From an uncultured Flavobacteriales bacterium (GTDB taxonomy: Bacteria; Bacteroidota; Bacteroidia; Flavobacteriales_D; Parvicellaceae): a DNA stretch of 64,000 bases. This document shows positions 1-64,000 of this stretch, in pieces (the first letter of the stretch is position 1; each line of letters starts with the position of its first letter). The stretch covers positions 1 to 64,000 of the forward strand of contig CALSMU010000006.1 of the NCBI GenBank assembly GCA_943787535.1. Reading direction: 5' to 3'. The notes below the pieces were generated by a model, which saw nothing but the letters and a program-made list of their open reading frames with translations, searched no databases and was not told the DNA's origin. The translations under genes were made by a program, and so were the position numbers.

Positions 1-40
1 GGCTAAACTGCGTTTTAATGCAGTATAGGTGTTGTTATGC
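1..40. other. attC-like imperfect hairpin, 3' part, at window edge
   Basis: Bases 3-11 and 20-28 form a stem (CTAaACTGC with GCAGTaTAG, one mismatch) around an 8-base loop, and the right arm continues to GTTATGC at 34-40. The left arm is cut by the window edge. On the minus strand this reads GCATAAC followed by a hairpin, starting 16 bases after the stop codon of the lipoprotein gene, which is where an integron attC site would sit. The resemblance is structural only; GTTATGC deviates from the GTTRRRY core consensus, and no integrase is visible. Confidence 0.35.
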
Positions 41-56
41 TTTTTTATATAAGTTA

Positions 57-980
57 CTAGAAACATGGAGTTTTAACGTAATTATTGGAGTTATGATCAA
101 TGGTAAAGTTAAATTTCTTTGAATCTTTCCACCTTGTGTATTCTACATAATCCCAAATACCTTGATGTGTTAACTTATAACTTCCATTTATTTTACCATC
201 AATGAATTCTAAATACCAATCTTCATCCATTGGAATTATTCCATCGTTTTCTTCAAATACTTTTTCTTCTCCAAAAAATGCCGGTATCAAAGTAATGGGT
301 TCTGCCATACCTTTGTATTTTATTTGTAATGCTTTGGAATTACTATCAAAACCTACCCAAATCATCATTTCTTTCTTATTATCATTTGTATAACAGATAT
401 AGTGTTCAATCTTTTCATCAACACTTGTAGGTACTTTAGTGATATCTCCATTCATTTTTATACGATATTTTTCTGCAACTGTAGTATCATCTAAAGTAAG
501 TTCGCTATGAAATGGTTCTCCACCCCATAATTCATTTTGAACAGATATAATGGTATCTTCTATAAATGAAAAGGACTTTGTATGGCAAATTGGTTCATTG
601 CAATCGTCAGTTTTGTAAATATTAAAATGGTTTAATTTTTTTCCTTGTAAATCGTAAATGATAATTTTTGATGTGCTCATATCCGAAATTTCGATTGAAC
701 TTATAAAAATTTCATCTACTTTTTTGAAGGATTTTCCTATTACAGATTCTGGAGTATTTTCATTAGGATTATTACCAATAAATTTATCGTACAAAGAATT
801 TGGAATGCTTTTGTTTTCATGATGCAGCGATTGAAAATACTCAAAACTTAAAGTGTCTGGTATTATACTATCTGTGGATTGTTTTAACGAAGATGAAGTT
901 TTGTTTTTATCTGTTGTTTTATCCTTACAGGAAACTGATAGAATAATTAAAAAGATAAATATTATTGATTTTGAGTTCAT
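57..980 (-). CDS. Putative lipoprotein of unknown function (possible cassette gene)
   Basis: About 307 residues. The start at 980 (MNSKSIIF) is preferred over an ATG 48 bases upstream because it places a lipoprotein signal peptide first, with a lipobox LSVSC and Cys at about residue 18. The rest is a soluble, probably periplasmic or outer-membrane-anchored protein rich in Lys, Asp and Ser, with no motif I recognise. Two internal CxxC-like cysteines occur in a DDCNEPIC stretch. The gene is isolated, transcribed away from its neighbour, and flanked on both sides by GCATAAC/GTTATGC hairpins. Function unknown; the lipoprotein assignment is the firm part. Confidence 0.7.
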   Translation of the reverse strand: MNSKSIIFIFLIILSVSCKDKTTDKNKTSSSLKQSTDSIIPDTLSFEYFQSLHHENKSIPNSLYDKFIGNNPNENTPESVIGKSFKKVDEIFISSIEISDMSTSKIIIYDLQGKKLNHFNIYKTDDCNEPICHTKSFSFIEDTIISVQNELWGGEPFHSELTLDDTTVAEKYRIKMNGDITKVPTSVDEKIEHYICYTNDNKKEMMIWVGFDSNSKALQIKYKGMAEPITLIPAFFGEEKVFEENDGIIPMDEDWYLEFIDGKINGSYKLTHQGIWDYVEYTRWKDSKKFNFTIDHNSNNYVKTPCF

Positions 981-1004
981 AATGTTGTTCCGATTAATAA
1001 TAAA

Positions 1005-1048
1005 GCATAACGTAGTGCTAAAACACATATGTGTTTTATCCTACTATG
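1005..1048. repeat. Imperfect inverted repeat with perfect 20-bp palindromic core
   Basis: The core at 1019-1038 (TAAAACACATATGTGTTTTA) is a perfect palindrome. Outside it the arms keep pairing with bulges: 1012-1015 GTAG with 1041-1044 CTAC, then 1006-1009 with 1045-1048. The left arm begins GCATAAC at 1005-1011, the reverse complement of GTTATGC at 34-40. It lies 24 bases upstream of the lipoprotein start codon. A long hairpin with unpaired bases and a conserved outer box is the architecture of an attC site; a transcription-factor operator or a plain repeat is also possible. Confidence 0.5.
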
Positions 1049-1052
1049 GTGC

Positions 1053-1349
1053 AATCTAGTTAAAAATCTTCAAAAACACCACTATCACTAATTTTTACGT
1101 TTTTTAATGTTGTCAAACGGACTTTTTATTTTGGCAAAATCAGATTTCGAAACGTGCGTGTAAATCATCTTATTTGTTTTAAGTGTAACTATAAGAAATT
1201 ATATCGTGGAGCTTAGCCTTTGATGTGCGTTGAAAGTAGGATATTGCTTTTTCTGTATATACAAAATATTAAAGGTTAGAAATAAAAATACTAAAAAGTA
1301 AATTCTGATCTCCACTTTTGCTTTTTCTTTTTTGCCACAGGTTTATTTC
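1053..1349. other. Intergenic stretch without recognisable gene
   Basis: AT-rich sequence between two minus-strand lipoprotein genes. No ORF of credible length, tRNA or clear terminator was seen. Its left end abuts the palindromic repeat. A weak hairpin (GTTTATTT/AAATAAAC) overlaps the stop of the next gene at about 1340-1360 but lacks a clean T-tract. Confidence 0.5.
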
Positions 1350-1859
1350 TTAAAATAAACTATTGATTAAGGAGTCTTTAGCTATTTCAAGTCCTTTATC
1401 AACTACGTTGTTAATCTCATCTCCAACAGCATCATCCACAAAATCAGTAATATTATTCAATATTTGTTCTCCTTTTGGTAGTTCAAAATCTACTTTCCAA
1501 AATTCACCTTCATGAACTAATTTGTAAACAACAGTTTCTTTGTTTTTAAAGGTAACTTCGCATTCGCATGTGGTTTCAGCGTTCGCAGGGCATTTAATAG
1601 ATTCAATTACGCGCGCTTCGGTTTCGTTTACATTTGTTCCTAAAATTACCAAGTCATCAAACATATTGAGTAAGGAGTTCTCAGCGCTTTCTAATTGATC
1701 AATTCCATGGACTGTCGCATTTTTTTTGGCAGTTTCCCAGTCCTTGTTTTCGTAGGCATTGGAAAATGCTTCAGTAGCTTGTTCCGGAGTTTGTTGTTCT
1801 ACACAAGAAGTAAATAAAAGAGTAATCAATACTGCGATAAATAGTGTGGTAGATTTCAT
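1350..1859 (-). CDS. Small lipoprotein, DUF4878-like
   Basis: 169 residues beginning MKSTTLFIAVL, with a signal peptide and lipobox FTSC (Cys19). The mature part starts with a PEQATEAFSNAYENKDWETAK segment, the pattern of DUF4878/NTF2-like lipoproteins that open with a helix counting a short time-step module, then a beta-rich part (CECEVTFKNKETVVYKLV, GEFWKVDF). It ends in an acidic helix. Two cysteines (CECE) may be modified or bind metal. It is a monocistronic minus-strand gene, about 190 bases from modC. The family call is by resemblance only; role unknown. Confidence 0.75.
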   Translation of the reverse strand: MKSTTLFIAVLITLLFTSCVEQQTPEQATEAFSNAYENKDWETAKKNATVHGIDQLESAENSLLNMFDDLVILGTNVNETEARVIESIKCPANAETTCECEVTFKNKETVVYKLVHEGEFWKVDFELPKGEQILNNITDFVDDAVGDEINNVVDKGLEIAKDSLINSLF

Positions 1860-1934
1860 GTTTTATATTTTATAATTGTAATTTTTTAAGTTATATTATT
1901 TCCATTTGTTTCAAAATAGATGCCAAATATAACT

Positions 1935-1954
1935 AATTTGAAATATTTCAAATT
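1935..1954. repeat. Perfect 20-bp palindrome
   Basis: AATTTGAAATATTTCAAATT is an exact inverted repeat 76-95 bases upstream of the small lipoprotein start and about 95 bases downstream of modC. There is no T-tract on either side, so it does not look like an intrinsic terminator; an operator for the lipoprotein gene is possible. A second hairpin (TGATGT...ACATCA, 1971-1995) lies just beside it. Confidence 0.5.
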
Positions 1955-2048
1955 GATGATGGTGGTTATCTGATGTCGCCTTCGCAAGGACATCATTAAT
2001 ATAGTGTCTAGCTTTTTATTTATTCAAGTAGTTTCTAAGTTTAATATC

Positions 2049-2921
2049 TTAAATCTTTTGAATAATCGGGTTAAAAGCTTTAGAGGTAATCATTACTTTA
2101 TCTCCTTCAGAAAGGTTGGAAGCTTCTTCGTTCGTAGCAATTACCTGAATTATATTATTGTTTGAGAGTATGCTAACAATATTGATGACGTCTGAGGGTT
2201 GTATGGAAAGGATAGTACCTATCGTTTTGTATTTTCCTGTAGTTTTTTTGTCTAGAAATAATTCTTCTGGAGTTCCTTGCTTTAGAATAGAGCCATTCTC
2301 CAATTTTATGACATGATCCGATAGTTTAAATACTTCCGAAATATCGTGACTGACTAAGAAAGTGGTTAGGCTATATTTCTTATGAACTTTTAAAATATAA
2401 TCTTGCAGTTTAATTCGCATTTCACCATCTAAAGCAGATAAAGGTTCGTCTAAAAGCAGAATGCTTGGTTTTTGGACCAATGCTCTTGCTAGTGCAACGC
2501 GTTGTTTCTGACCTCCCGAAAGTGTTTCTGGTTTTCGATCCTGCAAATCAGTCAGTTCGATGGTTTGGATTAGCTCGTTAATAACATCTTTCGATTGACC
2601 TTTGTTTAAAGCAAATTCGAGATTTTCTTTTACCGTCATATTTGGGAAAAGCGTGTAGTCTTGAAAAACAAAACCAACTTTTCTTTTTTGTGGATTAAGA
2701 TTGATTTTGTTAGTTGAGTCAAACCAAGTGGTTTTGTTGACTGATATGGAGCCTGAATCTTGTTGGGTCAATCCTGCAATCAATCTTAAAATAGTTGTTT
2801 TTCCTGCTCCCGAGGAGCCAAAAATAGATACAAGTTCACCTTTATTGATCGTGCAGGAGACCTTTAGGTTAAAATTTCCGGTAGTAGAAAGTAGTCTTTT
2901 ATGGATGTCTATTTCTATCAT
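2049..2921 (-). CDS. modC: Molybdate ABC transporter ATP-binding protein ModC
   Basis: 290 residues. Walker A GSSGAGKTT at about 35-43, Q-loop FVFQDYTLFP, ABC signature LSGGQKQR at about 134-141, Walker B ILLLDEP at about 154-160 and a switch histidine in FLVSHD identify an ABC ATPase of the CysA/ModC type. The C-terminal 65 residues (TIGTILSIQPSD onward) resemble a single shortened TOBE/Mop module, so the protein is shorter than the roughly 350-residue enterobacterial ModC. It powers molybdate import with ModB and ModA encoded immediately upstream; its start overlaps the modB stop by 4 nt, implying translational coupling. Confidence 0.92.
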   Translation of the reverse strand: MIEIDIHKRLLSTTGNFNLKVSCTINKGELVSIFGSSGAGKTTILRLIAGLTQQDSGSISVNKTTWFDSTNKINLNPQKRKVGFVFQDYTLFPNMTVKENLEFALNKGQSKDVINELIQTIELTDLQDRKPETLSGGQKQRVALARALVQKPSILLLDEPLSALDGEMRIKLQDYILKVHKKYSLTTFLVSHDISEVFKLSDHVIKLENGSILKQGTPEELFLDKKTTGKYKTIGTILSIQPSDVINIVSILSNNNIIQVIATNEEASNLSEGDKVMITSKAFNPIIQKI

Positions 2922-3589
2922 CTTGAAAATTTATTAGAGCGATTATTGTTGATGTAAACCAATAGTAATATAGCAAATGTGACTGCTAGTAGGATGCCAG
3001 AGTAAACATGTGCTGTAGAGTAGTTGAGTGATTCAACTTCATCATAAATGGCAATAGAAACAACCTTAGTTTGGTTCGGGATATTACCGCCAATCATTAA
3101 TACAACACCAAACTCTCCAACTGTATGAGCAAAAGTAAGGACAATTCCAGTTAAAATAGATTTCTTGATGTTCGGGATTAGCACCTTTGTAATTGTCTGG
3201 TATTTAGATTTTCCTAAAACAAAAGAGGCTTCGGATAACGAAGAGGGTAGGCTAGCGAATCCAGCTTGTAAAGGCTGAACCATAAAAGGCAAGCTGTATA
3301 TAATTGATCCAATTACCAATCCCGAGAAAGAAAAGGCTAGTTTTAAACCAAAAACATCGTTTAGAAAGGATCCGATTCCGCTCTCTGGACTGAAAGCAAT
3401 CAATAAGTAAAAACCCAATACAGTTGGAGGAAGAACTAGAGGTAAGCTAACGATGGCTTCAATTATTGGTTTTATTCTCGACTTAGTGTTTGCCGTCCAA
3501 TATGCTAGTGGTATGGAAATAACCAAGAGAATTACTGTTGTACTCAAGGCTAGTTGTAGTGTTAATATGATAGGTGACCAATCTAGCAT
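2918..3589 (-). CDS. modB: Molybdate ABC transporter permease ModB
   Basis: 223 residues with about five hydrophobic transmembrane segments and an EAA-type loop (SEASFVLGKSKYQTITKVLIPNI region, about 138-160) that docks to the ATPase. Size and layout match ModB permeases. It sits between the Mop protein gene (7-nt overlap) and modC (4-nt overlap), so the whole set is one translationally coupled operon. The motif LMIGGNIPNQTKVVSIAIYD near the C-terminus is typical of molybdate and tungstate permeases. Tungstate as the alternative substrate cannot be excluded from sequence alone. Confidence 0.92.
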   Translation of the reverse strand: MLDWSPIILTLQLALSTTVILLVISIPLAYWTANTKSRIKPIIEAIVSLPLVLPPTVLGFYLLIAFSPESGIGSFLNDVFGLKLAFSFSGLVIGSIIYSLPFMVQPLQAGFASLPSSLSEASFVLGKSKYQTITKVLIPNIKKSILTGIVLTFAHTVGEFGVVLMIGGNIPNQTKVVSIAIYDEVESLNYSTAHVYSGILLAVTFAILLLVYINNNRSNKFSR

Positions 3590-3984
3590 TCGGATAGGAT
3601 GATTTCGTTGGTTTTAATCAAGGCAGTTACAGTGTCGTGGTATTTTAAATTGAGATTTTCAATACTTCTAGTAGTGATTATAGAAGATAAATTAACACCG
3701 TTAAAATCCAAATTCACCTGACTTAAGAGTCGTCCTTTTTTTATTGAACTTATAGTGCAGGTTAATTTATTTTGAGCACTGATATTGAGTATCTTGTCAC
3801 TGGATATTATTACTTCGGTTTCTTTAAATAGTATTGCTATTTCATTTCCGATTTCCAAATAAGAATAGTCACTAGGTTTGCCAATAATTATGGCTTTCAT
3901 TTTTGTTTGTTGAGCATTCAGTTCTATCAACAACAATTCACCGTGACTATTGATTCCTTCTATTTTGCCTTTTAGTCGATTCAT
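3583..3984 (-). CDS. Stand-alone di-Mop (molbindin-like) molybdate-binding protein
   Basis: 133 residues made of two TOBE/Mop-like halves (about 1-66 and 70-133). Each half begins with a basic-hydrophobic strand (MNRLKGKIEGINSHGELLLIEL; LTCTISSIKKGRLLSQVNLDF) followed by a strand pair and an I-x-I-I-S segment, the layout of molbindins that bind oxyanions. It has no DNA-binding domain, so it is not a ModE regulator. The gene overlaps both modA (4 nt) and modB (7 nt). A role in buffering cytoplasmic molybdate, or as a detached regulatory domain of the short ModC, is inferred from context. Confidence 0.75.
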   Translation of the reverse strand: MNRLKGKIEGINSHGELLLIELNAQQTKMKAIIIGKPSDYSYLEIGNEIAILFKETEVIISSDKILNISAQNKLTCTISSIKKGRLLSQVNLDFNGVNLSSIITTRSIENLNLKYHDTVTALIKTNEIILSEC

Positions 3985-4733
3985 TCTTCAGGGGTTAAAT
4001 AACCGTATTTATTTAGAATTTCTGAAGCTCTTTCGGAAAATAAAAAATTATAAAAAGCTTTTGCTTTTTCTGGGTTAGTCGATTCTTTTAATAGCACAGC
4101 CGCTTGAAGAATTTCCCCATGCTCATTTAAATTGATTGTTGTCCACTTTCCAAAAGTTTTCATTTTACTATATACAACTACAGAGTATGCGGTAAAACCG
4201 ATATCTGCGGAACCTGTTGTGATAAATTGATTTACCTGTGAAATACTTTCTCCAAATACTAATTTGTGTTTTACTCGCTTATATATACCGTTATGTTTCA
4301 ATACATCGATGCTCGCTTTTCCATAAGGAGCGGTCTTTGGGTTGGCAATTGCTATATTTTTTATAGTGTCTGTTGTTAATAGGTTTATAGTTGGTGTGAA
4401 TTCTTTTAACGTCCATAATCCTAATTTTCCCTTTGCATAGACTTTTGGTGCTGACGTTGTTAGTCCCAGAGAGTCAAGATAGGCAGGATATTTTGTGTTT
4501 GCTGATACAAAAACATCAAACGGTGCTCCTTGTTCTATTTGGGAAGTTAGCTTGCTAGAAGAAGTAACTATAAGTTGAATATTAATGTCATTGTCCTTTT
4601 TGAATTCAGAAACAATTTCACTCATAGCGAATTGCATATTTGCTGATGTCGCAATATTTAAAGTGTTTTCATTACTGCAACTAGTGATTAATGCAAACGA
4701 AAGGCTTATAAATACTATGTGTCTAAATTTCAT
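3981..4733 (-). CDS. modA: Molybdate ABC transporter substrate-binding protein ModA
   Basis: 250 residues. A lipoprotein signal peptide ends in ITSC (Cys19), as expected for a binding protein tethered to the membrane. The mature part starts LNIATSANMQFAMSEIVSEFK and contains VTSSSKLTSQIEQGAPFDVFVSA, the ModA-type Ser-containing oxyanion pocket, followed by the IANPKTAPYGKAS segment typical of the family. First gene of the operon; its stop overlaps the start of the Mop gene. The 89-base upstream gap must hold the promoter, but I saw no convincing molybdenum-cofactor riboswitch there. Confidence 0.93.
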   Translation of the reverse strand: MKFRHIVFISLSFALITSCSNENTLNIATSANMQFAMSEIVSEFKKDNDINIQLIVTSSSKLTSQIEQGAPFDVFVSANTKYPAYLDSLGLTTSAPKVYAKGKLGLWTLKEFTPTINLLTTDTIKNIAIANPKTAPYGKASIDVLKHNGIYKRVKHKLVFGESISQVNQFITTGSADIGFTAYSVVVYSKMKTFGKWTTINLNEHGEILQAAVLLKESTNPEKAKAFYNFLFSERASEILNKYGYLTPEE

Positions 4734-4822
4734 TTATGTTATAAATGACGAAATATAAAGGAAACTAAATGGATTAGAAAAGATTAAAGCATGAGTTTTA
4801 TCATGTAGAAATTAAAGTTTGC

Positions 4823-7804
4823 TTAAAAAACTTCAATGACTGGAATCCTTAGGATAACTTTGGTTCCCGAGGGCTCTTTCATATCAATAATCTCAAATGA
4901 TTTAACGGATAAATCATCACTCAATGAAGCTAGTCTTTCTTGAGTCAGCACGAGAGCAGTTGATTTATGGTAGCTTGATTTTTGGTGTCTTACTTCTTTG
5001 GCGGCAATTCTTCCGCGTCCATTGTCGTTAACAGAGCATTCTATAAATGTTTCTTTCCATATAAAATTAATAGTTATTTTGCCTCGATGGTTTAGCTCTT
5101 TTATTCCGTGTACTAAAGAATTTTCTACGAATGGCTGTAATAAAAGAGGAGGGATCCCGTATGCATCTGTTTGAATGTTTTCATCTACAATTATTTCATA
5201 ATCGAAGTTATCCTCGTTACTTAATTGCTCTAAATTCAGGTAGTTCTCTAATGCTTCAATTTCATCTTGTATGGTAATTAATGTGTTTCGACTGTTTTCC
5301 AATACTTTGCGCATAAGTTTTGAAAATTTTGCTAAATAATAGCGAGCGGCTTTTTCATCTTTTTTTGCAATTAAAGCCTGAACAGTATTCATAGCGTTAA
5401 AAATGAAGTGTGGGTTCATTTGAAGTCTTAGCGCCTTCTGCTCCATTTCAAGCATATTTTTTTCAAGCTTTAAGCGCTCTCTTTCTTTTTTAAGTTGCCG
5501 CTTTCTGTTTCTGTAAATCAACAAAAGTATTGATAAGAGTATAAAGGATGCAACGTTTATAAACCACCAGGTTTTCCAAAATGGAGTAAGTATTTTGAAA
5601 GAAACTTCAATTGGCTCTGTCCATACACCGTCCTCATTTCCAGCTTTAATTTTAAATGTAAAAGTACCTGAGGGTAGGTTAGAGTATGTGGCAATTTTGT
5701 GCTTATTTATAGGGGACCATTCGCTTTCAAATCCCTCAAGTTTGAATTGGTAATAAACCTCCTCTGGGTTTTTTAGATTTACCCCTTCAAAATGAAAGCT
5801 AATATGATTTTCATTGTAATTGAAATTAAGCATATTCTCAATTTTGTACCAGTCGTTCACGTCTTCAGTTATGCTTTCGTAAAACAGAGTGATATTAAAC
5901 ATACTTAGCTTTGGAGCAATGGTGTTGATTTTAGATTGGAAGGGGTTGTGACGGTTTAGGCCGTTTAAAGTTCCGATCCATATATTGCCACTTTGAGAAA
6001 CAGATATGGCGTTTGTGCAGGTTTCACCACCAAGGAAACCCTCATTTTTCCCAAAATGCTTGATACCTGAGATTTCACCTGACTCAGTAAAAGATACTCT
6101 GTCTACACCACCTCCAGCTCCTAGCCATAATTGTCCAAGTTTGTCAAATTGAAGTAAGTATATATTGTTACTGTTTAATCCATCTTTTTTTTTAAATTGC
6201 TTGAAAGAGACAGCGCTGCTTCTAACGTCCGCGTGGAATAATCCCTCTAGAAGGGATGCGGCCCAAAGTTGATTGAAATCATCAAATGCGATAGATTTGA
6301 TAACTACATTTTTTTTGATTCCTTCATTTGCTCCATAATGCGTTATTTTTCCATTTTTAATATAGCCAATATGTCCATTATTCGTTCCAAACCACATTCT
6401 GTTTTCATTATCGCTAGCAAGGGTATTGACTCTGTTACCGGGTAATCCATTTTCTTGTCTGAAATTCCTTATGGTGAAGTTAAGTTCTCCGTAGTTGGTT
6501 GGGGTTAATTTTGAAATTCCGCTAACAGTTGCAATCCAGATATTGAAGTCTTTGTCTTCTGTTATGCAGCGAATCCAGTCATCTGCTAGTCCTTTTTTTC
6601 CATTGATTTGAGTGTAGTTGCTTCCATCAAAGATATATACACCATTTCCTTCTGTTCCAATCCAAATGTTTCCTAAGTGATCTTCAAATAAAGTTTTACA
6701 TTGATGGTCGTGAAAATCGGTATTTTGGTTATGGTAAATTACAGTGTCATTGCGCATTTCAGCGAAACCAAAAGGTCCTGTTCCTGCCCATAGGGAATTG
6801 TCAGTGCCACCGAGTACTGAGAAAAATGTAGTATGTAAAAACCCTTCTTCGAGATTATAATGTTTGAACTGTTGTCCATGGTACTTATTTATACCACCAC
6901 CATTAGTTCCAAACCACATGTTACCCCAGCTGTCTTGTACTATTATTCGTACATTATTTGCAGAAAGTCCTTTTGATTCGTTGTATGTTTTTTCAGACTT
7001 CTTTTTTAAATTATATTTAATTGCACCATTGGCTTGCGTGGCGGCCCAGATATTTTGTTTGTTGTCTACAAAAATATTATGTACAATATGATTTGACTTT
7101 CCTAAAACATACCATCCATTATCGCTGTGGATATTTAATCCATGTCCGTAGGTTCCTACCAAAAGTTGACCATTCAGTTCATTGACACTTCTTACTTTAT
7201 TTGAGGAGAGCCCGCTTTTAAACGTATAGCGTGTTACGTGTCCTTTATCAATCTTGAATAACCCGTTATCGTTCCCTGTCCAAATAATACCAATACTGTC
7301 CACAAATAAACAGCTGATGTTGTATTTAAGTTTTGCATTATTCGAAATAAAAGCTATCCATTGATTATTTTCGTAATAATATAGCCCTGCATTAGTAGCT
7401 GCCCAGATAGTGTTGTTTTTGTCTTCAACAATTGCTGATACTAAAATATCGTACTTTTTCGAAATAGGATGTTTTGTAAATGATATTCCGTTGTAATGCG
7501 TTATTCCTTCACTTGTTCCAATCCAAATATTGTGTTTACTATCTTCAAATAACGAATAAATTTTATCTCCTGAAAGTCCTTCTTCTTTGGTGAACGTGGT
7601 GAATTCTTTTCCGTTAAATTTTGATAAACCTTCACCAATGGTTCCAATCCATAATAATCCTCGAGAATCTTGTATCATCGTATGCACCTGTGACTGTGGC
7701 AGTCCTTCTTCAACGGAGTAGTGCTGAAATTTAAATTGTTGGGAGTGGTAATTTACTCCACATAAACAAATGAGTATGGTTAATATGTATTTGATTTTTC
7801 TCAA
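4823..7804 (-). CDS. Two-component-regulator propeller sensor histidine kinase (Reg_prop, Y_Y_Y, LytS type)
   Basis: 993 residues. Signal peptide (about 1-21), then many repeats of the D(S/N)xGxxWxGT pattern of Reg_prop domains forming periplasmic beta-propellers (about 30-640), a Y_Y_Y domain (about 650-740, with YYQFKLEGF), one transmembrane helix (about 745-768), a charged coiled coil, and a cytoplasmic His_kinase module with NPHFIFNAMNTVQAL and an HATPase N-box (QPFVENSLVHGI). The start is a TTG at 7804, because the signal peptide needs it; that codon overlaps the stop of the upstream 86-residue gene (TTGA). This kinase class normally pairs with a LytTR response regulator, but none is adjacent, so it is an orphan here. 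Confidence 0.9.
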   Translation of the reverse strand: MRKIKYILTILICLCGVNYHSQQFKFQHYSVEEGLPQSQVHTMIQDSRGLLWIGTIGEGLSKFNGKEFTTFTKEEGLSGDKIYSLFEDSKHNIWIGTSEGITHYNGISFTKHPISKKYDILVSAIVEDKNNTIWAATNAGLYYYENNQWIAFISNNAKLKYNISCLFVDSIGIIWTGNDNGLFKIDKGHVTRYTFKSGLSSNKVRSVNELNGQLLVGTYGHGLNIHSDNGWYVLGKSNHIVHNIFVDNKQNIWAATQANGAIKYNLKKKSEKTYNESKGLSANNVRIIVQDSWGNMWFGTNGGGINKYHGQQFKHYNLEEGFLHTTFFSVLGGTDNSLWAGTGPFGFAEMRNDTVIYHNQNTDFHDHQCKTLFEDHLGNIWIGTEGNGVYIFDGSNYTQINGKKGLADDWIRCITEDKDFNIWIATVSGISKLTPTNYGELNFTIRNFRQENGLPGNRVNTLASDNENRMWFGTNNGHIGYIKNGKITHYGANEGIKKNVVIKSIAFDDFNQLWAASLLEGLFHADVRSSAVSFKQFKKKDGLNSNNIYLLQFDKLGQLWLGAGGGVDRVSFTESGEISGIKHFGKNEGFLGGETCTNAISVSQSGNIWIGTLNGLNRHNPFQSKINTIAPKLSMFNITLFYESITEDVNDWYKIENMLNFNYNENHISFHFEGVNLKNPEEVYYQFKLEGFESEWSPINKHKIATYSNLPSGTFTFKIKAGNEDGVWTEPIEVSFKILTPFWKTWWFINVASFILLSILLLIYRNRKRQLKKERERLKLEKNMLEMEQKALRLQMNPHFIFNAMNTVQALIAKKDEKAARYYLAKFSKLMRKVLENSRNTLITIQDEIEALENYLNLEQLSNEDNFDYEIIVDENIQTDAYGIPPLLLQPFVENSLVHGIKELNHRGKITINFIWKETFIECSVNDNGRGRIAAKEVRHQKSSYHKSTALVLTQERLASLSDDLSVKSFEIIDMKEPSGTKVILRIPVIEVF

Positions 7805-8052
7805 ATATTTAAATCTTCCTCGATATTAATATTTTTCAAGTAACTATTAATGGTGTCTTTATTATTCGTGAATTCGATCCATTCTATAAAATCATAGCCA
7901 ATTCGATTCCAAACTTCAATATAACTTCCGTTTAGATCATATAAATGAACTGTATGAGATCTATACTGCCTTGTTGCTAAAAATATTCCTCCTTCTAGCA
8001 AAAGAGCCCTTTTTGCATTAATAGATAGTTTATTAAACGTTTTTTGGTCCAT
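7801..8052 (-). CDS. Conserved small hypothetical protein (Bacteroidetes type)
   Basis: 83 residues from the ATG at 8052 (MDQKTFNKLSINAK); a TTG three codons upstream is less likely. It is a soluble protein with no signal peptide: a helical start, then GGIFLATRQYRSHTVHLYDLNGSYIEVWNR, which looks like a beta-hairpin core. I recall proteins of this general shape as short unannotated genes in Bacteroidetes but know no function. Its stop overlaps the TTG start of the sensor kinase by 4 nt, so the two are probably translated together. It is divergent from uvrB with 70 bases between. Confidence 0.75.
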   Translation of the reverse strand: MDQKTFNKLSINAKRALLLEGGIFLATRQYRSHTVHLYDLNGSYIEVWNRIGYDFIEWIEFTNNKDTINSYLKNINIEEDLNI

Positions 8053-8122
8053 CAGCCTCAAGATACTAAATATAATTTAACGGAATCAATTATATGAAGT
8101 CAATGATGCTTAGTTTTGAATA

Positions 8123-10138
8123 ATGGAATTCAAACTAGTTTCTGAATATTCTCCAACAGGAGATCAACCGCAGGCCATAAAGCAATTGGTTGAAGGATTG
8201 AAAAATGGCGTGAAAGACCAAACATTGCTAGGTGTTACGGGTTCAGGAAAGACGTTTACAATCGCTAATGTAATTAAAGAGGTCAATAAACCAACTTTGG
8301 TGTTGTCACATAATAAGACCCTGGCAGCACAGTTGTACACAGAGTTCAAATCTTTTTTTCCTAACAACGCTGTAGAATATTTTGTTTCCTATTATGATTA
8401 TTATCAACCTGAAGCTTATTTACCTGTAACCGATACCTTTATTGAAAAGGATTTACAGATAAACGATGAAATTGAAAAATTGCGTTTGCATACTACTTCC
8501 TCGCTTTTATCAGGAAGGAAAGATGTCATAGTTGTCTCATCTGTATCTTGTATTTATGGAATTGGAAACCCAGAGGAGTTTTACCAAGGTGTAAGCACTA
8601 TAAAAGTTGGGGAAATTGTTTCACGAAATAAATTTTTATTAAGCTTAGTAGAAAGTTTGTATTCAAGAACCACTTCAGAGTTTACACGCGGAACATTTCG
8701 AGTTAAAGGAGATACAGTTGATATTTACTTAGCTTATACAGAAGTGGCTTTAAGAGTTGTTTTTTGGGGAGATGAGATTGAGTCAATAGAAACTTTTGAT
8801 CCAATTAACAACAAAACCGCTGAACAGTTTCAGGCCTATCAGATATTTCCGGCAAACATATTTATTACGAGTAAGGATACAATCAATAATGCGATCAATG
8901 AGATACAAGATGATATGATGGCACAGACTGAATACTTCAAAGAAACAGGTAAACACTTAGAAGCAAAGCGTCTTAAAAGTAGGGTGGAGTATGATTTAGA
9001 AATGATGCGGGAATTGGGTTATTGTTCAGGAATTGAGAATTATTCGCGTTACTTTGATCGAAGAAAACCGGGAACAAGACCCTTTTGTCTGCTTGATTAC
9101 TTTCCAAAAGACTTTATGATGGTTATTGACGAAAGCCACGTTACAATCCCGCAAATTAAGGCAATGTATGGAGGTGATAGATCTCGTAAAGTGAATTTAG
9201 TTGATTATGGTTTCCGTTTGCAAGCGGCAATAGATAACCGTCCGCTAAAGTTTGAAGAATTTACAGAGATTATTGGTCAGACAATTTATGTAAGCGCCAC
9301 TCCTGCAGACTATGAGCTGGAAAAATCAGAAGGAATTATTGCCGAGCAAATCATACGGCCTACAGGGTTATTGGATCCGGAAATCTTCATCCATCCAAGT
9401 TTAAATCAAATTGATGATTTATTAGAAGAGATAACGGTCGTCACTGAAAGAGAGGAACGTGCCCTTGTCACTACCTTAACAAAACGGATGGCAGAGGAGT
9501 TAGATAAGTTTTTAGCAAAAATGGGTGTCAGGTGTCGTTACATTCACTCTGATGTTGATACATTAGAAAGGGTTGAGATTCTAGCAGATCTGAGAAATGG
9601 TTTATTCGATGTTTTGGTTGGTGTTAATTTACTGAGAGAGGGATTGGATTTGCCAGAAGTTTCTCTTGTGGCTATTCTAGACGCTGATAAAGAAGGATTC
9701 TTACGTTCTGAAAGGTCTTTGGTGCAAACTGTTGGTAGAGCAGCACGAAACGTAAATGGCAAGGTAATTATGTATGCTGATAGAATTACTAATTCCATGC
9801 AAAAAACCATAGATGAGACTACCCGAAGGCGAGCTGTACAATTAAAGCACAATCAGGAACATGGAATTGTTCCTACGCAAATCCTTAAGTCAAAAAGAGA
9901 GGTAATTGGTCTAGGTATAGATAAAACTATCGTCGAGTCTTATGAAATGAATGATGAAGTTGGAATTGCTGCGGATCCGGTAGTTCAATATATGTCTAAA
10001 AGTGAATTGGAGTTATCCATTGCACGCGTAAAATCTAAGATGTTTGAAGAAGCTAAAAAGGAAAATTTCATTGAAGCAGCTGTGTTAAGAGATGAAATGT
10101 TTTCTCTTAAAAAATTATTGATAGAAAAAATGAACTAA
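8123..10138 (+). CDS. uvrB: Excinuclease ABC subunit UvrB
   Basis: 671 residues, the usual UvrB length. Walker A GVTGSGKT at 37-44, the damage-verifying beta-hairpin region (YYDYYQPEAYLP near 91), DESHVTIPQI helicase motif II, helicase motif VI QTVGRAARN, and a C-terminal UVR domain (about 630-668) that binds UvrC. UvrB loads onto damaged DNA from UvrA and recruits UvrC for the dual incision in nucleotide excision repair. All key motifs are intact. A TAGTTTTG lies five bases upstream of the ATG but has no -33 partner. The stop codon shares four bases (CTAA) with the convergent downstream gene. Confidence 0.98.
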   Translation: MEFKLVSEYSPTGDQPQAIKQLVEGLKNGVKDQTLLGVTGSGKTFTIANVIKEVNKPTLVLSHNKTLAAQLYTEFKSFFPNNAVEYFVSYYDYYQPEAYLPVTDTFIEKDLQINDEIEKLRLHTTSSLLSGRKDVIVVSSVSCIYGIGNPEEFYQGVSTIKVGEIVSRNKFLLSLVESLYSRTTSEFTRGTFRVKGDTVDIYLAYTEVALRVVFWGDEIESIETFDPINNKTAEQFQAYQIFPANIFITSKDTINNAINEIQDDMMAQTEYFKETGKHLEAKRLKSRVEYDLEMMRELGYCSGIENYSRYFDRRKPGTRPFCLLDYFPKDFMMVIDESHVTIPQIKAMYGGDRSRKVNLVDYGFRLQAAIDNRPLKFEEFTEIIGQTIYVSATPADYELEKSEGIIAEQIIRPTGLLDPEIFIHPSLNQIDDLLEEITVVTEREERALVTTLTKRMAEELDKFLAKMGVRCRYIHSDVDTLERVEILADLRNGLFDVLVGVNLLREGLDLPEVSLVAILDADKEGFLRSERSLVQTVGRAARNVNGKVIMYADRITNSMQKTIDETTRRRAVQLKHNQEHGIVPTQILKSKREVIGLGIDKTIVESYEMNDEVGIAADPVVQYMSKSELELSIARVKSKMFEEAKKENFIEAAVLRDEMFSLKKLLIEKMN

Positions 10139-10746
10139 AGGTTGTAATATCCCACACAAAGAATAATCGCTCCTTTTAATTTAACAAGAATTTCTTCGCC
10201 CCATTCATTTACTTCTGTTTCCCTCTCCACGGCAGGAATGATGTAATCAATAAAAATCTTTTTTAGCCTCATTTTATCCACAATAGCAGAATCTACACCT
10301 TTTTTTAATTTTGCTTTTTTTAATTTCTCTATCATTTCAGTTGTTTCAAAGAAAAATTCATCTCCCCCTACTTCAGCTTGTTCGTAGAGTAAAACCCTTC
10401 TCTTGTCATTGTCGGGTTTGTCATAAATTTTTATTTGAATTTTATTATGTTCGATTCCTTTGGTGTTATAGGAAAGCCGGTATTCGGCATTTTGAATTGT
10501 TGCTATCTCAACTTCTTTTACATATTCATATGGCTTATAGCTGAATTGCGTAGTTTTTATGCCGTCGTATCGGTAGGGTTTTAGTGCTGCTCTGCAGCCT
10601 TTTTTATATCCAGAAAGTACTTCTTTGAATGCTGCTTTAGCAGCCGCCTCAGGGTCAAGATCATCTTTTTTTCTTTTCTTCTGAGCTAACGAACTATTAG
10701 CTAAGAGAAGAATTAGAATAATTGATATGATGTCTTTAAGCTTCAT
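10135..10746 (-). CDS. Exported hypothetical protein
   Basis: 203 residues with a signal peptide ending LANSSLAQ, then a Lys/Asp-rich linker (KKRKKDDLDPEAAAKAAF). The mature part has an alpha-plus-beta look with a cysteine in GYKKGCRAAL and repeated YKPY/YRYDG tyrosine motifs. I do not recognise a family. It follows the 297-residue lipoprotein gene by 7 bases and is probably the last gene of the gap operon. It ends head-on with uvrB, sharing the tetranucleotide CTAA as both stops. Confidence 0.7.
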   Translation of the reverse strand: MKLKDIISIILILLLANSSLAQKKRKKDDLDPEAAAKAAFKEVLSGYKKGCRAALKPYRYDGIKTTQFSYKPYEYVKEVEIATIQNAEYRLSYNTKGIEHNKIQIKIYDKPDNDKRRVLLYEQAEVGGDEFFFETTEMIEKLKKAKLKKGVDSAIVDKMRLKKIFIDYIIPAVERETEVNEWGEEILVKLKGAIILCVGYYNL

Positions 10747-10753
10747 AAATAAA

Positions 10754-11647
10754 TTATTGTACTATTGATTCACGAAGTTCAACAATCTTGCCAGACATAA
10801 GAGTTATTTCATCTTGGGTTAATATAATGTCTATGTAATCTGCTTCTTCCCCTAGTGTAGTAACAGATTCTAGGCTGTAATACGTGTCAATTAAGTCTTG
10901 AATATCGTCAATTAAGTCTTGAATATCGTCATTTTGATCCTTAATATGTTCTAGTCCTTTAATTAAAATTTCACCAAGGGTCATTTGTTCTGATATCAAT
11001 ACACCAACTCTTTTTTCTTGGTCCTTCATTACCGTGCTTGCTCCCATAAACATTCCCTCTACCCAAGCTCCAGTATAGTATATTACCGATAAATCTTGTT
11101 TTCCATTTTCTTCAATATAATCATCGGTATTTTCTTGCAGTAATATTAAAATCTCAATGATTGAATCTTGGCTAGCTACATTGGCTTCAAATCGCTCAAT
11201 TAATCCCGATGAATTAAATATAGTTTCCAATCCAATTTTACTTCCTAGCGTTCTTAAAGTCTTTAGAAATTCACTTGCTTCATCGTATTTTTCGTGGATA
11301 ACACTATACGCTAGATCTGAAGAGTATACACCAAACGCTAAAGATTGTCTGAGCTTTGTGGAATACTTATCAATACGATTTCGGGGGTTAGTAAGTTTTA
11401 AATCATAAACTAACCCTGCCTTTTTGAATATAGAGGCTACCTGAAGAGTAGAAGGAGGAATAAATTCATAGTCGGAAGAAACTTCGTTATAAATTGCTTC
11501 TTGAATTTCTTCTTGCGACTTTTCATCGAAAGAAGTTTTTTCATTTTCTATTGACTCTCCACAGCTAATTGAAATAAGTAAGATGCTTACTATTAACGTT
11601 AACAGGGAGAATTGATTCAGTATGATTTTTGTAAAAGCTTTTAGCAT
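10754..11647 (-). CDS. Putative helical lipoprotein with short internal duplication
   Basis: 297 residues. Signal peptide with lipobox SISC (Cys about 29). Mostly alpha-helical, acidic, with the segment FGVYSSDLAYSVIHEKYDEA and a C-terminal region containing a perfect 7-residue duplication, DDIQDLI DDIQDLI, encoded by two 21-bp tandem repeats. No family assigned. It lies 18 bases downstream of the HAD phosphatase gene and 7 bases upstream of the exported 203-residue protein, all on the minus strand, so co-transcription with gap is likely. Confidence 0.7.
   Translation of the reverse strand: MLKAFTKIILNQFSLLTLIVSILLISISCGESIENEKTSFDEKSQEEIQEAIYNEVSSDYEFIPPSTLQVASIFKKAGLVYDLKLTNPRNRIDKYSTKLRQSLAFGVYSSDLAYSVIHEKYDEASEFLKTLRTLGSKIGLETIFNSSGLIERFEANVASQDSIIEILILLQENTDDYIEENGKQDLSVIYYTGAWVEGMFMGASTVMKDQEKRVGVLISEQMTLGEILIKGLEHIKDQNDDIQDLIDDIQDLIDTYYSLESVTTLGEEADYIDIILTQDEITLMSGKIVELRESIVQ
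10887..10928. repeat. Two perfect 21-bp tandem repeats inside a lipoprotein gene
   Basis: The unit TCAATTAAGTCTTGAATATC+G occurs twice in direct succession at 10887-10907 and 10908-10928. It is in frame and adds one heptad (DDIQDLI) to a helical region, consistent with replication slippage that preserves a coiled-coil register. Confidence 0.9.
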
Positions 11648-11665
11648 GTTTCAATTTACGAATAT

Positions 11666-12106
11666 TTATTCTTGTGAATCGTTAAAAACCTCAATTTCTT
11701 TTGAGGTAACCACAAGATCGGTGAATTTCCCTTTGTAGCGAGTAGCTTTTACCAGATGATTATCTATCCAGTGGTAATTTCCTCCTCTTGGTTTTCCAAA
11801 TAAAATACCATGATATTTGAAACCATGCTTACTAAGCCAAGCTTCAGTAACGGTTCTATTTTCTTCTACTCTAGACGTGAAAAATGTAATGATATGTCCT
11901 TCTTCATACCATTTATTTAATGTCTCCAGGGCATCTGGAAATGGTTCGCAAGTTGCCATTCTTTCAGGTTCTTCATTTGGAATGTCATCCGTAATCGTAC
12001 CATCAATATCAATCATGTAATTTTTTACATCACTTGGAAGTTTAGGGCTGATGGGAAGTCCATCTTCACCAAGTACTTCCTGCAGTATTTCTTCTTTCTT
12101 TGTCAT
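11666..12106 (-). CDS. HAD-superfamily phosphatase
   Basis: 146 residues from the ATG at 12106 (MTKKEEILQEV); a TTG three codons earlier would overlap the gap stop and is less likely. HAD motif I is DIDGTITDD (about 32-40, catalytic Asp pair), motif II is FFTSR, and the Lys/Asp motifs are GKPRGG and HWIDNH. It is a small capless HAD hydrolase; similar Bacteroidetes proteins are sometimes labelled phosphoheptose isomerase, which the sequence does not support. It follows GAPDH within 6 bases, so a role with sugar phosphates is plausible but inferred. Confidence 0.8.
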   Translation of the reverse strand: MTKKEEILQEVLGEDGLPISPKLPSDVKNYMIDIDGTITDDIPNEEPERMATCEPFPDALETLNKWYEEGHIITFFTSRVEENRTVTEAWLSKHGFKYHGILFGKPRGGNYHWIDNHLVKATRYKGKFTDLVVTSKEIEVFNDSQE

Positions 12107-12111
12107 GCAGT

Positions 12112-13572
12112 TCAATAATAAATCAATCTTCTAACCTTAGCTATGTGCTTAGCTAATCTAATCACTTGTTTTGTGTATCCAAACTCATTGTCATACCAAG
12201 CATAAATTGTAACACTTTTACCATCTGCAGAAACAATAGTTGCATTACTATCGAAAACCGAAGCACACGTATTTCCAATTATATCGTTTGAAACCAATTC
12301 TGGATTGATTTGATAATTAATCTGGTTTACTAAGGGCCCTTTGATAGCAGCTTCTTTCATTAAAGCATTTACGTCTTTAACAGATGTAGGTTTATTAATG
12401 TGAATGTTTATTATCGCTAAAGAACCATTAGGTGTGGGAACACGAACGGCATTTGCGGTCAGCTTTCCTGCCAATGAAGGAATTACTTTCGTTACAGCTT
12501 TTCCTGCTCCAGTAGATGTGATAACCATGTTTATAGGTGCAGATCGTCCTCTTCTTGGTTTGCTATGCATATTGTCCAATAAATTTTGATCATTGGTATA
12601 AGCATGAACTGTTTCAATATGTCCTTTTTCGATACCAAAGTTATCTTCTATCACTTTTAGCACTGGACTAATTGCATTGGTGGTACAAGAAGCGGCTGAG
12701 AAAATATCGTGATCGTCCAGATTAAATTCTTTTTGATTTATTCCATAAACGATATTTGGTATTTCTTTTCCAGGAGCGGTCAATAATACTTTTGAAGCAC
12801 CGTTAGCTTGCAAATGACGCCCCAAAGCTTCCTTGTCACCAAATACTCCGGTACTATCAATAACCAAAGCATCATTAATTCCATATTCCGTATAGTCGAT
12901 GCTTTCCGGTGTAGGAGATTCAATTATTTTTATTATCTGTCCATTAATTATGAGCGCTTTGTTTTCAGCATCCGTAATTACGGTTCCTTTGAATGCTCCA
13001 TGCACAGAATCATTCCTGAGAAGATCAGCTCTTTTTAATAAAGTTTCTTCAGTTACTTTTCTAAGAACGATAGCTCTTAACCTCAATTGTTGTCCTTTTC
13101 CAGCTTGTTTGATAAGTTCTCTTGCTACCAATCGACCAATTCTGCCAAAACCATAAAGTACAACATCTTTAGGTTCAAAAGTATGTTTGTCTTGACCTAT
13201 GAAATTGGAGAGGTTGTTTTTTAGGAAATCTATATGTGATCCGTCATTACCAGCCAAAAAGTATTCTGATGTTAGCCTACCAATATCTATTTTAGAGGGA
13301 GCAAGATTAACTTCTAGCATTGCTTTAGCAAGTTTTGCTGAGGTCTCAATGTCAATTGGTTTGTTAACAACTTTTGCCGCGTAGTTGGTAAACAAGTTGA
13401 TTACCTCCGAAATGCTAATTTCAACCAGGTGGTTTCTAAATAAAACTAATTCAACACCTTTGTTATACATTAGTGCACCTACTGCGTTAATTAATTCAAC
13501 AGCTGCTTTTTCTTGTCTTACATAATCGTTTAGACCTGCCTCGTAACCTAATTGAACTTTTGTTATATCCAT
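12112..13572 (-). CDS. gap: Glyceraldehyde-3-phosphate dehydrogenase, long form
   Basis: 486 residues. The dinucleotide-binding motif YGFGRIGRLVAR starts at residue 140, the catalytic Cys is 296 in SAASCTTNAISP, and the partner His is about 323 in TVHAYTND. Compared with the roughly 335-residue classical enzyme there is a 135-residue helical N-terminal extension of unknown function. It catalyses oxidative phosphorylation of glyceraldehyde 3-phosphate or the reverse; NAD versus NADP preference cannot be read with certainty. It follows rpoD with only 56 bases, which contain the rpoD terminator, leaving little room for a promoter. HAD and lipoprotein genes follow closely. Confidence 0.93.
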   Translation of the reverse strand: MDITKVQLGYEAGLNDYVRQEKAAVELINAVGALMYNKGVELVLFRNHLVEISISEVINLFTNYAAKVVNKPIDIETSAKLAKAMLEVNLAPSKIDIGRLTSEYFLAGNDGSHIDFLKNNLSNFIGQDKHTFEPKDVVLYGFGRIGRLVARELIKQAGKGQQLRLRAIVLRKVTEETLLKRADLLRNDSVHGAFKGTVITDAENKALIINGQIIKIIESPTPESIDYTEYGINDALVIDSTGVFGDKEALGRHLQANGASKVLLTAPGKEIPNIVYGINQKEFNLDDHDIFSAASCTTNAISPVLKVIEDNFGIEKGHIETVHAYTNDQNLLDNMHSKPRRGRSAPINMVITSTGAGKAVTKVIPSLAGKLTANAVRVPTPNGSLAIINIHINKPTSVKDVNALMKEAAIKGPLVNQINYQINPELVSNDIIGNTCASVFDSNATIVSADGKSVTIYAWYDNEFGYTKQVIRLAKHIAKVRRLIYY

Positions 13573-13585
13573 TGTAAAATAAATT

Positions 13586-13619
13586 TAAAAAAAATCGCCA
13601 GGTATTTTCCCTGACGATT
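13586..13619 (-). terminator. Intrinsic terminator after rpoD
   Basis: On the minus strand AATCGTCAGG, a 7-base loop and CCTGGCGATT form a 10-bp stem (one G-U pair), followed by eight T residues. It ends 14 bases before the GAPDH start codon, so it lies in the leader of gap and could also act as an attenuator if gap is read through from rpoD. Confidence 0.85.
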
Positions 13620-13628
13620 ATAAGTTTG

Positions 13629-14492
13629 CTATCCTAAATATGTTTTTAATAATTTACTTCTTGACGTATGTCGGAGTCTGCGAATTGCTTTCTCTTTGAT
13701 TTGTCTAACACGTTCTCGTGTTAAGTCGAATTTTGTTCCTATTTCTTCCAAGGTTAATCCATGTTGCAATCCAATCCCAAAGAATAACCGAATCACATCC
13801 CTTTCTCGCTCGGTTAAGGTAGATAAAGATCTTTCAATTTCTCCCTGTAATGATTCTATCATCAGCAAGGTGTCTGCTTTTGGGGAGTCGTTGTTCACCA
13901 TAACATCTAGTAGAGAGTTGTCTTCTCCATCTACGAATGGCGCATCAACTGAAATATGCCTTCCACCTACTTTGAGCGTATCTTCCACTTTGTCGGATGG
14001 TAAGTCGAGTTCGTTAGCCATTTCAAAAGAACTTGGAGGTCTCTCGAACTCCTGTTCCAATCTTGAAAAAGCTTTATTTATTTTATTTAAAGAGCCTACT
14101 TGATTCAATGGTAAGCGGACAATTCTTGATTGTTCAGCTAATGCTTGTAAAATTGATTGGCGAATCCACCAAACCGCATAAGAGATAAATTTAAACCCTC
14201 TTGTTTCATCAAATCTTTGTGCTGCTTTAATCAGTCCTAAGTTTCCTTCATTAATTAAATCTGGAAGTGTCAATCCTTGGTTTTGATATTGTTTTGAAAC
14301 AGAAACAACAAAACGTAAATTGGCTTTCACTAATTTTTCTAATGCTATTTCATCGCCTGCTTTAATTCTTTGAGCCAACTCTACTTCAATTTCAGCAGTA
14401 ATCAAGTCTTCTCTTCCTATCTCCTGTAAATACTTATCTAATGATGCACTTTCTCTATTGGTTATGGATTTGGTTATTTTAAGTTGTCTCAT
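13629..14492 (-). CDS. rpoD: Primary RNA polymerase sigma factor (RpoD/SigA), Bacteroidetes type
   Basis: 287 residues, the short form normal for Bacteroidetes, which lack the large N-terminal region 1.1. Region 1.2 [15 protein letters not shown], region 2 with [33 protein letters not shown] and the [10 protein letters not shown] -10 binding helix, region 3, and region 4 with [29 protein letters not shown] binding the -35-equivalent element. It sets recognition of the unusual TTTG/TAnnTTTG promoters found elsewhere in the window. Single-gene transcript: own promoter at about 14543-14574 and own terminator downstream. Confidence 0.97.
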
Positions 14493-14516
14493 GAATTTAT
14501 TGTCGATTTTAAGTGA

Positions 14517-14541
14517 ATAAAAAACCTCCTCTGAAGAGGTT
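14517..14541 (-). terminator. Hairpin with T-tract between htrA-like gene and rpoD
   Basis: On the minus strand AACCTC, a short loop and GAGGTT are followed by TTTTTT. It fits a terminator of the htrA-like gene, but it also begins about where transcription from the predicted rpoD promoter would start, making it the 5' hairpin of the rpoD mRNA, 25 bases before the start codon. Confidence 0.7.
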
Positions 14542-14542
14542 G

Positions 14543-14574
14543 CGAAAATACGCTAAAACACGCATATATGTCAA
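14543..14574 (-). promoter_or_regulatory. Candidate promoter of rpoD
   Basis: On the minus strand TTG (14574-14572), a 21-base spacer and TATTTTCG (14550-14543), one mismatch from TAnnTTTG. Predicted start near 14537-14541, at the base of the leader hairpin. Pattern match only. Confidence 0.45.
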
Positions 14575-14694
14575 GTGTATTCACATCTATTTTTTTTAAT
14601 TTCCCATACTACGCAGTGGTTGTTGATAGAAGATTCTTTTCTATTAACGGTTTCAGGTAATATGCAAAAGTTATTAACCAAAATTGGAAGTGGT

Positions 14695-16137
14695 CTAAAG
14701 CCCAAAACCAAAGTACCCTTTTGCCCCGTTTGGATAAATCCCTTCAACCAAAATTCCACCTTTTCTTGATTTAAATAATTTTGCGACTGCTTCGGGATCT
14801 GTTACCGGTTGCTTGTCTATTTTAGTAATAATAAAACCATCTGTAATACCAGCATTTCTCAATTTTCCCGACATGATAGAAGAAACTTTAACACCGTTGT
14901 TGATTTTTAAGTCCTTTAATTCTTGCTGTGATAAACGTTTAAATGATGCGCCGTGAGCAGTTAGTTTACTGATCTCTTCTTTCTTAATGGCAGCTGTGCT
15001 TCCTTCTTTGTTTCTTAATACGACTGTGAGCGTTTTGATTTCAGATCCTCTTCTAATGGTAATTGAGGCTTTTTCACCTGGTCTAAAACTACCAATTTGT
15101 TCTTGAAGTTCTGGCACATCATTTACCTCTATAGTACCAACTTTTAGAATAACATCGTTTAATTGAATTCCTGAAGATTTTGCGGCACCATCTTTTGTTA
15201 TTCCATTTACCATAACACCTTTTAAGTTGGGTAATTTATATTCGTTTGCAACTTGTTGATTTACATTTTGAATACTAACTCCGATGAATGCTCTTTGAAC
15301 AATTCCATATTCCAATAAATCTTCTGTTACCTTTTTTACTATATTAGAAGGTATAGCAAAAGAATATCCAGTATAGGACCCAGTTTGTGATGCTATTGCA
15401 GTGTTTATTCCAATCAAACTCCCTGTTGCTGAGACAAGCGCACCACCGCTATTTCCGGGGTTTACAGCTGCATCAGTTTGAATAAATGATTCTAGTGGGA
15501 AATCGTTAGTTCCAGTTCTTCTTTGAAGGATGTTAATGTTTCTTGCTTTTGCACTGACGATTCCTGCTGTTACCGTAGAGGTAAGGTTGAATGGGTTTCC
15601 AACTGCTAATACCCATTCACCAATTTTAACATCATCGGAGTTACCAAAATTAATAAATGGCAAATTATTTTCATTAATTTTAATCAAAGCTAAATCCGTA
15701 TTTGGATCTTTTCCGATTAAGGCAGCTTCGTATGTTCTTTCATTATTTAATGTTATTTCAATTTTGTCAGCGTCATCTACAACATGATTGTTGGTAACAA
15801 TATAGCCGTCATCTGATATAATCACTCCGGATCCATTAGCAATTTGCGTTGCAGGACCGCCTCCATAAAAAAACTCTGAGAATGGATGTTGACTACTTTT
15901 TGGTTCATATTCAGTTGTTACGTGAACTACTGAATTGACCGTTTTTTCTGCTGCTATTGTGAAACTTATATTAGATTCAAATGTAGGCATAAGCACTGAG
16001 GTTAATTGTCTATTGAAGGAATTAGTTGATTTTTTAGATTTGCACGAATGCGTTTGATTATTCGTCTGTTCTATTTTTGTTAAACTTTTAGGTTTTATTA
16101 AAGATGTTAATCCAAAAGATAAAACTCCACCTATCAT
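14695..16137 (-). CDS. HtrA/Do-family periplasmic serine protease
   Basis: 480 residues from the first ATG. Catalytic triad His118 (TNNHVV), Asp148 (NTDLALI) and Ser230 (NPGNSGGAL), then two PDZ domains (about 280-380 and 395-480, with GVMVNGI and GVKVSSI). Such proteases degrade or refold damaged envelope proteins. The N-terminus is odd: the ATG at 16137 begins in the middle of a hydrophobic segment, and the in-frame codons upstream (KWRKSSIKFIIAG) would complete a signal anchor but offer no ATG, GTG or TTG. An ATG at 16174 lies out of frame by one base, so either a rare start codon or a one-base error is likely. Confidence 0.92.
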   Translation of the reverse strand: MIGGVLSFGLTSLIKPKSLTKIEQTNNQTHSCKSKKSTNSFNRQLTSVLMPTFESNISFTIAAEKTVNSVVHVTTEYEPKSSQHPFSEFFYGGGPATQIANGSGVIISDDGYIVTNNHVVDDADKIEITLNNERTYEAALIGKDPNTDLALIKINENNLPFINFGNSDDVKIGEWVLAVGNPFNLTSTVTAGIVSAKARNINILQRRTGTNDFPLESFIQTDAAVNPGNSGGALVSATGSLIGINTAIASQTGSYTGYSFAIPSNIVKKVTEDLLEYGIVQRAFIGVSIQNVNQQVANEYKLPNLKGVMVNGITKDGAAKSSGIQLNDVILKVGTIEVNDVPELQEQIGSFRPGEKASITIRRGSEIKTLTVVLRNKEGSTAAIKKEEISKLTAHGASFKRLSQQELKDLKINNGVKVSSIMSGKLRNAGITDGFIITKIDKQPVTDPEAVAKLFKSRKGGILVEGIYPNGAKGYFGFGL

Positions 16138-16222
16138 TCCTGCTATTATAAATTTAATGCTGCTTTTTCGCCATTTTGCTATATTTTAAAGAGTTAGAAA
16201 TTATTTATTGCTATATCTTCGT

Positions 16223-16230
16223 TACCTTTG
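16223..16230 (+). promoter_or_regulatory. Candidate -7 element for dapF
   Basis: TACCTTTG matches the Bacteroidetes -7 consensus TAnnTTTG exactly. It lies in the divergent gap between the htrA-like gene and dapF, about 100 bases upstream of the dapF start. No well-spaced TTTG is visible at -33, so this is a weak call. Confidence 0.35.
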
Positions 16231-16328
16231 ATTTGTAAGTATTAAATTAACGTTTTTATTTTGATTGGTTGCATATGGCCCTTGTTAAATAATGTTAAGT
16301 CCGTAATACTTTGCAGAGATAATTGATA

Positions 16329-17105
16329 ATGAAGATAAAGTTTGATAAATACCAAGGAACTGGCAATGATTTTATTATTGTAGATAATAGAAATACGTCT
16401 TTCGATAAAAATAATATTGAATTGGTTCAAAATCTTTGTAACCGCAAATTTGGTATTGGTTCAGATGGTTTGATATTGATAGAGAATCATGTTGAGTGGG
16501 ATTTTAATATGGTTTTTTTTAATCCGGATGGGTCACAAAGTTTTTGTGGGAATGGAAGCCGGTGTGCTGTTGCATTTGCCAGGGAATTGGGAATAGTTAA
16601 TGATTTCGCAAAATTTAATTCAACTGATGGTTATCATGAAGCAATTATTGAATCAAATGGGTCGGTTAAATTGAAAATGCATAATGTTTTTAATATAGAA
16701 GTAGGTGATTCGCATCATTATATGGATACTGGGTCTCCACATTATAATTGTTTTGAAAATAATATTGACACCATTGATATTGTTGCCAAGGGAAGAGAAA
16801 TTCGCTATAGTAATCGGTTCAAAGAAATTGGGACCAATGTAAATTTCATTGAACACCTTTCTAATGGAATTAAAGTAAGGACATATGAAAGAGGAGTTGA
16901 GAATGAGACGTTGTCCTGCGGTACTGGTGTTACTGCTTGTGCTTTGAGTGCTGCTTTGGTTGCAAAAGCTTTATCGGGTGAGATTAAGGTTAATACCCTC
17001 GGAGGAGATTTATCCGTTTCGTTTCGTCAGACTTTAGATGGATTTGAAGATATTTGGTTAACAGGCCCAACAAAGTTGGTTTTTAATGGGGAAATTGAAA
17101 TGTGA
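16329..17105 (+). CDS. dapF: Diaminopimelate epimerase DapF
   Basis: 258 residues starting MKIKFDKYQGTGNDF at 16329; a TTG two codons earlier is less likely. The two catalytic cysteines are Cys73 in SFCGNGSRC and Cys197 in LSCGTGVTAC. It interconverts LL- and meso-diaminopimelate for lysine and peptidoglycan synthesis in the cytoplasm. Complete and of normal family length. The stop overlaps the next start (TGATG), so dapF heads a translationally coupled three-gene set with a hypothetical protein and a GNAT acetyltransferase. Confidence 0.97.
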   Translation: MKIKFDKYQGTGNDFIIVDNRNTSFDKNNIELVQNLCNRKFGIGSDGLILIENHVEWDFNMVFFNPDGSQSFCGNGSRCAVAFARELGIVNDFAKFNSTDGYHEAIIESNGSVKLKMHNVFNIEVGDSHHYMDTGSPHYNCFENNIDTIDIVAKGREIRYSNRFKEIGTNVNFIEHLSNGIKVRTYERGVENETLSCGTGVTACALSAALVAKALSGEIKVNTLGGDLSVSFRQTLDGFEDIWLTGPTKLVFNGEIEM

Positions 17106-17623
17106 TGAAATTGAAACATTTGAGAAGAATAGAAAATATAACACCACTTTTATTTAAGAATTTAAGTAAGGGGACTTTTTTATGTCTTTTTGGAACAGAT
17201 AAAATACCGCCCCATTTGGGGTTGGTTGTCGACGGGAAGTATTATTCCACAAGTGCTAAAGGAAGTCGTCTAGGGGAAAATGTGCAATTGGTTTTGCGAA
17301 GAGTTAAGCAAAGTAAAATTCCAACTTTGTTTATTCAATTAGATATTGCGGATGATGTGCAGAAATTAGTCGCAACTTTTGAAAATTATCCAAAATTGAA
17401 AGAGAATCAGACATGTTTACTTCCCATAAAGGATTATATCAAAAGTATTGGAGAAGATGTAACATCTGCAAATTTTGTATTTGAATTGATTCCTATTCTG
17501 CATAGTCGTGAATTAATAACGAACTGTTTTTCATTGAATATGAAGGATACTTCATTTGAATTAAAGGTTTATTCCAAAGCTGATATTGTAAATAGAATTG
17601 TTAAGTTACAAGAGACATGTTAA
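17105..17623 (+). CDS. Hypothetical protein coupled to dapF
   Basis: 172 residues from the ATG at 17105, overlapping the dapF stop by one base (TGATG). Cytoplasmic, no signal peptide. The N-terminal half (CLFGTDKIPPHLGLVVDGKY, STSAKGSRLGENV) looks like a small alpha/beta domain with an exposed Gly-rich turn; several cysteines are present (positions around 28, 104, 141 and the C-terminal residue). I do not recognise the family. Its end overlaps the GNAT start by 7 nt. Co-translation with dapF suggests a link to cell-wall or amino-acid metabolism, but that is inference. Confidence 0.7.
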   Translation: MKLKHLRRIENITPLLFKNLSKGTFLCLFGTDKIPPHLGLVVDGKYYSTSAKGSRLGENVQLVLRRVKQSKIPTLFIQLDIADDVQKLVATFENYPKLKENQTCLLPIKDYIKSIGEDVTSANFVFELIPILHSRELITNCFSLNMKDTSFELKVYSKADIVNRIVKLQETC

Positions 17624-18135
17624 GAGGTAAACAAATCTATTTGAGAACACTTGAGCCCTCAGACGCTGATATTATTTGGAAGTGGGAAAACAATCCAGAT
17701 AATTGGAGTGTGAGTAATACTTTGGTTCCTTTTTCAAGAAAATTAATTGAAGATTATGTGCGTTCTGCGCAAGATATTTATTCAGTAAAACAAGTTCGTT
17801 TTATGGTTTGCTTAATTGAAAACGGTCGGGAAATTGGAGCAATTGACTTATTCGACTTTGATCCATATCATCATAAAGTTGGCTTGGGAATACTTATTGC
17901 TGAGCTTGAAGATAGAAGACATGGTTACGCATTAGAAGCAATTCTTTTAATTAAAGAATATTGTTTCAACCATTTAAACTTGCATCAAGTATATTGCAAT
18001 ATTTTGTCTAAAAATAAAGCTAGTATTGATTTATTCGAAAAATCTGGCTTTACCATTTGTGGAACAAAAAAAGATTGGATTAAAAATAAAGAAGGTTGGC
18101 TTGATGAATTAATGCTTCAGTCTTTTAGTGTATAA
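17617..18135 (+). CDS. GNAT acetyltransferase, RimJ/RimL type
   Basis: 172 residues. Starts MLRGKQIYLRTLEPSDAD, the standard opening of RimJ/RimL-like GNATs, with the acetyl-CoA binding segment ILIAELEDRRHGYALEAI (RxxGxA-like) and the C-terminal NILSKNKASIDLFEKSGF. Substrate unknown; this subgroup acetylates N-terminal amines or antibiotics or small amines. It overlaps the preceding gene by 7 nt and its 3' end overlaps the convergent exported-protein gene by 19 nt. Confidence 0.88.
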   Translation: MLRGKQIYLRTLEPSDADIIWKWENNPDNWSVSNTLVPFSRKLIEDYVRSAQDIYSVKQVRFMVCLIENGREIGAIDLFDFDPYHHKVGLGILIAELEDRRHGYALEAILLIKEYCFNHLNLHQVYCNILSKNKASIDLFEKSGFTICGTKKDWIKNKEGWLDELMLQSFSV

Positions 18136-19040
18136 CCACTATTTGTAATCGTAAACGCTATTTTTTCTTGGGTTTTAAAAGGAATGTCCCAGTATCCAGT
18201 ATAGCTTATTGATAGCGGTATAATGGTTCCATGCCTCATTTCGTTTCTTACATTAATTTTCACATCAAATTGGAATAAAATGGATTTATAACGCATTGAA
18301 TATTGCCGGTTTAGTACCGCCATAGTTTCTTTATTAAAAATGGTTGTAAGGTACTTAATAACTGTTTTATATTCTTTGTGTTCTGGTTTTGCTACACAGG
18401 AGAACTGATAACATTCTATTCCATTATAATTTATAATACTTACTTTATAATCATAGTATTTAACCATGTCATTGTCGAATATGGACATTTTTTTTCCCAC
18501 TATTGGAACTCCGCTTATATCCTCTCCAGGGTTAAACATCATCAATTTTAAGTCATGTTTATATTTAGATTTTTTACCCTTACCAACCGTTTCATCTTTT
18601 ACATTGGTTATCTCAGTAGATACAGGTATGGTGTCTGAAGGAAAAAATATGTCGTAATATATTTCCGCGGTAATAAATCGATATTTCCCTTTATTTGTTC
18701 TTAGTTTTCCTGAAGAAGAAATAGTTTTCCGATCTTGCCACATGTATGACTTTTCTAAATGTTGGATTATGGATATTTTTTCAGCTGCTTTCTCTTTTTC
18801 CCTTTTGTTATAAACCCAAAGATTTCCCAGTGCTTTATGTGGGTAATAGTGTAAGTTTTTGAACGCTTGGTAAAAGGTGGTGTCATCTTTAATTCTTTGG
18901 ATAAATGTTTTAATGTCAAATTCATTTTCTGCGAATATGGTTAAAGTGTCTAGTTGGACAGAATTATATATTTTTTCCTCTTCTTGAGCAATTAGGAAAG
19001 TAGAGATAAATGAGAATGATATTATTGCAGCTATTTTCAA
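18117..19040 (-). CDS. Exported hypothetical protein
   Basis: 307 residues. The start is a TTG at 19040, supported by an immediate signal peptide (KIAAIISFSFISTFLIAQ) and the absence of a nearby ATG. The mature protein is rich in Tyr and Lys and shows a beta-strand pattern (TAEIYYDIFF, YDYKVSIINYNGIECYQFSC, VKINVRNEMRHG), suggesting a beta-sandwich or lipocalin-like outer-envelope protein of a type common in Bacteroidetes. Family not recognised. It lies one base after the FG-GAP gene stop, so it is the second gene of a two-gene transcript. Confidence 0.72.
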   Translation of the reverse strand: MKIAAIISFSFISTFLIAQEEEKIYNSVQLDTLTIFAENEFDIKTFIQRIKDDTTFYQAFKNLHYYPHKALGNLWVYNKREKEKAAEKISIIQHLEKSYMWQDRKTISSSGKLRTNKGKYRFITAEIYYDIFFPSDTIPVSTEITNVKDETVGKGKKSKYKHDLKLMMFNPGEDISGVPIVGKKMSIFDNDMVKYYDYKVSIINYNGIECYQFSCVAKPEHKEYKTVIKYLTTIFNKETMAVLNRQYSMRYKSILFQFDVKINVRNEMRHGTIIPLSISYTGYWDIPFKTQEKIAFTITNSGYTLKD

Positions 19041-19041
19041 A

Positions 19042-20472
19042 TTATTCTTTATAAGAGTAAATGCTGTTGCAATTTAAATTTGTTTTAGTAACCATAGGTG
19101 ATAGTGGCCATTTTATTTGAATAGAATCTATAACCCTATTTTGAGCTAAACCAAAATGTAATAAATAGGGTTTTTGTGAACCACATCCTCCACCAGATTG
19201 AGATTGGACTTCTTGGTGCTGTGTTAAATTCCCTGAGTAGACAATAATTCTGGCTCCAATCGCTGATTTATTGCTGATGGTTCCTTCCAATTTAATTTTA
19301 ACCCAGTTGTTGCGATTCCGAGAACTTTTGAATATTTGATTTCGCTGGTTTCCTCCATTGGCAATTATAATATCTAATCCTCCATCAAGATTGAAGTCAG
19401 TCCAAACTATACCGTTAGAATTTCTATTTGTGTCTGAAATAGTAGGAAAGGGTTCCCTTTTAAAAGCTTTTCCTTCCTGGTTTTTATAGAGAATGTTAAC
19501 TCCATCATTTGTAACGAATAAATCGGTATAGCCATCGTTGTCATAATCTCCCCAACAAGAACCTTCCGAATTATGATAGTCAAAATTAAAAGGACGAATA
19601 TTTAATTTTTCGAATTTGAAATTACCATTGTTTTTGAATAGGCAATTTTTTCCGGCCCAATTAGTAATAAAAACATCCATTAGTCCATCATTGTTATAAT
19701 CTGCAACCGAGCAACCATAGGTCATCTTTTTATCTATGGAAAAATCATTATTTATTCGTGTGAAAACTTGGTTTCCTTCATTTCGAAATATATAATTTGC
19801 AGAATCGTTGCATACAATTAAATCTTGAAAACCATCATTGTTTAAATCAGACCATGTAGCAAAAAGAGTACTGGAAGTATCTGAAGTTATTGCTGTAGAA
19901 TCGATTTTAAAAAATTGATTTCCATTAAGGCGATAAAACATGTTTTTTTGTGAATGGTAATTTGAGATATAGACTTCTAATATTCCATCATTGTCAGCGT
20001 CTGCAATTGCTATACTGTATGACCAATTAGTCGCATTTGTGTCAATGAAATGCTCGGAATAGCGATGGTTTTTATTTCCAAATAACACTGTGTTGTATTT
20101 ATCATTTGCGTTAGCCAGACATAGGTCTAAAAAACCATCGTTATTCAAATCCGCAAAAGAGCAACCGTTTGAGAAAGACTTATCACTTAATTTAAATGAA
20201 ACAGTATCTTTAGTATGCGTTGCTTTCCGGTTATTATAGAAATGATTTTCGAATCCTTCCCAACTATTAGTCATGTACAATTCTGGATATAGATCGTTGT
20301 TTAAATCAACTGAAGCTATTCCTTGGGTATAAAAAGAGTCAAGGGCAATTTGAGAATTAGTAATTTCTGAGAACGTCACAAATTTTGGTAAATCGCTGGG
20401 GTTCGAATCGCAAGATTGATTTAGCCAAGCAGCTAAAAAGGTGATTGTGAATAATTGTAGGAATCGTTTCAT
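19042..20472 (-). CDS. FG-GAP/VCBS repeat lipoprotein with ASPIC/UnbV C-terminus
   Basis: 476 residues from the ATG at 20472 (MKRFLQLFTITFLA); the longer ORF lacks a signal peptide at its start. Lipobox NQSC. About seven repeats of the DLNNDGxxDL calcium-binding pattern build a beta-propeller (for example ADLNNDGFLDLCLANA and GDYDNDGYTDLFVTND), followed by an ASPIC/UnbV domain (about 390-476, NNWVKIKLEGTISNKSAIGA and SGGGCGSQ). Related CRTAC1-type proteins are surface-exposed and often secreted; the exact role is unknown. Cotranscribed with the 307-residue exported protein. Confidence 0.88.
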   Translation of the reverse strand: MKRFLQLFTITFLAAWLNQSCDSNPSDLPKFVTFSEITNSQIALDSFYTQGIASVDLNNDLYPELYMTNSWEGFENHFYNNRKATHTKDTVSFKLSDKSFSNGCSFADLNNDGFLDLCLANANDKYNTVLFGNKNHRYSEHFIDTNATNWSYSIAIADADNDGILEVYISNYHSQKNMFYRLNGNQFFKIDSTAITSDTSSTLFATWSDLNNDGFQDLIVCNDSANYIFRNEGNQVFTRINNDFSIDKKMTYGCSVADYNNDGLMDVFITNWAGKNCLFKNNGNFKFEKLNIRPFNFDYHNSEGSCWGDYDNDGYTDLFVTNDGVNILYKNQEGKAFKREPFPTISDTNRNSNGIVWTDFNLDGGLDIIIANGGNQRNQIFKSSRNRNNWVKIKLEGTISNKSAIGARIIVYSGNLTQHQEVQSQSGGGCGSQKPYLLHFGLAQNRVIDSIQIKWPLSPMVTKTNLNCNSIYSYKE

Positions 20473-20665
20473 AATTCTTTGTGTTACAAAACTAACCAAT
20501 TTTAAAATATTATTTGACTTACCGTTTGTAAACTATATGTCTCCTGTGAAATAAATTAAAATACTGATAATTAAATAGTTACAAAGATTTACAGTCCCAT
20601 TAATGTATTAAAAGTGATAATGTTCTAATAAATGAATATTTTCGTGAAGAATAAAATTATATAAG

Positions 20666-21979
20666 ATGAAAAGAATATTTATAGCAGGATTAGCTTTTGT
20701 TAGTTTTGCAGGGAATGCTCAAAGCGTTAAAGTTGACTTTGAAGAGTACGATTTAAAAAATGGATTGCATGTAATTTTGCATGAAGACCATGCTACACCG
20801 ATTGTGGCAGTTTCAATAATGTACCATGTTGGCGCTAAAAATGAAAATCCGGAAAGAACGGGATTTGCTCACTTTTTCGAACATTTGTTATTTGAAGGGT
20901 CTGATAACATTCCACGCGGTGAATTCTTCAAATATATTGAAAATGCTGGAGGACAAAACAATGCAAATACAACCAATGATAGAACCTTTTATTATGAAGT
21001 TTTGCCATCAAATCAATTAGAATTGGGGCTATGGTTAGAGTCTGAAAGATTAATGCATGCAAATATTGATCAAAAAGGAGTTGATACGCAAAATGAAGTT
21101 GTTAAAGAAGAAAAGAGGTTAAGAGTAGATAATCAGCCATATGGTAGCTTTCTGGCAGAAATGAATAAGAGAGCTTACAAGGAGCATCCTTACCGTTGGA
21201 CCACTATTGGTGAAATGGAGCATTTGGATGCTGCAACATTAGAAGAGTTTACTGCTTTTTACCATAAGTTTTATGTGCCAAATAATGCTATCCTTTCCAT
21301 TTCAGGAGACATAAACATTGAAGAAACGAAAAAAATGATTGATGCTTATTTTTCTGCAATACCAAGGGGGAAAGATGTTGAGAAAGTAACAATTGTTGAG
21401 CCAGCTCTAGGTGGAGAAATTAGAGATACTGTATACGACAATATTCAATTACCTGGTGTAATGATGGCCTACAGAATTCCTGCGCAAGGTACTGATGACT
21501 ATTACGCTATTGATATGCTATCGCAAGCACTATCTGCTGGTGGTAGCTCTAGGTTAAATAAAAAATGTGTTGAGGAATCACAATCTGCTATGTATGTTGG
21601 TTCGTTTCCTTTTGCATCAGAAGATCCCGGCCTGTCATTTGTTTTTGGTATTGCAAACGCAGGAGTTGCTCCTGAAAAATTGGAAGCAGAAGTAAACGGA
21701 GAGTTTGAAAAAGTAAAAAATGAGTTGATATCTGAAGTAGAGTTTCAAAAATTGAGAAACATGGTAGAGAACGATTTTGTTTACAATTTTAACTCTCAAG
21801 TAGGAATTGCTGAAAATTTGGCTAATTACAAAATGTATTTTGGTGATGCGAACCTGATCAATACTGAACTTGAGCGTTACATGAAAGTCACACGAGAAGA
21901 TATTCAACGTGTAGCAAATAAATATTTCGTTGAAGACAATAGAGTCGTTCTTTATTATTTACCAAAAGAAGAACAATAA
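20666..21979 (+). CDS. M16-family zinc metallopeptidase, catalytic subunit
   Basis: 437 residues with a signal peptide (MKRIFIAGLAFVSFAGNAQS). The inverted zinc motif HxxEH is HFFEH at 69-73, with the third ligand expected at Glu149 in NEVVKEEKR. Length corresponds to one half of pitrilysin, as in two-subunit M16B peptidases. It probably degrades peptides in the periplasm. The next gene, 30 bases downstream, encodes an M16 homologue without the zinc motif, so the two should form a heterodimer. Confidence 0.92.
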   Translation: MKRIFIAGLAFVSFAGNAQSVKVDFEEYDLKNGLHVILHEDHATPIVAVSIMYHVGAKNENPERTGFAHFFEHLLFEGSDNIPRGEFFKYIENAGGQNNANTTNDRTFYYEVLPSNQLELGLWLESERLMHANIDQKGVDTQNEVVKEEKRLRVDNQPYGSFLAEMNKRAYKEHPYRWTTIGEMEHLDAATLEEFTAFYHKFYVPNNAILSISGDINIEETKKMIDAYFSAIPRGKDVEKVTIVEPALGGEIRDTVYDNIQLPGVMMAYRIPAQGTDDYYAIDMLSQALSAGGSSRLNKKCVEESQSAMYVGSFPFASEDPGLSFVFGIANAGVAPEKLEAEVNGEFEKVKNELISEVEFQKLRNMVENDFVYNFNSQVGIAENLANYKMYFGDANLINTELERYMKVTREDIQRVANKYFVEDNRVVLYYLPKEEQ

Positions 21980-22009
21980 ATTATACAATAACTGACTAAT
22001 AGAATTAAA

Positions 22010-24109
22010 ATGAAAAATATAATAACAACGATATTATTGACAGCTAGTGTTTCTTTATTGCATGCACAAATTGATAGAACAACTGCTCCAAAACCTGGTA
22101 TAGCTCCACAAATTAACATTGGAACTCCAGCTAGTTTTACTTTAGACAATGGGCTAAAAGTATTTGTAGTAGAAAATCATAAATTACCAAAAGTTTCTTT
22201 TCAGTTAACTATAGACAAAGATCCGGTATTGGAAAACGGGACTGTTGGATTGGCAGATATGATGGGAGATATGTTAAGTGCTGGTACAACCACTAAAACA
22301 AAAGCTCAGATTGACGAAGAAATAGATTTTGTTGGGGCATCTGTTTCTACTTTTTCTTCCGGTTTCTATGCTTCTTCATTGACAAAACATTCCGATAAAG
22401 TTTTGGGAATAGCTGCTGACATTTTATTGAACCCTGCTTTTCCTCAAGAAGAGTTAGATAAGAAAAAGAAAAGAGCATTTTCATCATTGAAGTCATTGGC
22501 TACAAATGCGGATGCAATTGCTGGGCGTGTTACAAGTGTATTAAAATATGGTAAAAATCATCCATATGGAGAAGTTCAAATGAGAAGTGATATTGAAAAT
22601 ATTACAATAGAGGCTTGCAGGAAATATTATACTACCTATTTTCGACCAAACATTTCTTATTTGGTGATAGTTGGCGATATTACAGTTGAAGATGCAAAGA
22701 AATTGACTGAAAAATATCTAGGTTCTTGGGAAAAAGCTGAAGTTCCAGAACATAAATATGATATGCCACTAGCGCCTAAAGGCGTGCGTGTTGCTTTTGT
22801 AAATAAGCCTGGCGCAGTTCAATCAGTTATTAAGGTTATATATCCAGTAGATTATAAAGTGGGAGCTCCAGATGCTGCGGCTGTAAGTGTTATGAGTAGT
22901 ATTTTTGGAGGTGCATTTTCAAGTTATTTAAATGCAAACTTGAGAGAAGATAAAGCTTATACATATGGAGCTCGCGGTGGTGTTAGAGCGGATAATAGAG
23001 TAGGGTCTTTTAACGCTGGAGCAAGCGTGAGAAATGAAGTAACTGATAGTTCTGTAACGGAATTCTTATTTGAGATGAATCATATCATAAATGAAAAACC
23101 GTCACAAGCTGATTTAGATCGTATTAAGAATAATATGAATGGTGGATTTGCTCTTTCCTTAGAGAATGATCAAACGATTGCGCGCTTTGCATTAAACATT
23201 GAGAGATACGGTTTACCGAAAGATTATTATCAGACTTACTTAAGTCGTTTGCAAAATGTTCAGTTTGCTGATGTAGTAGCTGCTGCTAAGAAATACATTC
23301 ATCCAGAAAACTGTATTATTCTGGTAGTTGGAAATAAAGATATCGCAGGTACGCTTACAAAATTTGATAGCGATGGTGTTATAGAGTTTTATGACATAAA
23401 TGGTGATGTTAAAGTTGATAAACCAGCAAAAGAACTTCCATCAGGATTGACGGCTGAAAAAGTTTTAGAAGATTATTTCTTTGCCATTACAGGTGAAACC
23501 TCTATGAAAAGTGTTCAAAAGAAGTACAAGAAAATTAAAGATATCACAATTGCTATGGAGGCTGAAATGCAAGGGATGAAAATGGAAATGGTTACAAAGC
23601 AAATGGCTCCAAATAAGTCTCTTGTTGAATGGAAGATGCAAGGAATGACTGTTCAAAAACAAGTTTTTGATGGAGAGAAAGGTGGTTCATCTGGAATGCA
23701 AGGTAAAAAGGCTTTAGAAGGAGAAGAGTTAGAAGCAATGAAGAATGAGGCAGTTATGAACAAGGAATTGAAATATGAATCCCTAGGTTATTCTTTGAAA
23801 CTTGAATCAATAGAAGATGTGAATGGAAAAGATGCTTATAAAGTTGCTATTACCGATGCTAAGGGTGAAATAAGTTATGATTATTTTGATATTGAATCGA
23901 GGTTGAAAGTATATAGTACCTCAACTGAAAAAGGCCCTGATGGTAGTGTGGTTGAAACTTATGCTGAATTTAGCGATTATAAAGAGGTGGATGGAATTAT
24001 GTATCCCTACTCGCGTGTAAGGAATATGGGTCCACAAGCAATCGATCTTAAAGTAACTTCCATTAAAGTAAATGATAAGTTGAAGTCGAGCGAATTTGCT
24101 TGGGAATAG
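22010..24109 (+). CDS. M16-family peptidase homologue, non-catalytic, with C-terminal LolA-like domain
   Basis: 699 residues, signal peptide ending LLHAQ. The M16 region (about 35-460) has GLADMMGDMLSAG where the zinc motif HxxEH would be, so it lacks the metal ligands; it retains the R/Y substrate-clamp pattern near AYTYGARGGVRADNR. The last 230 residues are an added domain rich in Met and Lys (MEAEMQGMKMEMVTKQM) with strand pattern resembling LolA/outer-membrane-lipoprotein carrier folds. Likely partner of the catalytic M16 subunit encoded upstream. A strong terminator follows. Confidence 0.9.
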   Translation: MKNIITTILLTASVSLLHAQIDRTTAPKPGIAPQINIGTPASFTLDNGLKVFVVENHKLPKVSFQLTIDKDPVLENGTVGLADMMGDMLSAGTTTKTKAQIDEEIDFVGASVSTFSSGFYASSLTKHSDKVLGIAADILLNPAFPQEELDKKKKRAFSSLKSLATNADAIAGRVTSVLKYGKNHPYGEVQMRSDIENITIEACRKYYTTYFRPNISYLVIVGDITVEDAKKLTEKYLGSWEKAEVPEHKYDMPLAPKGVRVAFVNKPGAVQSVIKVIYPVDYKVGAPDAAAVSVMSSIFGGAFSSYLNANLREDKAYTYGARGGVRADNRVGSFNAGASVRNEVTDSSVTEFLFEMNHIINEKPSQADLDRIKNNMNGGFALSLENDQTIARFALNIERYGLPKDYYQTYLSRLQNVQFADVVAAAKKYIHPENCIILVVGNKDIAGTLTKFDSDGVIEFYDINGDVKVDKPAKELPSGLTAEKVLEDYFFAITGETSMKSVQKKYKKIKDITIAMEAEMQGMKMEMVTKQMAPNKSLVEWKMQGMTVQKQVFDGEKGGSSGMQGKKALEGEELEAMKNEAVMNKELKYESLGYSLKLESIEDVNGKDAYKVAITDAKGEISYDYFDIESRLKVYSTSTEKGPDGSVVETYAEFSDYKEVDGIMYPYSRVRNMGPQAIDLKVTSIKVNDKLKSSEFAWE

Positions 24110-24127
24110 ACTAAAAATTAGAAAGTG

Positions 24128-24163
24128 AAAAGGCCGTCTAGAAATAGATGGCCTTTTTTTTTG
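24128..24163 (+). terminator. Intrinsic terminator after the M16 pair
   Basis: A 13-bp stem (24128-24140 with 24145-24157, one G-T pair) closed by a GAAA tetraloop and followed by a run of T. Ends transcription of the two M16 genes. Confidence 0.93.
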
Positions 24164-24184
24164 TTTTAGTTAAAAAAGGAAATA

Positions 24185-24220
24185 AAAAAATCCCTGTAAA
24201 TTAATATTTACAAGGATTTA
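24185..24220 (-). terminator. Intrinsic terminator after ndk
   Basis: On the minus strand AAATCCTTGTAAAT pairs with ATTTACAGGGATTT (one wobble) and runs into a T-tract (A residues at 24185-24190 on the plus strand). It stands back to back with the M16 terminator between convergent genes. Confidence 0.85.
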
Positions 24221-24241
24221 ATAAGTAAATATTTGAAAAGA

Positions 24242-24664
24242 TTAAGCTACCACTTCAGCAACTGGAAAATGAAAATTCCCTTCTATTTCAGCATTTTCAT
24301 CGCTATCAGATCCATGTACCGCATTTCGGCCGATAGATTCAGCATATTTAGCTCTAATTGTACCTTCCGCTGCCTCAGCTGGGTTAGTTGCTCCAATTAG
24401 TGTTCTGAAATCTTCAACTGCATTATCTTTCTCCAAGATTGCAGCGATTATTGGTCCAGAAGTCATGTATTCAACTAATTCACCATAAAATGGTCTTTCC
24501 GAATGAATCGCATAAAATTCCTGAGCTTGCTCTGTTGACAACCTTCTTAATTTCATCGCTTTAATTGTAAATCCTGCATCTGTAATCATTTGCAAGATGT
24601 TGCCAATGTTTTTGTCTTCAACTGCATCAGGCTTAATCATTGTAAAAGTTCTTGTACCAGTCAT
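24242..24664 (-). CDS. ndk: Nucleoside diphosphate kinase
   Basis: 140 residues, normal Ndk length. The phosphorylated histidine is His117 in NAVHGSDS; the N-terminal [16 protein letters not shown] and the [17 protein letters not shown] segment are family signatures. Transfers the gamma phosphate between NTPs and NDPs in the cytoplasm. A well-matched Bacteroidetes promoter lies upstream and a terminator downstream, so it is a single-gene unit. Confidence 0.98.
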
Positions 24665-24702
24665 ATCTATATTATTAGTAAGTTTCTTTTTAAATTCGCC
24701 TG

Positions 24703-24738
24703 CAAAAATAAGGAGTTTATTTCATTTGAAGCAACAAA
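24703..24738 (-). promoter_or_regulatory. Promoter of ndk
   Basis: On the minus strand TTTGTTG (24738-24732), a 21-base spacer and TATTTTTG (24710-24703), an exact match to TAnnTTTG. Predicted start about 24697, giving a 33-base leader. Confidence 0.6.
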
Positions 24739-24931
24739 CTGTTATATTTTATTAGGTCTTTTGGCGATCATCCCATTTCCTTTTTGAATTACTCAACCTA
24801 TAAAAGCAATAGTAAGCTAATTAATGACAATTTTTCAGTGTTTTTGGATTGGCATGTAGCTTGACAAGAAAAGCTTAATGGCCGGCTGAATAAAGTGTGA
24901 TGTATTCCAAAAGCTTTATAAACATTGCTGG

Positions 24932-24961
24932 TTTGAATTAATAAAAATAAATGTACATCTG
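24932..24961 (+). promoter_or_regulatory. Candidate promoter of lon
   Basis: TTTG at 24932-24935, an 18-base spacer and TACATCTG at 24954-24961, one mismatch from TAnnTTTG. Predicted leader about 46 bases. No heat-shock-type element was recognised. Confidence 0.5.
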
Positions 24962-25012
24962 GTGGGGTTTGTAAATCTGCCATAATGACGTTATTAAAAA
25001 TATATATTAGAA

Positions 25013-27490
25013 ATGAGTGATTTTTTATCAGAAAATGATTGGGTTGGGCTTGCAGGAATGGGAGAAGAAGAAACAGAGTTTATTCCGTTAATTTCTGCAG
25101 AGGATGAAGAAAGAATGGATAACGAGGTTGTCCCAGAGCAATTGCCTATTTTATCTTTAAGAAATAACGTCCTTTTTCCTGGTGTTGTTATACCTATTAC
25201 TGTTGGTAGAGACAAGTCGATTAAGTTAATTCAGGATGCTTATAAATCAGATAAGATTATTGGTGTGGTATCCCAAAAAGATTTTGCTTTAGAGAATCCG
25301 GGGTTTGCAGATTTATTTGAAATTGGTACGGTAGCTCAGATAATAAAAATGCTAAAAATGCCAGACGGAAGTACCACTGTCATTATTCAAGGTAAAAAAA
25401 GGTTGAAACTAATTTCGCCGATTCAAGAAGATCCATATTTAAAGGCTCAGATTGAAACTTTTTTAGATGATAAGCCTAAAAAGTTTGATAAAAGATTAAT
25501 TGCGCTATTTGATTCTTTAAAGGATATGGCGTTAAAAATTATTAAGCAATCGCCAAGTATACCTTCAGAAGCTTCTTTTGCAATAAAAAACATAGAAAGT
25601 TCTTCATTCTTAGTCAATTTTATTTCTTCTCACATGCAAGCGGAAATCGAGGAGAAACAAGGTCTTTTGGAAGAGGTAAACTTAGAGGCTCGGGCTAATC
25701 TTTTGTTAAAACATTTAGACAAGGAATTACAGGTTCTTGAGATAAAAAATGATATTCAGTCCAAGGTTCGTACGGATTTAGATCGACAACAACGCGAGTA
25801 TTTTCTTCAGCAACAGATGAAGGAAATACAAAATGAATTGGGCGATAATCCGGTGCAGGAAGAGGTTAATGACATGCGGAGTCGTGCTTCTAAGAAAAAA
25901 TGGCCCGCTAAGGTTTCAGATGCTTTTTACAAAGAATTAAATAAGTTAGAGCGCATGAATCCGCAAGGAGCTGAATATGGCGTTCAATCAAATTATTGTG
26001 AATTACTATTGGATTTGCCTTGGGGAGTTTACACAAAGGATAAATTTGATTTGAAGAGAGCTAACGATATTTTAGACCGAGATCATTATGGTTTAGAAAA
26101 AGTGAAAGAAAGAATCATTGAATACCTGGCAGTTTTGAAATTGAAGGGTAATATGAAATCTCCTATTCTTTGTCTACATGGTCCTCCTGGCGTTGGTAAA
26201 ACATCCTTAGGAAAGTCTATTGCTGAGGCAATTGGAAGAAAATATGTTCGAGTTTCTCTTGGTGGCGTTCATGATGAAGCAGAGGTTAGGGGGCATCGTA
26301 AAACTTACATAGGCGCCATGCCAGGTCGTATAATGACAAACATAAAAAAGGCTAAGTCATCGAATCCAGTTTTCGTATTGGATGAAATTGACAAGGTAGG
26401 TAAGAGTAATCATGGTGATCCGTCATCTGCTTTACTGGAGGTTTTGGACCCTGCTCAAAATGATTCTTTTCAAGATAATTTTGTGGAAATTGAGTATGAT
26501 TTATCTAAAGTAATGTTTATTGCAACTGCTAATGAATTGGGTTCTATACAGCCAGCATTGTTAGATAGAATGGAACTTATTGAAGTAAACGGATACACCG
26601 TTGAGGAAAAAATTGAAATTGCTAAGAGACATTTAACCCCTAAGCAGATAAAAGAACATGGGTTGTCAAAAAAGCTATTTTCAATTGAGGACAGCGTTGT
26701 TGAGAAGATAATAGAGTCTTATACCAATGAGAGTGGCGTAAGAGGCCTTGAAAAGAAAGTTGCTAAAGTTGTGAGGTATAGAGCAAAACAGATAGCAATG
26801 GAAGAAGAATATAATGTTCCTATTGATTTATCAGATTTAAAAACAATTCTAGGACCAGCTCATGAAAAAGATGGTTATGAAAATAACGATGTAGCTGGTG
26901 TTGTGACCGGATTGGCATGGACGCGGACCGGGGGAACCATACTATTTATTGAGTCATCAATTACCAAAGGAACGGGAAAATTAACCCTTACCGGGAATTT
27001 GGGTGATGTGATGAAAGAATCTGCCGTTATTGCATTAGAGTATTTAAAAGCGCATAGTGCTGATTTAGGGATTGAACAAGAAGTATTTGATAGTTATAAT
27101 ATACATGTGCACGTTCCTGAAGGCGCAACACCAAAAGATGGTCCATCCGCTGGTATTACAATGTTGACAGCCTTAGCTTCTTTGTTTACACAAAGAAAAG
27201 TAAAAAGTCATTTAGCGATGACCGGTGAAATTACGTTAAGAGGTCAAGTATTGCCGGTTGGAGGTATAAAAGAAAAGATTTTAGCTGCAAAAAGAGCAAA
27301 TATTAAGGAGTTGATTCTTTGTGAGAAAAACAGGAAAGATATTGAAGAGATTAATCCTAGGTATCTTAAAGGTTTGATTTTTAACTATGTAAAAACAATG
27401 GATGAAGTTATTGAATTGGCCTTGATAGATGAGTTGGTTGCAAATCCTATTAGATTAGCGGCAAAGTCAGTACCTGGAAACAAAAAATAA
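25013..27490 (+). CDS. lon: ATP-dependent protease Lon
   Basis: 825 residues. N-terminal substrate-binding LON domain (about 43-240), coiled-coil region, AAA+ module with Walker A GPPGVGKT at 390-397 and Walker [10 protein letters not shown], and the protease domain with catalytic Ser712 ([11 protein letters not shown]) and Lys755 ([11 protein letters not shown]). It degrades misfolded and regulatory proteins in the cytoplasm. The first 40 residues are acidic and longer than in E. coli Lon, as is usual for Bacteroidetes. Complete, with all active-site residues present. Own promoter in the gap shared with ndk. Confidence 0.98.
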
Positions 27491-27558
27491 GTCATGGAAG
27501 TGCTTTTTTAATAAGTTTTCAACTATATTTATTGGGTTAATTAAGAAAAAACAACTCA

Positions 27559-30015
27559 ATGAAAAAATATATTTCGACCACATTTGCTATTGGATTATCA
27601 CTTGTGTTTTTAGCACAAAAACCTGTTGAGATATTGGATTTTTGGAAGGAATTATCAGGTGTTAATATTTTATCGGGATCTACTCAATATATTAAGTCAA
27701 GAAAGTATAGAAAGTTAGCTATAGATGAAGCATATCTTTTGAATGCTTTGGAAAATGTGCGTCACAGAAATGACATTTCTAATGGGAATGAAGTGGTTGT
27801 TTCTTTATTAAATCCAGATGGAAGGATTACCCGTTTTGTAGTTACCCAAAACACGACAATGCATTCTGTGTTGTGTGAAAAGTTTCCTGCCATCAGAACC
27901 TATGATTTAAAAGGTATCGATGATTTAAATCAGATTGGTAAATTAGATGTTACACCTCTTGGTTTTCATGCTATGGTAATGTCGGAAAAATCCACTTTTT
28001 TTATTGACCCAATGTTTCATGGTGAAACAGATGTTTATATGAGTTATTACCGCGATGATTTTTTTACGGATAAGGTAATGGATTGTTCTTTTCATCCAAC
28101 CGAGAAAACGAATGAATCAATTGGTTCATTAAAAACATTTGGAAGCTGTGAATTGAGAACTTACAGATGCGCAATCTCTGCTACAGGTGAGTATACAGAT
28201 TTCCATGGCGGCACTGTCGCTCTTGCATTGGCAGCGCAAGTTACTACAATGAATAGGGTAAACGGTGTATTTGAAAGAGATATAGCGATAACTATGGAAA
28301 TTATTGGTAACAATGATTTAATTGTTTACACGAATTCGAATACTGATCCGTTTACAAATGGTTCACCGGGCAATATGATTAGTGAAAATCAAACGAATAC
28401 GAATAGTATAATAGGGAGTAATAATTACGATATTGGACATGTTTTTGGAACTAACAGTGGAGGTTTAGCTGGTCTAGGTGTTGTTTGTTCCAATAATAAT
28501 AAAGCTAGAGGAGTTACAGGAAGTAGTGCTCCAATTGGAGATCCTTTCGATATAGACTATGTAGCACATGAAATGGGGCATCAGTTCAAAGGAAATCATA
28601 GTTTTAATAATTCCTGTAATGGAAATAGAAATAATAGTACAGCAATGGAGCCGGGAAGTGGTTCTACTATAATGGCGTATGCAGGTATTTGTACTCCTAA
28701 TGTTCAATCCAATAGTGATGATCATTTTCATGGTGTTAATTTAGAAGAGATTGGGGGGTTTATTACGGGAAGTGCCAATAGTTGTGCTGCAATAACTCCA
28801 TTGGTAAATGTATCTCCAGTTATTTCATCTACTAATGGTAATGTCTCTGTACCAGGGGGGACACCGTTTGTTTTAACTGCAATTGCTGCAGATGCTGATG
28901 GAGATCCAATGACGTATTGTTGGGAACAAATGGACAATGAGATTTCTACTCAATCGCCCTCTCCAACTTCGGTGGATGGCCCAAACTTTCGATCTAATAG
29001 TCCAAGTACAAGTCCTTCTAGGTTTTTTCCAAGTTTAGCTACAGTTATTTCTGGAGTAAATGATGAATGGGAAGTATTACCAACTGTATCTAGGACGATG
29101 AATTTTAGGGTATTTGTGAGAGATAATTCTATTACTGGAGGTTGTAATGATCATGCAGATGTTACCTTGTCTGTGGATGCTGGTTCGGGGCCTTTTGTGG
29201 TTAATTACCCAAGTGTTAATGGGATAAGTTGGGTAGCTTCATCAACAGAAACTGTACTTTGGGATGTAGCAAATACCGATAACTCTCCTGTTAATTGTTC
29301 ATTTGTGGATATAATGCTGTCTACGGATGGAGGTTTGACTTATCCAATAGTTGTAGCTAGCGGTATAGCAAATGATGGCTCTGAAAACATTACGGTTCCC
29401 AATAATGTGACAACAACAGCTAGAATAAGAGTGATGTCAGAAAATGGGACTTTTTATGATATTTCTGATAACAATTTTGAAATTACTGCTGCAAATAATA
29501 TGGTTGCTAATTTTACTTCTAACAATACTACAATTTGCGAAGGTGCTTCAATAGATTTTACAGATGTTTCTGTAGGAAATCCGATTAGTTGGAGTTGGAT
29601 TTTTAGCGGTGGTAATCCTTCAACTTCGTCAGATCAAAATCCCGTTGGTATTCAATATAGTTCAGCAGGAAATTATGCTGTTGAATTGACTGTCTCCGAC
29701 GGTGTAAACACTAATACAATTATAGAGTCTTCTTATGTTAATGTCTCGTCCTGTGTGGGAACTTCAGATTTATTAAATAATGAATTCACAATTTATCCAA
29801 ATCCTATAAATGACAAGGTGACTATTGAATTTATCAAACCTGGTTTGTATGGAGAATTAAAAATTATAGACAATTTGGGTAAAGTCGTTTTTCGGAAGAA
29901 GGTTTCTTCAGTTGTAGTTGAAAATATAGATATGCGTAATTATAGTAGTGGTTTATATTCACTCATGCTTTCAGGAGATCAAAAAACTAGGGTTGTTAAA
30001 GTCTTTAAAAAGTAA
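27559..30015 (+). CDS. T9SS-secreted reprolysin-type zinc metalloprotease with PKD domain
   Basis: 818 residues. Signal peptide to about residue 20, a pro-region, then the metzincin motif HEMGHQFKGNH at 337-347 (HExxHxxGxxH) with the Met-turn expected near TIMAYAGIC. A cysteine-rich catalytic region is followed by beta-sandwich segments, a PKD domain (about 650-735, WSWIFSGG) and a type A T9SS sorting domain (about 740-818, FTIYPNPINDKVTIEF ... GLYSLMLSGDQKTRVVKVFKK). It should be exported by the Por system and anchored or released at the surface. The next gene overlaps its stop by one base. Confidence 0.9.
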   Translation: MKKYISTTFAIGLSLVFLAQKPVEILDFWKELSGVNILSGSTQYIKSRKYRKLAIDEAYLLNALENVRHRNDISNGNEVVVSLLNPDGRITRFVVTQNTTMHSVLCEKFPAIRTYDLKGIDDLNQIGKLDVTPLGFHAMVMSEKSTFFIDPMFHGETDVYMSYYRDDFFTDKVMDCSFHPTEKTNESIGSLKTFGSCELRTYRCAISATGEYTDFHGGTVALALAAQVTTMNRVNGVFERDIAITMEIIGNNDLIVYTNSNTDPFTNGSPGNMISENQTNTNSIIGSNNYDIGHVFGTNSGGLAGLGVVCSNNNKARGVTGSSAPIGDPFDIDYVAHEMGHQFKGNHSFNNSCNGNRNNSTAMEPGSGSTIMAYAGICTPNVQSNSDDHFHGVNLEEIGGFITGSANSCAAITPLVNVSPVISSTNGNVSVPGGTPFVLTAIAADADGDPMTYCWEQMDNEISTQSPSPTSVDGPNFRSNSPSTSPSRFFPSLATVISGVNDEWEVLPTVSRTMNFRVFVRDNSITGGCNDHADVTLSVDAGSGPFVVNYPSVNGISWVASSTETVLWDVANTDNSPVNCSFVDIMLSTDGGLTYPIVVASGIANDGSENITVPNNVTTTARIRVMSENGTFYDISDNNFEITAANNMVANFTSNNTTICEGASIDFTDVSVGNPISWSWIFSGGNPSTSSDQNPVGIQYSSAGNYAVELTVSDGVNTNTIIESSYVNVSSCVGTSDLLNNEFTIYPNPINDKVTIEFIKPGLYGELKIIDNLGKVVFRKKVSSVVVENIDMRNYSSGLYSLMLSGDQKTRVVKVFKK

Positions 30016-30584
30016 TGTTAATGCGCTATATTGTTTTCTTGCTCTTCCTATTTCATATAGTTTTTGGTTTTTCCCAGAAAAAAGAAAAGTATACATTTTA
30101 TTTAATCGGCAGGCCTAATTCATTTGAAAAAAACAATGCTATAAAGGAAGTTCAGGGTGATTGGAAGTTGCGATATGTTTCTGTTAGTTCTGCATTTTAC
30201 ACAGAAGAATTAGATAGTTTAATTCTAGAAAATAAAAAAACAGATGCATTGTTAAGCGCTAAGTTTAGTATTGATTGGCATTCGCTGCTAATGAAAGAAG
30301 TTGAAGAAAAACTAATCCAACATACTGAAATAAGGTCTTTAATTAAATCGAAATACACAGCTTTGCTTGCTGAAATCAAGAATGCTCAAATTGAGATTGA
30401 TGACACGAATAGTCGGAAAGCATTTGTGAGTATTTTTGGAGTTGAATTTATTGATAAACAAAACCTATACTTTACATATCATAAGTTTAAGGTAAAGAAA
30501 AAGAAGATGGTTTTAAAGAAAATGTCCTGGGATAAGGAGTTGATTGATTTTTCTTATCCTCAAAATGACATAATAAATAAATAA
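30015..30584 (+). CDS. Exported hypothetical protein coupled to the secreted protease
   Basis: 189 residues. The first ATG overlaps the protease stop (TAATG); a second ATG two codons in is also possible. Signal peptide ends FGFSQ. The mature part has KYTFYLIGRPNSFEKNNAIKEVQGDWKLRY and a helical middle, then a basic tail (KVKKKKMVLKKMSW). No family recognised. Tight coupling with the protease suggests that it could be a partner such as an inhibitor or chaperone, but nothing in the sequence shows that directly. Confidence 0.7.
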   Translation: MLMRYIVFLLFLFHIVFGFSQKKEKYTFYLIGRPNSFEKNNAIKEVQGDWKLRYVSVSSAFYTEELDSLILENKKTDALLSAKFSIDWHSLLMKEVEEKLIQHTEIRSLIKSKYTALLAEIKNAQIEIDDTNSRKAFVSIFGVEFIDKQNLYFTYHKFKVKKKKMVLKKMSWDKELIDFSYPQNDIINK

Positions 30585-30760
30585 TGAATCTGTAATCATA
30601 AAAGATCTATTTTGTTTTTGTCTAAGAAGTTACCTTTTTTAGTCATTTTTTGCTTTTTTCTTCGTAATTAACATGGAAAATGTTAATAAAACCCATTGTT
30701 TGTAGGTGGTTAGCACGTGTTTTATTCGTTAATTTCACCAACTTAATGCTGGGTAGGATT

Positions 30761-32611
30761 ATGGCAGAACAAAAAGTACAGTATACCGAAGATAATATTC
30801 GCTCGCTTGATTGGAAGGAACACATACGGTTACGTCCTGGGATGTATATCGGTAAATTGGGGGATGGTAAATCAGCAGATGATGGGATTTACATTCTGGT
30901 CAAAGAAGTTGTAGATAATTGTATCGATGAATTTGTGATGGGTAATGGTCGCAAAATAGTAGTCAAAATAAAGGAAGATGCAGTTTCAATTAGAGATTGG
31001 GGAAGAGGAATTCCTTTAGGGAAAGTTGTGGATGTTGTTTCTAAAATGAACACAGGAGGGAAGTATGATTCCAAAGCATTTAAGAAATCAGTCGGTTTAA
31101 ATGGTGTAGGTACAAAAGCTGTCAATGCTTTGTCCAGTTATTTTAAAGTGCAATCATTTAGAGAAGGACAAGAGAAAACAGTTGAATTTGAAAGAGGTAA
31201 TATTTTAAATGATCATGACTTAGTTAAAACAGATAAAGAAAATGGAACCTATGTGAAATTTGTTCCAGATCCAGATGTTTTTAAGGCTTACCACTTTAGA
31301 AATCAATACTTAGATAAACTTTTTTGGAATTATTGTTATTTGAATAGGGGATTAACAATTGAGTTTAATAGTAAACGATTCCATTCCAAAAACGGATTAA
31401 GAGATTTGTTGGAAAACAATATGGATGGTGATCCATTATATCCAATTATTCATTTGGAAGGTGAAGATATTGAAGTTGCTTTTACACATGCCAGAAGCTA
31501 TGGTGAAGATTATTATTCCTTTGTCAACGGTCAGCATACTACGCAAGGCGGCACACATCAAAGTGCTTTTAGAGAAGCTATAGCTAAGGTTATAAAAGAT
31601 TTTTTTGGGAAATACGATCCAGTGGATATTAGGCAGTCTATAGTTGCTGCGGTAGCGGTAAAAGTAATGGAACCTGTTTTCGAATCACAAACAAAAACAA
31701 AATTAGGGTCTTTAGAAGTTGAGCCTGGTGGTAAATCAATGCGGGGATTTGTAATGGATTTCTTAAAAGATAAATTGGATAATTACCTGCACAAGCACCC
31801 TGAAATTACTCAGGTTTTAGAGAATAAAATCAAACAAGCCGAGAAAGAGCGCAAAGAGCTTTCGGGTATTCGGAAACTAGCTAGAGATAGGGCTAAGAAA
31901 TCTAATTTACACAACAAAAAATTACGCGATTGCCGTGTTCATTTCAATGATTTAAAACACGCTAGAAGAGAAGAAACGTCTATTTTTATTACGGAGGGAG
32001 ATTCAGCAAGTGGGTCTATTACAAAAAGTAGAGATGTTGGTACACAAGCTGTATTTAGTTTAAAAGGAAAACCGTTAAACTCTTTTGGTTTAACCAAGAA
32101 GGTCGTATACGAAAACGAGGAGTTTAATTTAGTACAAGCCGCTTTAAATATTGAAGACGGATTAGAAGGGCTCCGATACAATCATGTAATCATTGCAACA
32201 GATGCTGATGTTGATGGTATGCACATTAGATTGTTACTGTTAACTTTCTTTTTACAGTTCTTTCCTGATTTAGTAAAGAAAGGACATGTTAAAATACTGC
32301 AGACTCCATTATTTAGAGTTAGAAATAAAAAAGAATCTAGATACTGTTATTCTGAAGAGGAACGTATGCAAGCCTTGGTTGACTTAGGTAAAAATCCAGA
32401 GATTACTCGATTTAAAGGTTTAGGTGAAATATCTCCTGATGAGTTCAAGCATTTTATAGGTGAAGATATGCGTCTTGAACCAGTTTTGATTACCAAAGAT
32501 CATTCGATAGAAGAAATATTGACTTTTTACATGGGCAAGAATACGCCAGATAGACAAAAATTTATAATCTACAACCTCAAGACTGAAGAGGATTTAGCAG
32601 AACAAGAATAA
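30761..32611 (+). CDS. parE: DNA topoisomerase IV subunit B (ParE)
   Basis: 616 residues from [18 protein letters not shown] at 30761; an upstream in-frame ATG adds 27 residues without homology to the family. GHKL ATPase site [13 protein letters not shown] and [11 protein letters not shown], Toprim motifs EGDSASGS and [10 protein letters not shown]. Supplies ATP-driven strand passage for decatenating chromosomes with ParC, encoded 19 bases downstream. Lacks the large insert of GyrB. Could be labelled GyrB-like, but pairing with the adjacent ParC-type A subunit supports ParE. Confidence 0.93.
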
Positions 32612-32630
32612 CCTTCAGAAAATAGGCAAC

Positions 32631-35549
32631 ATGAGCACAGAAGACGAACATAGCGAAGAAGAAGAGTTTAATCAAGAGGAAGCTAATTCTAATGGAAAGG
32701 AAGAGCTATCTCGTGAGTTGGATGGTACAGATGAAAACGGAATTTCAGGTGGTGGAGATGATAACATTGTTTCACTTTCAGGAATGTACGAAGAATGGTT
32801 TTTAGACTATGCTTCTTACGTTATACTTGAAAGAGCTGTTCCAGCTTTGGAAGATGGGTTAAAGCCAGTACAAAGAAGAATATTACACTCTTTAAATGAA
32901 TTGGATGATGGCCGCTATAACAAGGTAGCGAATGTAATTGGTAATACCATGAAGTATCACCCGCATGGTGATGCATCTATTGGTGATGCAATGGTTCAGA
33001 TTGGGCAGAAGGAACTATTGATAGATTGTCAAGGGAACTGGGGTAACACTTTAACAGGTGATGGTGCAGCTGCTCCTCGTTATATTGAAGCGCGTTTAAC
33101 CAGGTTTGCCAAACACGTTGTTTTTAATCCAAAAACAACAGAATGGTTATCATCTTATGATGGTAGGAATAAAGAGCCAAATAACCTGCCTGTTAAATTT
33201 CCCTTGTTATTGGCTCAGGGTGCTGAAGGGATTGCAGTAGGAATGGCCTGTAAAATATTACCACATAATTTTATTGAATTAATTGATGCTTCCATTAATC
33301 ATCTAAGAGGGAAAAAAGTAGATATTTACCCTGACTTTCCTCATGGAGGAATGGCTGACTTTACGAATTATAATGCAGGCTTACGAGGCGGTAAAGTTCG
33401 TGTTCGTGCTACAATCACTAAAGTAGACAAAAAGACACTTAAGATTAGTGATATACCTTTTGGTACAACAACTGACACGCTAATTGACTCCATTGTAAAA
33501 GCAACGGAAAAGAATAAGATTAAAGTTAAAAAGGTAGAGGATAATACCGCAGCAGTTGCAGAGATTATCATTCATTTGCCACCTGGGGTTTCTCCAGATA
33601 AAATGATTGATGCTTTGTATGCGTTTACTAATTGTGAGGTTTCGATTTCTCCAAATGCTGCTGTTATTCAAGGAGGGAATAAGCCTGTTTTTATTAGTGT
33701 TAATGAAATGCTGAAACATTCGACTGATAGAACAGTTGATTTGTTGAAAATGGAGTTGGAGATTCGCAAGGCTGAATTAGAAAATCAATGGCACTGGTCT
33801 TCATTGGAGAGAATATTTATTGAGAATAGAATCTATCGTGATATTGAAGAGGAGGAAACTTGGGAAGGAGTTATTTCTGCAATTGACAAAGGTTTAAAGC
33901 CACACATAAAACATTTAAAAAGGAAAGTAACCGAAGAAGATATAGTTCGTCTTACAGAAATTAAGATTAAGCGCATTTCAAAATTTGATGCTTTCAAGGC
34001 GGATGAAGTTATTGCTAAAATTGAGGAAGCGTTAAAAGAAGTGCAAGGGCATTTAGATAATTTGATTCCATTTGCGATAGATTACTTTAAAGACTTAAAG
34101 GATAAATACGGGGAGGGTAGAGAACGAAAGACTGAAATAAGAGTCTTTGATAGTATTTCTGCTAAAAAAGTTATTGTATCAAATAAGAAGCTATACGTAA
34201 ACAAGGAAGAAGGGTTTATCGGATGGACATTGCGTAAAGATGAGTTTATTTCTGATTGTTCTGAGATTGATGATGTAATTGTCTTTTTCAAAACGGGTAA
34301 AATGCTTGTTACTCGGGTTTCTGATAAAAAGTTTGTCGGAAAAGGAATTTTGCATATTGGAGTTTGGAAAAAAGGGGATAAACGAACGATTTACCATTTA
34401 ATTTATCAAGATGGCAAAGGGGGAGCTTCCTACATGAAGCGTTTTGATGTGAGCAGTATAACAAGAGATAAAGAGTACGATCTTACGAATGGGGCTATCG
34501 GTTCTAAAGTGCATTATTTATCTTGCAATCCGAATGGAAGAAAAGAAGTTGTAGCAGTAAAAATGCGCTCAAAACCGAATCTTAAAAAATTACGTTTTGA
34601 TATTGATTTTGGTGAATTATTGATTAAAGGAAGAGGCTCTAAAGGTAATCGTGTCACGAAAGACATGATTAGTAAAGTAGAGCAAAAAGAAGTTGGCGGT
34701 TCAACATTGGCTGCGCGTAAAGTTTGGTGGGACGATGTTGTTCGCAGACTAAACGATGATGGCAGAGGAACGCTTCTTGGTGAATTTAGAGGTGAGGATA
34801 AGATTTTAACCTTGCATCAATCTGGAAATTATAAATTAAGTGGTTTTGAGTTGGCAACCAAATTTGACCATGATTTGATTAGTATTGAAAAATGGAATCC
34901 AAGTCATCCGGTGGCTGCTGTTTATTGGAATTCTGTTAAAGAATTGTATTACATAAAACGATTCTTGGTAGAATCTTCCTCCAAGAAAGTGTTGTTCATT
35001 CCGGAAGAAAAGGGTGTGGAGCTGGTAGTTGCTTCTACTCAGTATAAGCCAAAAATTAAAATTATTTACAATAAGCGTTTAAAAGAAACCAAGCACCTTA
35101 AGGATAAGGTTGAGGAAATAAACGATATTATTGATATAAAAGGCTTAAAAGCCCAAGGTAATCAACTTACAAAATTAGCTGTAAAAGATATTGAGCTACT
35201 TGCTACAGTTGAAGGGGAAGAATGGCCTATTGATATTGTTGAGGAACCAATACCTGAAATTGTAGAAGAGCAAATAGAAATGGTTTCTGAGGTTACGGCA
35301 AACGGGGTTTCCGAACAAGAAAGGCTGACAGAAGCAGTAGATGAGATTGAAACGAAAGATGCTGAAAAGAAGGCTAAAGTAAAGTCTGCTAAGAAATCAA
35401 AACCAGTAAAGGATGATAAACCTGTTGAGATGGAGTGGGATATAGAACCTGCAAAAAAGGCTGATGAAGATAAATCTGACAAGAAAAAGAATCCTTCCAA
35501 TGGAGCTGAGGATGGAGCTGATGAGGATGGACAGATAACGCTGTTTTAG
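32631..35549 (+). CDS. parC: DNA topoisomerase IV subunit A (ParC)
   Basis: 972 residues. An acidic N-terminal extension (about 1-45, Glu-rich) precedes the winged-helix core with LKPVQRRIL, HPHGDASIGDAMV and the active-site Tyr at about 152 in AAAPRYIEARLT. The C-terminal domain lacks the GyrA-box and ends in a long Glu-then-Lys-rich tail (about 870-972). These lengths are greater than E. coli ParC (about 750). Forms a heterotetramer with ParE. In the quinolone region the residue after HPHGD is Ala rather than Ser, which I believe is common in this phylum. Confidence 0.92.
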   Translation: MSTEDEHSEEEEFNQEEANSNGKEELSRELDGTDENGISGGGDDNIVSLSGMYEEWFLDYASYVILERAVPALEDGLKPVQRRILHSLNELDDGRYNKVANVIGNTMKYHPHGDASIGDAMVQIGQKELLIDCQGNWGNTLTGDGAAAPRYIEARLTRFAKHVVFNPKTTEWLSSYDGRNKEPNNLPVKFPLLLAQGAEGIAVGMACKILPHNFIELIDASINHLRGKKVDIYPDFPHGGMADFTNYNAGLRGGKVRVRATITKVDKKTLKISDIPFGTTTDTLIDSIVKATEKNKIKVKKVEDNTAAVAEIIIHLPPGVSPDKMIDALYAFTNCEVSISPNAAVIQGGNKPVFISVNEMLKHSTDRTVDLLKMELEIRKAELENQWHWSSLERIFIENRIYRDIEEEETWEGVISAIDKGLKPHIKHLKRKVTEEDIVRLTEIKIKRISKFDAFKADEVIAKIEEALKEVQGHLDNLIPFAIDYFKDLKDKYGEGRERKTEIRVFDSISAKKVIVSNKKLYVNKEEGFIGWTLRKDEFISDCSEIDDVIVFFKTGKMLVTRVSDKKFVGKGILHIGVWKKGDKRTIYHLIYQDGKGGASYMKRFDVSSITRDKEYDLTNGAIGSKVHYLSCNPNGRKEVVAVKMRSKPNLKKLRFDIDFGELLIKGRGSKGNRVTKDMISKVEQKEVGGSTLAARKVWWDDVVRRLNDDGRGTLLGEFRGEDKILTLHQSGNYKLSGFELATKFDHDLISIEKWNPSHPVAAVYWNSVKELYYIKRFLVESSSKKVLFIPEEKGVELVVASTQYKPKIKIIYNKRLKETKHLKDKVEEINDIIDIKGLKAQGNQLTKLAVKDIELLATVEGEEWPIDIVEEPIPEIVEEQIEMVSEVTANGVSEQERLTEAVDEIETKDAEKKAKVKSAKKSKPVKDDKPVEMEWDIEPAKKADEDKSDKKKNPSNGAEDGADEDGQITLF

Positions 35550-35647
35550 TGAATAATGCATATAAAATGTCGAATAAGTAGCCATTCTTATTGCAAATTA
35601 TAAAACATTTTTAGCTAAAAAATTATTGCTAAGAAAAGCATCCCCAA

Positions 35648-36150
35648 ATGATTACTAAATTAAGTATAAAAACAATTTACAATTGCTCGCTTGAAAGAGC
35701 ATTTAAGACCCCTATGCTTTGTGATGTAACCAAAATTCATACGGGATATATGTTTATGCCTGCGGTTACGCATTGTACGGAAGATGAAAATTGGGGAATT
35801 CCTGGCAATAGTAAAAAAGTGTTTTTTGCAAAGTCATTTACGCAAAAAGGAGGCTGGGGTCTATGGATAAGGTTATTGAGCGAGTTGAAAATAAATATTG
35901 GAAAATAGAAGTGAGTGATTTTCAAACTTGGATGTTGGGGTTTTATAAATTTGTTGGGGAATGGAGCACTACGGAAATTAAACCAAATATTATTCAAATT
36001 GAGTATACCTATGCCATGCATTCAAAGAGCAAAATTCTTTATCCCCTAAATTGGTTATTTGCAAAACTTTTCTGGAAAGTTTATATGAAAAGGGTTTTAG
36101 AAAATATTAGAAATATGGTTTCTGCTAACGAGCCATATCTTTTTCCTTAA
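35648..36150 (+). pseudogene. SRPBCC (polyketide cyclase-like) protein, frameshifted
   Basis: Two overlapping frames together give one protein of about 167 residues: the first ends in SFTQKGGWG, the second continues with SMDKVIERVENKYWKIEVSDFQTWML. Restoring one G in the GGGG run at 35856-35859 joins them smoothly. The family is a START/SRPBCC-fold protein common in Bacteroidetes (typical start MITKLSIKTIYNCSLERAFKTPMLCDVTKIHTG). Role unknown; related folds bind hydrophobic ligands. The one-base loss in a homopolymer could be a real inactivation or a sequencing error. The stop shares TTAA with the convergent gene. Confidence 0.8.
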
Positions 36151-36923
36151 CGATTTATATATATTTTCTTCGCAATTGCTCCTCCTGCATGCTCAATTTG
36201 CAAGAGATAAATACCATTGGTTAAGAAAGATGTGTCAAAACTATTATGGTTATTGCCTTCCATTCTTTTTATAATTTGTCCAGTGATGTCGATAATATTT
36301 AAAGACTCTAATTTATTGATATTTTTCAAAATAATTTTTTTGTTTGTGTTGTCCACAATTATTTCTATGGCTTCTTCATTTTCATTTACAATAAGTGCTC
36401 CAGGACAGGCGTCTGCTTTTTCAAATAACTCTGCAGTTGAATAACTGATGTCCATTATTTCGGTAGTTTTATCAGTACATATTTTATATACTATTGGATA
36501 ATAATTCACATTGTAATTTGTAAATATTCCTCTATTCGGGTTTTCTGCATTGATTTTAGGAATAGAGCTTCCAGTAATCCAATCTCCCTGAGTCCACCCT
36601 GCAGTTCCATTAAACTCGTTTGTGCCATTCCATTGATCGTATTCAATCATTATAACCATTATTTGGTCAGTTCCAGCTGGACCATAAGTTTGATAAAGGC
36701 TTTCCAATATTCCCGTATTGTGATAGCTCCAACAAGAAGGGCAGTGGCAAGCAAAAAACTCAACAAATACTGTCTTTCCTTCAGCTAAATACTGATGCAG
36801 ATGGTGCCATTCTCCATTGATGTCTTTAAGGTTGAAGTCCGGTGCAATTGATCCATGTGCTATTTGTGCATGGGAAAAGAGGGAGGTTACAAGAATTGCA
36901 AGAGTTGCCCTAAGCTTATTCAT
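36147..36923 (-). CDS. T9SS-sorted thioredoxin-fold protein
   Basis: 258 residues from MNKLRATLAILVTSLFSHAQ (an ATG two codons upstream is also possible). After the signal peptide comes an AhpC/TlpA-like domain: APDFNLKDINGEWHHL, then VEFFACHCPSCWSYH, where the redox motif is CPSC preceded by an extra Cys, and a long surface loop. The last 75 residues (LKNINKLESLNIIDITGQ ... GIYLLQIEHAGGAIAKKIYINR) are a type A T9SS sorting domain. Suggests a surface-exposed or secreted thiol-disulfide protein. Convergent with the SRPBCC gene. Confidence 0.85.
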   Translation of the reverse strand: MNKLRATLAILVTSLFSHAQIAHGSIAPDFNLKDINGEWHHLHQYLAEGKTVFVEFFACHCPSCWSYHNTGILESLYQTYGPAGTDQIMVIMIEYDQWNGTNEFNGTAGWTQGDWITGSSIPKINAENPNRGIFTNYNVNYYPIVYKICTDKTTEIMDISYSTAELFEKADACPGALIVNENEEAIEIIVDNTNKKIILKNINKLESLNIIDITGQIIKRMEGNNHNSFDTSFLTNGIYLLQIEHAGGAIAKKIYINR

Positions 36924-37073
36924 GTGCATTTATTTATTCTATAATTAGGTCTAAATTATTAATAATATTTTTACCATAGAATAAATCATAGTAGTTTGTT
37001 CCTGTAAGACATAATCTTGTTCATTCGTTAGTTTCTATTTATATTGCTAAAATTACTTTAGAGGAAGCGCAAA

Positions 37074-37547
37074 ATGGAGAAAGATTTCATTATTCATGTA
37101 TGTATTTCAAAAGAGGAATTCGCAATTGCTAGAAATATTACTCAAGATTACATGAAATGGCTGGGTATGAATCTTGATTTCCAAAATACGAAGAAAGAAT
37201 TTCAAGTGTTCGAAAAAATGTATGGTAAGCCTGAAGGTTGTTTTATCTACGCTACAATAAATGGGGCTATTGCTGGGGGTGTAGCGATTCGGAAATTGGA
37301 TGTAAAAATTTGTGAAATGAAGCGCCTTTTTGTTTATGGAGATTATCAAGGAAAAGGATTGGGAGAGGTTCTTTGTGAAAAAATTATTTCAATAGCTCGT
37401 GAGGTGGGTTACTGCCAGATGAGACTGGATACAGTTGCTAAACTTAAAAGTGCAATAGGGTTGTATAAAAAAATAGGGTTTTATGAAATAGAGGCATATT
37501 GTCCGAATCCAGATCCTACCGTAAAATACATGGAGCTGGAACTTTGA
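37074..37547 (+). CDS. GNAT family acetyltransferase
   Basis: 157 residues. Acetyl-CoA binding motif A is LFVYGDYQGKGLGEVLCEKII (QxxGxG), followed by RLDTVAKLKSAIGLYKKIGFYEIEAY, the typical GNAT C-terminal strand and helix. Substrate unknown. The insertion MYGKPEGCFIYATINGAIAGG fits the N-acetyltransferases of the PA4866/YvbK-like subgroup. A single-gene unit followed by a strong bidirectional terminator. Confidence 0.88.
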   Translation: MEKDFIIHVCISKEEFAIARNITQDYMKWLGMNLDFQNTKKEFQVFEKMYGKPEGCFIYATINGAIAGGVAIRKLDVKICEMKRLFVYGDYQGKGLGEVLCEKIISIAREVGYCQMRLDTVAKLKSAIGLYKKIGFYEIEAYCPNPDPTVKYMELEL

Positions 37548-37595
37548 TTTTTGTAACGAGTTGTATTAAAATGTCTTTTTGTTGCCCAAATAAAA

Positions 37596-37631
37596 AAAGC
37601 AGAACAATGAAACCATTGTTCTGCTTTAATT
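37596..37631. terminator. Bidirectional intrinsic terminator
   Basis: A perfect 14-bp stem (AAAGCAGAACAATG with CATTGTTCTGCTTT) and 4-base loop, with A-run on the left and T-run on the right. It separates the convergent GNAT gene and the T9SS surface-protein gene and should serve both. Confidence 0.95.
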
Positions 37632-37685
37632 TTGTTAATCGATAAATACTCTTGTCGATTATTTAAGTTTGATATACTATTTACC

Positions 37686-39443
37686 TTATTTGTTGATAAC
37701 AACATTAAAGTTAGCAACACTTCCGCTCTCCAATTCAGTATGGAAAACATACATGCCACTTGGTAAATTTGAAACGTTAATTTTCGTTACATCATTTGAT
37801 AGCATTGAAACAGACACTGTTTTAACAATTTTTCCAGACATATCTGAAATTGTAATTGTAGCATCACCCTCTAATTTTCCAAAAGGAATACTGATATAAT
37901 CTGATGTTGGATTTGGAAAAGGGGTAATGTTTACCATTTGCGATTCATCAATTCCAACACCCGTTGCCATATGCATTACAATGGAAGGAGCTTGAGTTGT
38001 TAAACCACCTTCTCCAGATCCTCCACCAAAAGCCGGTTGAGTTGGAATAGCTTCTCCAACCGGAAACATTGGTGTTTTGTATGTGGTAGAATTTAGTTGA
38101 TAATCAATAGCATTGTCATATCCAATAAAGACTTCGGCATCAGTTGCAGTTACACAACCTAAATACCATTGATTGTCATTTAACGGAATTTGAGGAAATA
38201 ATTCTGCATAAACCGGAATTGCTTGGTCGTCATTTATATAAACATATTCGCCAAAAGCAACACCTGTTAAATTTTCAAATGCAGCATCATTGATGTCAGT
38301 AAATACATCGTCCCATTGATAAAGAGTCAACGAAAAGTATTTGCCTATTAAATCTGAATCAGCATTAGTTACTGCCCCAAATGACATTCCTTTTGCAAAT
38401 AGTCCAACAGAAGAAGTATTTCCATTCTTAAATGAGATACAGGATGTAAATTGACCTTCTCCAAACCTAGAGCCACCAGTTATAACTGGTAATAGTGCGC
38501 TATCTAAAGCACAATAGGAATACATTTCTTCATCAATTACAAAGTCGGCAGAAACCATATTGTCATCAGGGAATTCATCCGTAGAAGAAGATGCCAAATC
38601 GTAAGCTAATGAGTAATAACCATTCGAATAAGTTGTTTGTGAAAATGTAGGTAAAGAAATATATGTACTATCGTTTACAGGTAAATTAATCGGAGTAGAA
38701 ACATTGGAATAGACAATTGTTCCTCCAAGATTTATACTAGCAGTTAGCGTTACGTCTGTTTGAGCATTTACACCATAGTTGTAGACCCAAGCACCCAGTT
38801 CAACTTCAAATTGCGAGGCATCTTGCGAAATAGGGGAAGGATTGGAGAATTGCTTTGCTCTCAATACATGCCTATTTTGGAATCCTAAGTCATCATCGAA
38901 ATATCCTAGTTTGTTTCCTATAAAAACAACCACGCTGCCGGTTTGCATGGCAGCAGAAATTATGGCTCCGTCATCTTCTCCAATCATAACTACAGGAATC
39001 GTAACATTCACTCCATCATCACCTCCATTCATTCCCACAGCATCTCCATTGTTGTTGATGATAATCACTGCTACTGCTCCTTGGTTTTGAGCATTTAGTG
39101 CTTTTGTTCCGAATTGACATGCACCTCTATATAAAACTGCTATTTTTCCATCAACATCGCTAATAACGGGGCCGCATGAACAAGAATCTCCTGAGGGAGC
39201 AGTAGCTCCAGTAGGAATGGTTGTGCCATCATCATAAGCAAAGGCTAGGGTGTCTAAAACATAATTGGCAGTGTCATTCAAATCACCTCCGTTCCATCCT
39301 CCATTTCCATCTAAAGAGTCAGGGGCGAAAGTAAGGTCATACATCCCGGAAATTGGGGATGGAGACACAACATTAAAAATAACTTGAGCATTTCCATACA
39401 GAGTAAGCAACGCCAAACTTGTTAAAAGGTAAATTTTTTTCAT
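37686..39443 (-). CDS. T9SS-sorted surface protein with protease-associated (PA) domain
   Basis: 585 residues. Signal peptide (MKKIYLLTSLALLTLYGNAQ), then a PA-like domain (about 95-180: GKIAVLYRGACQFGTKALNAQNQGAVAVIIIN) in a context of acidic Gly/Asp-rich loops (NGGDDGVNV). The middle is beta-sandwich. The C-terminus (ITPFPNPTSDYISIPF ... SGMYVFHTELESGSVANFNVVINK) is a type A T9SS sorting domain. PA domains often accompany peptidases, but no peptidase motif is visible here. A TATTTTTG motif lies about 35 bases upstream of the start. Confidence 0.87.
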   Translation of the reverse strand: MKKIYLLTSLALLTLYGNAQVIFNVVSPSPISGMYDLTFAPDSLDGNGGWNGGDLNDTANYVLDTLAFAYDDGTTIPTGATAPSGDSCSCGPVISDVDGKIAVLYRGACQFGTKALNAQNQGAVAVIIINNNGDAVGMNGGDDGVNVTIPVVMIGEDDGAIISAAMQTGSVVVFIGNKLGYFDDDLGFQNRHVLRAKQFSNPSPISQDASQFEVELGAWVYNYGVNAQTDVTLTASINLGGTIVYSNVSTPINLPVNDSTYISLPTFSQTTYSNGYYSLAYDLASSSTDEFPDDNMVSADFVIDEEMYSYCALDSALLPVITGGSRFGEGQFTSCISFKNGNTSSVGLFAKGMSFGAVTNADSDLIGKYFSLTLYQWDDVFTDINDAAFENLTGVAFGEYVYINDDQAIPVYAELFPQIPLNDNQWYLGCVTATDAEVFIGYDNAIDYQLNSTTYKTPMFPVGEAIPTQPAFGGGSGEGGLTTQAPSIVMHMATGVGIDESQMVNITPFPNPTSDYISIPFGKLEGDATITISDMSGKIVKTVSVSMLSNDVTKINVSNLPSGMYVFHTELESGSVANFNVVINK

Positions 39444-39606
39444 AGTGTAGATTGTTAATTTCTAAAAAGGTTAAAGCACAAAAATAGTTAAAAAAGAAAG
39501 GGTTTTATGTGTTATCGACTAAAAATTTCATTCTATCGATATATATACTGTTTTCCTCTCCGAAAAATCTTGTTTAGTCATGTGTGTAATCAGCAAGTTA
39601 AATCTT

Positions 39607-40803
39607 TTACCTCATTCTTACTTGAATAATTAGTGCTGAAATAATTGTAAGCCCTCCAATTAGAGCTATTGAGGTATTAATGTTCCAGATATCTGATATA
39701 ACCCCTGTTATTATTGCTCCAAAAGCATATCCGGAATCTCTCCATAATCTAAATATTCCGATACTTTTGGCTCTTTGTTCGGGGTGAGTATAATCACCTA
39801 TTCCAGCAAGGAATGTTGGATAAACAATGGCGGTTCCTATTCCAAGAATAGAAGATAATATTGCAAAGTGCCAAAATGTTGTTGCATAAATCATGGATAA
39901 CAGAGCAACTCCTTGAAGAAGCATCCCGAGGAATAGCATTTTCTTTTTGTCAAAAATATCGGCCATTTTACCCGTGAATAATTGACCAACTCCCCATAAG
40001 ATGGGGTAGATAGCTACGATGGTTGCTATTTCGTCTAATTTAAAATGTTTTGTAGCTAAAAGTATTGGGAATAAACCCCATACCATCGCGTCATTTAAGT
40101 TGTTGACTAATCCAGCTTGCGATATAGAGCCCAGGTTTTTATCTTTCCAAGTAGTTTCCCAAAAGATATTTTTCAGTTTTTTAATGCTGCTTACAGCGGT
40201 CTCTTTTGCTACATGCTGAATTGTATCTTTTACAAATATCCATGAGCCCAATAGCCCTAAAATAGAAAAACCAACTCCTAAATAGAAAGGATAAGGTCGT
40301 AAACCGTATTCACTTGCAATCCAGCCTGTAAGAAATGCTACTCCACCTACAGCCAAATACCCCGCAGATTCATTGAGTCCCATAGCCAAGCCTCTTTGCT
40401 TTTCGCCAACTAAATCAATTTTCATAACAACCGTACTCGACCAGGTTAACCCTTGGTTTATTCCTAATAAAACATTTGCGAAAACAATCCAGTTCCAGCT
40501 ACTAGCGTACATAAGGATGAAAGGTATTGGTAAAGCAAAAAACCATCCTATTACCAGTAAATTTTTTCTTCCTATTTTATTGGCAAAGGCTCCCGTAAAA
40601 TAATTGGTTATCGCTTTAGTAAACCCAAATACAATAATAAAAGAGAGAATTACAGCATTTCCTTTCAAACTAAATACACTTTCTGCTAATTCTGGTAAAA
40701 TGGTTCGTTCCATTCCAACCATTCCACCAACAAACCCGTTAATAAGAACAAGTAGTGAAAATTGCTTCCAGTTTTCTTTAAGACCTAATTTAACTTGAGA
40801 CAT
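39607..40803 (-). CDS. Major facilitator superfamily transporter
   Basis: 398 residues from MSQVKLGLKENWKQFSLL at 40803; the longer ORF adds six residues. About twelve hydrophobic segments and the loop 2-3 motif GAFANKIGRKNLLVIGW and loop 8-9 motif GKMADIFDKKKMLFLGM define an MFS carrier. The substrate cannot be read from sequence; drug or small-metabolite efflux is typical for this size. The TATATTTG -7 element is so close to the ATG that the mRNA may be leaderless. Confidence 0.85.
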   Translation of the reverse strand: MSQVKLGLKENWKQFSLLVLINGFVGGMVGMERTILPELAESVFSLKGNAVILSFIIVFGFTKAITNYFTGAFANKIGRKNLLVIGWFFALPIPFILMYASSWNWIVFANVLLGINQGLTWSSTVVMKIDLVGEKQRGLAMGLNESAGYLAVGGVAFLTGWIASEYGLRPYPFYLGVGFSILGLLGSWIFVKDTIQHVAKETAVSSIKKLKNIFWETTWKDKNLGSISQAGLVNNLNDAMVWGLFPILLATKHFKLDEIATIVAIYPILWGVGQLFTGKMADIFDKKKMLFLGMLLQGVALLSMIYATTFWHFAILSSILGIGTAIVYPTFLAGIGDYTHPEQRAKSIGIFRLWRDSGYAFGAIITGVISDIWNINTSIALIGGLTIISALIIQVRMR

Positions 40804-40809
40804 ATTTTG

Positions 40810-40837
40810 CAAATATATCAACTGTATAATTAATCAA
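40810..40837 (-). promoter_or_regulatory. Candidate promoter of the MFS gene, possibly leaderless
   Basis: On the minus strand TTG (40837-40835), 17 bases and TATATTTG (40817-40810), an exact -7 match. The start codon at 40803 is about where transcription would begin. Confidence 0.35.
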
Positions 40838-40937
40838 GTGTATGAATCTTAAATAAGGCTGATAGTAGGAAACAATTTGAATTGAAGCGAAAAAGACGGT
40901 ATATAATTTTTATACTTGTGATTCTAAAATTTTAACC

Positions 40938-43056
40938 ATGTCATTACCCATATCTTTTATTTCGAAAGCATTATCTATTTCCGAAAAGCAAGTTTTGAGT
41001 ACAATAAATTTACTCGAGGAAAAAGCAACGGTTCCTTTTATTTCTCGCTACCGAAAAGAAATGACAGGTGGGTTGGATGAAGTCCAAATTGAGAACATTC
41101 AAATTGCTTTTTTAAAATTGAAGGATTTAGAGAAGCGTAAAAAGACCATTCTAGAAACTATTTTGGATCAAGGAAATCTAAGTCAGGAATTAAAAGCAAA
41201 AATTGAGAACTCATGGGACAGTAACGAATTAGAAGACCTCTACTTGCCATTTAAACCAAGAAGAAAATCAAGGGCTGATAAAGCAATTGAATTAGGGTTA
41301 GAGCCTTTAGCAAAGATGCTAATGTCGCAACAGGGGGATAGTTTTAGTTCAATGGCAGAGCGATTTGTTAAAGGAGAAGTTGAGAATATTAACGAAGCAA
41401 TTAAAGGAGCTCAAGATATTGCTGCATTATGGATTAGCGAACGACAATATATTCGTCAAAAAATTAGAGGATTGTTTTGGAGAGAAGGCGTGCTCAAATC
41501 CAAAATGGTAAAAGGAAAAGAGGAAGAAGGCGAAAAGTTTAAGGATTATTTCTCTTTCGAAGAACCAATTAAAAGAATTAAGTCACATCGCTTTTTAGCT
41601 GTTTATCGAGGGCAAAAAGAAGGTGTTTTGAAAGTTGTAATTGAACCGCCAACCAAAGAAGCAATTCTAATGGTCGCTGATTCCGTTATAAAGCGAGACG
41701 GTGATTTTAACAAGGAAATCCAAGAAGTAGTTAAAGATGTTTATACACGGTTATTAAAAACATCCATAGAGACAGAAGTAAAAAAAGATCTAAAAACACA
41801 AGCAGATGTAGAAGCGATAAAAGTATTTGCTGAAAACTTGCGTCAACTATTATTACAATCTCCTTTAGGAGGAAAAAGAATTTTAGCTATCGATCCCGGA
41901 TTTCGTTCGGGTTGCAAAGTTGTTTGTCTGAGTGAAAATGGAGACTTAGTTGGTAATTCTACTATTTTTCCGCATCCTCCGCAGAATAAAGGTACCGATG
42001 CGATGAAGAAGATATCTACCATGGTACAGCAATATAAAATTGAAGCTATCGCTATTGGTAATGGAACTGCAGGTAGAGAAACGGAAGCTTTTATTAAAAG
42101 AATTCGCTTCAATACAAAAGTAAATGTCTATATAGTAAATGAAGCTGGAGCGTCTATTTATTCAGCTTCAAAAATTGCTAGAGAGGAGTTTCCAGATTAT
42201 GATGTAACGGTTCGTGGAGCAGTTTCTATTGGAAGAAGGTTAATGGATCCGCTTGCTGAATTGGTTAAAATAGATCCAAAGAGTATTGGTGTTGGTCAAT
42301 ATCAGCATGATGTAGATCAAGCTATATTAAAACAAAGGCTCGATTCGGTTGTTGAAAGCAGTGTAAATAGAGTAGGAGTCGATGTAAATACAGCGAGTAA
42401 GTATATTTTGACGTACGTTTCTGGAATTGGACCGCAAATAGCAGAGAACATTGTCGAATACAGAAAACAAAATGGTGGCTTTACCGCTCGAAAAGAATTG
42501 AATAAAGTACCAAAATTAGGAACAAAAGCATTTGAGCAAAGCGCAGGTTTTCTGCGTATTTCAAATGCAGAAAACCCATTGGATAATAGCGCTGTTCATC
42601 CGGAGCTTTATTCTTTGGTGAAGAAAATGGCAAAAGATGCAAAGTGTTCATTGAACGAATTAATTGGAAATGAAGAGTTGGTAGGTGGTCTTAATATTGA
42701 AAAATATATTACCAAAGAAGTAGGGGAGCTAACGCTTAATGACTTGATAAAAGAATTGGTTAAGCCTAGTAGAGATCCTCGTAAAATTGCCCGGGTATTC
42801 GAATTTGATAAGCGTTTAAGAAGCATTGCCGATGTAGAAGAGGGGATGGAAATAGTTGGTATAGTAAACAATGTTACCAATTTTGGAGCTTTTGTAGATA
42901 TCGGAATAAAAGAAAGTGGCTCTAATCCATATCTCCAATCTAGCAGATAGTTATGTAAGTAACCCTGCTGATATAGTTTCTGTGCATCAACATGTCAAGG
43001 CCAAAGTAATTTCTATAGATGTTGATCGGAAACGAATCGGATTAAAATTAATCTAA
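40938..43056 (+). CDS. tex: Transcription accessory protein Tex, frameshifted near the 3' end
   Basis: About 705 residues when one extra base is removed. N-terminal Tex domain, YqgF/RuvC-like domain (LLGGKRILAIDPGFRSGCKV onward), helix-hairpin-helix (VSGIGPQIAENIVEYRKQNGGF) and a C-terminal S1 RNA-binding domain. As read, the frame stops at 42950 inside the S1 domain after NFGAFVDIGIKESG; deleting the T at 42921 restores LIHISNLADSYVSNPADIV and a normal end at 43056 (RKRIGLKLI). Tex binds nucleic acid and affects transcription. The lesion may be a sequencing error, given others nearby. Confidence 0.9.
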
Positions 43057-43549
43057 CTTCCTTGCGAAAGACGGACGTTACAATTATAAATGCTAATTGC
43101 TTTTTTCAAAGCCATTATATATCCAAAGTGCAATCCTTCGTGCACATTATTAAAAGCAATTGCCTTTTCCGTGCTGCTCTAGAGATGATATTATAACTAG
43201 TAGTATATCTGAGTATTCCGTAAATAAACCATTATCATAATCTTGTTGCATTAGTTTTGCTGAAGAAATTAATAGTCCTTTTATTTCGTTGATTTCATTT
43301 TCTGAAACATTTTTTGGCGCTGAAGTCCCTTTCCTATATTTCTCGATTAATTCCCCGGGTATAACGGGGCTTTGTCCACTTAATTTATAAACTAGTAATT
43401 GCTGAGTGGCTAAGTTGTGAGCTGCATTCCAAATAATGTTATTGTTAAAACCATTTGGAATTTTGGTTAACTCGTCAATCGATAAGTCCTTTTATTGAAT
43501 TAAGTAGGTTTTTTCGGGTAATCAGTAAAATTTCAAATTGTTGGTCCAT
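43053..43549 (-). pseudogene. DinB-superfamily protein, broken by several one-base shifts
   Basis: The minus strand starts MDQQFEILLITRKNLLNSIKG at 43549, then an extra base near 43484 shifts the frame to SIDELTKIPNGFNNNIIWNAAHNLATQQLLVYKLSG and on to YDNGLFTEY. One or two further shifts near 43209-43212 and 43178-43183 are needed to reach TTSYNII and then SSTEKAIAFNNVHEGLHFGYIMALKKAIS. The reassembled protein of about 165 residues looks like a DinB-fold protein with a conserved HEG histidine. The stop shares CTAA with the end of tex. Either a decayed gene or low-quality sequence. Confidence 0.7.
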
Positions 43550-43639
43550 TGCATTGTTGTTTAAAAAATATGCCTACTTCATCTAATATAGTAATAAATG
43601 CTCGCAAAAGCTAATTGTAACAGTTACTTTATGTTTATG

Positions 43640-45023
43640 TCAAAAATTGTCTCTAGAGTTTGCTGTGTAATACAATAATAAACGGTCGTAAAACTCACCA
43701 GGGTCTTTGTAATAGACTTTAAAAGTATATTCGTTTTCAGTGTCGAAATGTGTTCCTTCAATAAGAGAAATGTCAGCACTTTTAGCAGTGTCACTTACAT
43801 ATAAGGTAAGTGTAATTGTAAACACCTTGTTTTAAGTAAATTTCAGCTTTGTAGGCAAGTGCATCATAGTCGTATTTTAGCCTGTAAGCATTGTCTATTT
43901 CCCAATTACTTAATTGGCCGTATAGGTATAAATCTCCTTTGTTTAGAGGATTAGAATATGGAATAGTAAAGGTGGTGTAAGCATAATCACTTTCTAGGTT
44001 GTGATCAAAGCCATCTATATTTTTAATAAATAGGCGACCGTTAGCATCTCCCGTTTCGAGGTATTTTTTGTAAGTTCTTTTAATATCAGGTTTTAATTTT
44101 ACTTTATAGGAACTATTCCTATCATCAATACTAAGCACTCTTTGTGTATAGTTTTTCAGTGTGGAAATATCAATAAATCGAAATTCGTTTCCTCCGTCAA
44201 AAACATTGTCTTCTTCATAGTTGTAAATCAATTGATCTTCCTTAACAAAATTTGGGGATAGTTTGGTACATGAATTATCCGTTCTGTGATTTTGTTCAAT
44301 GTGTACTTTTATATTCGAATAGGGATTGATAACCTGTATTTTGTCGTAGGACAAGGTAAAGTCAACTTCTTGCCTATAATATTTGTCATCAAGTTTGGCT
44401 GGATACTTAATTTTAGGAAGAATTTGCATACTGTTTTCAGTAACGTAAAATTTTTGTGTTAACACGGGATACTGTTCTTCACCTTCAGGATATACCACTA
44501 TAATGTAATTCCCGGACTTTGTTAATTGTATGTTCTCATTAGGGAACTCTACCCAATAGTGCACATAGCTTTGATATGCATTAAAGGAATATTTATTATT
44601 ATCGATATAGTTCTCGTCAAAACCATTAATGTAATCAATGTCTGACAGCCCACTTTGTGTCCAATCTGCATTGCAGTGTATTATTTTATATTGATAGGCA
44701 GTTATTTCACCATCTAATTCGTCAAACCTTAGTTCGAGTGTTTCTTCCGAGTTCAATCTAATTGCTGGGTCAGAAAGCACCGAACCTTTCTTATAGAATA
44801 AAACTGTTTTTATTTTAGGATTGTATGTTAGGTTCTTATACAGTAAGGGTTCATCTTCGAAAAACTGTTCCTTTTCGTCTAAAATTGTTGGTGAGGTTGA
44901 AGTTTCTTTAATAGCGAATCTTTCTTCAGTTGAAACCGCTTTTGAGGTGCAGTTGCAAAGCATTCCTATCAACATCAGCGCAAGTAGAAATATAGGTGAT
45001 TGGCTTCTGCTATTTATAATCAT
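43640..45023 (-). CDS. DUF5103-type exported protein, frameshifted near the C-terminus
   Basis: About 460 residues when joined. Signal peptide with a possible lipobox (MLCNC), then beta-sandwich domains (SEETLELRFDELDGEITAYQYKIIHCNADW, VNPYSNIKVHIEQNHRTDNSC), the pattern I associate with DUF5103, a family widespread in Bacteroidetes. The frame ends at KQGVYNYTYL, but the next frame continues YVSDTAKSADISLIEGTHFDTENEY to a normal C-terminus (GEFYDRLLLYYTANSR). Removing one base near 43805 joins them. Function unknown. Confidence 0.8.
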
Positions 45024-45050
45024 TCTAAATTAGTGTTTTATAAATGAATA

Positions 45051-45082
45051 TAAAGATATAACGCTTTATTAGAAACAGCAAA
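45051..45082 (-). promoter_or_regulatory. Candidate promoter of the DUF5103-type gene
   Basis: On the minus strand TTTG (45082-45079), 20 bases and TATCTTTA (45058-45051), one mismatch from TAnnTTTG. It interleaves with the nqr promoter on the other strand. Confidence 0.45.
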
Positions 45083-45094
45083 TTTTTAATTTTG
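45065..45094 (+). promoter_or_regulatory. Candidate promoter of the nqr operon
   Basis: TTTA at 45065-45068 (one mismatch from TTTG), 18 bases and TAATTTTG at 45087-45094, an exact -7 match. Start near 45101 gives a leader of about 22 bases. Confidence 0.5.
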
Positions 45095-45122
45095 CAAAGT
45101 TAATTATTTGAAAAATCACCTT

Positions 45123-46484
45123 ATGTCAAAATCCATAAAAATCCGTAAAGGATTGGATATCAGAATCAAAGGAGATGCTGAAAGAAGCTCTACTGAAGTA
45201 CCATTGTCATCTACTTATGCTATTAAACCAACTGATTTTCATGGCCTTATACCAAAATTATTGAAAAGAGTAGGAGACCCAGTAAAAGCTGGAACTATAA
45301 TCTTTCAAGATAAGTATAGAGAGGACATTAAATATGTTTCACCTGTAAGCGGAAAAATTCAAGAAGTTAAACGAGGTGCTAAAAGAAAGATTTTAGAAGT
45401 CATTATTGAAGCGGATAAAGAAATTTCTTATGAGGCGGGAAATCCAGTCGATGTAGCGTCTTTGGACAGAGAAACAGCAAAAGAAGCATTATTAGCAAGC
45501 GGATTATGGCCATTTATTAAAATGCGACCAATTGATGTTGTTGCGAATTATACAGATACTCCAAAATCTATTTTTATTTCAGGTTTTGATTCCAGTCCTT
45601 TAGCACCGGATTATGATTATCTGTTATATACTAGAGATAAGGAATTTCAAGCAGGGATTGATGTTTTAAATAAACTCACAGACGGGAATGTTAATCTACA
45701 ATTAAGAGCTAAAGGTGGTACGGATGCAGCATTTACGCAAGCGAAGAAAGTAGTTGCTAATAAAGTGTCAGGTCCTCACCCATCAGGTAATGTCGGACCT
45801 CAGATTCATCAAATTGACCCTATAAATAAAGGAGAGGTTGTTTGGACAGTAAATGCGCAAGATGTTGCTATAATTGGCAGGTGTCTTCTCACAGGAAGGT
45901 ATGATGCTTCTAAATTGGTAGCGTTAACAGGTTCCGAAGCTACCAATAGAAAATATTATAAAGTAATTATTGGAGCAAATGCAAGTGACGTATTAAATGG
46001 TAACTGCAATACAGACAACGTTCGCTATATTAGTGGCAATGTGTTGACGGGCTCTCAAATTGAATCGGATGGTTATATTGGTTTTTATGACTCGCAGCTT
46101 ACTGTAGTTCCAGAAGGAAATGAACACAAGTTTTTTTTAACAAAGGGTTGGTTAGAGCCAGGATTTAAAAAGTTATCGAATAATTCTGCTTACCCAAGTA
46201 AAATATTTGGTCCAAAGAAATTTGATGTTGATACAAACTTAAATGGTGAAGAAAGAGCATTTGTGGTAACTGGAGAGTATGAAAAAGTTTTTCCATTTGA
46301 TATTTACCCTGTTCATTTAATTAAGTCAGTTATGGTAAATGATATTGATTCAATGGAGAAGTTAGGGATTTATGAAGTTGCACCTGAGGATTTTGCCTTA
46401 TGTGAGTTCGTTTGTACCTCAAAAATTAATTCTCAAGAAATTGTTAGGGAAGGTTTGGATGTTATTCACAAAGAATGCATGTAG
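45123..46484 (+). CDS. nqrA: Na+-translocating NADH:quinone reductase subunit A
   Basis: 453 residues from MSKSIKIRKGLDIRIKG at 45123; a TTG five codons upstream is not needed. NqrA is the cytoplasmic quinone-interacting subunit. Family features: the lipoyl-like N-terminus (GDPVKAGTIIFQDKYREDIKYVSPVSGKI), the KGGTDAAFTQA segment and the C-terminal ALCEFVCTSKINSQEIVREGLD. First gene of a six-gene operon; a promoter is visible upstream. The complex couples NADH oxidation to Na+ export, generating a sodium motive force. Confidence 0.97.
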   Translation: MSKSIKIRKGLDIRIKGDAERSSTEVPLSSTYAIKPTDFHGLIPKLLKRVGDPVKAGTIIFQDKYREDIKYVSPVSGKIQEVKRGAKRKILEVIIEADKEISYEAGNPVDVASLDRETAKEALLASGLWPFIKMRPIDVVANYTDTPKSIFISGFDSSPLAPDYDYLLYTRDKEFQAGIDVLNKLTDGNVNLQLRAKGGTDAAFTQAKKVVANKVSGPHPSGNVGPQIHQIDPINKGEVVWTVNAQDVAIIGRCLLTGRYDASKLVALTGSEATNRKYYKVIIGANASDVLNGNCNTDNVRYISGNVLTGSQIESDGYIGFYDSQLTVVPEGNEHKFFLTKGWLEPGFKKLSNNSAYPSKIFGPKKFDVDTNLNGEERAFVVTGEYEKVFPFDIYPVHLIKSVMVNDIDSMEKLGIYEVAPEDFALCEFVCTSKINSQEIVREGLDVIHKECM

Positions 46485-46518
46485 TGCATAATTTATTTTA
46501 AATTAAACAAATTAGATA

Positions 46519-47727
46519 GTGAAATTTTTAAGAAACATATTTGACAATGCTCATGCTAAGTTGAACAAGTCAGAAAAAACTAAAAAGCTATTTCCATTGG
46601 TTGATTCTGTAGATACTTTAATGTTTACTCCAAATCATACTACGACCGGAGGAGCGCACATTAGAGATGGAATTGACCTTAAGAGAACCATGATGTTTGT
46701 TATTTTGGCGTTAATCCCTTGTCTGTTATTCGGAATGTACAATGTTGGATTACAACATGATCTTGCAAATTCGACTGTAGAATGGTCTGGTGTTGATCAG
46801 TTCCTATATGGTTTAATGAAAGTTCTGCCATTTATAGTTGTTTCATATGCTGCTGGTTTAGGAGTTGAGTTTATTTTTGCGATTAAGAACGGTCATGCTG
46901 TTCAAGAGGGATATTTAGTTTCAGGAATGTTAATTCCACTTATTATGCCAATTGATACTCCATTATGGATGGTTGCGGTATCAGTAGTTTTTGCTGTTGT
47001 AATAGGTAAAGAAGTCTTTGGTGGAACAGGTATGAATATTTTGAATGTAGCTCTAACTGCTCGTGCGTTTCTATTCTTTGCTCACCCAACATCGATGTCC
47101 GGAAATAATGTATGGATTTCAGGTTTCAAAGAGTTGAAAGGTTCAGGTAATTTGGTAGATGGGGTGTCAGGAGCTACTCCTCTAGGAGATTTAGCCTCTT
47201 TTACGCAGGACCAGCCTGCTTATTCTTCTCTAAATGAATTTATTGATAAGGGACATTCTTTTGTGGAAGCTATGTGGGGGTTATATCCAGGTTCCATTGG
47301 AGAGTCATCTGTTTTTCCAATAATGCTAGGAGCCATATTTTTATTGATTACCGGAATAGCTAGTTGGAGAGTAATGACATCATTTTTTGTTGGAGGATTG
47401 GTAATGGCTTTGATCATGAATCAATTTGCTGGTGAAAATGCTTACATGCAACTGCCAGCAATTCACCAACTGATGTATGGTGGCTTTTTGTTCGGAATGG
47501 TCTTTATGATAACAGATCCAGTTACGGCTGCTCAAACATCCAAAGGAAAGTATTTTTATGGCTTTTTGGCCGGTTTCTTAGGAATATTAATTCGAGTGGT
47601 AAACCCGGCATATCCGGAGGGTATTATGCTTGCTATACTTATAGCAAATGTATTTGCACCCTTGATTGACCATATGGTGATAAGTACTAATATTAAAAGA
47701 AGATTAAAACGAGTTAAAACTGCATAA
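46519..47727 (+). CDS. nqrB: Na+-translocating NADH:quinone reductase subunit B
   Basis: 402 residues, with a GTG start at 46519 (no ATG nearby). An integral membrane protein with about ten helices. The covalent FMN attachment site is Thr220 in DGVSGAT. The N-terminal segment TPNHTTTGGAHIRDGIDLKR and GTGMNILNVALTARAF are conserved in the family. FMN is attached by ApbE, encoded downstream. 34 bases after nqrA. Confidence 0.97.
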   Translation: MKFLRNIFDNAHAKLNKSEKTKKLFPLVDSVDTLMFTPNHTTTGGAHIRDGIDLKRTMMFVILALIPCLLFGMYNVGLQHDLANSTVEWSGVDQFLYGLMKVLPFIVVSYAAGLGVEFIFAIKNGHAVQEGYLVSGMLIPLIMPIDTPLWMVAVSVVFAVVIGKEVFGGTGMNILNVALTARAFLFFAHPTSMSGNNVWISGFKELKGSGNLVDGVSGATPLGDLASFTQDQPAYSSLNEFIDKGHSFVEAMWGLYPGSIGESSVFPIMLGAIFLLITGIASWRVMTSFFVGGLVMALIMNQFAGENAYMQLPAIHQLMYGGFLFGMVFMITDPVTAAQTSKGKYFYGFLAGFLGILIRVVNPAYPEGIMLAILIANVFAPLIDHMVISTNIKRRLKRVKTA

Positions 47728-47729
47728 TC

Positions 47730-48566
47730 ATGGCAATTAATAAAGAAAGTAACGTATACACAGTAATTTTTGCAACATTAATGGTTGTGGTTGTGGGTGG
47801 TGTCTTGGCATTTATTTCGTCATCATTGAAACCTATTCAAGAAGACAACGTCAGAAATGAGAAAAAGCAATTAATCTTAAAAGCAATTGGTTCTGAAGAA
47901 ACTAAGTCTATTAGTAGAGAAGATGCTGGAGCGGAATTCAATAAATACGTAGTAGAAAGATTGATCCTTGATTACGAAGGGAATATTCTAGAAGGAACTA
48001 GATTGACTAATGAAACTCCTGTAGATATAAAAAGCGCAAAGGATGCTTTTGCTGTAGATTTACAAAAAGAATACAAAAAGTTTGTTCAACCCTTAACAAA
48101 TAAATATACAGGTACTGATTTAGTAGATGAGTTAACTAAAGAAACGAACATTCATTACCCATTGTTTATTTGTCAGGTAAATAATAAAAAACATTATGTT
48201 ATTCCTGTTATGGGTAAGGGTCTATGGGCTGGAGTATGGGGTTATATAGGATTAGAATCAGATGGAAGAACGATATCTGGTGCTGTGTTTGATCATAAGT
48301 CAGAGACTCCCGGTTTAGGAGCAGAGATTTCCAAAGATTTTTTTAGTGATCAATTTATTGAGAAAACTATTGTAGATCAAACCGGAAAATATACTCCAGT
48401 AAAGGTTGTTAAACCTGGCACAGGTGTTACAGAGCCATACGTAGATGGTATAAGTGGAGGTACATTTACAAGCGTTGGAGTAGATGAAATGATGAATAGA
48501 ACATTAGCGGTATATCACAAATTCTTCCAAAAAGAAGAGGGTAAACAATTATTAACCAATATTTAA
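47730..48566 (+). CDS. nqrC: Na+-translocating NADH:quinone reductase subunit C
   Basis: 278 residues with one N-terminal transmembrane helix and a periplasmic FMN-binding domain. The flavinylation motif reads DGISGGTFTS (241-248), so the accepting residue should be Thr247; the usual Ala before the first Thr is Gly here, which may simply be the lineage norm. KGLWAGVWGYIGL and SETPGLGAEI are family motifs. It is located 2 bases after nqrB, so translation is probably coupled. Confidence 0.96.
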   Translation: MAINKESNVYTVIFATLMVVVVGGVLAFISSSLKPIQEDNVRNEKKQLILKAIGSEETKSISREDAGAEFNKYVVERLILDYEGNILEGTRLTNETPVDIKSAKDAFAVDLQKEYKKFVQPLTNKYTGTDLVDELTKETNIHYPLFICQVNNKKHYVIPVMGKGLWAGVWGYIGLESDGRTISGAVFDHKSETPGLGAEISKDFFSDQFIEKTIVDQTGKYTPVKVVKPGTGVTEPYVDGISGGTFTSVGVDEMMNRTLAVYHKFFQKEEGKQLLTNI

Positions 48567-48584
48567 CTTCGAAAAATTAGAATT

Positions 48585-49259
48585 ATGAGCGAAGTAGCTG
48601 TAAAAGAAAAGGAACCATTATTCTCCAAAAAGAATAAGAAGTTAATAACAGATCCATTGAACGATACTAATCCTGTTACGATTCAAGTACTAGGAATATG
48701 TTCAGCATTAGCTGTTACGGTAAAAATGGATGCTGCATTAGTAATGTCTATGGCAGTATTAGCTGTATTGATTGCTGGTAATGTTATTGTTTCTTTAATG
48801 AGGAATCTGATACCGGGTAAAATTAGAATTATTGTTCAATTGGTGGTAGTAGCTGCTTTGGTAATTATTGTCGATCAAGTATTAAAAGCTTTTGTATATG
48901 ATGTATCTAAACAATTATCGGTATTTGTTGGTCTAATCATAACGAACTGTATTATTATGGGGCGTTTAGAAGCATTTGCTTTAGCAAATAAACCATGGGC
49001 ATCGGCATTAGATGGTCTAGGAAATGGCATTGGTTATGGGATTATATTAGTCGTTGTAGCTTTCTTCAAGGAATTATTTGGTTCAGGAACATTGTTGGGA
49101 TATGAAATTTTCGGAAATGCTACTGATATGACTGGATTGTATGCAATGGGTTATGAAAATAATGGAATGATGTTATTGCCGCCATCATCATTGGTATTAG
49201 TAGCTATTTATATTTGGATTCAGAAGAGTAGAAATCCAAGTTTACAAGAAGGACATTAA
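48585..49259 (+). CDS. nqrD: Na+-translocating NADH:quinone reductase subunit D
   Basis: 224 residues, about six membrane helices. Motifs LNDTNPVTIQVLGICSALAVT and LIITNCIIMGRLEAFA carry the cysteine (ITNC) that, with its counterpart in NqrE, holds the intramembrane iron centre. Homologous to RnfE. 18 bases after nqrC. Confidence 0.97.
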   Translation: MSEVAVKEKEPLFSKKNKKLITDPLNDTNPVTIQVLGICSALAVTVKMDAALVMSMAVLAVLIAGNVIVSLMRNLIPGKIRIIVQLVVVAALVIIVDQVLKAFVYDVSKQLSVFVGLIITNCIIMGRLEAFALANKPWASALDGLGNGIGYGIILVVVAFFKELFGSGTLLGYEIFGNATDMTGLYAMGYENNGMMLLPPSSLVLVAIYIWIQKSRNPSLQEGH

Positions 49260-49288
49260 AAATTGATTATACCGTAAAAAAGTAAAAA

Positions 49289-49903
49289 ATGGATTTATTA
49301 AAATTATTTATAAAAGCAGCATTTGTAGAGAACATGGTCTTTACGTTTTTCTTTGGAATGTGTTCTTATTTGGCAGTTTCGAAAACAGTTAAAACAGGTG
49401 TCGGACTTGGTGCTGCAGTAATATTTGTATTAGGTGTTACAGTTCCTGTAAACTATTTATTAGAAACATATGTTCTCAAAGATGGAGCATTAGCTTGGCT
49501 AGGAGCAGAATACGCAAATATGGACTTAAGCTTTTTGAGCTTTATTATGTTTATCGCAGTAATTGCTTCCATAGTCCAACTGGTAGAGATGTTGGTTGAA
49601 AAATTCTCTCCTGCATTGTATGGTGCATTGGGTATTTTCTTGCCATTGATTGCGGTAAACTGTGCAATTCTTGGTGGATCATTATTTATGCAAGAAAGAC
49701 AATTCGAAAACATTGGTGAAGCATCTGTATACGGATTGGGTTCTGGCTTTGGATGGTTTATAGCGATAGTATTGATTGCAGCTATTCGAGAAAAAATTCG
49801 TTATTCTCATGTTCCAGCACCAATAAGGGGTGTAGGAATGGCATTTATCTTAACTGGATTAATGGGGCTAGCATTTTTAGGATTTATGGGATTTGAACTT
49901 TAA
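49289..49903 (+). CDS. nqrE: Na+-translocating NADH:quinone reductase subunit E
   Basis: 204 residues, about six membrane helices. Motifs ENMVFTFFFGMCSYLAVSKTVKT and LIAVNCAILGGSLFM contain the conserved cysteines of the NqrD/NqrE iron site. Inverted topology relative to NqrD and homologous to RnfA. 29 bases after nqrD. Confidence 0.97.
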   Translation: MDLLKLFIKAAFVENMVFTFFFGMCSYLAVSKTVKTGVGLGAAVIFVLGVTVPVNYLLETYVLKDGALAWLGAEYANMDLSFLSFIMFIAVIASIVQLVEMLVEKFSPALYGALGIFLPLIAVNCAILGGSLFMQERQFENIGEASVYGLGSGFGWFIAIVLIAAIREKIRYSHVPAPIRGVGMAFILTGLMGLAFLGFMGFEL

Positions 49904-49926
49904 AAAATTTTTAATACAAACAAAAA

Positions 49927-51231
49927 ATGGATTTGAAAATCATTATATTGACAATTGCAGTATTCTTGGTGGTTGTGCTCGTTTTAGTAGCTGTACTTCT
50001 TTTTGCTAGAGCTAAATTAATGCCTTCAGGCAAACTTAAAATTACTATTAATGGCGAAAAGGAATTGTCAGTTGATGGAGGAGGTACTTTGTTATCTACA
50101 TTAAGTGCAGCAGGTATCTTTTTACCATCTGCTTGTGGCGGAGGCGGAACATGTGTGCAATGTACTTGTCAAGTTCATTCTGGCGGAGGTAGCATTCTGC
50201 CAACAGAGGCGCCGCATTTTTCGCGTAAAGAAATAGCAGATAACTTCCGATTAGGTTGCCAAGTGAAAGTAAAAGAAGACATGGAAATAGAAGTAGAAGA
50301 GGAAGTTCTTGGAATTAAAGAATGGGAAGCTACTGTCGTTTCTAATTATAATGTTGCAACTTACATTAAGGAGTTTATTGTCGAGATTCCTGAAGATATG
50401 GATTATAAGGCTGGTGGTTATATCCAGATTAAAATCCCTAAATGTGAAATAAAATTTTCCGACATGGATATTAAGGCTCATCCACAAGATCATCCGGGTG
50501 AACCGGATAAATTTGAAAAAGATTGGGGTGAGGGTAAATTTGCTATGAGAGACCTGGTAATGAAGAACTCTGAAGAAGTAGTTAGAGCTTATTCTATGGC
50601 TTCTTATCCTGCAGAAGGTAGAAGGATTATGCTAAATGTGCGTGTAGCAGCTCCACCCTGGGACGGCAAGAACAATGCATGGATGAATGTTAATCCTGGT
50701 ATAGCCTCTTCGTATATTTTTGGGTTAAAAGAAGGGGATAAAGCTGTAGTCTCTGGGCCTTATGGGGAATTCTTTATTAATCATTCAGAGGCTGAAATGT
50801 TGTATGTTGGAGGTGGTGCAGGAATGGCACCTATGCGTTCTCATTTATATGAGTTATTTAAAACATTAAAAACTGGTAGAAAGGTTTCATATTGGTATGG
50901 TGGACGTTCTCGAGCTGAATTGTTCTATATCCATTATTTCAGGGATTTAGAGAAGGAATTTCCGAATTTTAAGTTTTACATGGTTTTGTCCGATTCACTT
51001 CCGGATGACAATTGGATAGAAATGAAAGATATTAATGATACGGAAGGTGATGGTTTTACTGGCTTTGTCCACAATGCAGTAATTGATCAATACTTGAAGG
51101 ATCATGAAGCTCCTGAAGATATTGAATTTTATTTCTGTGGACCACCAATGATGAACGTTGCAGTGCAAAACATGTGTGACGATTGGGGTGTTCCTCCTGA
51201 GAATGTACGATTCGATGACTTTGGTGGATAA
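49927..51231 (+). CDS. nqrF: Na+-translocating NADH:quinone reductase subunit F
   Basis: 434 residues. One N-terminal transmembrane helix, a ferredoxin-like 2Fe-2S domain with ligands Cys70, Cys76, Cys79 and Cys111 (SACGGGGTCVQCTC, GCQV), a FAD-binding domain with RAYSMASYP, and an NADH-binding domain with YVGGGAGMAPMRSH. It is the NADH entry point of the complex. Last gene of nqrABCDEF, followed by a terminator. Confidence 0.97.
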   Translation: MDLKIIILTIAVFLVVVLVLVAVLLFARAKLMPSGKLKITINGEKELSVDGGGTLLSTLSAAGIFLPSACGGGGTCVQCTCQVHSGGGSILPTEAPHFSRKEIADNFRLGCQVKVKEDMEIEVEEEVLGIKEWEATVVSNYNVATYIKEFIVEIPEDMDYKAGGYIQIKIPKCEIKFSDMDIKAHPQDHPGEPDKFEKDWGEGKFAMRDLVMKNSEEVVRAYSMASYPAEGRRIMLNVRVAAPPWDGKNNAWMNVNPGIASSYIFGLKEGDKAVVSGPYGEFFINHSEAEMLYVGGGAGMAPMRSHLYELFKTLKTGRKVSYWYGGRSRAELFYIHYFRDLEKEFPNFKFYMVLSDSLPDDNWIEMKDINDTEGDGFTGFVHNAVIDQYLKDHEAPEDIEFYFCGPPMMNVAVQNMCDDWGVPPENVRFDDFGG

Positions 51232-51252
51232 TCAATAAATAATTAAAAGGTT

Positions 51253-51285
51253 AAATCCTCCTGCTTTTTAAGTAGGAGGATTTTT
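51253..51285 (+). terminator. Intrinsic terminator after nqrF
   Basis: Stem AAATCCTCCTGCTT with its complement AAGTAGGAGGATTT (one G-T pair), 3- to 5-base loop, then a T-run. The apbE start codon is only 7 bases downstream, so apbE depends on read-through or an internal promoter. Confidence 0.9.
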
Positions 51286-51291
51286 GTTTAA

Positions 51292-52434
51292 ATGCGCAAA
51301 ATGAAAGTTGTAACACTACTATTAATTACTTTTCTATTTGTAAGATGCGGAGAGAACCAGGAGTCTATTAATCCCAAAGGTAAAGATCTGTTGCCTAACT
51401 TTTTCCAAATAACTGGATATGCGCAAGGAACAACTTACTCTGTAGTTTATCAAGACTCCTTGGAACGAGATTTATCGAATTCAATCGATTCTTTGCTTAA
51501 AGATTACGATAGTTATCTTTCTGCCTATGTTGATACAAGTTTAATCTCTCAATTTAATAATTCTGAATATAGCCCAACATCTTCAAAAACAAGATGGAAC
51601 AATGATTTTTTAGATTTGGAGATTAAGCCTGATGGAATTTTTGAAGATTGTTTTAAATCAGCAAAAGAAATTTACCATGCTACGGATGGCGCATTTAATC
51701 CTGCAATTTTTCCATTAGTGCAATATTGGGGATTTTTTAAAGGTGAAATAAGAGAGGATGCTTCCGAGATTGAAATAGATTCCCTTTTAAAAATAGTTGA
51801 TTTTTCTGATTCCATGATTAACCTATATAACGATACTGTTTCTAAAGGTGATGTTATATTTGGTTCGACTCCGGTAATAGGTAAATTGAATGGAAATACG
51901 AAGATTGATTTCAATGGAATTGCACAAGGGCACTCAGTAGATATTATAGGGAGTTATTTATTATCTCTCGGGATCATTAACTTCATGGTAGAAGTGGGGG
52001 GGGAAGTATTATGCAATGGAGTGAATAACAAAAACACTTACTGGCAAATAGGGGTGGATAAACCTGTAGAAAACTCATCTCCTGGGAGTGAAGGTTTTCA
52101 ATTTGTTGTTACTGTAAATAATGGTGCAATTGCTACTTCTGGAAACTACCGTAAATTCTACGAAAAAGAAGGGTTAAAATATGCACATACTATTAATCCT
52201 AAAACAGGGTATCCAGTTCAACACTCTTTGCTAAGTGTAACGGTAAAAGCAGATAAATGTGCTGATGCAGATGGGTATGCAACAGCATTTATGGTAATGG
52301 GAGTCGAACAGACCAAGAAATTTTTAAGCGCGAAACCAGAGCTTGGTTTGGAAGTATATTTGATCGCTTCCAATGAAATAGAGGAGTATGATGTTTGGAT
52401 GACAAATGGGTTTGAAAACCTTATTTCGAAGTAA
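51292..52434 (+). CDS. apbE: FAD:protein FMN transferase ApbE
   Basis: 380 residues. Lipoprotein signal with LFVRC, then the ApbE core: TGYAQGTTYSVVY, the Gly-rich VEVGGEVLCNG region, HTINPKTGYPV (metal and FAD contacts) and CADADGYATAFMVMG. It transfers FMN from FAD to Thr in NqrB and NqrC, so placement after nqrF is functionally coherent. A terminator hairpin lies between nqrF and apbE. A second ATG three codons in is possible. Confidence 0.93.
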   Translation: MRKMKVVTLLLITFLFVRCGENQESINPKGKDLLPNFFQITGYAQGTTYSVVYQDSLERDLSNSIDSLLKDYDSYLSAYVDTSLISQFNNSEYSPTSSKTRWNNDFLDLEIKPDGIFEDCFKSAKEIYHATDGAFNPAIFPLVQYWGFFKGEIREDASEIEIDSLLKIVDFSDSMINLYNDTVSKGDVIFGSTPVIGKLNGNTKIDFNGIAQGHSVDIIGSYLLSLGIINFMVEVGGEVLCNGVNNKNTYWQIGVDKPVENSSPGSEGFQFVVTVNNGAIATSGNYRKFYEKEGLKYAHTINPKTGYPVQHSLLSVTVKADKCADADGYATAFMVMGVEQTKKFLSAKPELGLEVYLIASNEIEEYDVWMTNGFENLISK

Positions 52435-52512
52435 TAGTAAACGAAATAAGAAACTTTATTGAGATTTTGAGGTCGGAAAAATACGTATTCGTAAATTTTT
52501 ATATTTGTTTTT

Positions 52513-52971
52513 ATGATTGAAACATTGAACAATAAATCTGCTCTTGTAGCGAAAAAATTATTTACAATTTGGCAGGAATCATATAGGGTAGAGGCAAAGC
52601 TTCTTCAGGTTCTTGATTTTCCTCCATTAAATAGAACAGTTGCAGATTTTATAAATTCTTCAACACGATTTTATGGTTTTGTAAAAGATGATAATTATAA
52701 TGCTGTAATGGAGTTGCGAGATAATGATGATATTTTACATATTCAAAGTTTGGTAGTGCAGCCTAGTCAATTTAGAAAAGGATTAGCCAGCAAAATGATT
52801 GCTTTTGTATTGAGTGAGAATATGGAGTATAACTTTACTGTGGAAACGGGTTGTGATAATGTACCAGCGATAAACTTATATTTAAAGTTTGGTTTTGTTG
52901 AAACGAAACATTACGAAACAGATCATGGTATTCGTAAAATTTGTCTTTTATTAAATAGAAACGGGAATTAA
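52513..52971 (+). CDS. GNAT family acetyltransferase
   Basis: 152 residues. Motif A is [21 protein letters not shown] (RxxGLA), preceded by DDILHIQSL and followed by [21 protein letters not shown]. The N-terminus is short and its strand pattern complete. Substrate unknown. The stop codon shares TTAA with the convergent SUI1-like gene. Confidence 0.87.
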
Positions 52972-53291
52972 CCACCTTTTCTTTTTATCGAATACCCATC
53001 AGCTTCTAAAAGCTTTATAACCTTATCTCGGTTATCCCCTTGGATTAATATTTCGCCATGCTTAGAGCTGCCTCCAACACCGCATTTAGACTTTAGCTTT
53101 TTTCCTAAATCATTTAAATCGGCTTCAGCGCCAACAAAACCTTCTATAAGAGTAACAACACTCCCTTTTCGTTGCTTTCTATCTAGAGAAACATATAACT
53201 TTTGCTGATTAGGAGCAAGTGTCGCTTCTTCTTCATTTTCAACGTCATCGTTGAAAGAGAAAATTTCTATTCGTTTTTTCTTTTTTGCCAT
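52968..53291 (-). CDS. SUI1/YciH-like translation initiation factor
   Basis: 107 residues. A basic N-terminus ([10 protein letters not shown]), then the SUI1 fold with [50 protein letters not shown], the typical GVGG loop and lysine-rich end. Homologous to eukaryotic eIF1 and E. coli YciH, which influence start codon selection. Two bases downstream of the DUF389 gene. Confidence 0.92.
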
Positions 53292-53293
53292 TT

Positions 53294-54760
53294 TTAATAA
53301 TTCAATACTCGGATTTTCTGAATTTCCTTCTTAGTAGCTAATTCCAGTTCTACCTTAATAAGTTTTTTAAACTTTAGAAACGCTTCTGTTTTATATGTCG
53401 AATCAATTACATCTGACCAATGAATATTGACAGTATATATAGTATCAATCACATTCGTAAAATTACTTTCTAAGGCTTTTGAAAATGTAAATTGCTCTAT
53501 TTCTGGAAATTGCGCCTTGATTCTTTTTTCAAGTGCAATTAAATTTATTTCAGAAGCTTTTAATCTTGCTAATTCATTCCGATAGAAATCTCGTTGTTCA
53601 CTAACAGAATTAAGGTTGTCTAGTTGATTTTCATATAGCTTGTTGATTACGTTTAATTCAAGTGCAGTAGTATCTAGATAAGATGGTTTGGCATTTTGTT
53701 TAATTGTTAGCTTTACGGCAGCAAGGTCAAAGTCTTTTTGTAGTTCTATCCAGTAACTTTCGTCTTTCTTGTCTACGTATTCGCCGCTGACAATAAGTTT
53801 GATTTCAGGGTTTCCATCATTGAAATTTGTTTTGAATCGAATATCTCTAGTTTCGTTCATATCTTCCAGTTTTTCTATATAGCTGAAAACATTTTGTTCG
53901 AAAATAGATTCCTTGATAATTGTTACAAACTTGAAAACACTCGGAATGATTATTAAAAGGGTGGCCGCCAAGATGTATATTTTCACCTTCTTCTCGGTTT
54001 TTTGATTGACAAATGCCACTTTTGGAAAGTTGAGCAGTCGCAAAACGATAACGGTTGATAAGGCAATGAATACAGAGTTTAATAAAAACAAATACATTGC
54101 TCCAAAGAAGTAGCTGAAATTACCTATTGCCAATCCATATCCTGCTGTACACATTGGAGGCATTAATGCTGTTGCAATTGCTACACCTGGTATAATGGTT
54201 CCGGCTGCACCAAGTTTATGAGTAGCAGCAGCAATTACACCTGCTAATCCACCAAAAAACGCTACCAATACTATTAAAACGTGCGGCTTGGTTCTTCCAA
54301 GAAGTTCTGATGTTTCTGCTTTTAAAGGGGTTAGAAGAAAGTATAAATAGGACGCTATCAAACTAGCCCCAACCATGATGGCAAAGTTAATTAATGATTT
54401 TATTAGTATTTGAAAATCGTTAGTAGCTAAGGCAAGCCCTAATCCTCTAATGGGTCCCATTAATGGTGAAATAAGCATGGCTCCTATAATTATCGCGGGC
54501 TCTTCAAGGTTCAAGCCAATAGAAGCTACAACAATTGAACAAATCAGAATCCAAACGTTGGAACCATAAAATTCAATTCCATCTTTAATATTTGCGATAG
54601 TTGCCATGCGATCAACTTCATCCTTAATAGAGATCGTTTTAAGAAAGAAATGGAACAGATTTTTAGGAATATCTTTAATTTCTTCCTTTCCTAGTTCAAT
54701 TCGAGTAGGGTCATAATCCACTTTTTGCTGATTTTTATCTTCTTTGTTTTCTTCTGTCAT
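53294..54760 (-). CDS. DUF389 family membrane protein
   Basis: 488 residues. Residues about 65-285 hold six or seven membrane segments with the family motifs [22 protein letters not shown] and [24 protein letters not shown]-terminal soluble domain of about 200 residues follows, with KNLNIHW-like strands and a predicted coiled coil ([27 protein letters not shown]). Function unknown across the family. SUI1 follows immediately and could be co-transcribed. Confidence 0.88.
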
Positions 54761-54890
54761 TAAATGCCCTTTAGAAAATGAAAGTACTGATAATTTTTTA
54801 TATATAGTTCAAATATTCTTGGTCCTTTAAATAGTTGAAACACATTTGAATTCAACGGGTAGTAGCCATTTTAAAACAATAAACAAGTGA

Positions 54891-57176
54891 TTACTGTTCA
54901 AAAAGCTCTAATAATTTTTCAAGAGAATTTTGGCTATCCTTACTATTAAATGCAGCAATAATTTTCTTTTTGTCAAACTCTGTTAGATGAAAACTCATTG
55001 ATATTTCTTCATTTTCATTTTGATTTAAGTAAAATGAAACCACATCTATTTTACCTGGGAACCATTCTATAGCATTCTTAAGAAATTGATCATTATTATA
55101 ATCATGTGTTTTAAGAATGTTTCCATATACATTAGCAAAAGGTTTTGAAATACGCTGCATTATTGATCCATTCCCTACATTTTCAACTTCAAAGTACTTT
55201 TGTTTATCTCTTATTTCTATAATTATAATTCCATTCGTATTTTCTGTAATCCAATCTTTAAAAGCCCGGATAAATTCTAAACTTGTTTTTAATCCGTAAT
55301 TGTCTCTTAATCCAGCGTCCATTATCTCTATTGGAGGCTCAGTAGGCAAAGATACCATTGGTAGAACATAGGGAAAAGTAGCATTCATTCGAATAGCTGT
55401 TGTAAAGTCTAAATTCTTGGCATTATTATTTTTTAATAGCTCAGAGTATTCAATATTCTCTAAGGAGCTATAAGTTGAAGTTCCAAAAGTAGTGTCGTTA
55501 TAGGTTAAGTAACTAATAGGCTGCGGTGAAATAAGCATTCTCCTTCCATCATTTGTTATGGATGGTGAGAATATTATCATAGGTATTTGAGCTTCTTTTT
55601 CAGGAAGGTAATACTCGAACAATTTTTTGTTCTTTAAAACACCTAAATTCTCAATCAATTTTTGTTCAAAAAAGTAGCCTCTATCTTTTGAATATGTATA
55701 TGGTCCATTGTATACTTTTTGCGAGCGTATGAAAAAATCAGTTGTCGCTATACTAAAGGCCATCGGATTTAATAAATCTTTACAAATGTTATCTAAGTAT
55801 TTAGGAGCGGATAAATTAATAGATTTATCTGTTAGGCTTTGTAAATACAACTCTCTTAGGTAAGAAGCGCCAATCATTCCTCCAGAAGCACCTGTTATTA
55901 GCTGCGTTTGCTTGAGTAATTTCCCATTCGTAATGCTGTCAAGTTTTGTTATAACTGACATTGTCCAAAGACCTGCTCTTAGACCACCTCCACTAATATT
56001 AAAAATAACCATTTTTGGTTTTTTATTCGTGTGAGCCATATTTTTCTTCTTCCAGTTTTCCAATATTTGAATGGTGTGGGTAAAGGCTTCTTTGTAATTT
56101 GTTTCGTTTGCTGATAACTTTCTCAAACTATCGTAGGAATAGGATGCTTTTGTCTGATAATCAATTCCGTATGCGTAGTTAGTGAAATTAAACATATCGT
56201 AATTTTTCGAAGCATAATTAAAAATCATCAATCCTACAATCACTAAAGTTAATGTCCATCCTTTAAACCATGAATACAAAGCGCTAAAGAGCAATAAGAA
56301 TATGGTGAATATTAAAAATATACTTGCCCCAGCTGGTATAATAACCCAGTGGATATCTCTGAATAATCCTAAAATTATAAACGAGGCAATTAGTACAATT
56401 TCAAAAAACGAAGCATTAATATGATTTTGTTTAAAAACTTTTTTAAGTAGTTCCTTATCATAGTGGTCACTTCTACGTGCCATTTTTAATTTAGTCAAAC
56501 TTCCCATATAGGTCTCTACGCGCCATTTTTGTTTTCTTCCTATACGCTGGTACCACTTAATTTTTTTGATTAGTGTGGCTTCTTTTCCTGAAGCTAGTAG
56601 TTTTTCGAAATAAGAAGCATCTTTACCACTAATTTCATGTACATTTTTATTGAACCTTACAAAATATAAGGTAGAGATAATAAGAAACAGTAGGATGCCA
56701 AGTCCTAAGCCAACAAGATTCCATAGAGCCATTGAATAGGGTATTAGTTCTTCATCTACTTGAAATGCATAGGCTTTAAAGAAAAGTGTAATGACAAAAA
56801 TGAAAGGAATTATATGATTGTTATAGCAGAACTTAATAAACGGTCTTGAAAGGGTTGCTAGAAACTGAAATTCCGAAGCATATATTATGTAGCTATAAAT
56901 ATTGAAAGCCATAATAAATCCTCCAATCGAGAAACCTAGAATAGCAAAAGATAAAAAGTTGACTTCGCCTAAATATTCTGGTGCGAGAAATAGGTAAGGG
57001 ATTCCATAGCTTTTCCCAATTACACCGGTCATGAATAAATACAATATTAACCAAAATAATAAGAGTAATTGGTTTCTTTTAATGTGTAAGAAAACTAGTT
57101 GGAAAGGAAAAAAGTAAAATATTCTACCAGCAATGCCTTTTTTAGGAGTAGGTGTATGTTTGGGAGAATTACTCAT
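54891..57176 (-). CDS. Membrane protein with C-terminal patatin-like phospholipase domain
   Basis: 761 residues. About six to eight transmembrane segments in residues 25-325, a basic loop between (KIKWYQRIGRKQKW), then a patatin domain from about 385: oxyanion loop GGGLRAG at 396-402, nucleophile Ser431 in GASGG and catalytic Asp620 in DAGLRDNYG. The domain is predicted to hydrolyse acyl esters. It lies between small membrane-protein genes and DUF389 on the same strand. Fusion of patatin to a multi-span membrane domain is uncommon. Confidence 0.87.
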   Translation of the reverse strand: MSNSPKHTPTPKKGIAGRIFYFFPFQLVFLHIKRNQLLLLFWLILYLFMTGVIGKSYGIPYLFLAPEYLGEVNFLSFAILGFSIGGFIMAFNIYSYIIYASEFQFLATLSRPFIKFCYNNHIIPFIFVITLFFKAYAFQVDEELIPYSMALWNLVGLGLGILLFLIISTLYFVRFNKNVHEISGKDASYFEKLLASGKEATLIKKIKWYQRIGRKQKWRVETYMGSLTKLKMARRSDHYDKELLKKVFKQNHINASFFEIVLIASFIILGLFRDIHWVIIPAGASIFLIFTIFLLLFSALYSWFKGWTLTLVIVGLMIFNYASKNYDMFNFTNYAYGIDYQTKASYSYDSLRKLSANETNYKEAFTHTIQILENWKKKNMAHTNKKPKMVIFNISGGGLRAGLWTMSVITKLDSITNGKLLKQTQLITGASGGMIGASYLRELYLQSLTDKSINLSAPKYLDNICKDLLNPMAFSIATTDFFIRSQKVYNGPYTYSKDRGYFFEQKLIENLGVLKNKKLFEYYLPEKEAQIPMIIFSPSITNDGRRMLISPQPISYLTYNDTTFGTSTYSSLENIEYSELLKNNNAKNLDFTTAIRMNATFPYVLPMVSLPTEPPIEIMDAGLRDNYGLKTSLEFIRAFKDWITENTNGIIIIEIRDKQKYFEVENVGNGSIMQRISKPFANVYGNILKTHDYNNDQFLKNAIEWFPGKIDVVSFYLNQNENEEISMSFHLTEFDKKKIIAAFNSKDSQNSLEKLLELFEQ

Positions 57177-57269
57177 TTTTAATATTACGCTAAAATTTGT
57201 AAAAAGATTTGTTTTTTAGATGAAAATTGTATAAAATACATCTAATTGCTATTAAGTTGAAATAAAATT

Positions 57270-57827
57270 CTATGCTTCATGTATGTATTCTTTCTTCTTA
57301 ATAAGGTTCAAAGATTTCCAATTGAGAGCAAATAACCCAACCGAAATTATGGAAAATAAGAATATTATGAGTTCAATTTTATTTGATTTTTCCGTTAAAC
57401 TTTCCCTCCAGTTCCATGTCATTAATAGATGTAAAAAAGGCATAATAAAAGTCGGTATTGAAAATATATAGAAGCCTATTTTTTTCATACGCCACATAAA
57501 TACTACACCTATAAAAGCCAATGCATGCAAACAAGCATAAACAAAGAAGTATTTTCCACCAATTGCTTCAAATGCTTTATCGTGAATAGCAGAGGAGCTT
57601 ATTAATAGACCGACAGACCCATAGTAGATAATCATCAATAAACTCCACCCAAGGTAAAACCAACAAAGTATACGAAGAAACATGGAAGGTTTGTTTTTTC
57701 CAAGTATTATGCGTTTAAGTAAGCGGAGGTTTCTGGACAGAATGCTAATTGGTTCTGTTTTTTTTTCAGCTGCAATGTTTTCTTCTTCAATTCTTATACG
57801 TTCGATTTTATTTTCCTGCTCTATCAT
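57270..57827 (-). CDS. Small membrane protein of unknown function
   Basis: 185 residues. Charged N-terminus (EQENKIERIRIEEENIAAEKK), then about four membrane segments: MFLRILCWFYLGWSLLMIIYYG, FFVYACLHALAFIGVVFMW, IGFYIFSIPTFIMPFLHLLM, IELIIFLFSIISVGLFALNW. Ends in a Lys-rich tail. No known family. Its start overlaps the preceding gene by 4 nt, so the two membrane proteins are co-translated. Confidence 0.7.
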   Translation of the reverse strand: MIEQENKIERIRIEEENIAAEKKTEPISILSRNLRLLKRIILGKNKPSMFLRILCWFYLGWSLLMIIYYGSVGLLISSSAIHDKAFEAIGGKYFFVYACLHALAFIGVVFMWRMKKIGFYIFSIPTFIMPFLHLLMTWNWRESLTEKSNKIELIIFLFSIISVGLFALNWKSLNLIKKKEYIHEA

Positions 57828-58336
57828 CTTATTAAATGCCTTTTTTGAGTTAGAAATAATGCTACATAAACAAGCGTTATTGCAATACTCGCATTGCCAA
57901 CAATAATGGCTCCACTTCCACCAAACATGACAAAAGGAATTGCAGCATATGCACCTTGAAAAATTGCATAGATGACAAAGCCAAGTTTTAAGCGAATAAA
58001 CATCATTGAAACACCAAGTAATGCTAAAACATCCAATATAGATCTGTAGATGTACATAAGGGAAATCCTCATGGATAGAGCTTCATTTATTATTTTTCCA
58101 TCGGCTTCAAGGGTGTTTATTCCTTGATCTTGTAATAGGTCAAATTTTGTTTCCAATAATTCCCAAGTCGTTTGATCAGGTGATTCCATAACATCTTGAA
58201 TCGAACCATAGGTCAAGTAGAATGAAGTATCTTGTGCCATAGCCAATGCAAAGCCAACGAAACTGAGGATACAAAGAATTTTAAGGCTCTTTGGAGTTTC
58301 TAATTTTTCTGCTATTTCGGTTTTTTGATTTGCCAC
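57824..58336 (-). CDS. Small membrane protein of unknown function
   Basis: 170 residues with a GTG start directly adjoining the M61 stop (TAG then GTG). About four membrane segments: LCILSFVGFALAMAQ, SILDVLALLGVSMMFIRL, LGFVIYAIFQGAYAAIPFVMF and VGNASIAITLVYVALFL. No family recognised. Overlaps the next gene by 4 nt. Confidence 0.7.
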   Translation of the reverse strand: MANQKTEIAEKLETPKSLKILCILSFVGFALAMAQDTSFYLTYGSIQDVMESPDQTTWELLETKFDLLQDQGINTLEADGKIINEALSMRISLMYIYRSILDVLALLGVSMMFIRLKLGFVIYAIFQGAYAAIPFVMFGGSGAIIVGNASIAITLVYVALFLTQKRHLIR

Positions 58337-60001
58337 CTACTTACTTTTGTTGGATATTTTGAACTTGCTAAACCCTCTTCCATTGTTGGGTAGTAGATCT
58401 ATTTTTTTTAACCTTTTTTCTCTTTCAATGGACAAGCTTATCGAATCTTCTTGAAAATAAATCAACCATTCAGATAGATCATTATTGATTCTTATTCCAT
58501 TTATAGAATGAACACAGTCACTAACAACGATACCTGATTTTTCTGCAGTAGAATCTTCCAGTACATGAGATATTTCAAAAGAACCACTTTTCCAAGTTCC
58601 TTTTAATCCAAAGTTTTCATATTCTTTAGTAGATGGTTTGGTTTCAAATTTCCAGCCTTCATAGTTTAGGGCTTCAACAATAAATGGAGTGAAATCCTCT
58701 GTTCCATAGACCAGTTTTGTGAAAATGTCTTCGAAGGATTCGCCAGATATTTTTTCCAATATATTGCGATATTCTACTTCTGTATATCCTTTTCCTGTAT
58801 TGGAAAGCTTATACATCTCTTGCATTACATTATGCAAGGAAGCGCCATTGCTGGTGGCTCTTCGTATGCGCATATCGCAAATATATGCGATTAAGGCTCC
58901 TTCTGTGTAGATAGATGTTTTTCTGCCAGGAATACCTTGCACATAGCCATCTAACCAGGTGTCCCAAGAAGAATTAGCAACACTCATGTGTTTTCTACCA
59001 TCGTTATGAAAATGCCTGGTCAAGTAAGTCTCAAATTCTTTAAAATATTGGTTTTCTTCGAATACCCCACATTCATAAAGTACCCGGTCTCCCATATAGC
59101 TTGTAACACCCTCAGCAACATATCCCATATGAGAATAATTCTCTTTTGTGAAATCGTAAGGAAGCATTTCTTTCGGCCTAATTGCTTTAATGTTCCATGT
59201 GTGGTAAAGCTCATGAGAACTGACGCCTAAAAAATCTACATAAGACGTACCAAACAATTTGTGACTAGGCCCCAATTGAATTACCGTGCTTTTTTGATGT
59301 TCTACACCATGATAGCTTCGATAGGAGGTTATCTGGTTTAAAAAGTGGTATTCCTTCACGGGGAAACCTTTGAAAATTTCTATTTGATAATCTGTAAATT
59401 TTTGGAAGTCGGTAATTAGCTTATTCCAATTAGGCTTACATTCTCCTTGAAACCAAACATGAAACGTATTTCCTTTGGACTCGTAACTGTTGTGTTGCAG
59501 AGAATTAGAAGCTATAAATGGGGTGTCAGCCAATTCTTGATAGTCTGAAACCACAAAAAGATTATTTTTTTTACGCTCCATGGATGAAGCTACTTTATAA
59601 TCGTCTGGAATTTCTAGTTGAATTTCACAAGGTTCGTTTTCTTTTCCTAAAACAAATACACAACAATTAACAGGGTTTACATATAATTGGTTCTCATCCA
59701 TCCATGTTGCACCCGCATTTAATACTGAAGCATAATAATCATATTGTATGCTAATAGAAGTAGCATTTTTGCATTCTACTTCCCAAGAGTCTTTGGCTAA
59801 TTTAGGTGCACATAAACGATTTCCTTCTTGGTCATATACAACAAAGTCTTTTACATTCTTTGCAAAGTTTGCCAACTCATAACGTCCCGGCCTCCATGCA
59901 GGAAGTTGAATCGTTAATTTATCTTGATTGGATAAAGTGCATTCAACTTTAATGGATATAAAATGATTGGCTGGGTTTTTTGCAGAGAATGTATATTTCA
60001 T
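58337..60001 (-). CDS. M61-family glycyl aminopeptidase-like metallopeptidase
   Basis: 554 residues. N-terminal beta-sandwich (IQLPAWRPGRYELANFAKNV), then the zinc motif HELYHTWN at 263-270 (HExxH), third ligand expected in the YVAEGVTSYMGD helix, and a C-terminal PDZ domain (about 470-545, KSGIVVSDCVHSINGIRI). No signal peptide visible, so cytoplasmic or leaderless. M61 enzymes are glycyl or basic aminopeptidases. Heads a minus-strand operon with two small membrane proteins. Confidence 0.92.
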   Translation of the reverse strand: MKYTFSAKNPANHFISIKVECTLSNQDKLTIQLPAWRPGRYELANFAKNVKDFVVYDQEGNRLCAPKLAKDSWEVECKNATSISIQYDYYASVLNAGATWMDENQLYVNPVNCCVFVLGKENEPCEIQLEIPDDYKVASSMERKKNNLFVVSDYQELADTPFIASNSLQHNSYESKGNTFHVWFQGECKPNWNKLITDFQKFTDYQIEIFKGFPVKEYHFLNQITSYRSYHGVEHQKSTVIQLGPSHKLFGTSYVDFLGVSSHELYHTWNIKAIRPKEMLPYDFTKENYSHMGYVAEGVTSYMGDRVLYECGVFEENQYFKEFETYLTRHFHNDGRKHMSVANSSWDTWLDGYVQGIPGRKTSIYTEGALIAYICDMRIRRATSNGASLHNVMQEMYKLSNTGKGYTEVEYRNILEKISGESFEDIFTKLVYGTEDFTPFIVEALNYEGWKFETKPSTKEYENFGLKGTWKSGSFEISHVLEDSTAEKSGIVVSDCVHSINGIRINNDLSEWLIYFQEDSISLSIEREKRLKKIDLLPNNGRGFSKFKISNKSK

Positions 60002-60076
60002 TTATAAAATGGTGTTTGCTCAAAGTTAGTATTTTTGAAAGATTCCTTTAATGGAAAATCTATAAAATATGATTAA

Positions 60077-60571
60077 ATGAAATTGTATACTGAAAGAACT
60101 ACTATTACCCCTCTAATAGAATCGGATATTCCAGAAATATTGGAAATGTATTTAGAACCAGATTCCTTTAAGTATATCACTCCACATAAGGATAAGACCA
60201 GAGAGTATTATCAAGTTTTTCTTCAAGGTAAAATAGCAGCAAATAAAAAAGTTTTAGGCTTTTGGTCTGTAAGGTTACATCCCACAAATGAGTTTTTAGG
60301 TACAGTAAACCTCAATCAATTTCAAGACTCAGAAATAACGCATGTTGGATGTCATTTAAAAAGTGTAGCCTGGAATAAAGGTTTTGCAACTGAGTTGATG
60401 AAAGAATTGATAAAATATGGTTTTGAAGTACGAAAATTAAAGGCGATTCATGGAATAGTTGAAGAGGGTAATCTAATTTCTGCTAAACTGATGAAGCGGC
60501 TAGGCTTTGATTTTCTAGAGGAGTTAATCGATAAAGAACTTAAGCTAAATATTTATAGATGTATTAGGTAA
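60077..60571 (+). CDS. GNAT acetyltransferase, RimJ/RimL type
   Basis: 164 residues. Opens MKLYTERTTITPLIESDI, with motif A VGCHLKSVAWNKGFATELMKELIKYGF (NKGFAT) and C-terminal EGNLISAKLMKRLGF. Substrate unknown. Divergent from the M61 gene with 75 bases between them, which hold TATTTTTG and TAACTTTG motifs on opposite strands. Confidence 0.88.
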   Translation: MKLYTERTTITPLIESDIPEILEMYLEPDSFKYITPHKDKTREYYQVFLQGKIAANKKVLGFWSVRLHPTNEFLGTVNLNQFQDSEITHVGCHLKSVAWNKGFATELMKELIKYGFEVRKLKAIHGIVEEGNLISAKLMKRLGFDFLEELIDKELKLNIYRCIR

Positions 60572-60608
60572 TTATTTACTAAATTCGTCTTCTCAAAATA
60601 GATAAGAT

Positions 60609-61997
60609 ATGAATTACGATTTAATAGTAGTAGGAAGTGGACCTGGAGGATATGTGACTGCAATTAGAGCTTCACAATTAGGTTTGAAGACAGCAGTAAT
60701 TGAAAAAGAATCAATAGGTGGTATTTGTTTAAACTGGGGTTGTATCCCAACAAAAGCACTATTGAAAAGTGCGAATGTATTTGAATACATTAACCATGCT
60801 GCTGATTACGGGATTTCTGTAAAAGAAGGAAAAGCTGATTTTGACGCAATTGTTAAAAGAAGTAGAGGAGTGGCCGACAAAATGAGTGGAGGTGTCCAAT
60901 TCTTAATGAAGAAGAATAAGATTGACGTGCTTATGGGTACTGGTAAAGTAAAGGTTGGTAAGAAAGTTGACGTTACGGATGATAAAGGAAAAACGACTGA
61001 GTATTCAGCTAAAAATATTGTTTTGGCAACGGGTGCTCGTTCTCGTCATTTGCCAAATTTACCGCAAGATGGTAAAAACATAATTGGATATAGAGATGCA
61101 ATGGTACTTCCAAAAATGCCAAAAAAAATGGTGGTTGTGGGTTCTGGAGCTATTGGAGTTGAGTTTGCTTATTTCTACAACACAATGGGCTGTGAAGTTA
61201 CTGTAGTAGAATATATGCCAAATATTGTTCCTGTAGAAGATGAGGAGGTGTCTAAGCAGTTAGAGCGCTCTTTTAAAAAGCAAGGGATTAAAATAATGAC
61301 GAATTCTTCTGTGGAAAGTGTAGATACAGCAGGAAAAGGATGTAAGGTTAAAGTTAAAACCAAAAAAGGAGAAGAGATTCTTGAATGTGATGTTGTTTTA
61401 AGTGCCGTTGGTATTGAAGCAAATATTGCAAACATAGGATTAGAGGAAGTTGGAATTGTAACCGATAAGGGTAAAGTATTAGTAAATGATTTTTACGAAA
61501 CGAATATACCAGGTTATTATGCAATTGGAGATATTATTCCTGGTCCAGCATTAGCGCACGTTGCTTCTGCAGAAGGAATTACTTGCGTTGAGAAAATTGT
61601 AGGAGAGAATCCAGATGTAATTGATTACGGTAATGTTCCGGGATGCACTTACTGTTCTCCAGAGGTTGCTTCTGTTGGTATGACGGAAGCAGCTGCTAAA
61701 GCAGCAGGGCATGAATTAAAGATTGGTAAATTTCCATTTTCAGCTTCGGGAAAAGCGAGTGCTGCTGGAATGAACGATGGTTTTATTAAGTTAATCTTCG
61801 ATGCTAAATATGGAGAGTTATTGGGAGCTCACATGATTGGAGGTAACGTTACTGAAATGATTGCAGAGATTGTAGCTATTCGTAAATTAGAAACTACAGG
61901 ACATGAATTGATTAAAACAATTCATCCTCACCCTACAATGAGTGAAGCTATTATGGAAGCTGCTGCAGCTGCTTATGGTGAAGTGATTCATATGTAG
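60609..61997 (+). CDS. lpd: Dihydrolipoyl dehydrogenase (E3)
   Basis: 462 residues. FAD-binding GSGPGGYVTAIRA, redox-active disulfide Cys40-Cys45 in GGICLNWGCIPTKALL, NAD-binding GSGAIGVEFA, and the active-site His-Glu pair near the end (HPHPTMSEAIMEA). The E3 component re-oxidises lipoamide for pyruvate and 2-oxoglutarate dehydrogenase complexes. Single-gene unit followed by a bidirectional terminator. Complete, with normal length. Confidence 0.97.
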   Translation: MNYDLIVVGSGPGGYVTAIRASQLGLKTAVIEKESIGGICLNWGCIPTKALLKSANVFEYINHAADYGISVKEGKADFDAIVKRSRGVADKMSGGVQFLMKKNKIDVLMGTGKVKVGKKVDVTDDKGKTTEYSAKNIVLATGARSRHLPNLPQDGKNIIGYRDAMVLPKMPKKMVVVGSGAIGVEFAYFYNTMGCEVTVVEYMPNIVPVEDEEVSKQLERSFKKQGIKIMTNSSVESVDTAGKGCKVKVKTKKGEEILECDVVLSAVGIEANIANIGLEEVGIVTDKGKVLVNDFYETNIPGYYAIGDIIPGPALAHVASAEGITCVEKIVGENPDVIDYGNVPGCTYCSPEVASVGMTEAAAKAAGHELKIGKFPFSASGKASAAGMNDGFIKLIFDAKYGELLGAHMIGGNVTEMIAEIVAIRKLETTGHELIKTIHPHPTMSEAIMEAAAAAYGEVIHM

Positions 61998-62019
61998 GTT
62001 GAATTAGGTAGAGAATTAC

Positions 62020-62050
62020 AAAAAAAGCCACTCAATGAGCGGCTTTTTTT
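62020..62050. terminator. Bidirectional intrinsic terminator
   Basis: AAAAAAGCCaCTC and GAGcGGCTTTTTT form a stem with one mismatch and a 3-base loop. It has an A-run on one side and a T-run on the other and separates lpd from the convergent lipoprotein gene. Confidence 0.9.
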
Positions 62051-62059
62051 GTAAGTAGA

Positions 62060-63019
62060 TTATTCTCTTTTCAATTGTTCCTCGATCAAAACCATTTCAC
62101 TTTTTCGGGATTTCAAAATAGATTTGTAAGAAACTGCGTTTTTGTTTCCTGCTGCTTCTGAAGCATCAATCCATTCAAGTGCTTTATCAAAATCATCTTT
62201 AATTTCATATGCTAAGGCAAGATTATATGCTGCTTTACCTCTAGTTTTTTCATTTGTTTGAGATTCAATTTCTATTTCCCAATAATAGATTGCTTGGTCC
62301 CAATCTCCTTTTTTAGCGCTTTTTTTAGCGGCTTTCATTTCATATGAACCTTTTGTGTAGTAGTATCTTACTTCTCTTGTAAAACTAGGTACGATTCTGT
62401 TAAAATACAATTGCGCACCATACGCTCCGGCTTTAGATATAGAGCTGTATGCAGCCGGAGCCAAAGAAGAAAAACTATGGTCATTAGCTCCTGAGTACAC
62501 AATAAATTCATCAATAATTTTACGTTCATTTGGATAGTAAACTCGCCACTGAGTTCTGACCTCTGCAGAATTTGATGAATAATAACTATCCGAATCAAAA
62601 AGTTCCAAAGCAATTAAGCCATCGGCTCCATATTCTTGACAAATAGAGTCGATAATTTCAGATTTGATTGGTGTCTCACCAGAGATATCTTTTAACCCTA
62701 GATTAATAATATCATTATGAATTAAGTCCATTCGGTCCGATTCTATCACCAATTTCCGCATGTTTTTTACAGCGCTTTTAGATCCGTATTTATCACCTAA
62801 GATAGGTTCTCCGGTAACCAAACCTTCCAAAGCATTTAAAACTTGATTTCCTTTCCCTTTTAAGACTTTGGTTTTATTTATTACAAGCACAGAATCCAAA
62901 TCTGCAGGTAGTGATATTTGAGCTGCATGTCGCACATTTAGATAAGTTGTTTCCATACATGATTGAAATAAGACTAGGGTTAATAACGCTACTCCGAAAG
63001 AAACAAATTGCTTTTTCAT
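62060..63019 (-). CDS. DUF6340-like lipoprotein with TPR-like C-terminus
   Basis: 319 residues. Signal peptide with lipobox LFQSC (Cys21). Then METTYLNVRHAAQISLPADLDSVLVINKTK and a middle alpha/beta region, and a C-terminal helical part reading KGDWDQAIYYWEIEIESQTNEKTRGKAAYNLALAYEIKDDFDKALEWI, two tetratricopeptide-like helices. The family is common in Bacteroidetes; function unknown. One base after the MATE gene stop, so co-transcribed with it. Confidence 0.82.
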   Translation of the reverse strand: MKKQFVSFGVALLTLVLFQSCMETTYLNVRHAAQISLPADLDSVLVINKTKVLKGKGNQVLNALEGLVTGEPILGDKYGSKSAVKNMRKLVIESDRMDLIHNDIINLGLKDISGETPIKSEIIDSICQEYGADGLIALELFDSDSYYSSNSAEVRTQWRVYYPNERKIIDEFIVYSGANDHSFSSLAPAAYSSISKAGAYGAQLYFNRIVPSFTREVRYYYTKGSYEMKAAKKSAKKGDWDQAIYYWEIEIESQTNEKTRGKAAYNLALAYEIKDDFDKALEWIDASEAAGNKNAVSYKSILKSRKSEMVLIEEQLKRE

Positions 63020-63020
63020 A

Positions 63021-64000
63021 TTATTTAATACTTACCAGTTTAGAAAATTTAACTACAAGACTTATTGCTCTCCACAACATCCAAGCCACAAATGCAATCC
63101 ATATGGAAAATAAGTCAAGCTGCAGATAGTCTGTTAATAATAAGACAGGGATGAAAATAATAAATGTTCCAACTAACAATATGTTTCGTAAAAACTTTGC
63201 TTCACCTAGACCTTTAAAAACTCCGTCAAAACTATAGGCTATAGAATTGATTGGAATTGCCAGAATAACTAGCCAATAGAAACGATTGAAAATTTGCTGA
63301 ACTTCTGGATCGGAATTGAAAATTTGAGCCATAAAAGGGTAGGAGATGAGATAAACAATGGATAAACCAAAGGCTATTTTGAGATTAATAAACATTAATT
63401 TCCAACCTAATCGATTTAGGTTTTTATTATCCTTTGCTCCCAGAAATTTTCCAGCTAAAGCATTTCCAGCATTTGAGTATCCATCTATAAAGAATGAGGT
63501 AAATAGCCAAATGTTTATTCCGATTGTGTATGCTGCTAACTGTTTTTCTCCATATCCACTTGCATATCTGAGGGCTAATATGAAAGTTATATTTAGAGCC
63601 AATGATCGCATTAGCATATTCATAGCAATCCAAAACATATTCGAGAACTCAGGGTTTAGGGGAACTCTCAATTTTAAATTAAAAGGTGTTTTATTTAATA
63701 AATAAACGATACATAATATAGCCATCATTAGTTGTGAAATAACACTAGCAATTGCTGCTCCTTCAACACCGTAAGCCGGCACTAAACCTTCTATGCCGTT
63801 TACTAAAATTAAATCCATTACAATATTTGCTGTCCCTCCAATAAAGCTAATTACCATTGCCCAAGAAGTATTTTGATAACCTCTAAACACCCCAAATACT
63901 CCTACAATAAAAAGAGAAAGTGGTAACCCCATTGCTCTAATATTGTAATAACTTGCTGAAAATTTTTTGATTCTTTGGTTGTCTTCTTGGAATAAGACAT
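63021..64000 (-). CDS. MATE family efflux transporter, C-terminal part (runs off window)
   Basis: The frame continues to the window edge without a stop or start; its N-terminus is outside. Motifs IRAMGLPLSLFIVGVFGVFRGYQNT and ALRYASGYGEKQLAAYTIGINIW fit the DinF/NorM-like MATE family, with about eight membrane segments visible. Exports cationic compounds or drugs against Na+ or H+. The first internal ATG (63932) is not the real start. Confidence 0.88.
   Translation of the reverse strand, partial: VLFQEDNQRIKKFSASYYNIRAMGLPLSLFIVGVFGVFRGYQNTSWAMVISFIGGTANIVMDLILVNGIEGLVPAYGVEGAAIASVISQLMMAILCIVYLLNKTPFNLKLRVPLNPEFSNMFWIAMNMLMRSLALNITFILALRYASGYGEKQLAAYTIGINIWLFTSFFIDGYSNAGNALAGKFLGAKDNKNLNRLGWKLMFINLKIAFGLSIVYLISYPFMAQIFNSDPEVQQIFNRFYWLVILAIPINSIAYSFDGVFKGLGEAKFLRNILLVGTFIIFIPVLLLTDYLQLDLFSIWIAFVAWMLWRAISLVVKFSKLVSIK

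Follow-up and report, generated by a model that had tools for sequence, protein, structure and literature searches.

Integrons, of which the chromosomal integrons of Vibrio are an example, consist of an integrase gene, an attI site, and cassettes that carry attC hairpins with R and L boxes and are joined at GTT. The ORFs of the cassettes point in one direction, and the R'' and R' boxes at the two ends of a cassette are complementary to each other. All of these features recur in the system described here. In the canonical R-box consensus, the pairing spans 7 bp. The IntI of Treponema carries the IntI-specific patch. Bacteroidota are listed among the phyla with integrons in passages of three reviews (PMC8618304, PMC9668308, PMC2426708). 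In excerpts of a survey performed with the standard tool, the phylum is credited with only integrases without cassettes, and then with one complete integron, in Salinibacter (PMC9024848). Partial attI copies distant from the integrase, known as Delta-attI, still recombine according to an excerpt of another study (PMC12901181). No description of the present system was contained in the matches listed in the open-licence PMC literature, as far as their excerpts go, which does not establish its absence in print.

The window, meaning the whole stretch of 64,000 nucleotides that was analysed, originates from an uncultured Flavobacteriales bacterium. Its base 1 is base 1 of contig C6 in a genome (G000) of 25 contigs and 3.15 Mb. 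Positions 1-1168 are very probably one docking site of a distributed integron run by a XerA-like recombinase outside the IntI family, as judged from sequence comparison. The features of this region are as follows.

1..1011, minus strand: single-gene cassette, from the GTT box (G at 1011) to an attC cut by the contig end
1..43, minus strand: truncated attC, with the R'' box at 34-43 and the stem-loop CTAAACTGC...GCAGTATAG; the 3' box R' would fall outside the contig
57..980, minus strand: cassette ORF, 307 aa, putative lipoprotein
1005..1011, minus strand: R' core GTTATGC, with a presumed exchange point between G and TT
1012..1087, minus strand: attI-like site of about 75 nt, holding a 20-bp palindrome at 1019-1038
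1063..1168, minus strand: decayed remnant of an integrase 3' end, spread over two reading frames and overlapping the attI-like site

Read along the minus strand, the anatomy and orientation of the locus are apparent: the integrase 3' remnant (1168-1063) is followed by the palindromic conserved site (1087-1012), GTTATGC, the ORF (980-57), AAAGCATAAC, and a stem-loop truncated where the contig ends. A preliminary description had placed GTTATGC at 34-40 and GCATAAC at 1005-1011, with a single lipoprotein gene in between that has one hairpin directly before its start codon and the other directly after its stop, and with a 20-bp palindrome in the right repeat. All of these elements are present: the lipoprotein-like ORF (57-980, minus strand) has its start beside the right repeat and its stop beside the left, and the palindrome is located at 1019-1038. 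Both hairpins had been taken for attC sites. This reading holds for the left one, an attC cut by the contig end, of which complete homologues exist on C24 and C9. The right one has to be reassigned: it is attI-like and is joined to what remains of the 3' end of an integrase gene. A transcription terminator was considered for the palindrome and rejected by eye, as the palindrome is AT-rich and without a T-run. No Pfam match at E <= 0.01 was obtained for the 307-aa ORF.

The end boxes of the cassette (34-43 and 1002-1011) are complementary over 10 bp. Such a match between the two ends is expected if the cassette was once circular. The right repeat occurs at seven places in the genome, the window included, while the left repeat is matched on C24 (three places), C9, C10, and C16. 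A second copy of the 1013-bp cassette is located on contig C24 (1008/1013 identities), in a same-strand array where it is flanked by a 107-aa and a 404-aa gene, and the homology between the two copies stops two bases past the R' core. The complementary boxes, the recurrence in the genome, and the second cassette copy place the repeats of the window beyond chance. The longer repeats listed within the window (best 20 of 27 direct families) resemble ordinary partial matches. Contigs C6, C14, and C16 (L022, L023) begin either at an attI or attC site or within one, as they would if cassettes vary between copies or cells. Further along the window, translations at 2049-4733 read as an ABC transporter ATPase, a permease, a small protein, and a periplasmic binding protein, which looks like a molybdate uptake operon.

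The search for a tyrosine recombinase, proposed in the preliminary description, led to an intact gene on contig C3 of the same genome (L015, 8880-10061), which does not encode a canonical IntI. Its frame comprises 393 aa, and the protein measures 376-393 aa depending on the start codon. The stop codon is directly followed by the same palindrome and GTT as in the window. The attI-like site of the window is 95% identical to the C3 site over the 75 nt before GTT. In tblastn, the adjoining remnant matches the integrase in two frames, over 22 aa (100%) in one and 13 aa (77%) in the other; at the DNA level, it matches with 88% over 160 nt (1168-1009). Directly past the primary attI on C3 (L015, 10301-11936), an HTH regulator and a C5 cytosine methyltransferase are encoded, possibly a restriction-modification cargo.

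Seven attI sites were found in this genome, one with the intact integrase and six as stubs. With the C3 site as reference, ten further sites were aligned, four of them from sister genomes (four genomes in all). Identity to the C3 site is 87-95% over the 75 nt before GTT at all ten, ranges from 29 to 95% in the integrase coding part, and is lost after GTT. All attI copies of the genus have the 3' end of the integrase gene in front of them, about 70 nt of it being left at C11. At four of the seven sites of G000 (the window, C9, C10-42163, and C11), the start of the first cassette is matched downstream by a complementary box of 9-10 bp; at C10-42163, the attC is followed by GTA, not GTT. C3 and C10-85901 show own-end matches of only 6 bp, the C3 contig ending 4.5 kb further on, and the C14 site is cut by its contig end. 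A stub in the sister genome G002 has a 10-bp own-end match 0.5 kb downstream.

Comparison of the genomes shows that cassettes and attI sites have been re-paired between species and that some sites are empty. At the primary locus, where about 0.4 kb of upstream sequence matches, G000, G001, and G003 hold three different first cassettes. G003 has an orthologue of the G000 stub at C9, with both flanks in common but a different cassette. The cassette of G003 at this locus is the 660-bp cassette that G000 holds at C11, so that cassette and attI are 99% identical over 751 bp at non-orthologous attI sites. The flanking DNA of G000 and G003 is 80-95% identical at three compared loci. The C11 locus is empty in G003 and G002, with 33 nt between the flanks versus 5.3 kb in G000, and a 1.46-kb distal part of the C11 array is present at another locus of G002 with 95% identity. 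At the C10-85901 locus, G003 is empty, and the stub present in G002 is the same but its inserts are dissimilar. Both genomes in which this locus is occupied show a duplicate of about 50 bp of the end of the neighbouring gene, which starts exactly at a GTT that looks like that of the last attC. The stubs may have originated through copying of the integron, or through an island-like insertion with gene-end duplication at one site. In G002, a stretch of about 1 kb occurs twice (L187, 6841-7910 and 8641-9662) downstream of that genome's own integrase, which is 45% identical to the C3 enzyme; these repeats match the C11 array of G000 at 97-98%.

The predicted C3 integrase lacks the IntI-specific patch of about 42 residues. 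In the comparison with VchIntIA, 19 residues separate two aligned stretches, versus 62 in VchIntIA, and the match to TIGR02249 falls into two pieces (about 6-179 and 242-314) that skip about 180-240. The distance from the GKG lysine to the HxLRH histidine is 64-65 residues in 78 of 88 patch-less rows (62-73 in the others, with one truncated at 44), and 105-107 in 20 of 21 IntI rows (87 in the remaining one). In a quick tree with midpoint root, a branch with an SH-aLRT of 100 sets the 21 patch-bearing rows apart from 87 patch-less rows. With 228.7 bits, the integrase scores below the curated integron-integrase cut-off of 265 bits. A protein over the TIGR02249 cut-off is encoded in none of nine array-bearing or sister genomes, some of them incomplete, versus all five canonical-IntI control genomes. 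A TIGR02249 search of 199 genomes of the order gave no match at a threshold at which the controls were likewise silent.

The scores for XerC (186.9 versus 335.15 bits) and XerD (191.9 versus 329.6 bits) are also below their cut-offs. The XerA_Arch equivalog NF040815, described as 'site-specific tyrosine recombinase/integron integrase', is matched with 237 bits, above its cut-off of 220 bits. By family models, the predicted enzyme is XerA-like. For its N-terminal region of about 95 residues, Pfam gave no match. The profile NF011946, searched in the window's own genome, also matched all 14 controls and hence does not discriminate. For the L112 relative, a fold was predicted with a mean pLDDT of 81 and a pTM of 0.59. 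In a search with this fold, XerA (PDB 5hxy, 4a8e) ranks first by E-value and Vibrio IntI fifth, whereas the TM-score by query length is higher for Vibrio IntI (0.51-0.52) than for XerA (0.40-0.41); the fold search therefore does not separate XerA from IntI. In the tree, ten patch-less integrases from other phyla, mainly Pseudomonadota, form a clade located among those of Bacteroidota (L154, L157, L158, L160, L165, L170, L172, L176, L181, and L183). In nine of these ten, the end of the integrase is followed by a frame reading EVADIFR or near it, which we take to be the start of IS91-type transposases. Given this resemblance, patch-less relatives can belong to other elements.

An integrase at E <= 1e-60 was found in 29 of 60 relatives, the own genome included, and a scan of named genomes yielded at least 80 integrase loci, the upper half of which is mostly from Bacteroidota. 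Of the Bacteroidota loci, 22 have at least 1.5 kb downstream. At six of these (L112, L140, L115, L106, L119, and L131), a chain of 3-6 cassettes starts no more than 700 nt past the integrase stop, and the other 16 have no chain of three cassettes within reach. The cassette walker often lands in real arrays when started from random GTT sites, so dinucleotide shuffles and a held-out covariance-model test were used instead. Among the shuffles, which covered all 56 loci examined, 0/280 reached three cassettes and two reached two. At L112, L115, and L106, the chain begins directly after a hairpin; the arrays of L130 (seven cassettes) and L108 begin further downstream. The longest ORF lies on the array strand in all 40 walker-found cassettes with an ATG ORF of at least 50 aa, and four others are without an ORF. 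A strict hairpin of 9 pairs stands before GTT after 16 of 64 integrases from Bacteroidota or the window's order (1.5 expected), after 1 of 21 IntI, and after 1 of 16 other integrases.

The attC sites of the Bacteroidota loci are mostly 110-125 nt long, and presumably mostly VCR-like. RNAalifold applied to 20 of them yields a 13-pair stem with internal bulges. A covariance model (R1) built from attC sites of related arrays gave 68 matches in 57 loci, among which the truncated attC of the window is not included. For a comparison of each attC with its own cassette end, 61 of the 68 matches were entered, omitting 4 reverse-strand shadows and 3 duplicate places in overlapping loci; the 20 training sites were excluded from held-out counts, and an own pair required a preceding model attC within 6 kb. 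The 5' box of held-out sites matches the start of its own cassette with at least 6 of 8 bases beyond GTT in 17 of 22 cases, versus 4 of 41 for the start of the next cassette and 103 of 2440 (4.2%) in an all-against-all comparison. In the named loci, all 43 non-shadow matches lie on the integrase strand and 41 of them downstream of the integrase; for held-out matches, the counts are 23/23 and 21/23. The only upstream matches in named loci are two in L106 (Arcticiflavibacter luteus), at 905-1031 and 2595-2717. A search of four loci at Rfam gathering scores returned no attC family; at L091 (9647-9713), the DUF805 RNA motif exceeded its gathering score. Co-occurrence of integrase and R1-model attC was absent, with attC in 12 of 29 integrase-positive versus 14 of 31 integrase-negative relatives. 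This test is weak because many genomes are fragmented, the filters were stricter, and the model misses the short attC type of the genus (0 matches in G001-G003); it still lends no support to the claim.

Further hairpins ending in GTTATGC, whose absence was one half of what would have spoken against the preliminary description, were found in the same genome and in relatives, and with the arrays and the integrase present in both, a cassette of integron type between recombination sites remains the best reading. At the sequence level, an attI adjoins the integrase and the cassette junction lies at GTT, as in canonical integrons; attC sites with R and L boxes, whose R'' is complementary to the start of their own cassette, are found as well. 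By anatomy, the system would work like an integron, but its integrase falls outside IntI in the membership tests applied. In the proposed mechanism, the C3 recombinase would excise cassettes at folded attC hairpins as circles in which R'' and R' of the same cassette are rejoined, and would insert them at G^TT of the attI hairpin just past its own stop codon. The scattered attI copies with decayed integrase tails would also receive cassettes, the one in the window being an instance. We infer that the C3 integrase performs the reaction, cuts at G^TT, and works on the folded single strand of attC, and likewise that the stubs are in use and served by this enzyme rather than left over. For the wider phylum, the chances appear evenly balanced that these loci represent a Bacteroidota integron lineage whose Xer-type recombinase needs no IntI patch to handle folded attC and whose integrase gene is followed, in several lineages, by a hairpin attI, and in which the window's genus forms a network, with a single integrase that supplies at least seven landing sites, six of which carry stubs of the integrase gene.

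The scatter of the palindromes over many places would also fit interspersed repeats of MITE-like or REP-like type that flank genes by chance, with no integron involved. Plain repeats of this kind were rejected, as they are contradicted by the own-end complementarity in held-out sites; with the strand bias, the adjacency to integrases, and the sharp GTT junctions also speaking against them, this explanation is extremely improbable. A different objection concerns the enzyme. Excerpts of two papers state that the patch is necessary for integron recombination (PMC9668308, PMC8138268), and integrase and attC do not co-occur over the 60 relatives, as would suit arrays that are CALINs moved in trans by a canonical IntI, the adjacent patch-less recombinase being an unrelated Xer-like enzyme. 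This is improbable given that no protein passes the TIGR02249 cut-off in such genomes (0/9, some incomplete, versus 5/5 controls). Moreover, the patch-less gene lies directly before attI and in array direction in several lineages, and its 3' end stands before each attI copy of the genus, even where about 70 nt are left, as at C11.

The stubs could, in turn, be dead remains of former complete integron copies, with the C3 site alone active. The integrase homology beyond about -75 has decayed unequally (29-91% identity in stubs) and a duplication of about 50 bp of a neighbouring gene end flanks one insertion, both in line with such an origin. We consider it rather unlikely, as all sites retain 87-95% identity over the last 75 nt, orthologous stubs carry different cassettes in G000 and G002 and, at another locus, in G000 and G003, and a 99% identical cassette is common to a stub of G000 and a non-orthologous stub of G003. 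A comparably doubtful proposition is that the two copies of the window cassette are an artefact of assembly or strain mixture. Positions 1-6638 of C16 repeat 6628-13265 of C24 at 99.97%, beginning exactly at a cassette boundary, which fits an artefact; however, five of the 1013 positions differ between the two cassette copies, whose neighbours are not the same either, and the main argument is independent of these copies. If arrays with patch-less integrases are common in Bacteroidota, a large cassette pool is being missed, because detection asks for the patch. The extent to which the patch is required for recognition of folded attC would also become testable, as would possible multiple origins of integrons from Xer-like enzymes.

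The system differs from canonical integrons in its integrase, which is without the IntI patch, outside the IntI clade, and under the family cut-off. In addition, the attI takes the form of a hairpin directly behind the stop codon of the integrase in this genus, and the box pairing often covers 9-10 bp. The transcription of the integrase towards attI, in cassette direction, is a trait in common with the chromosomal integrons of Treponema, as described in a passage on these (PMC3607928). XerA-type tyrosine recombinases (NF040815; PDB 5hxy, 4a8e) give the best sequence match and the best fold E-value, and likewise have no insertion in the catalytic domain; the present system is distinguished from them by the extra N-terminal region of about 95 residues, the adjacent attI with cassette arrays, and the several dispersed sites. 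The Delta-attI cassettes of class 1 and 2 integrons resemble the stubs in being partial attI copies away from the integrase. According to an excerpt, they are mostly attI pieces of less than 20 nt that end cassettes inside an array (PMC12901181), whereas the copies described here comprise about 75 nt plus an integrase tail, occupy separate chromosomal loci, and stand before the first cassette.
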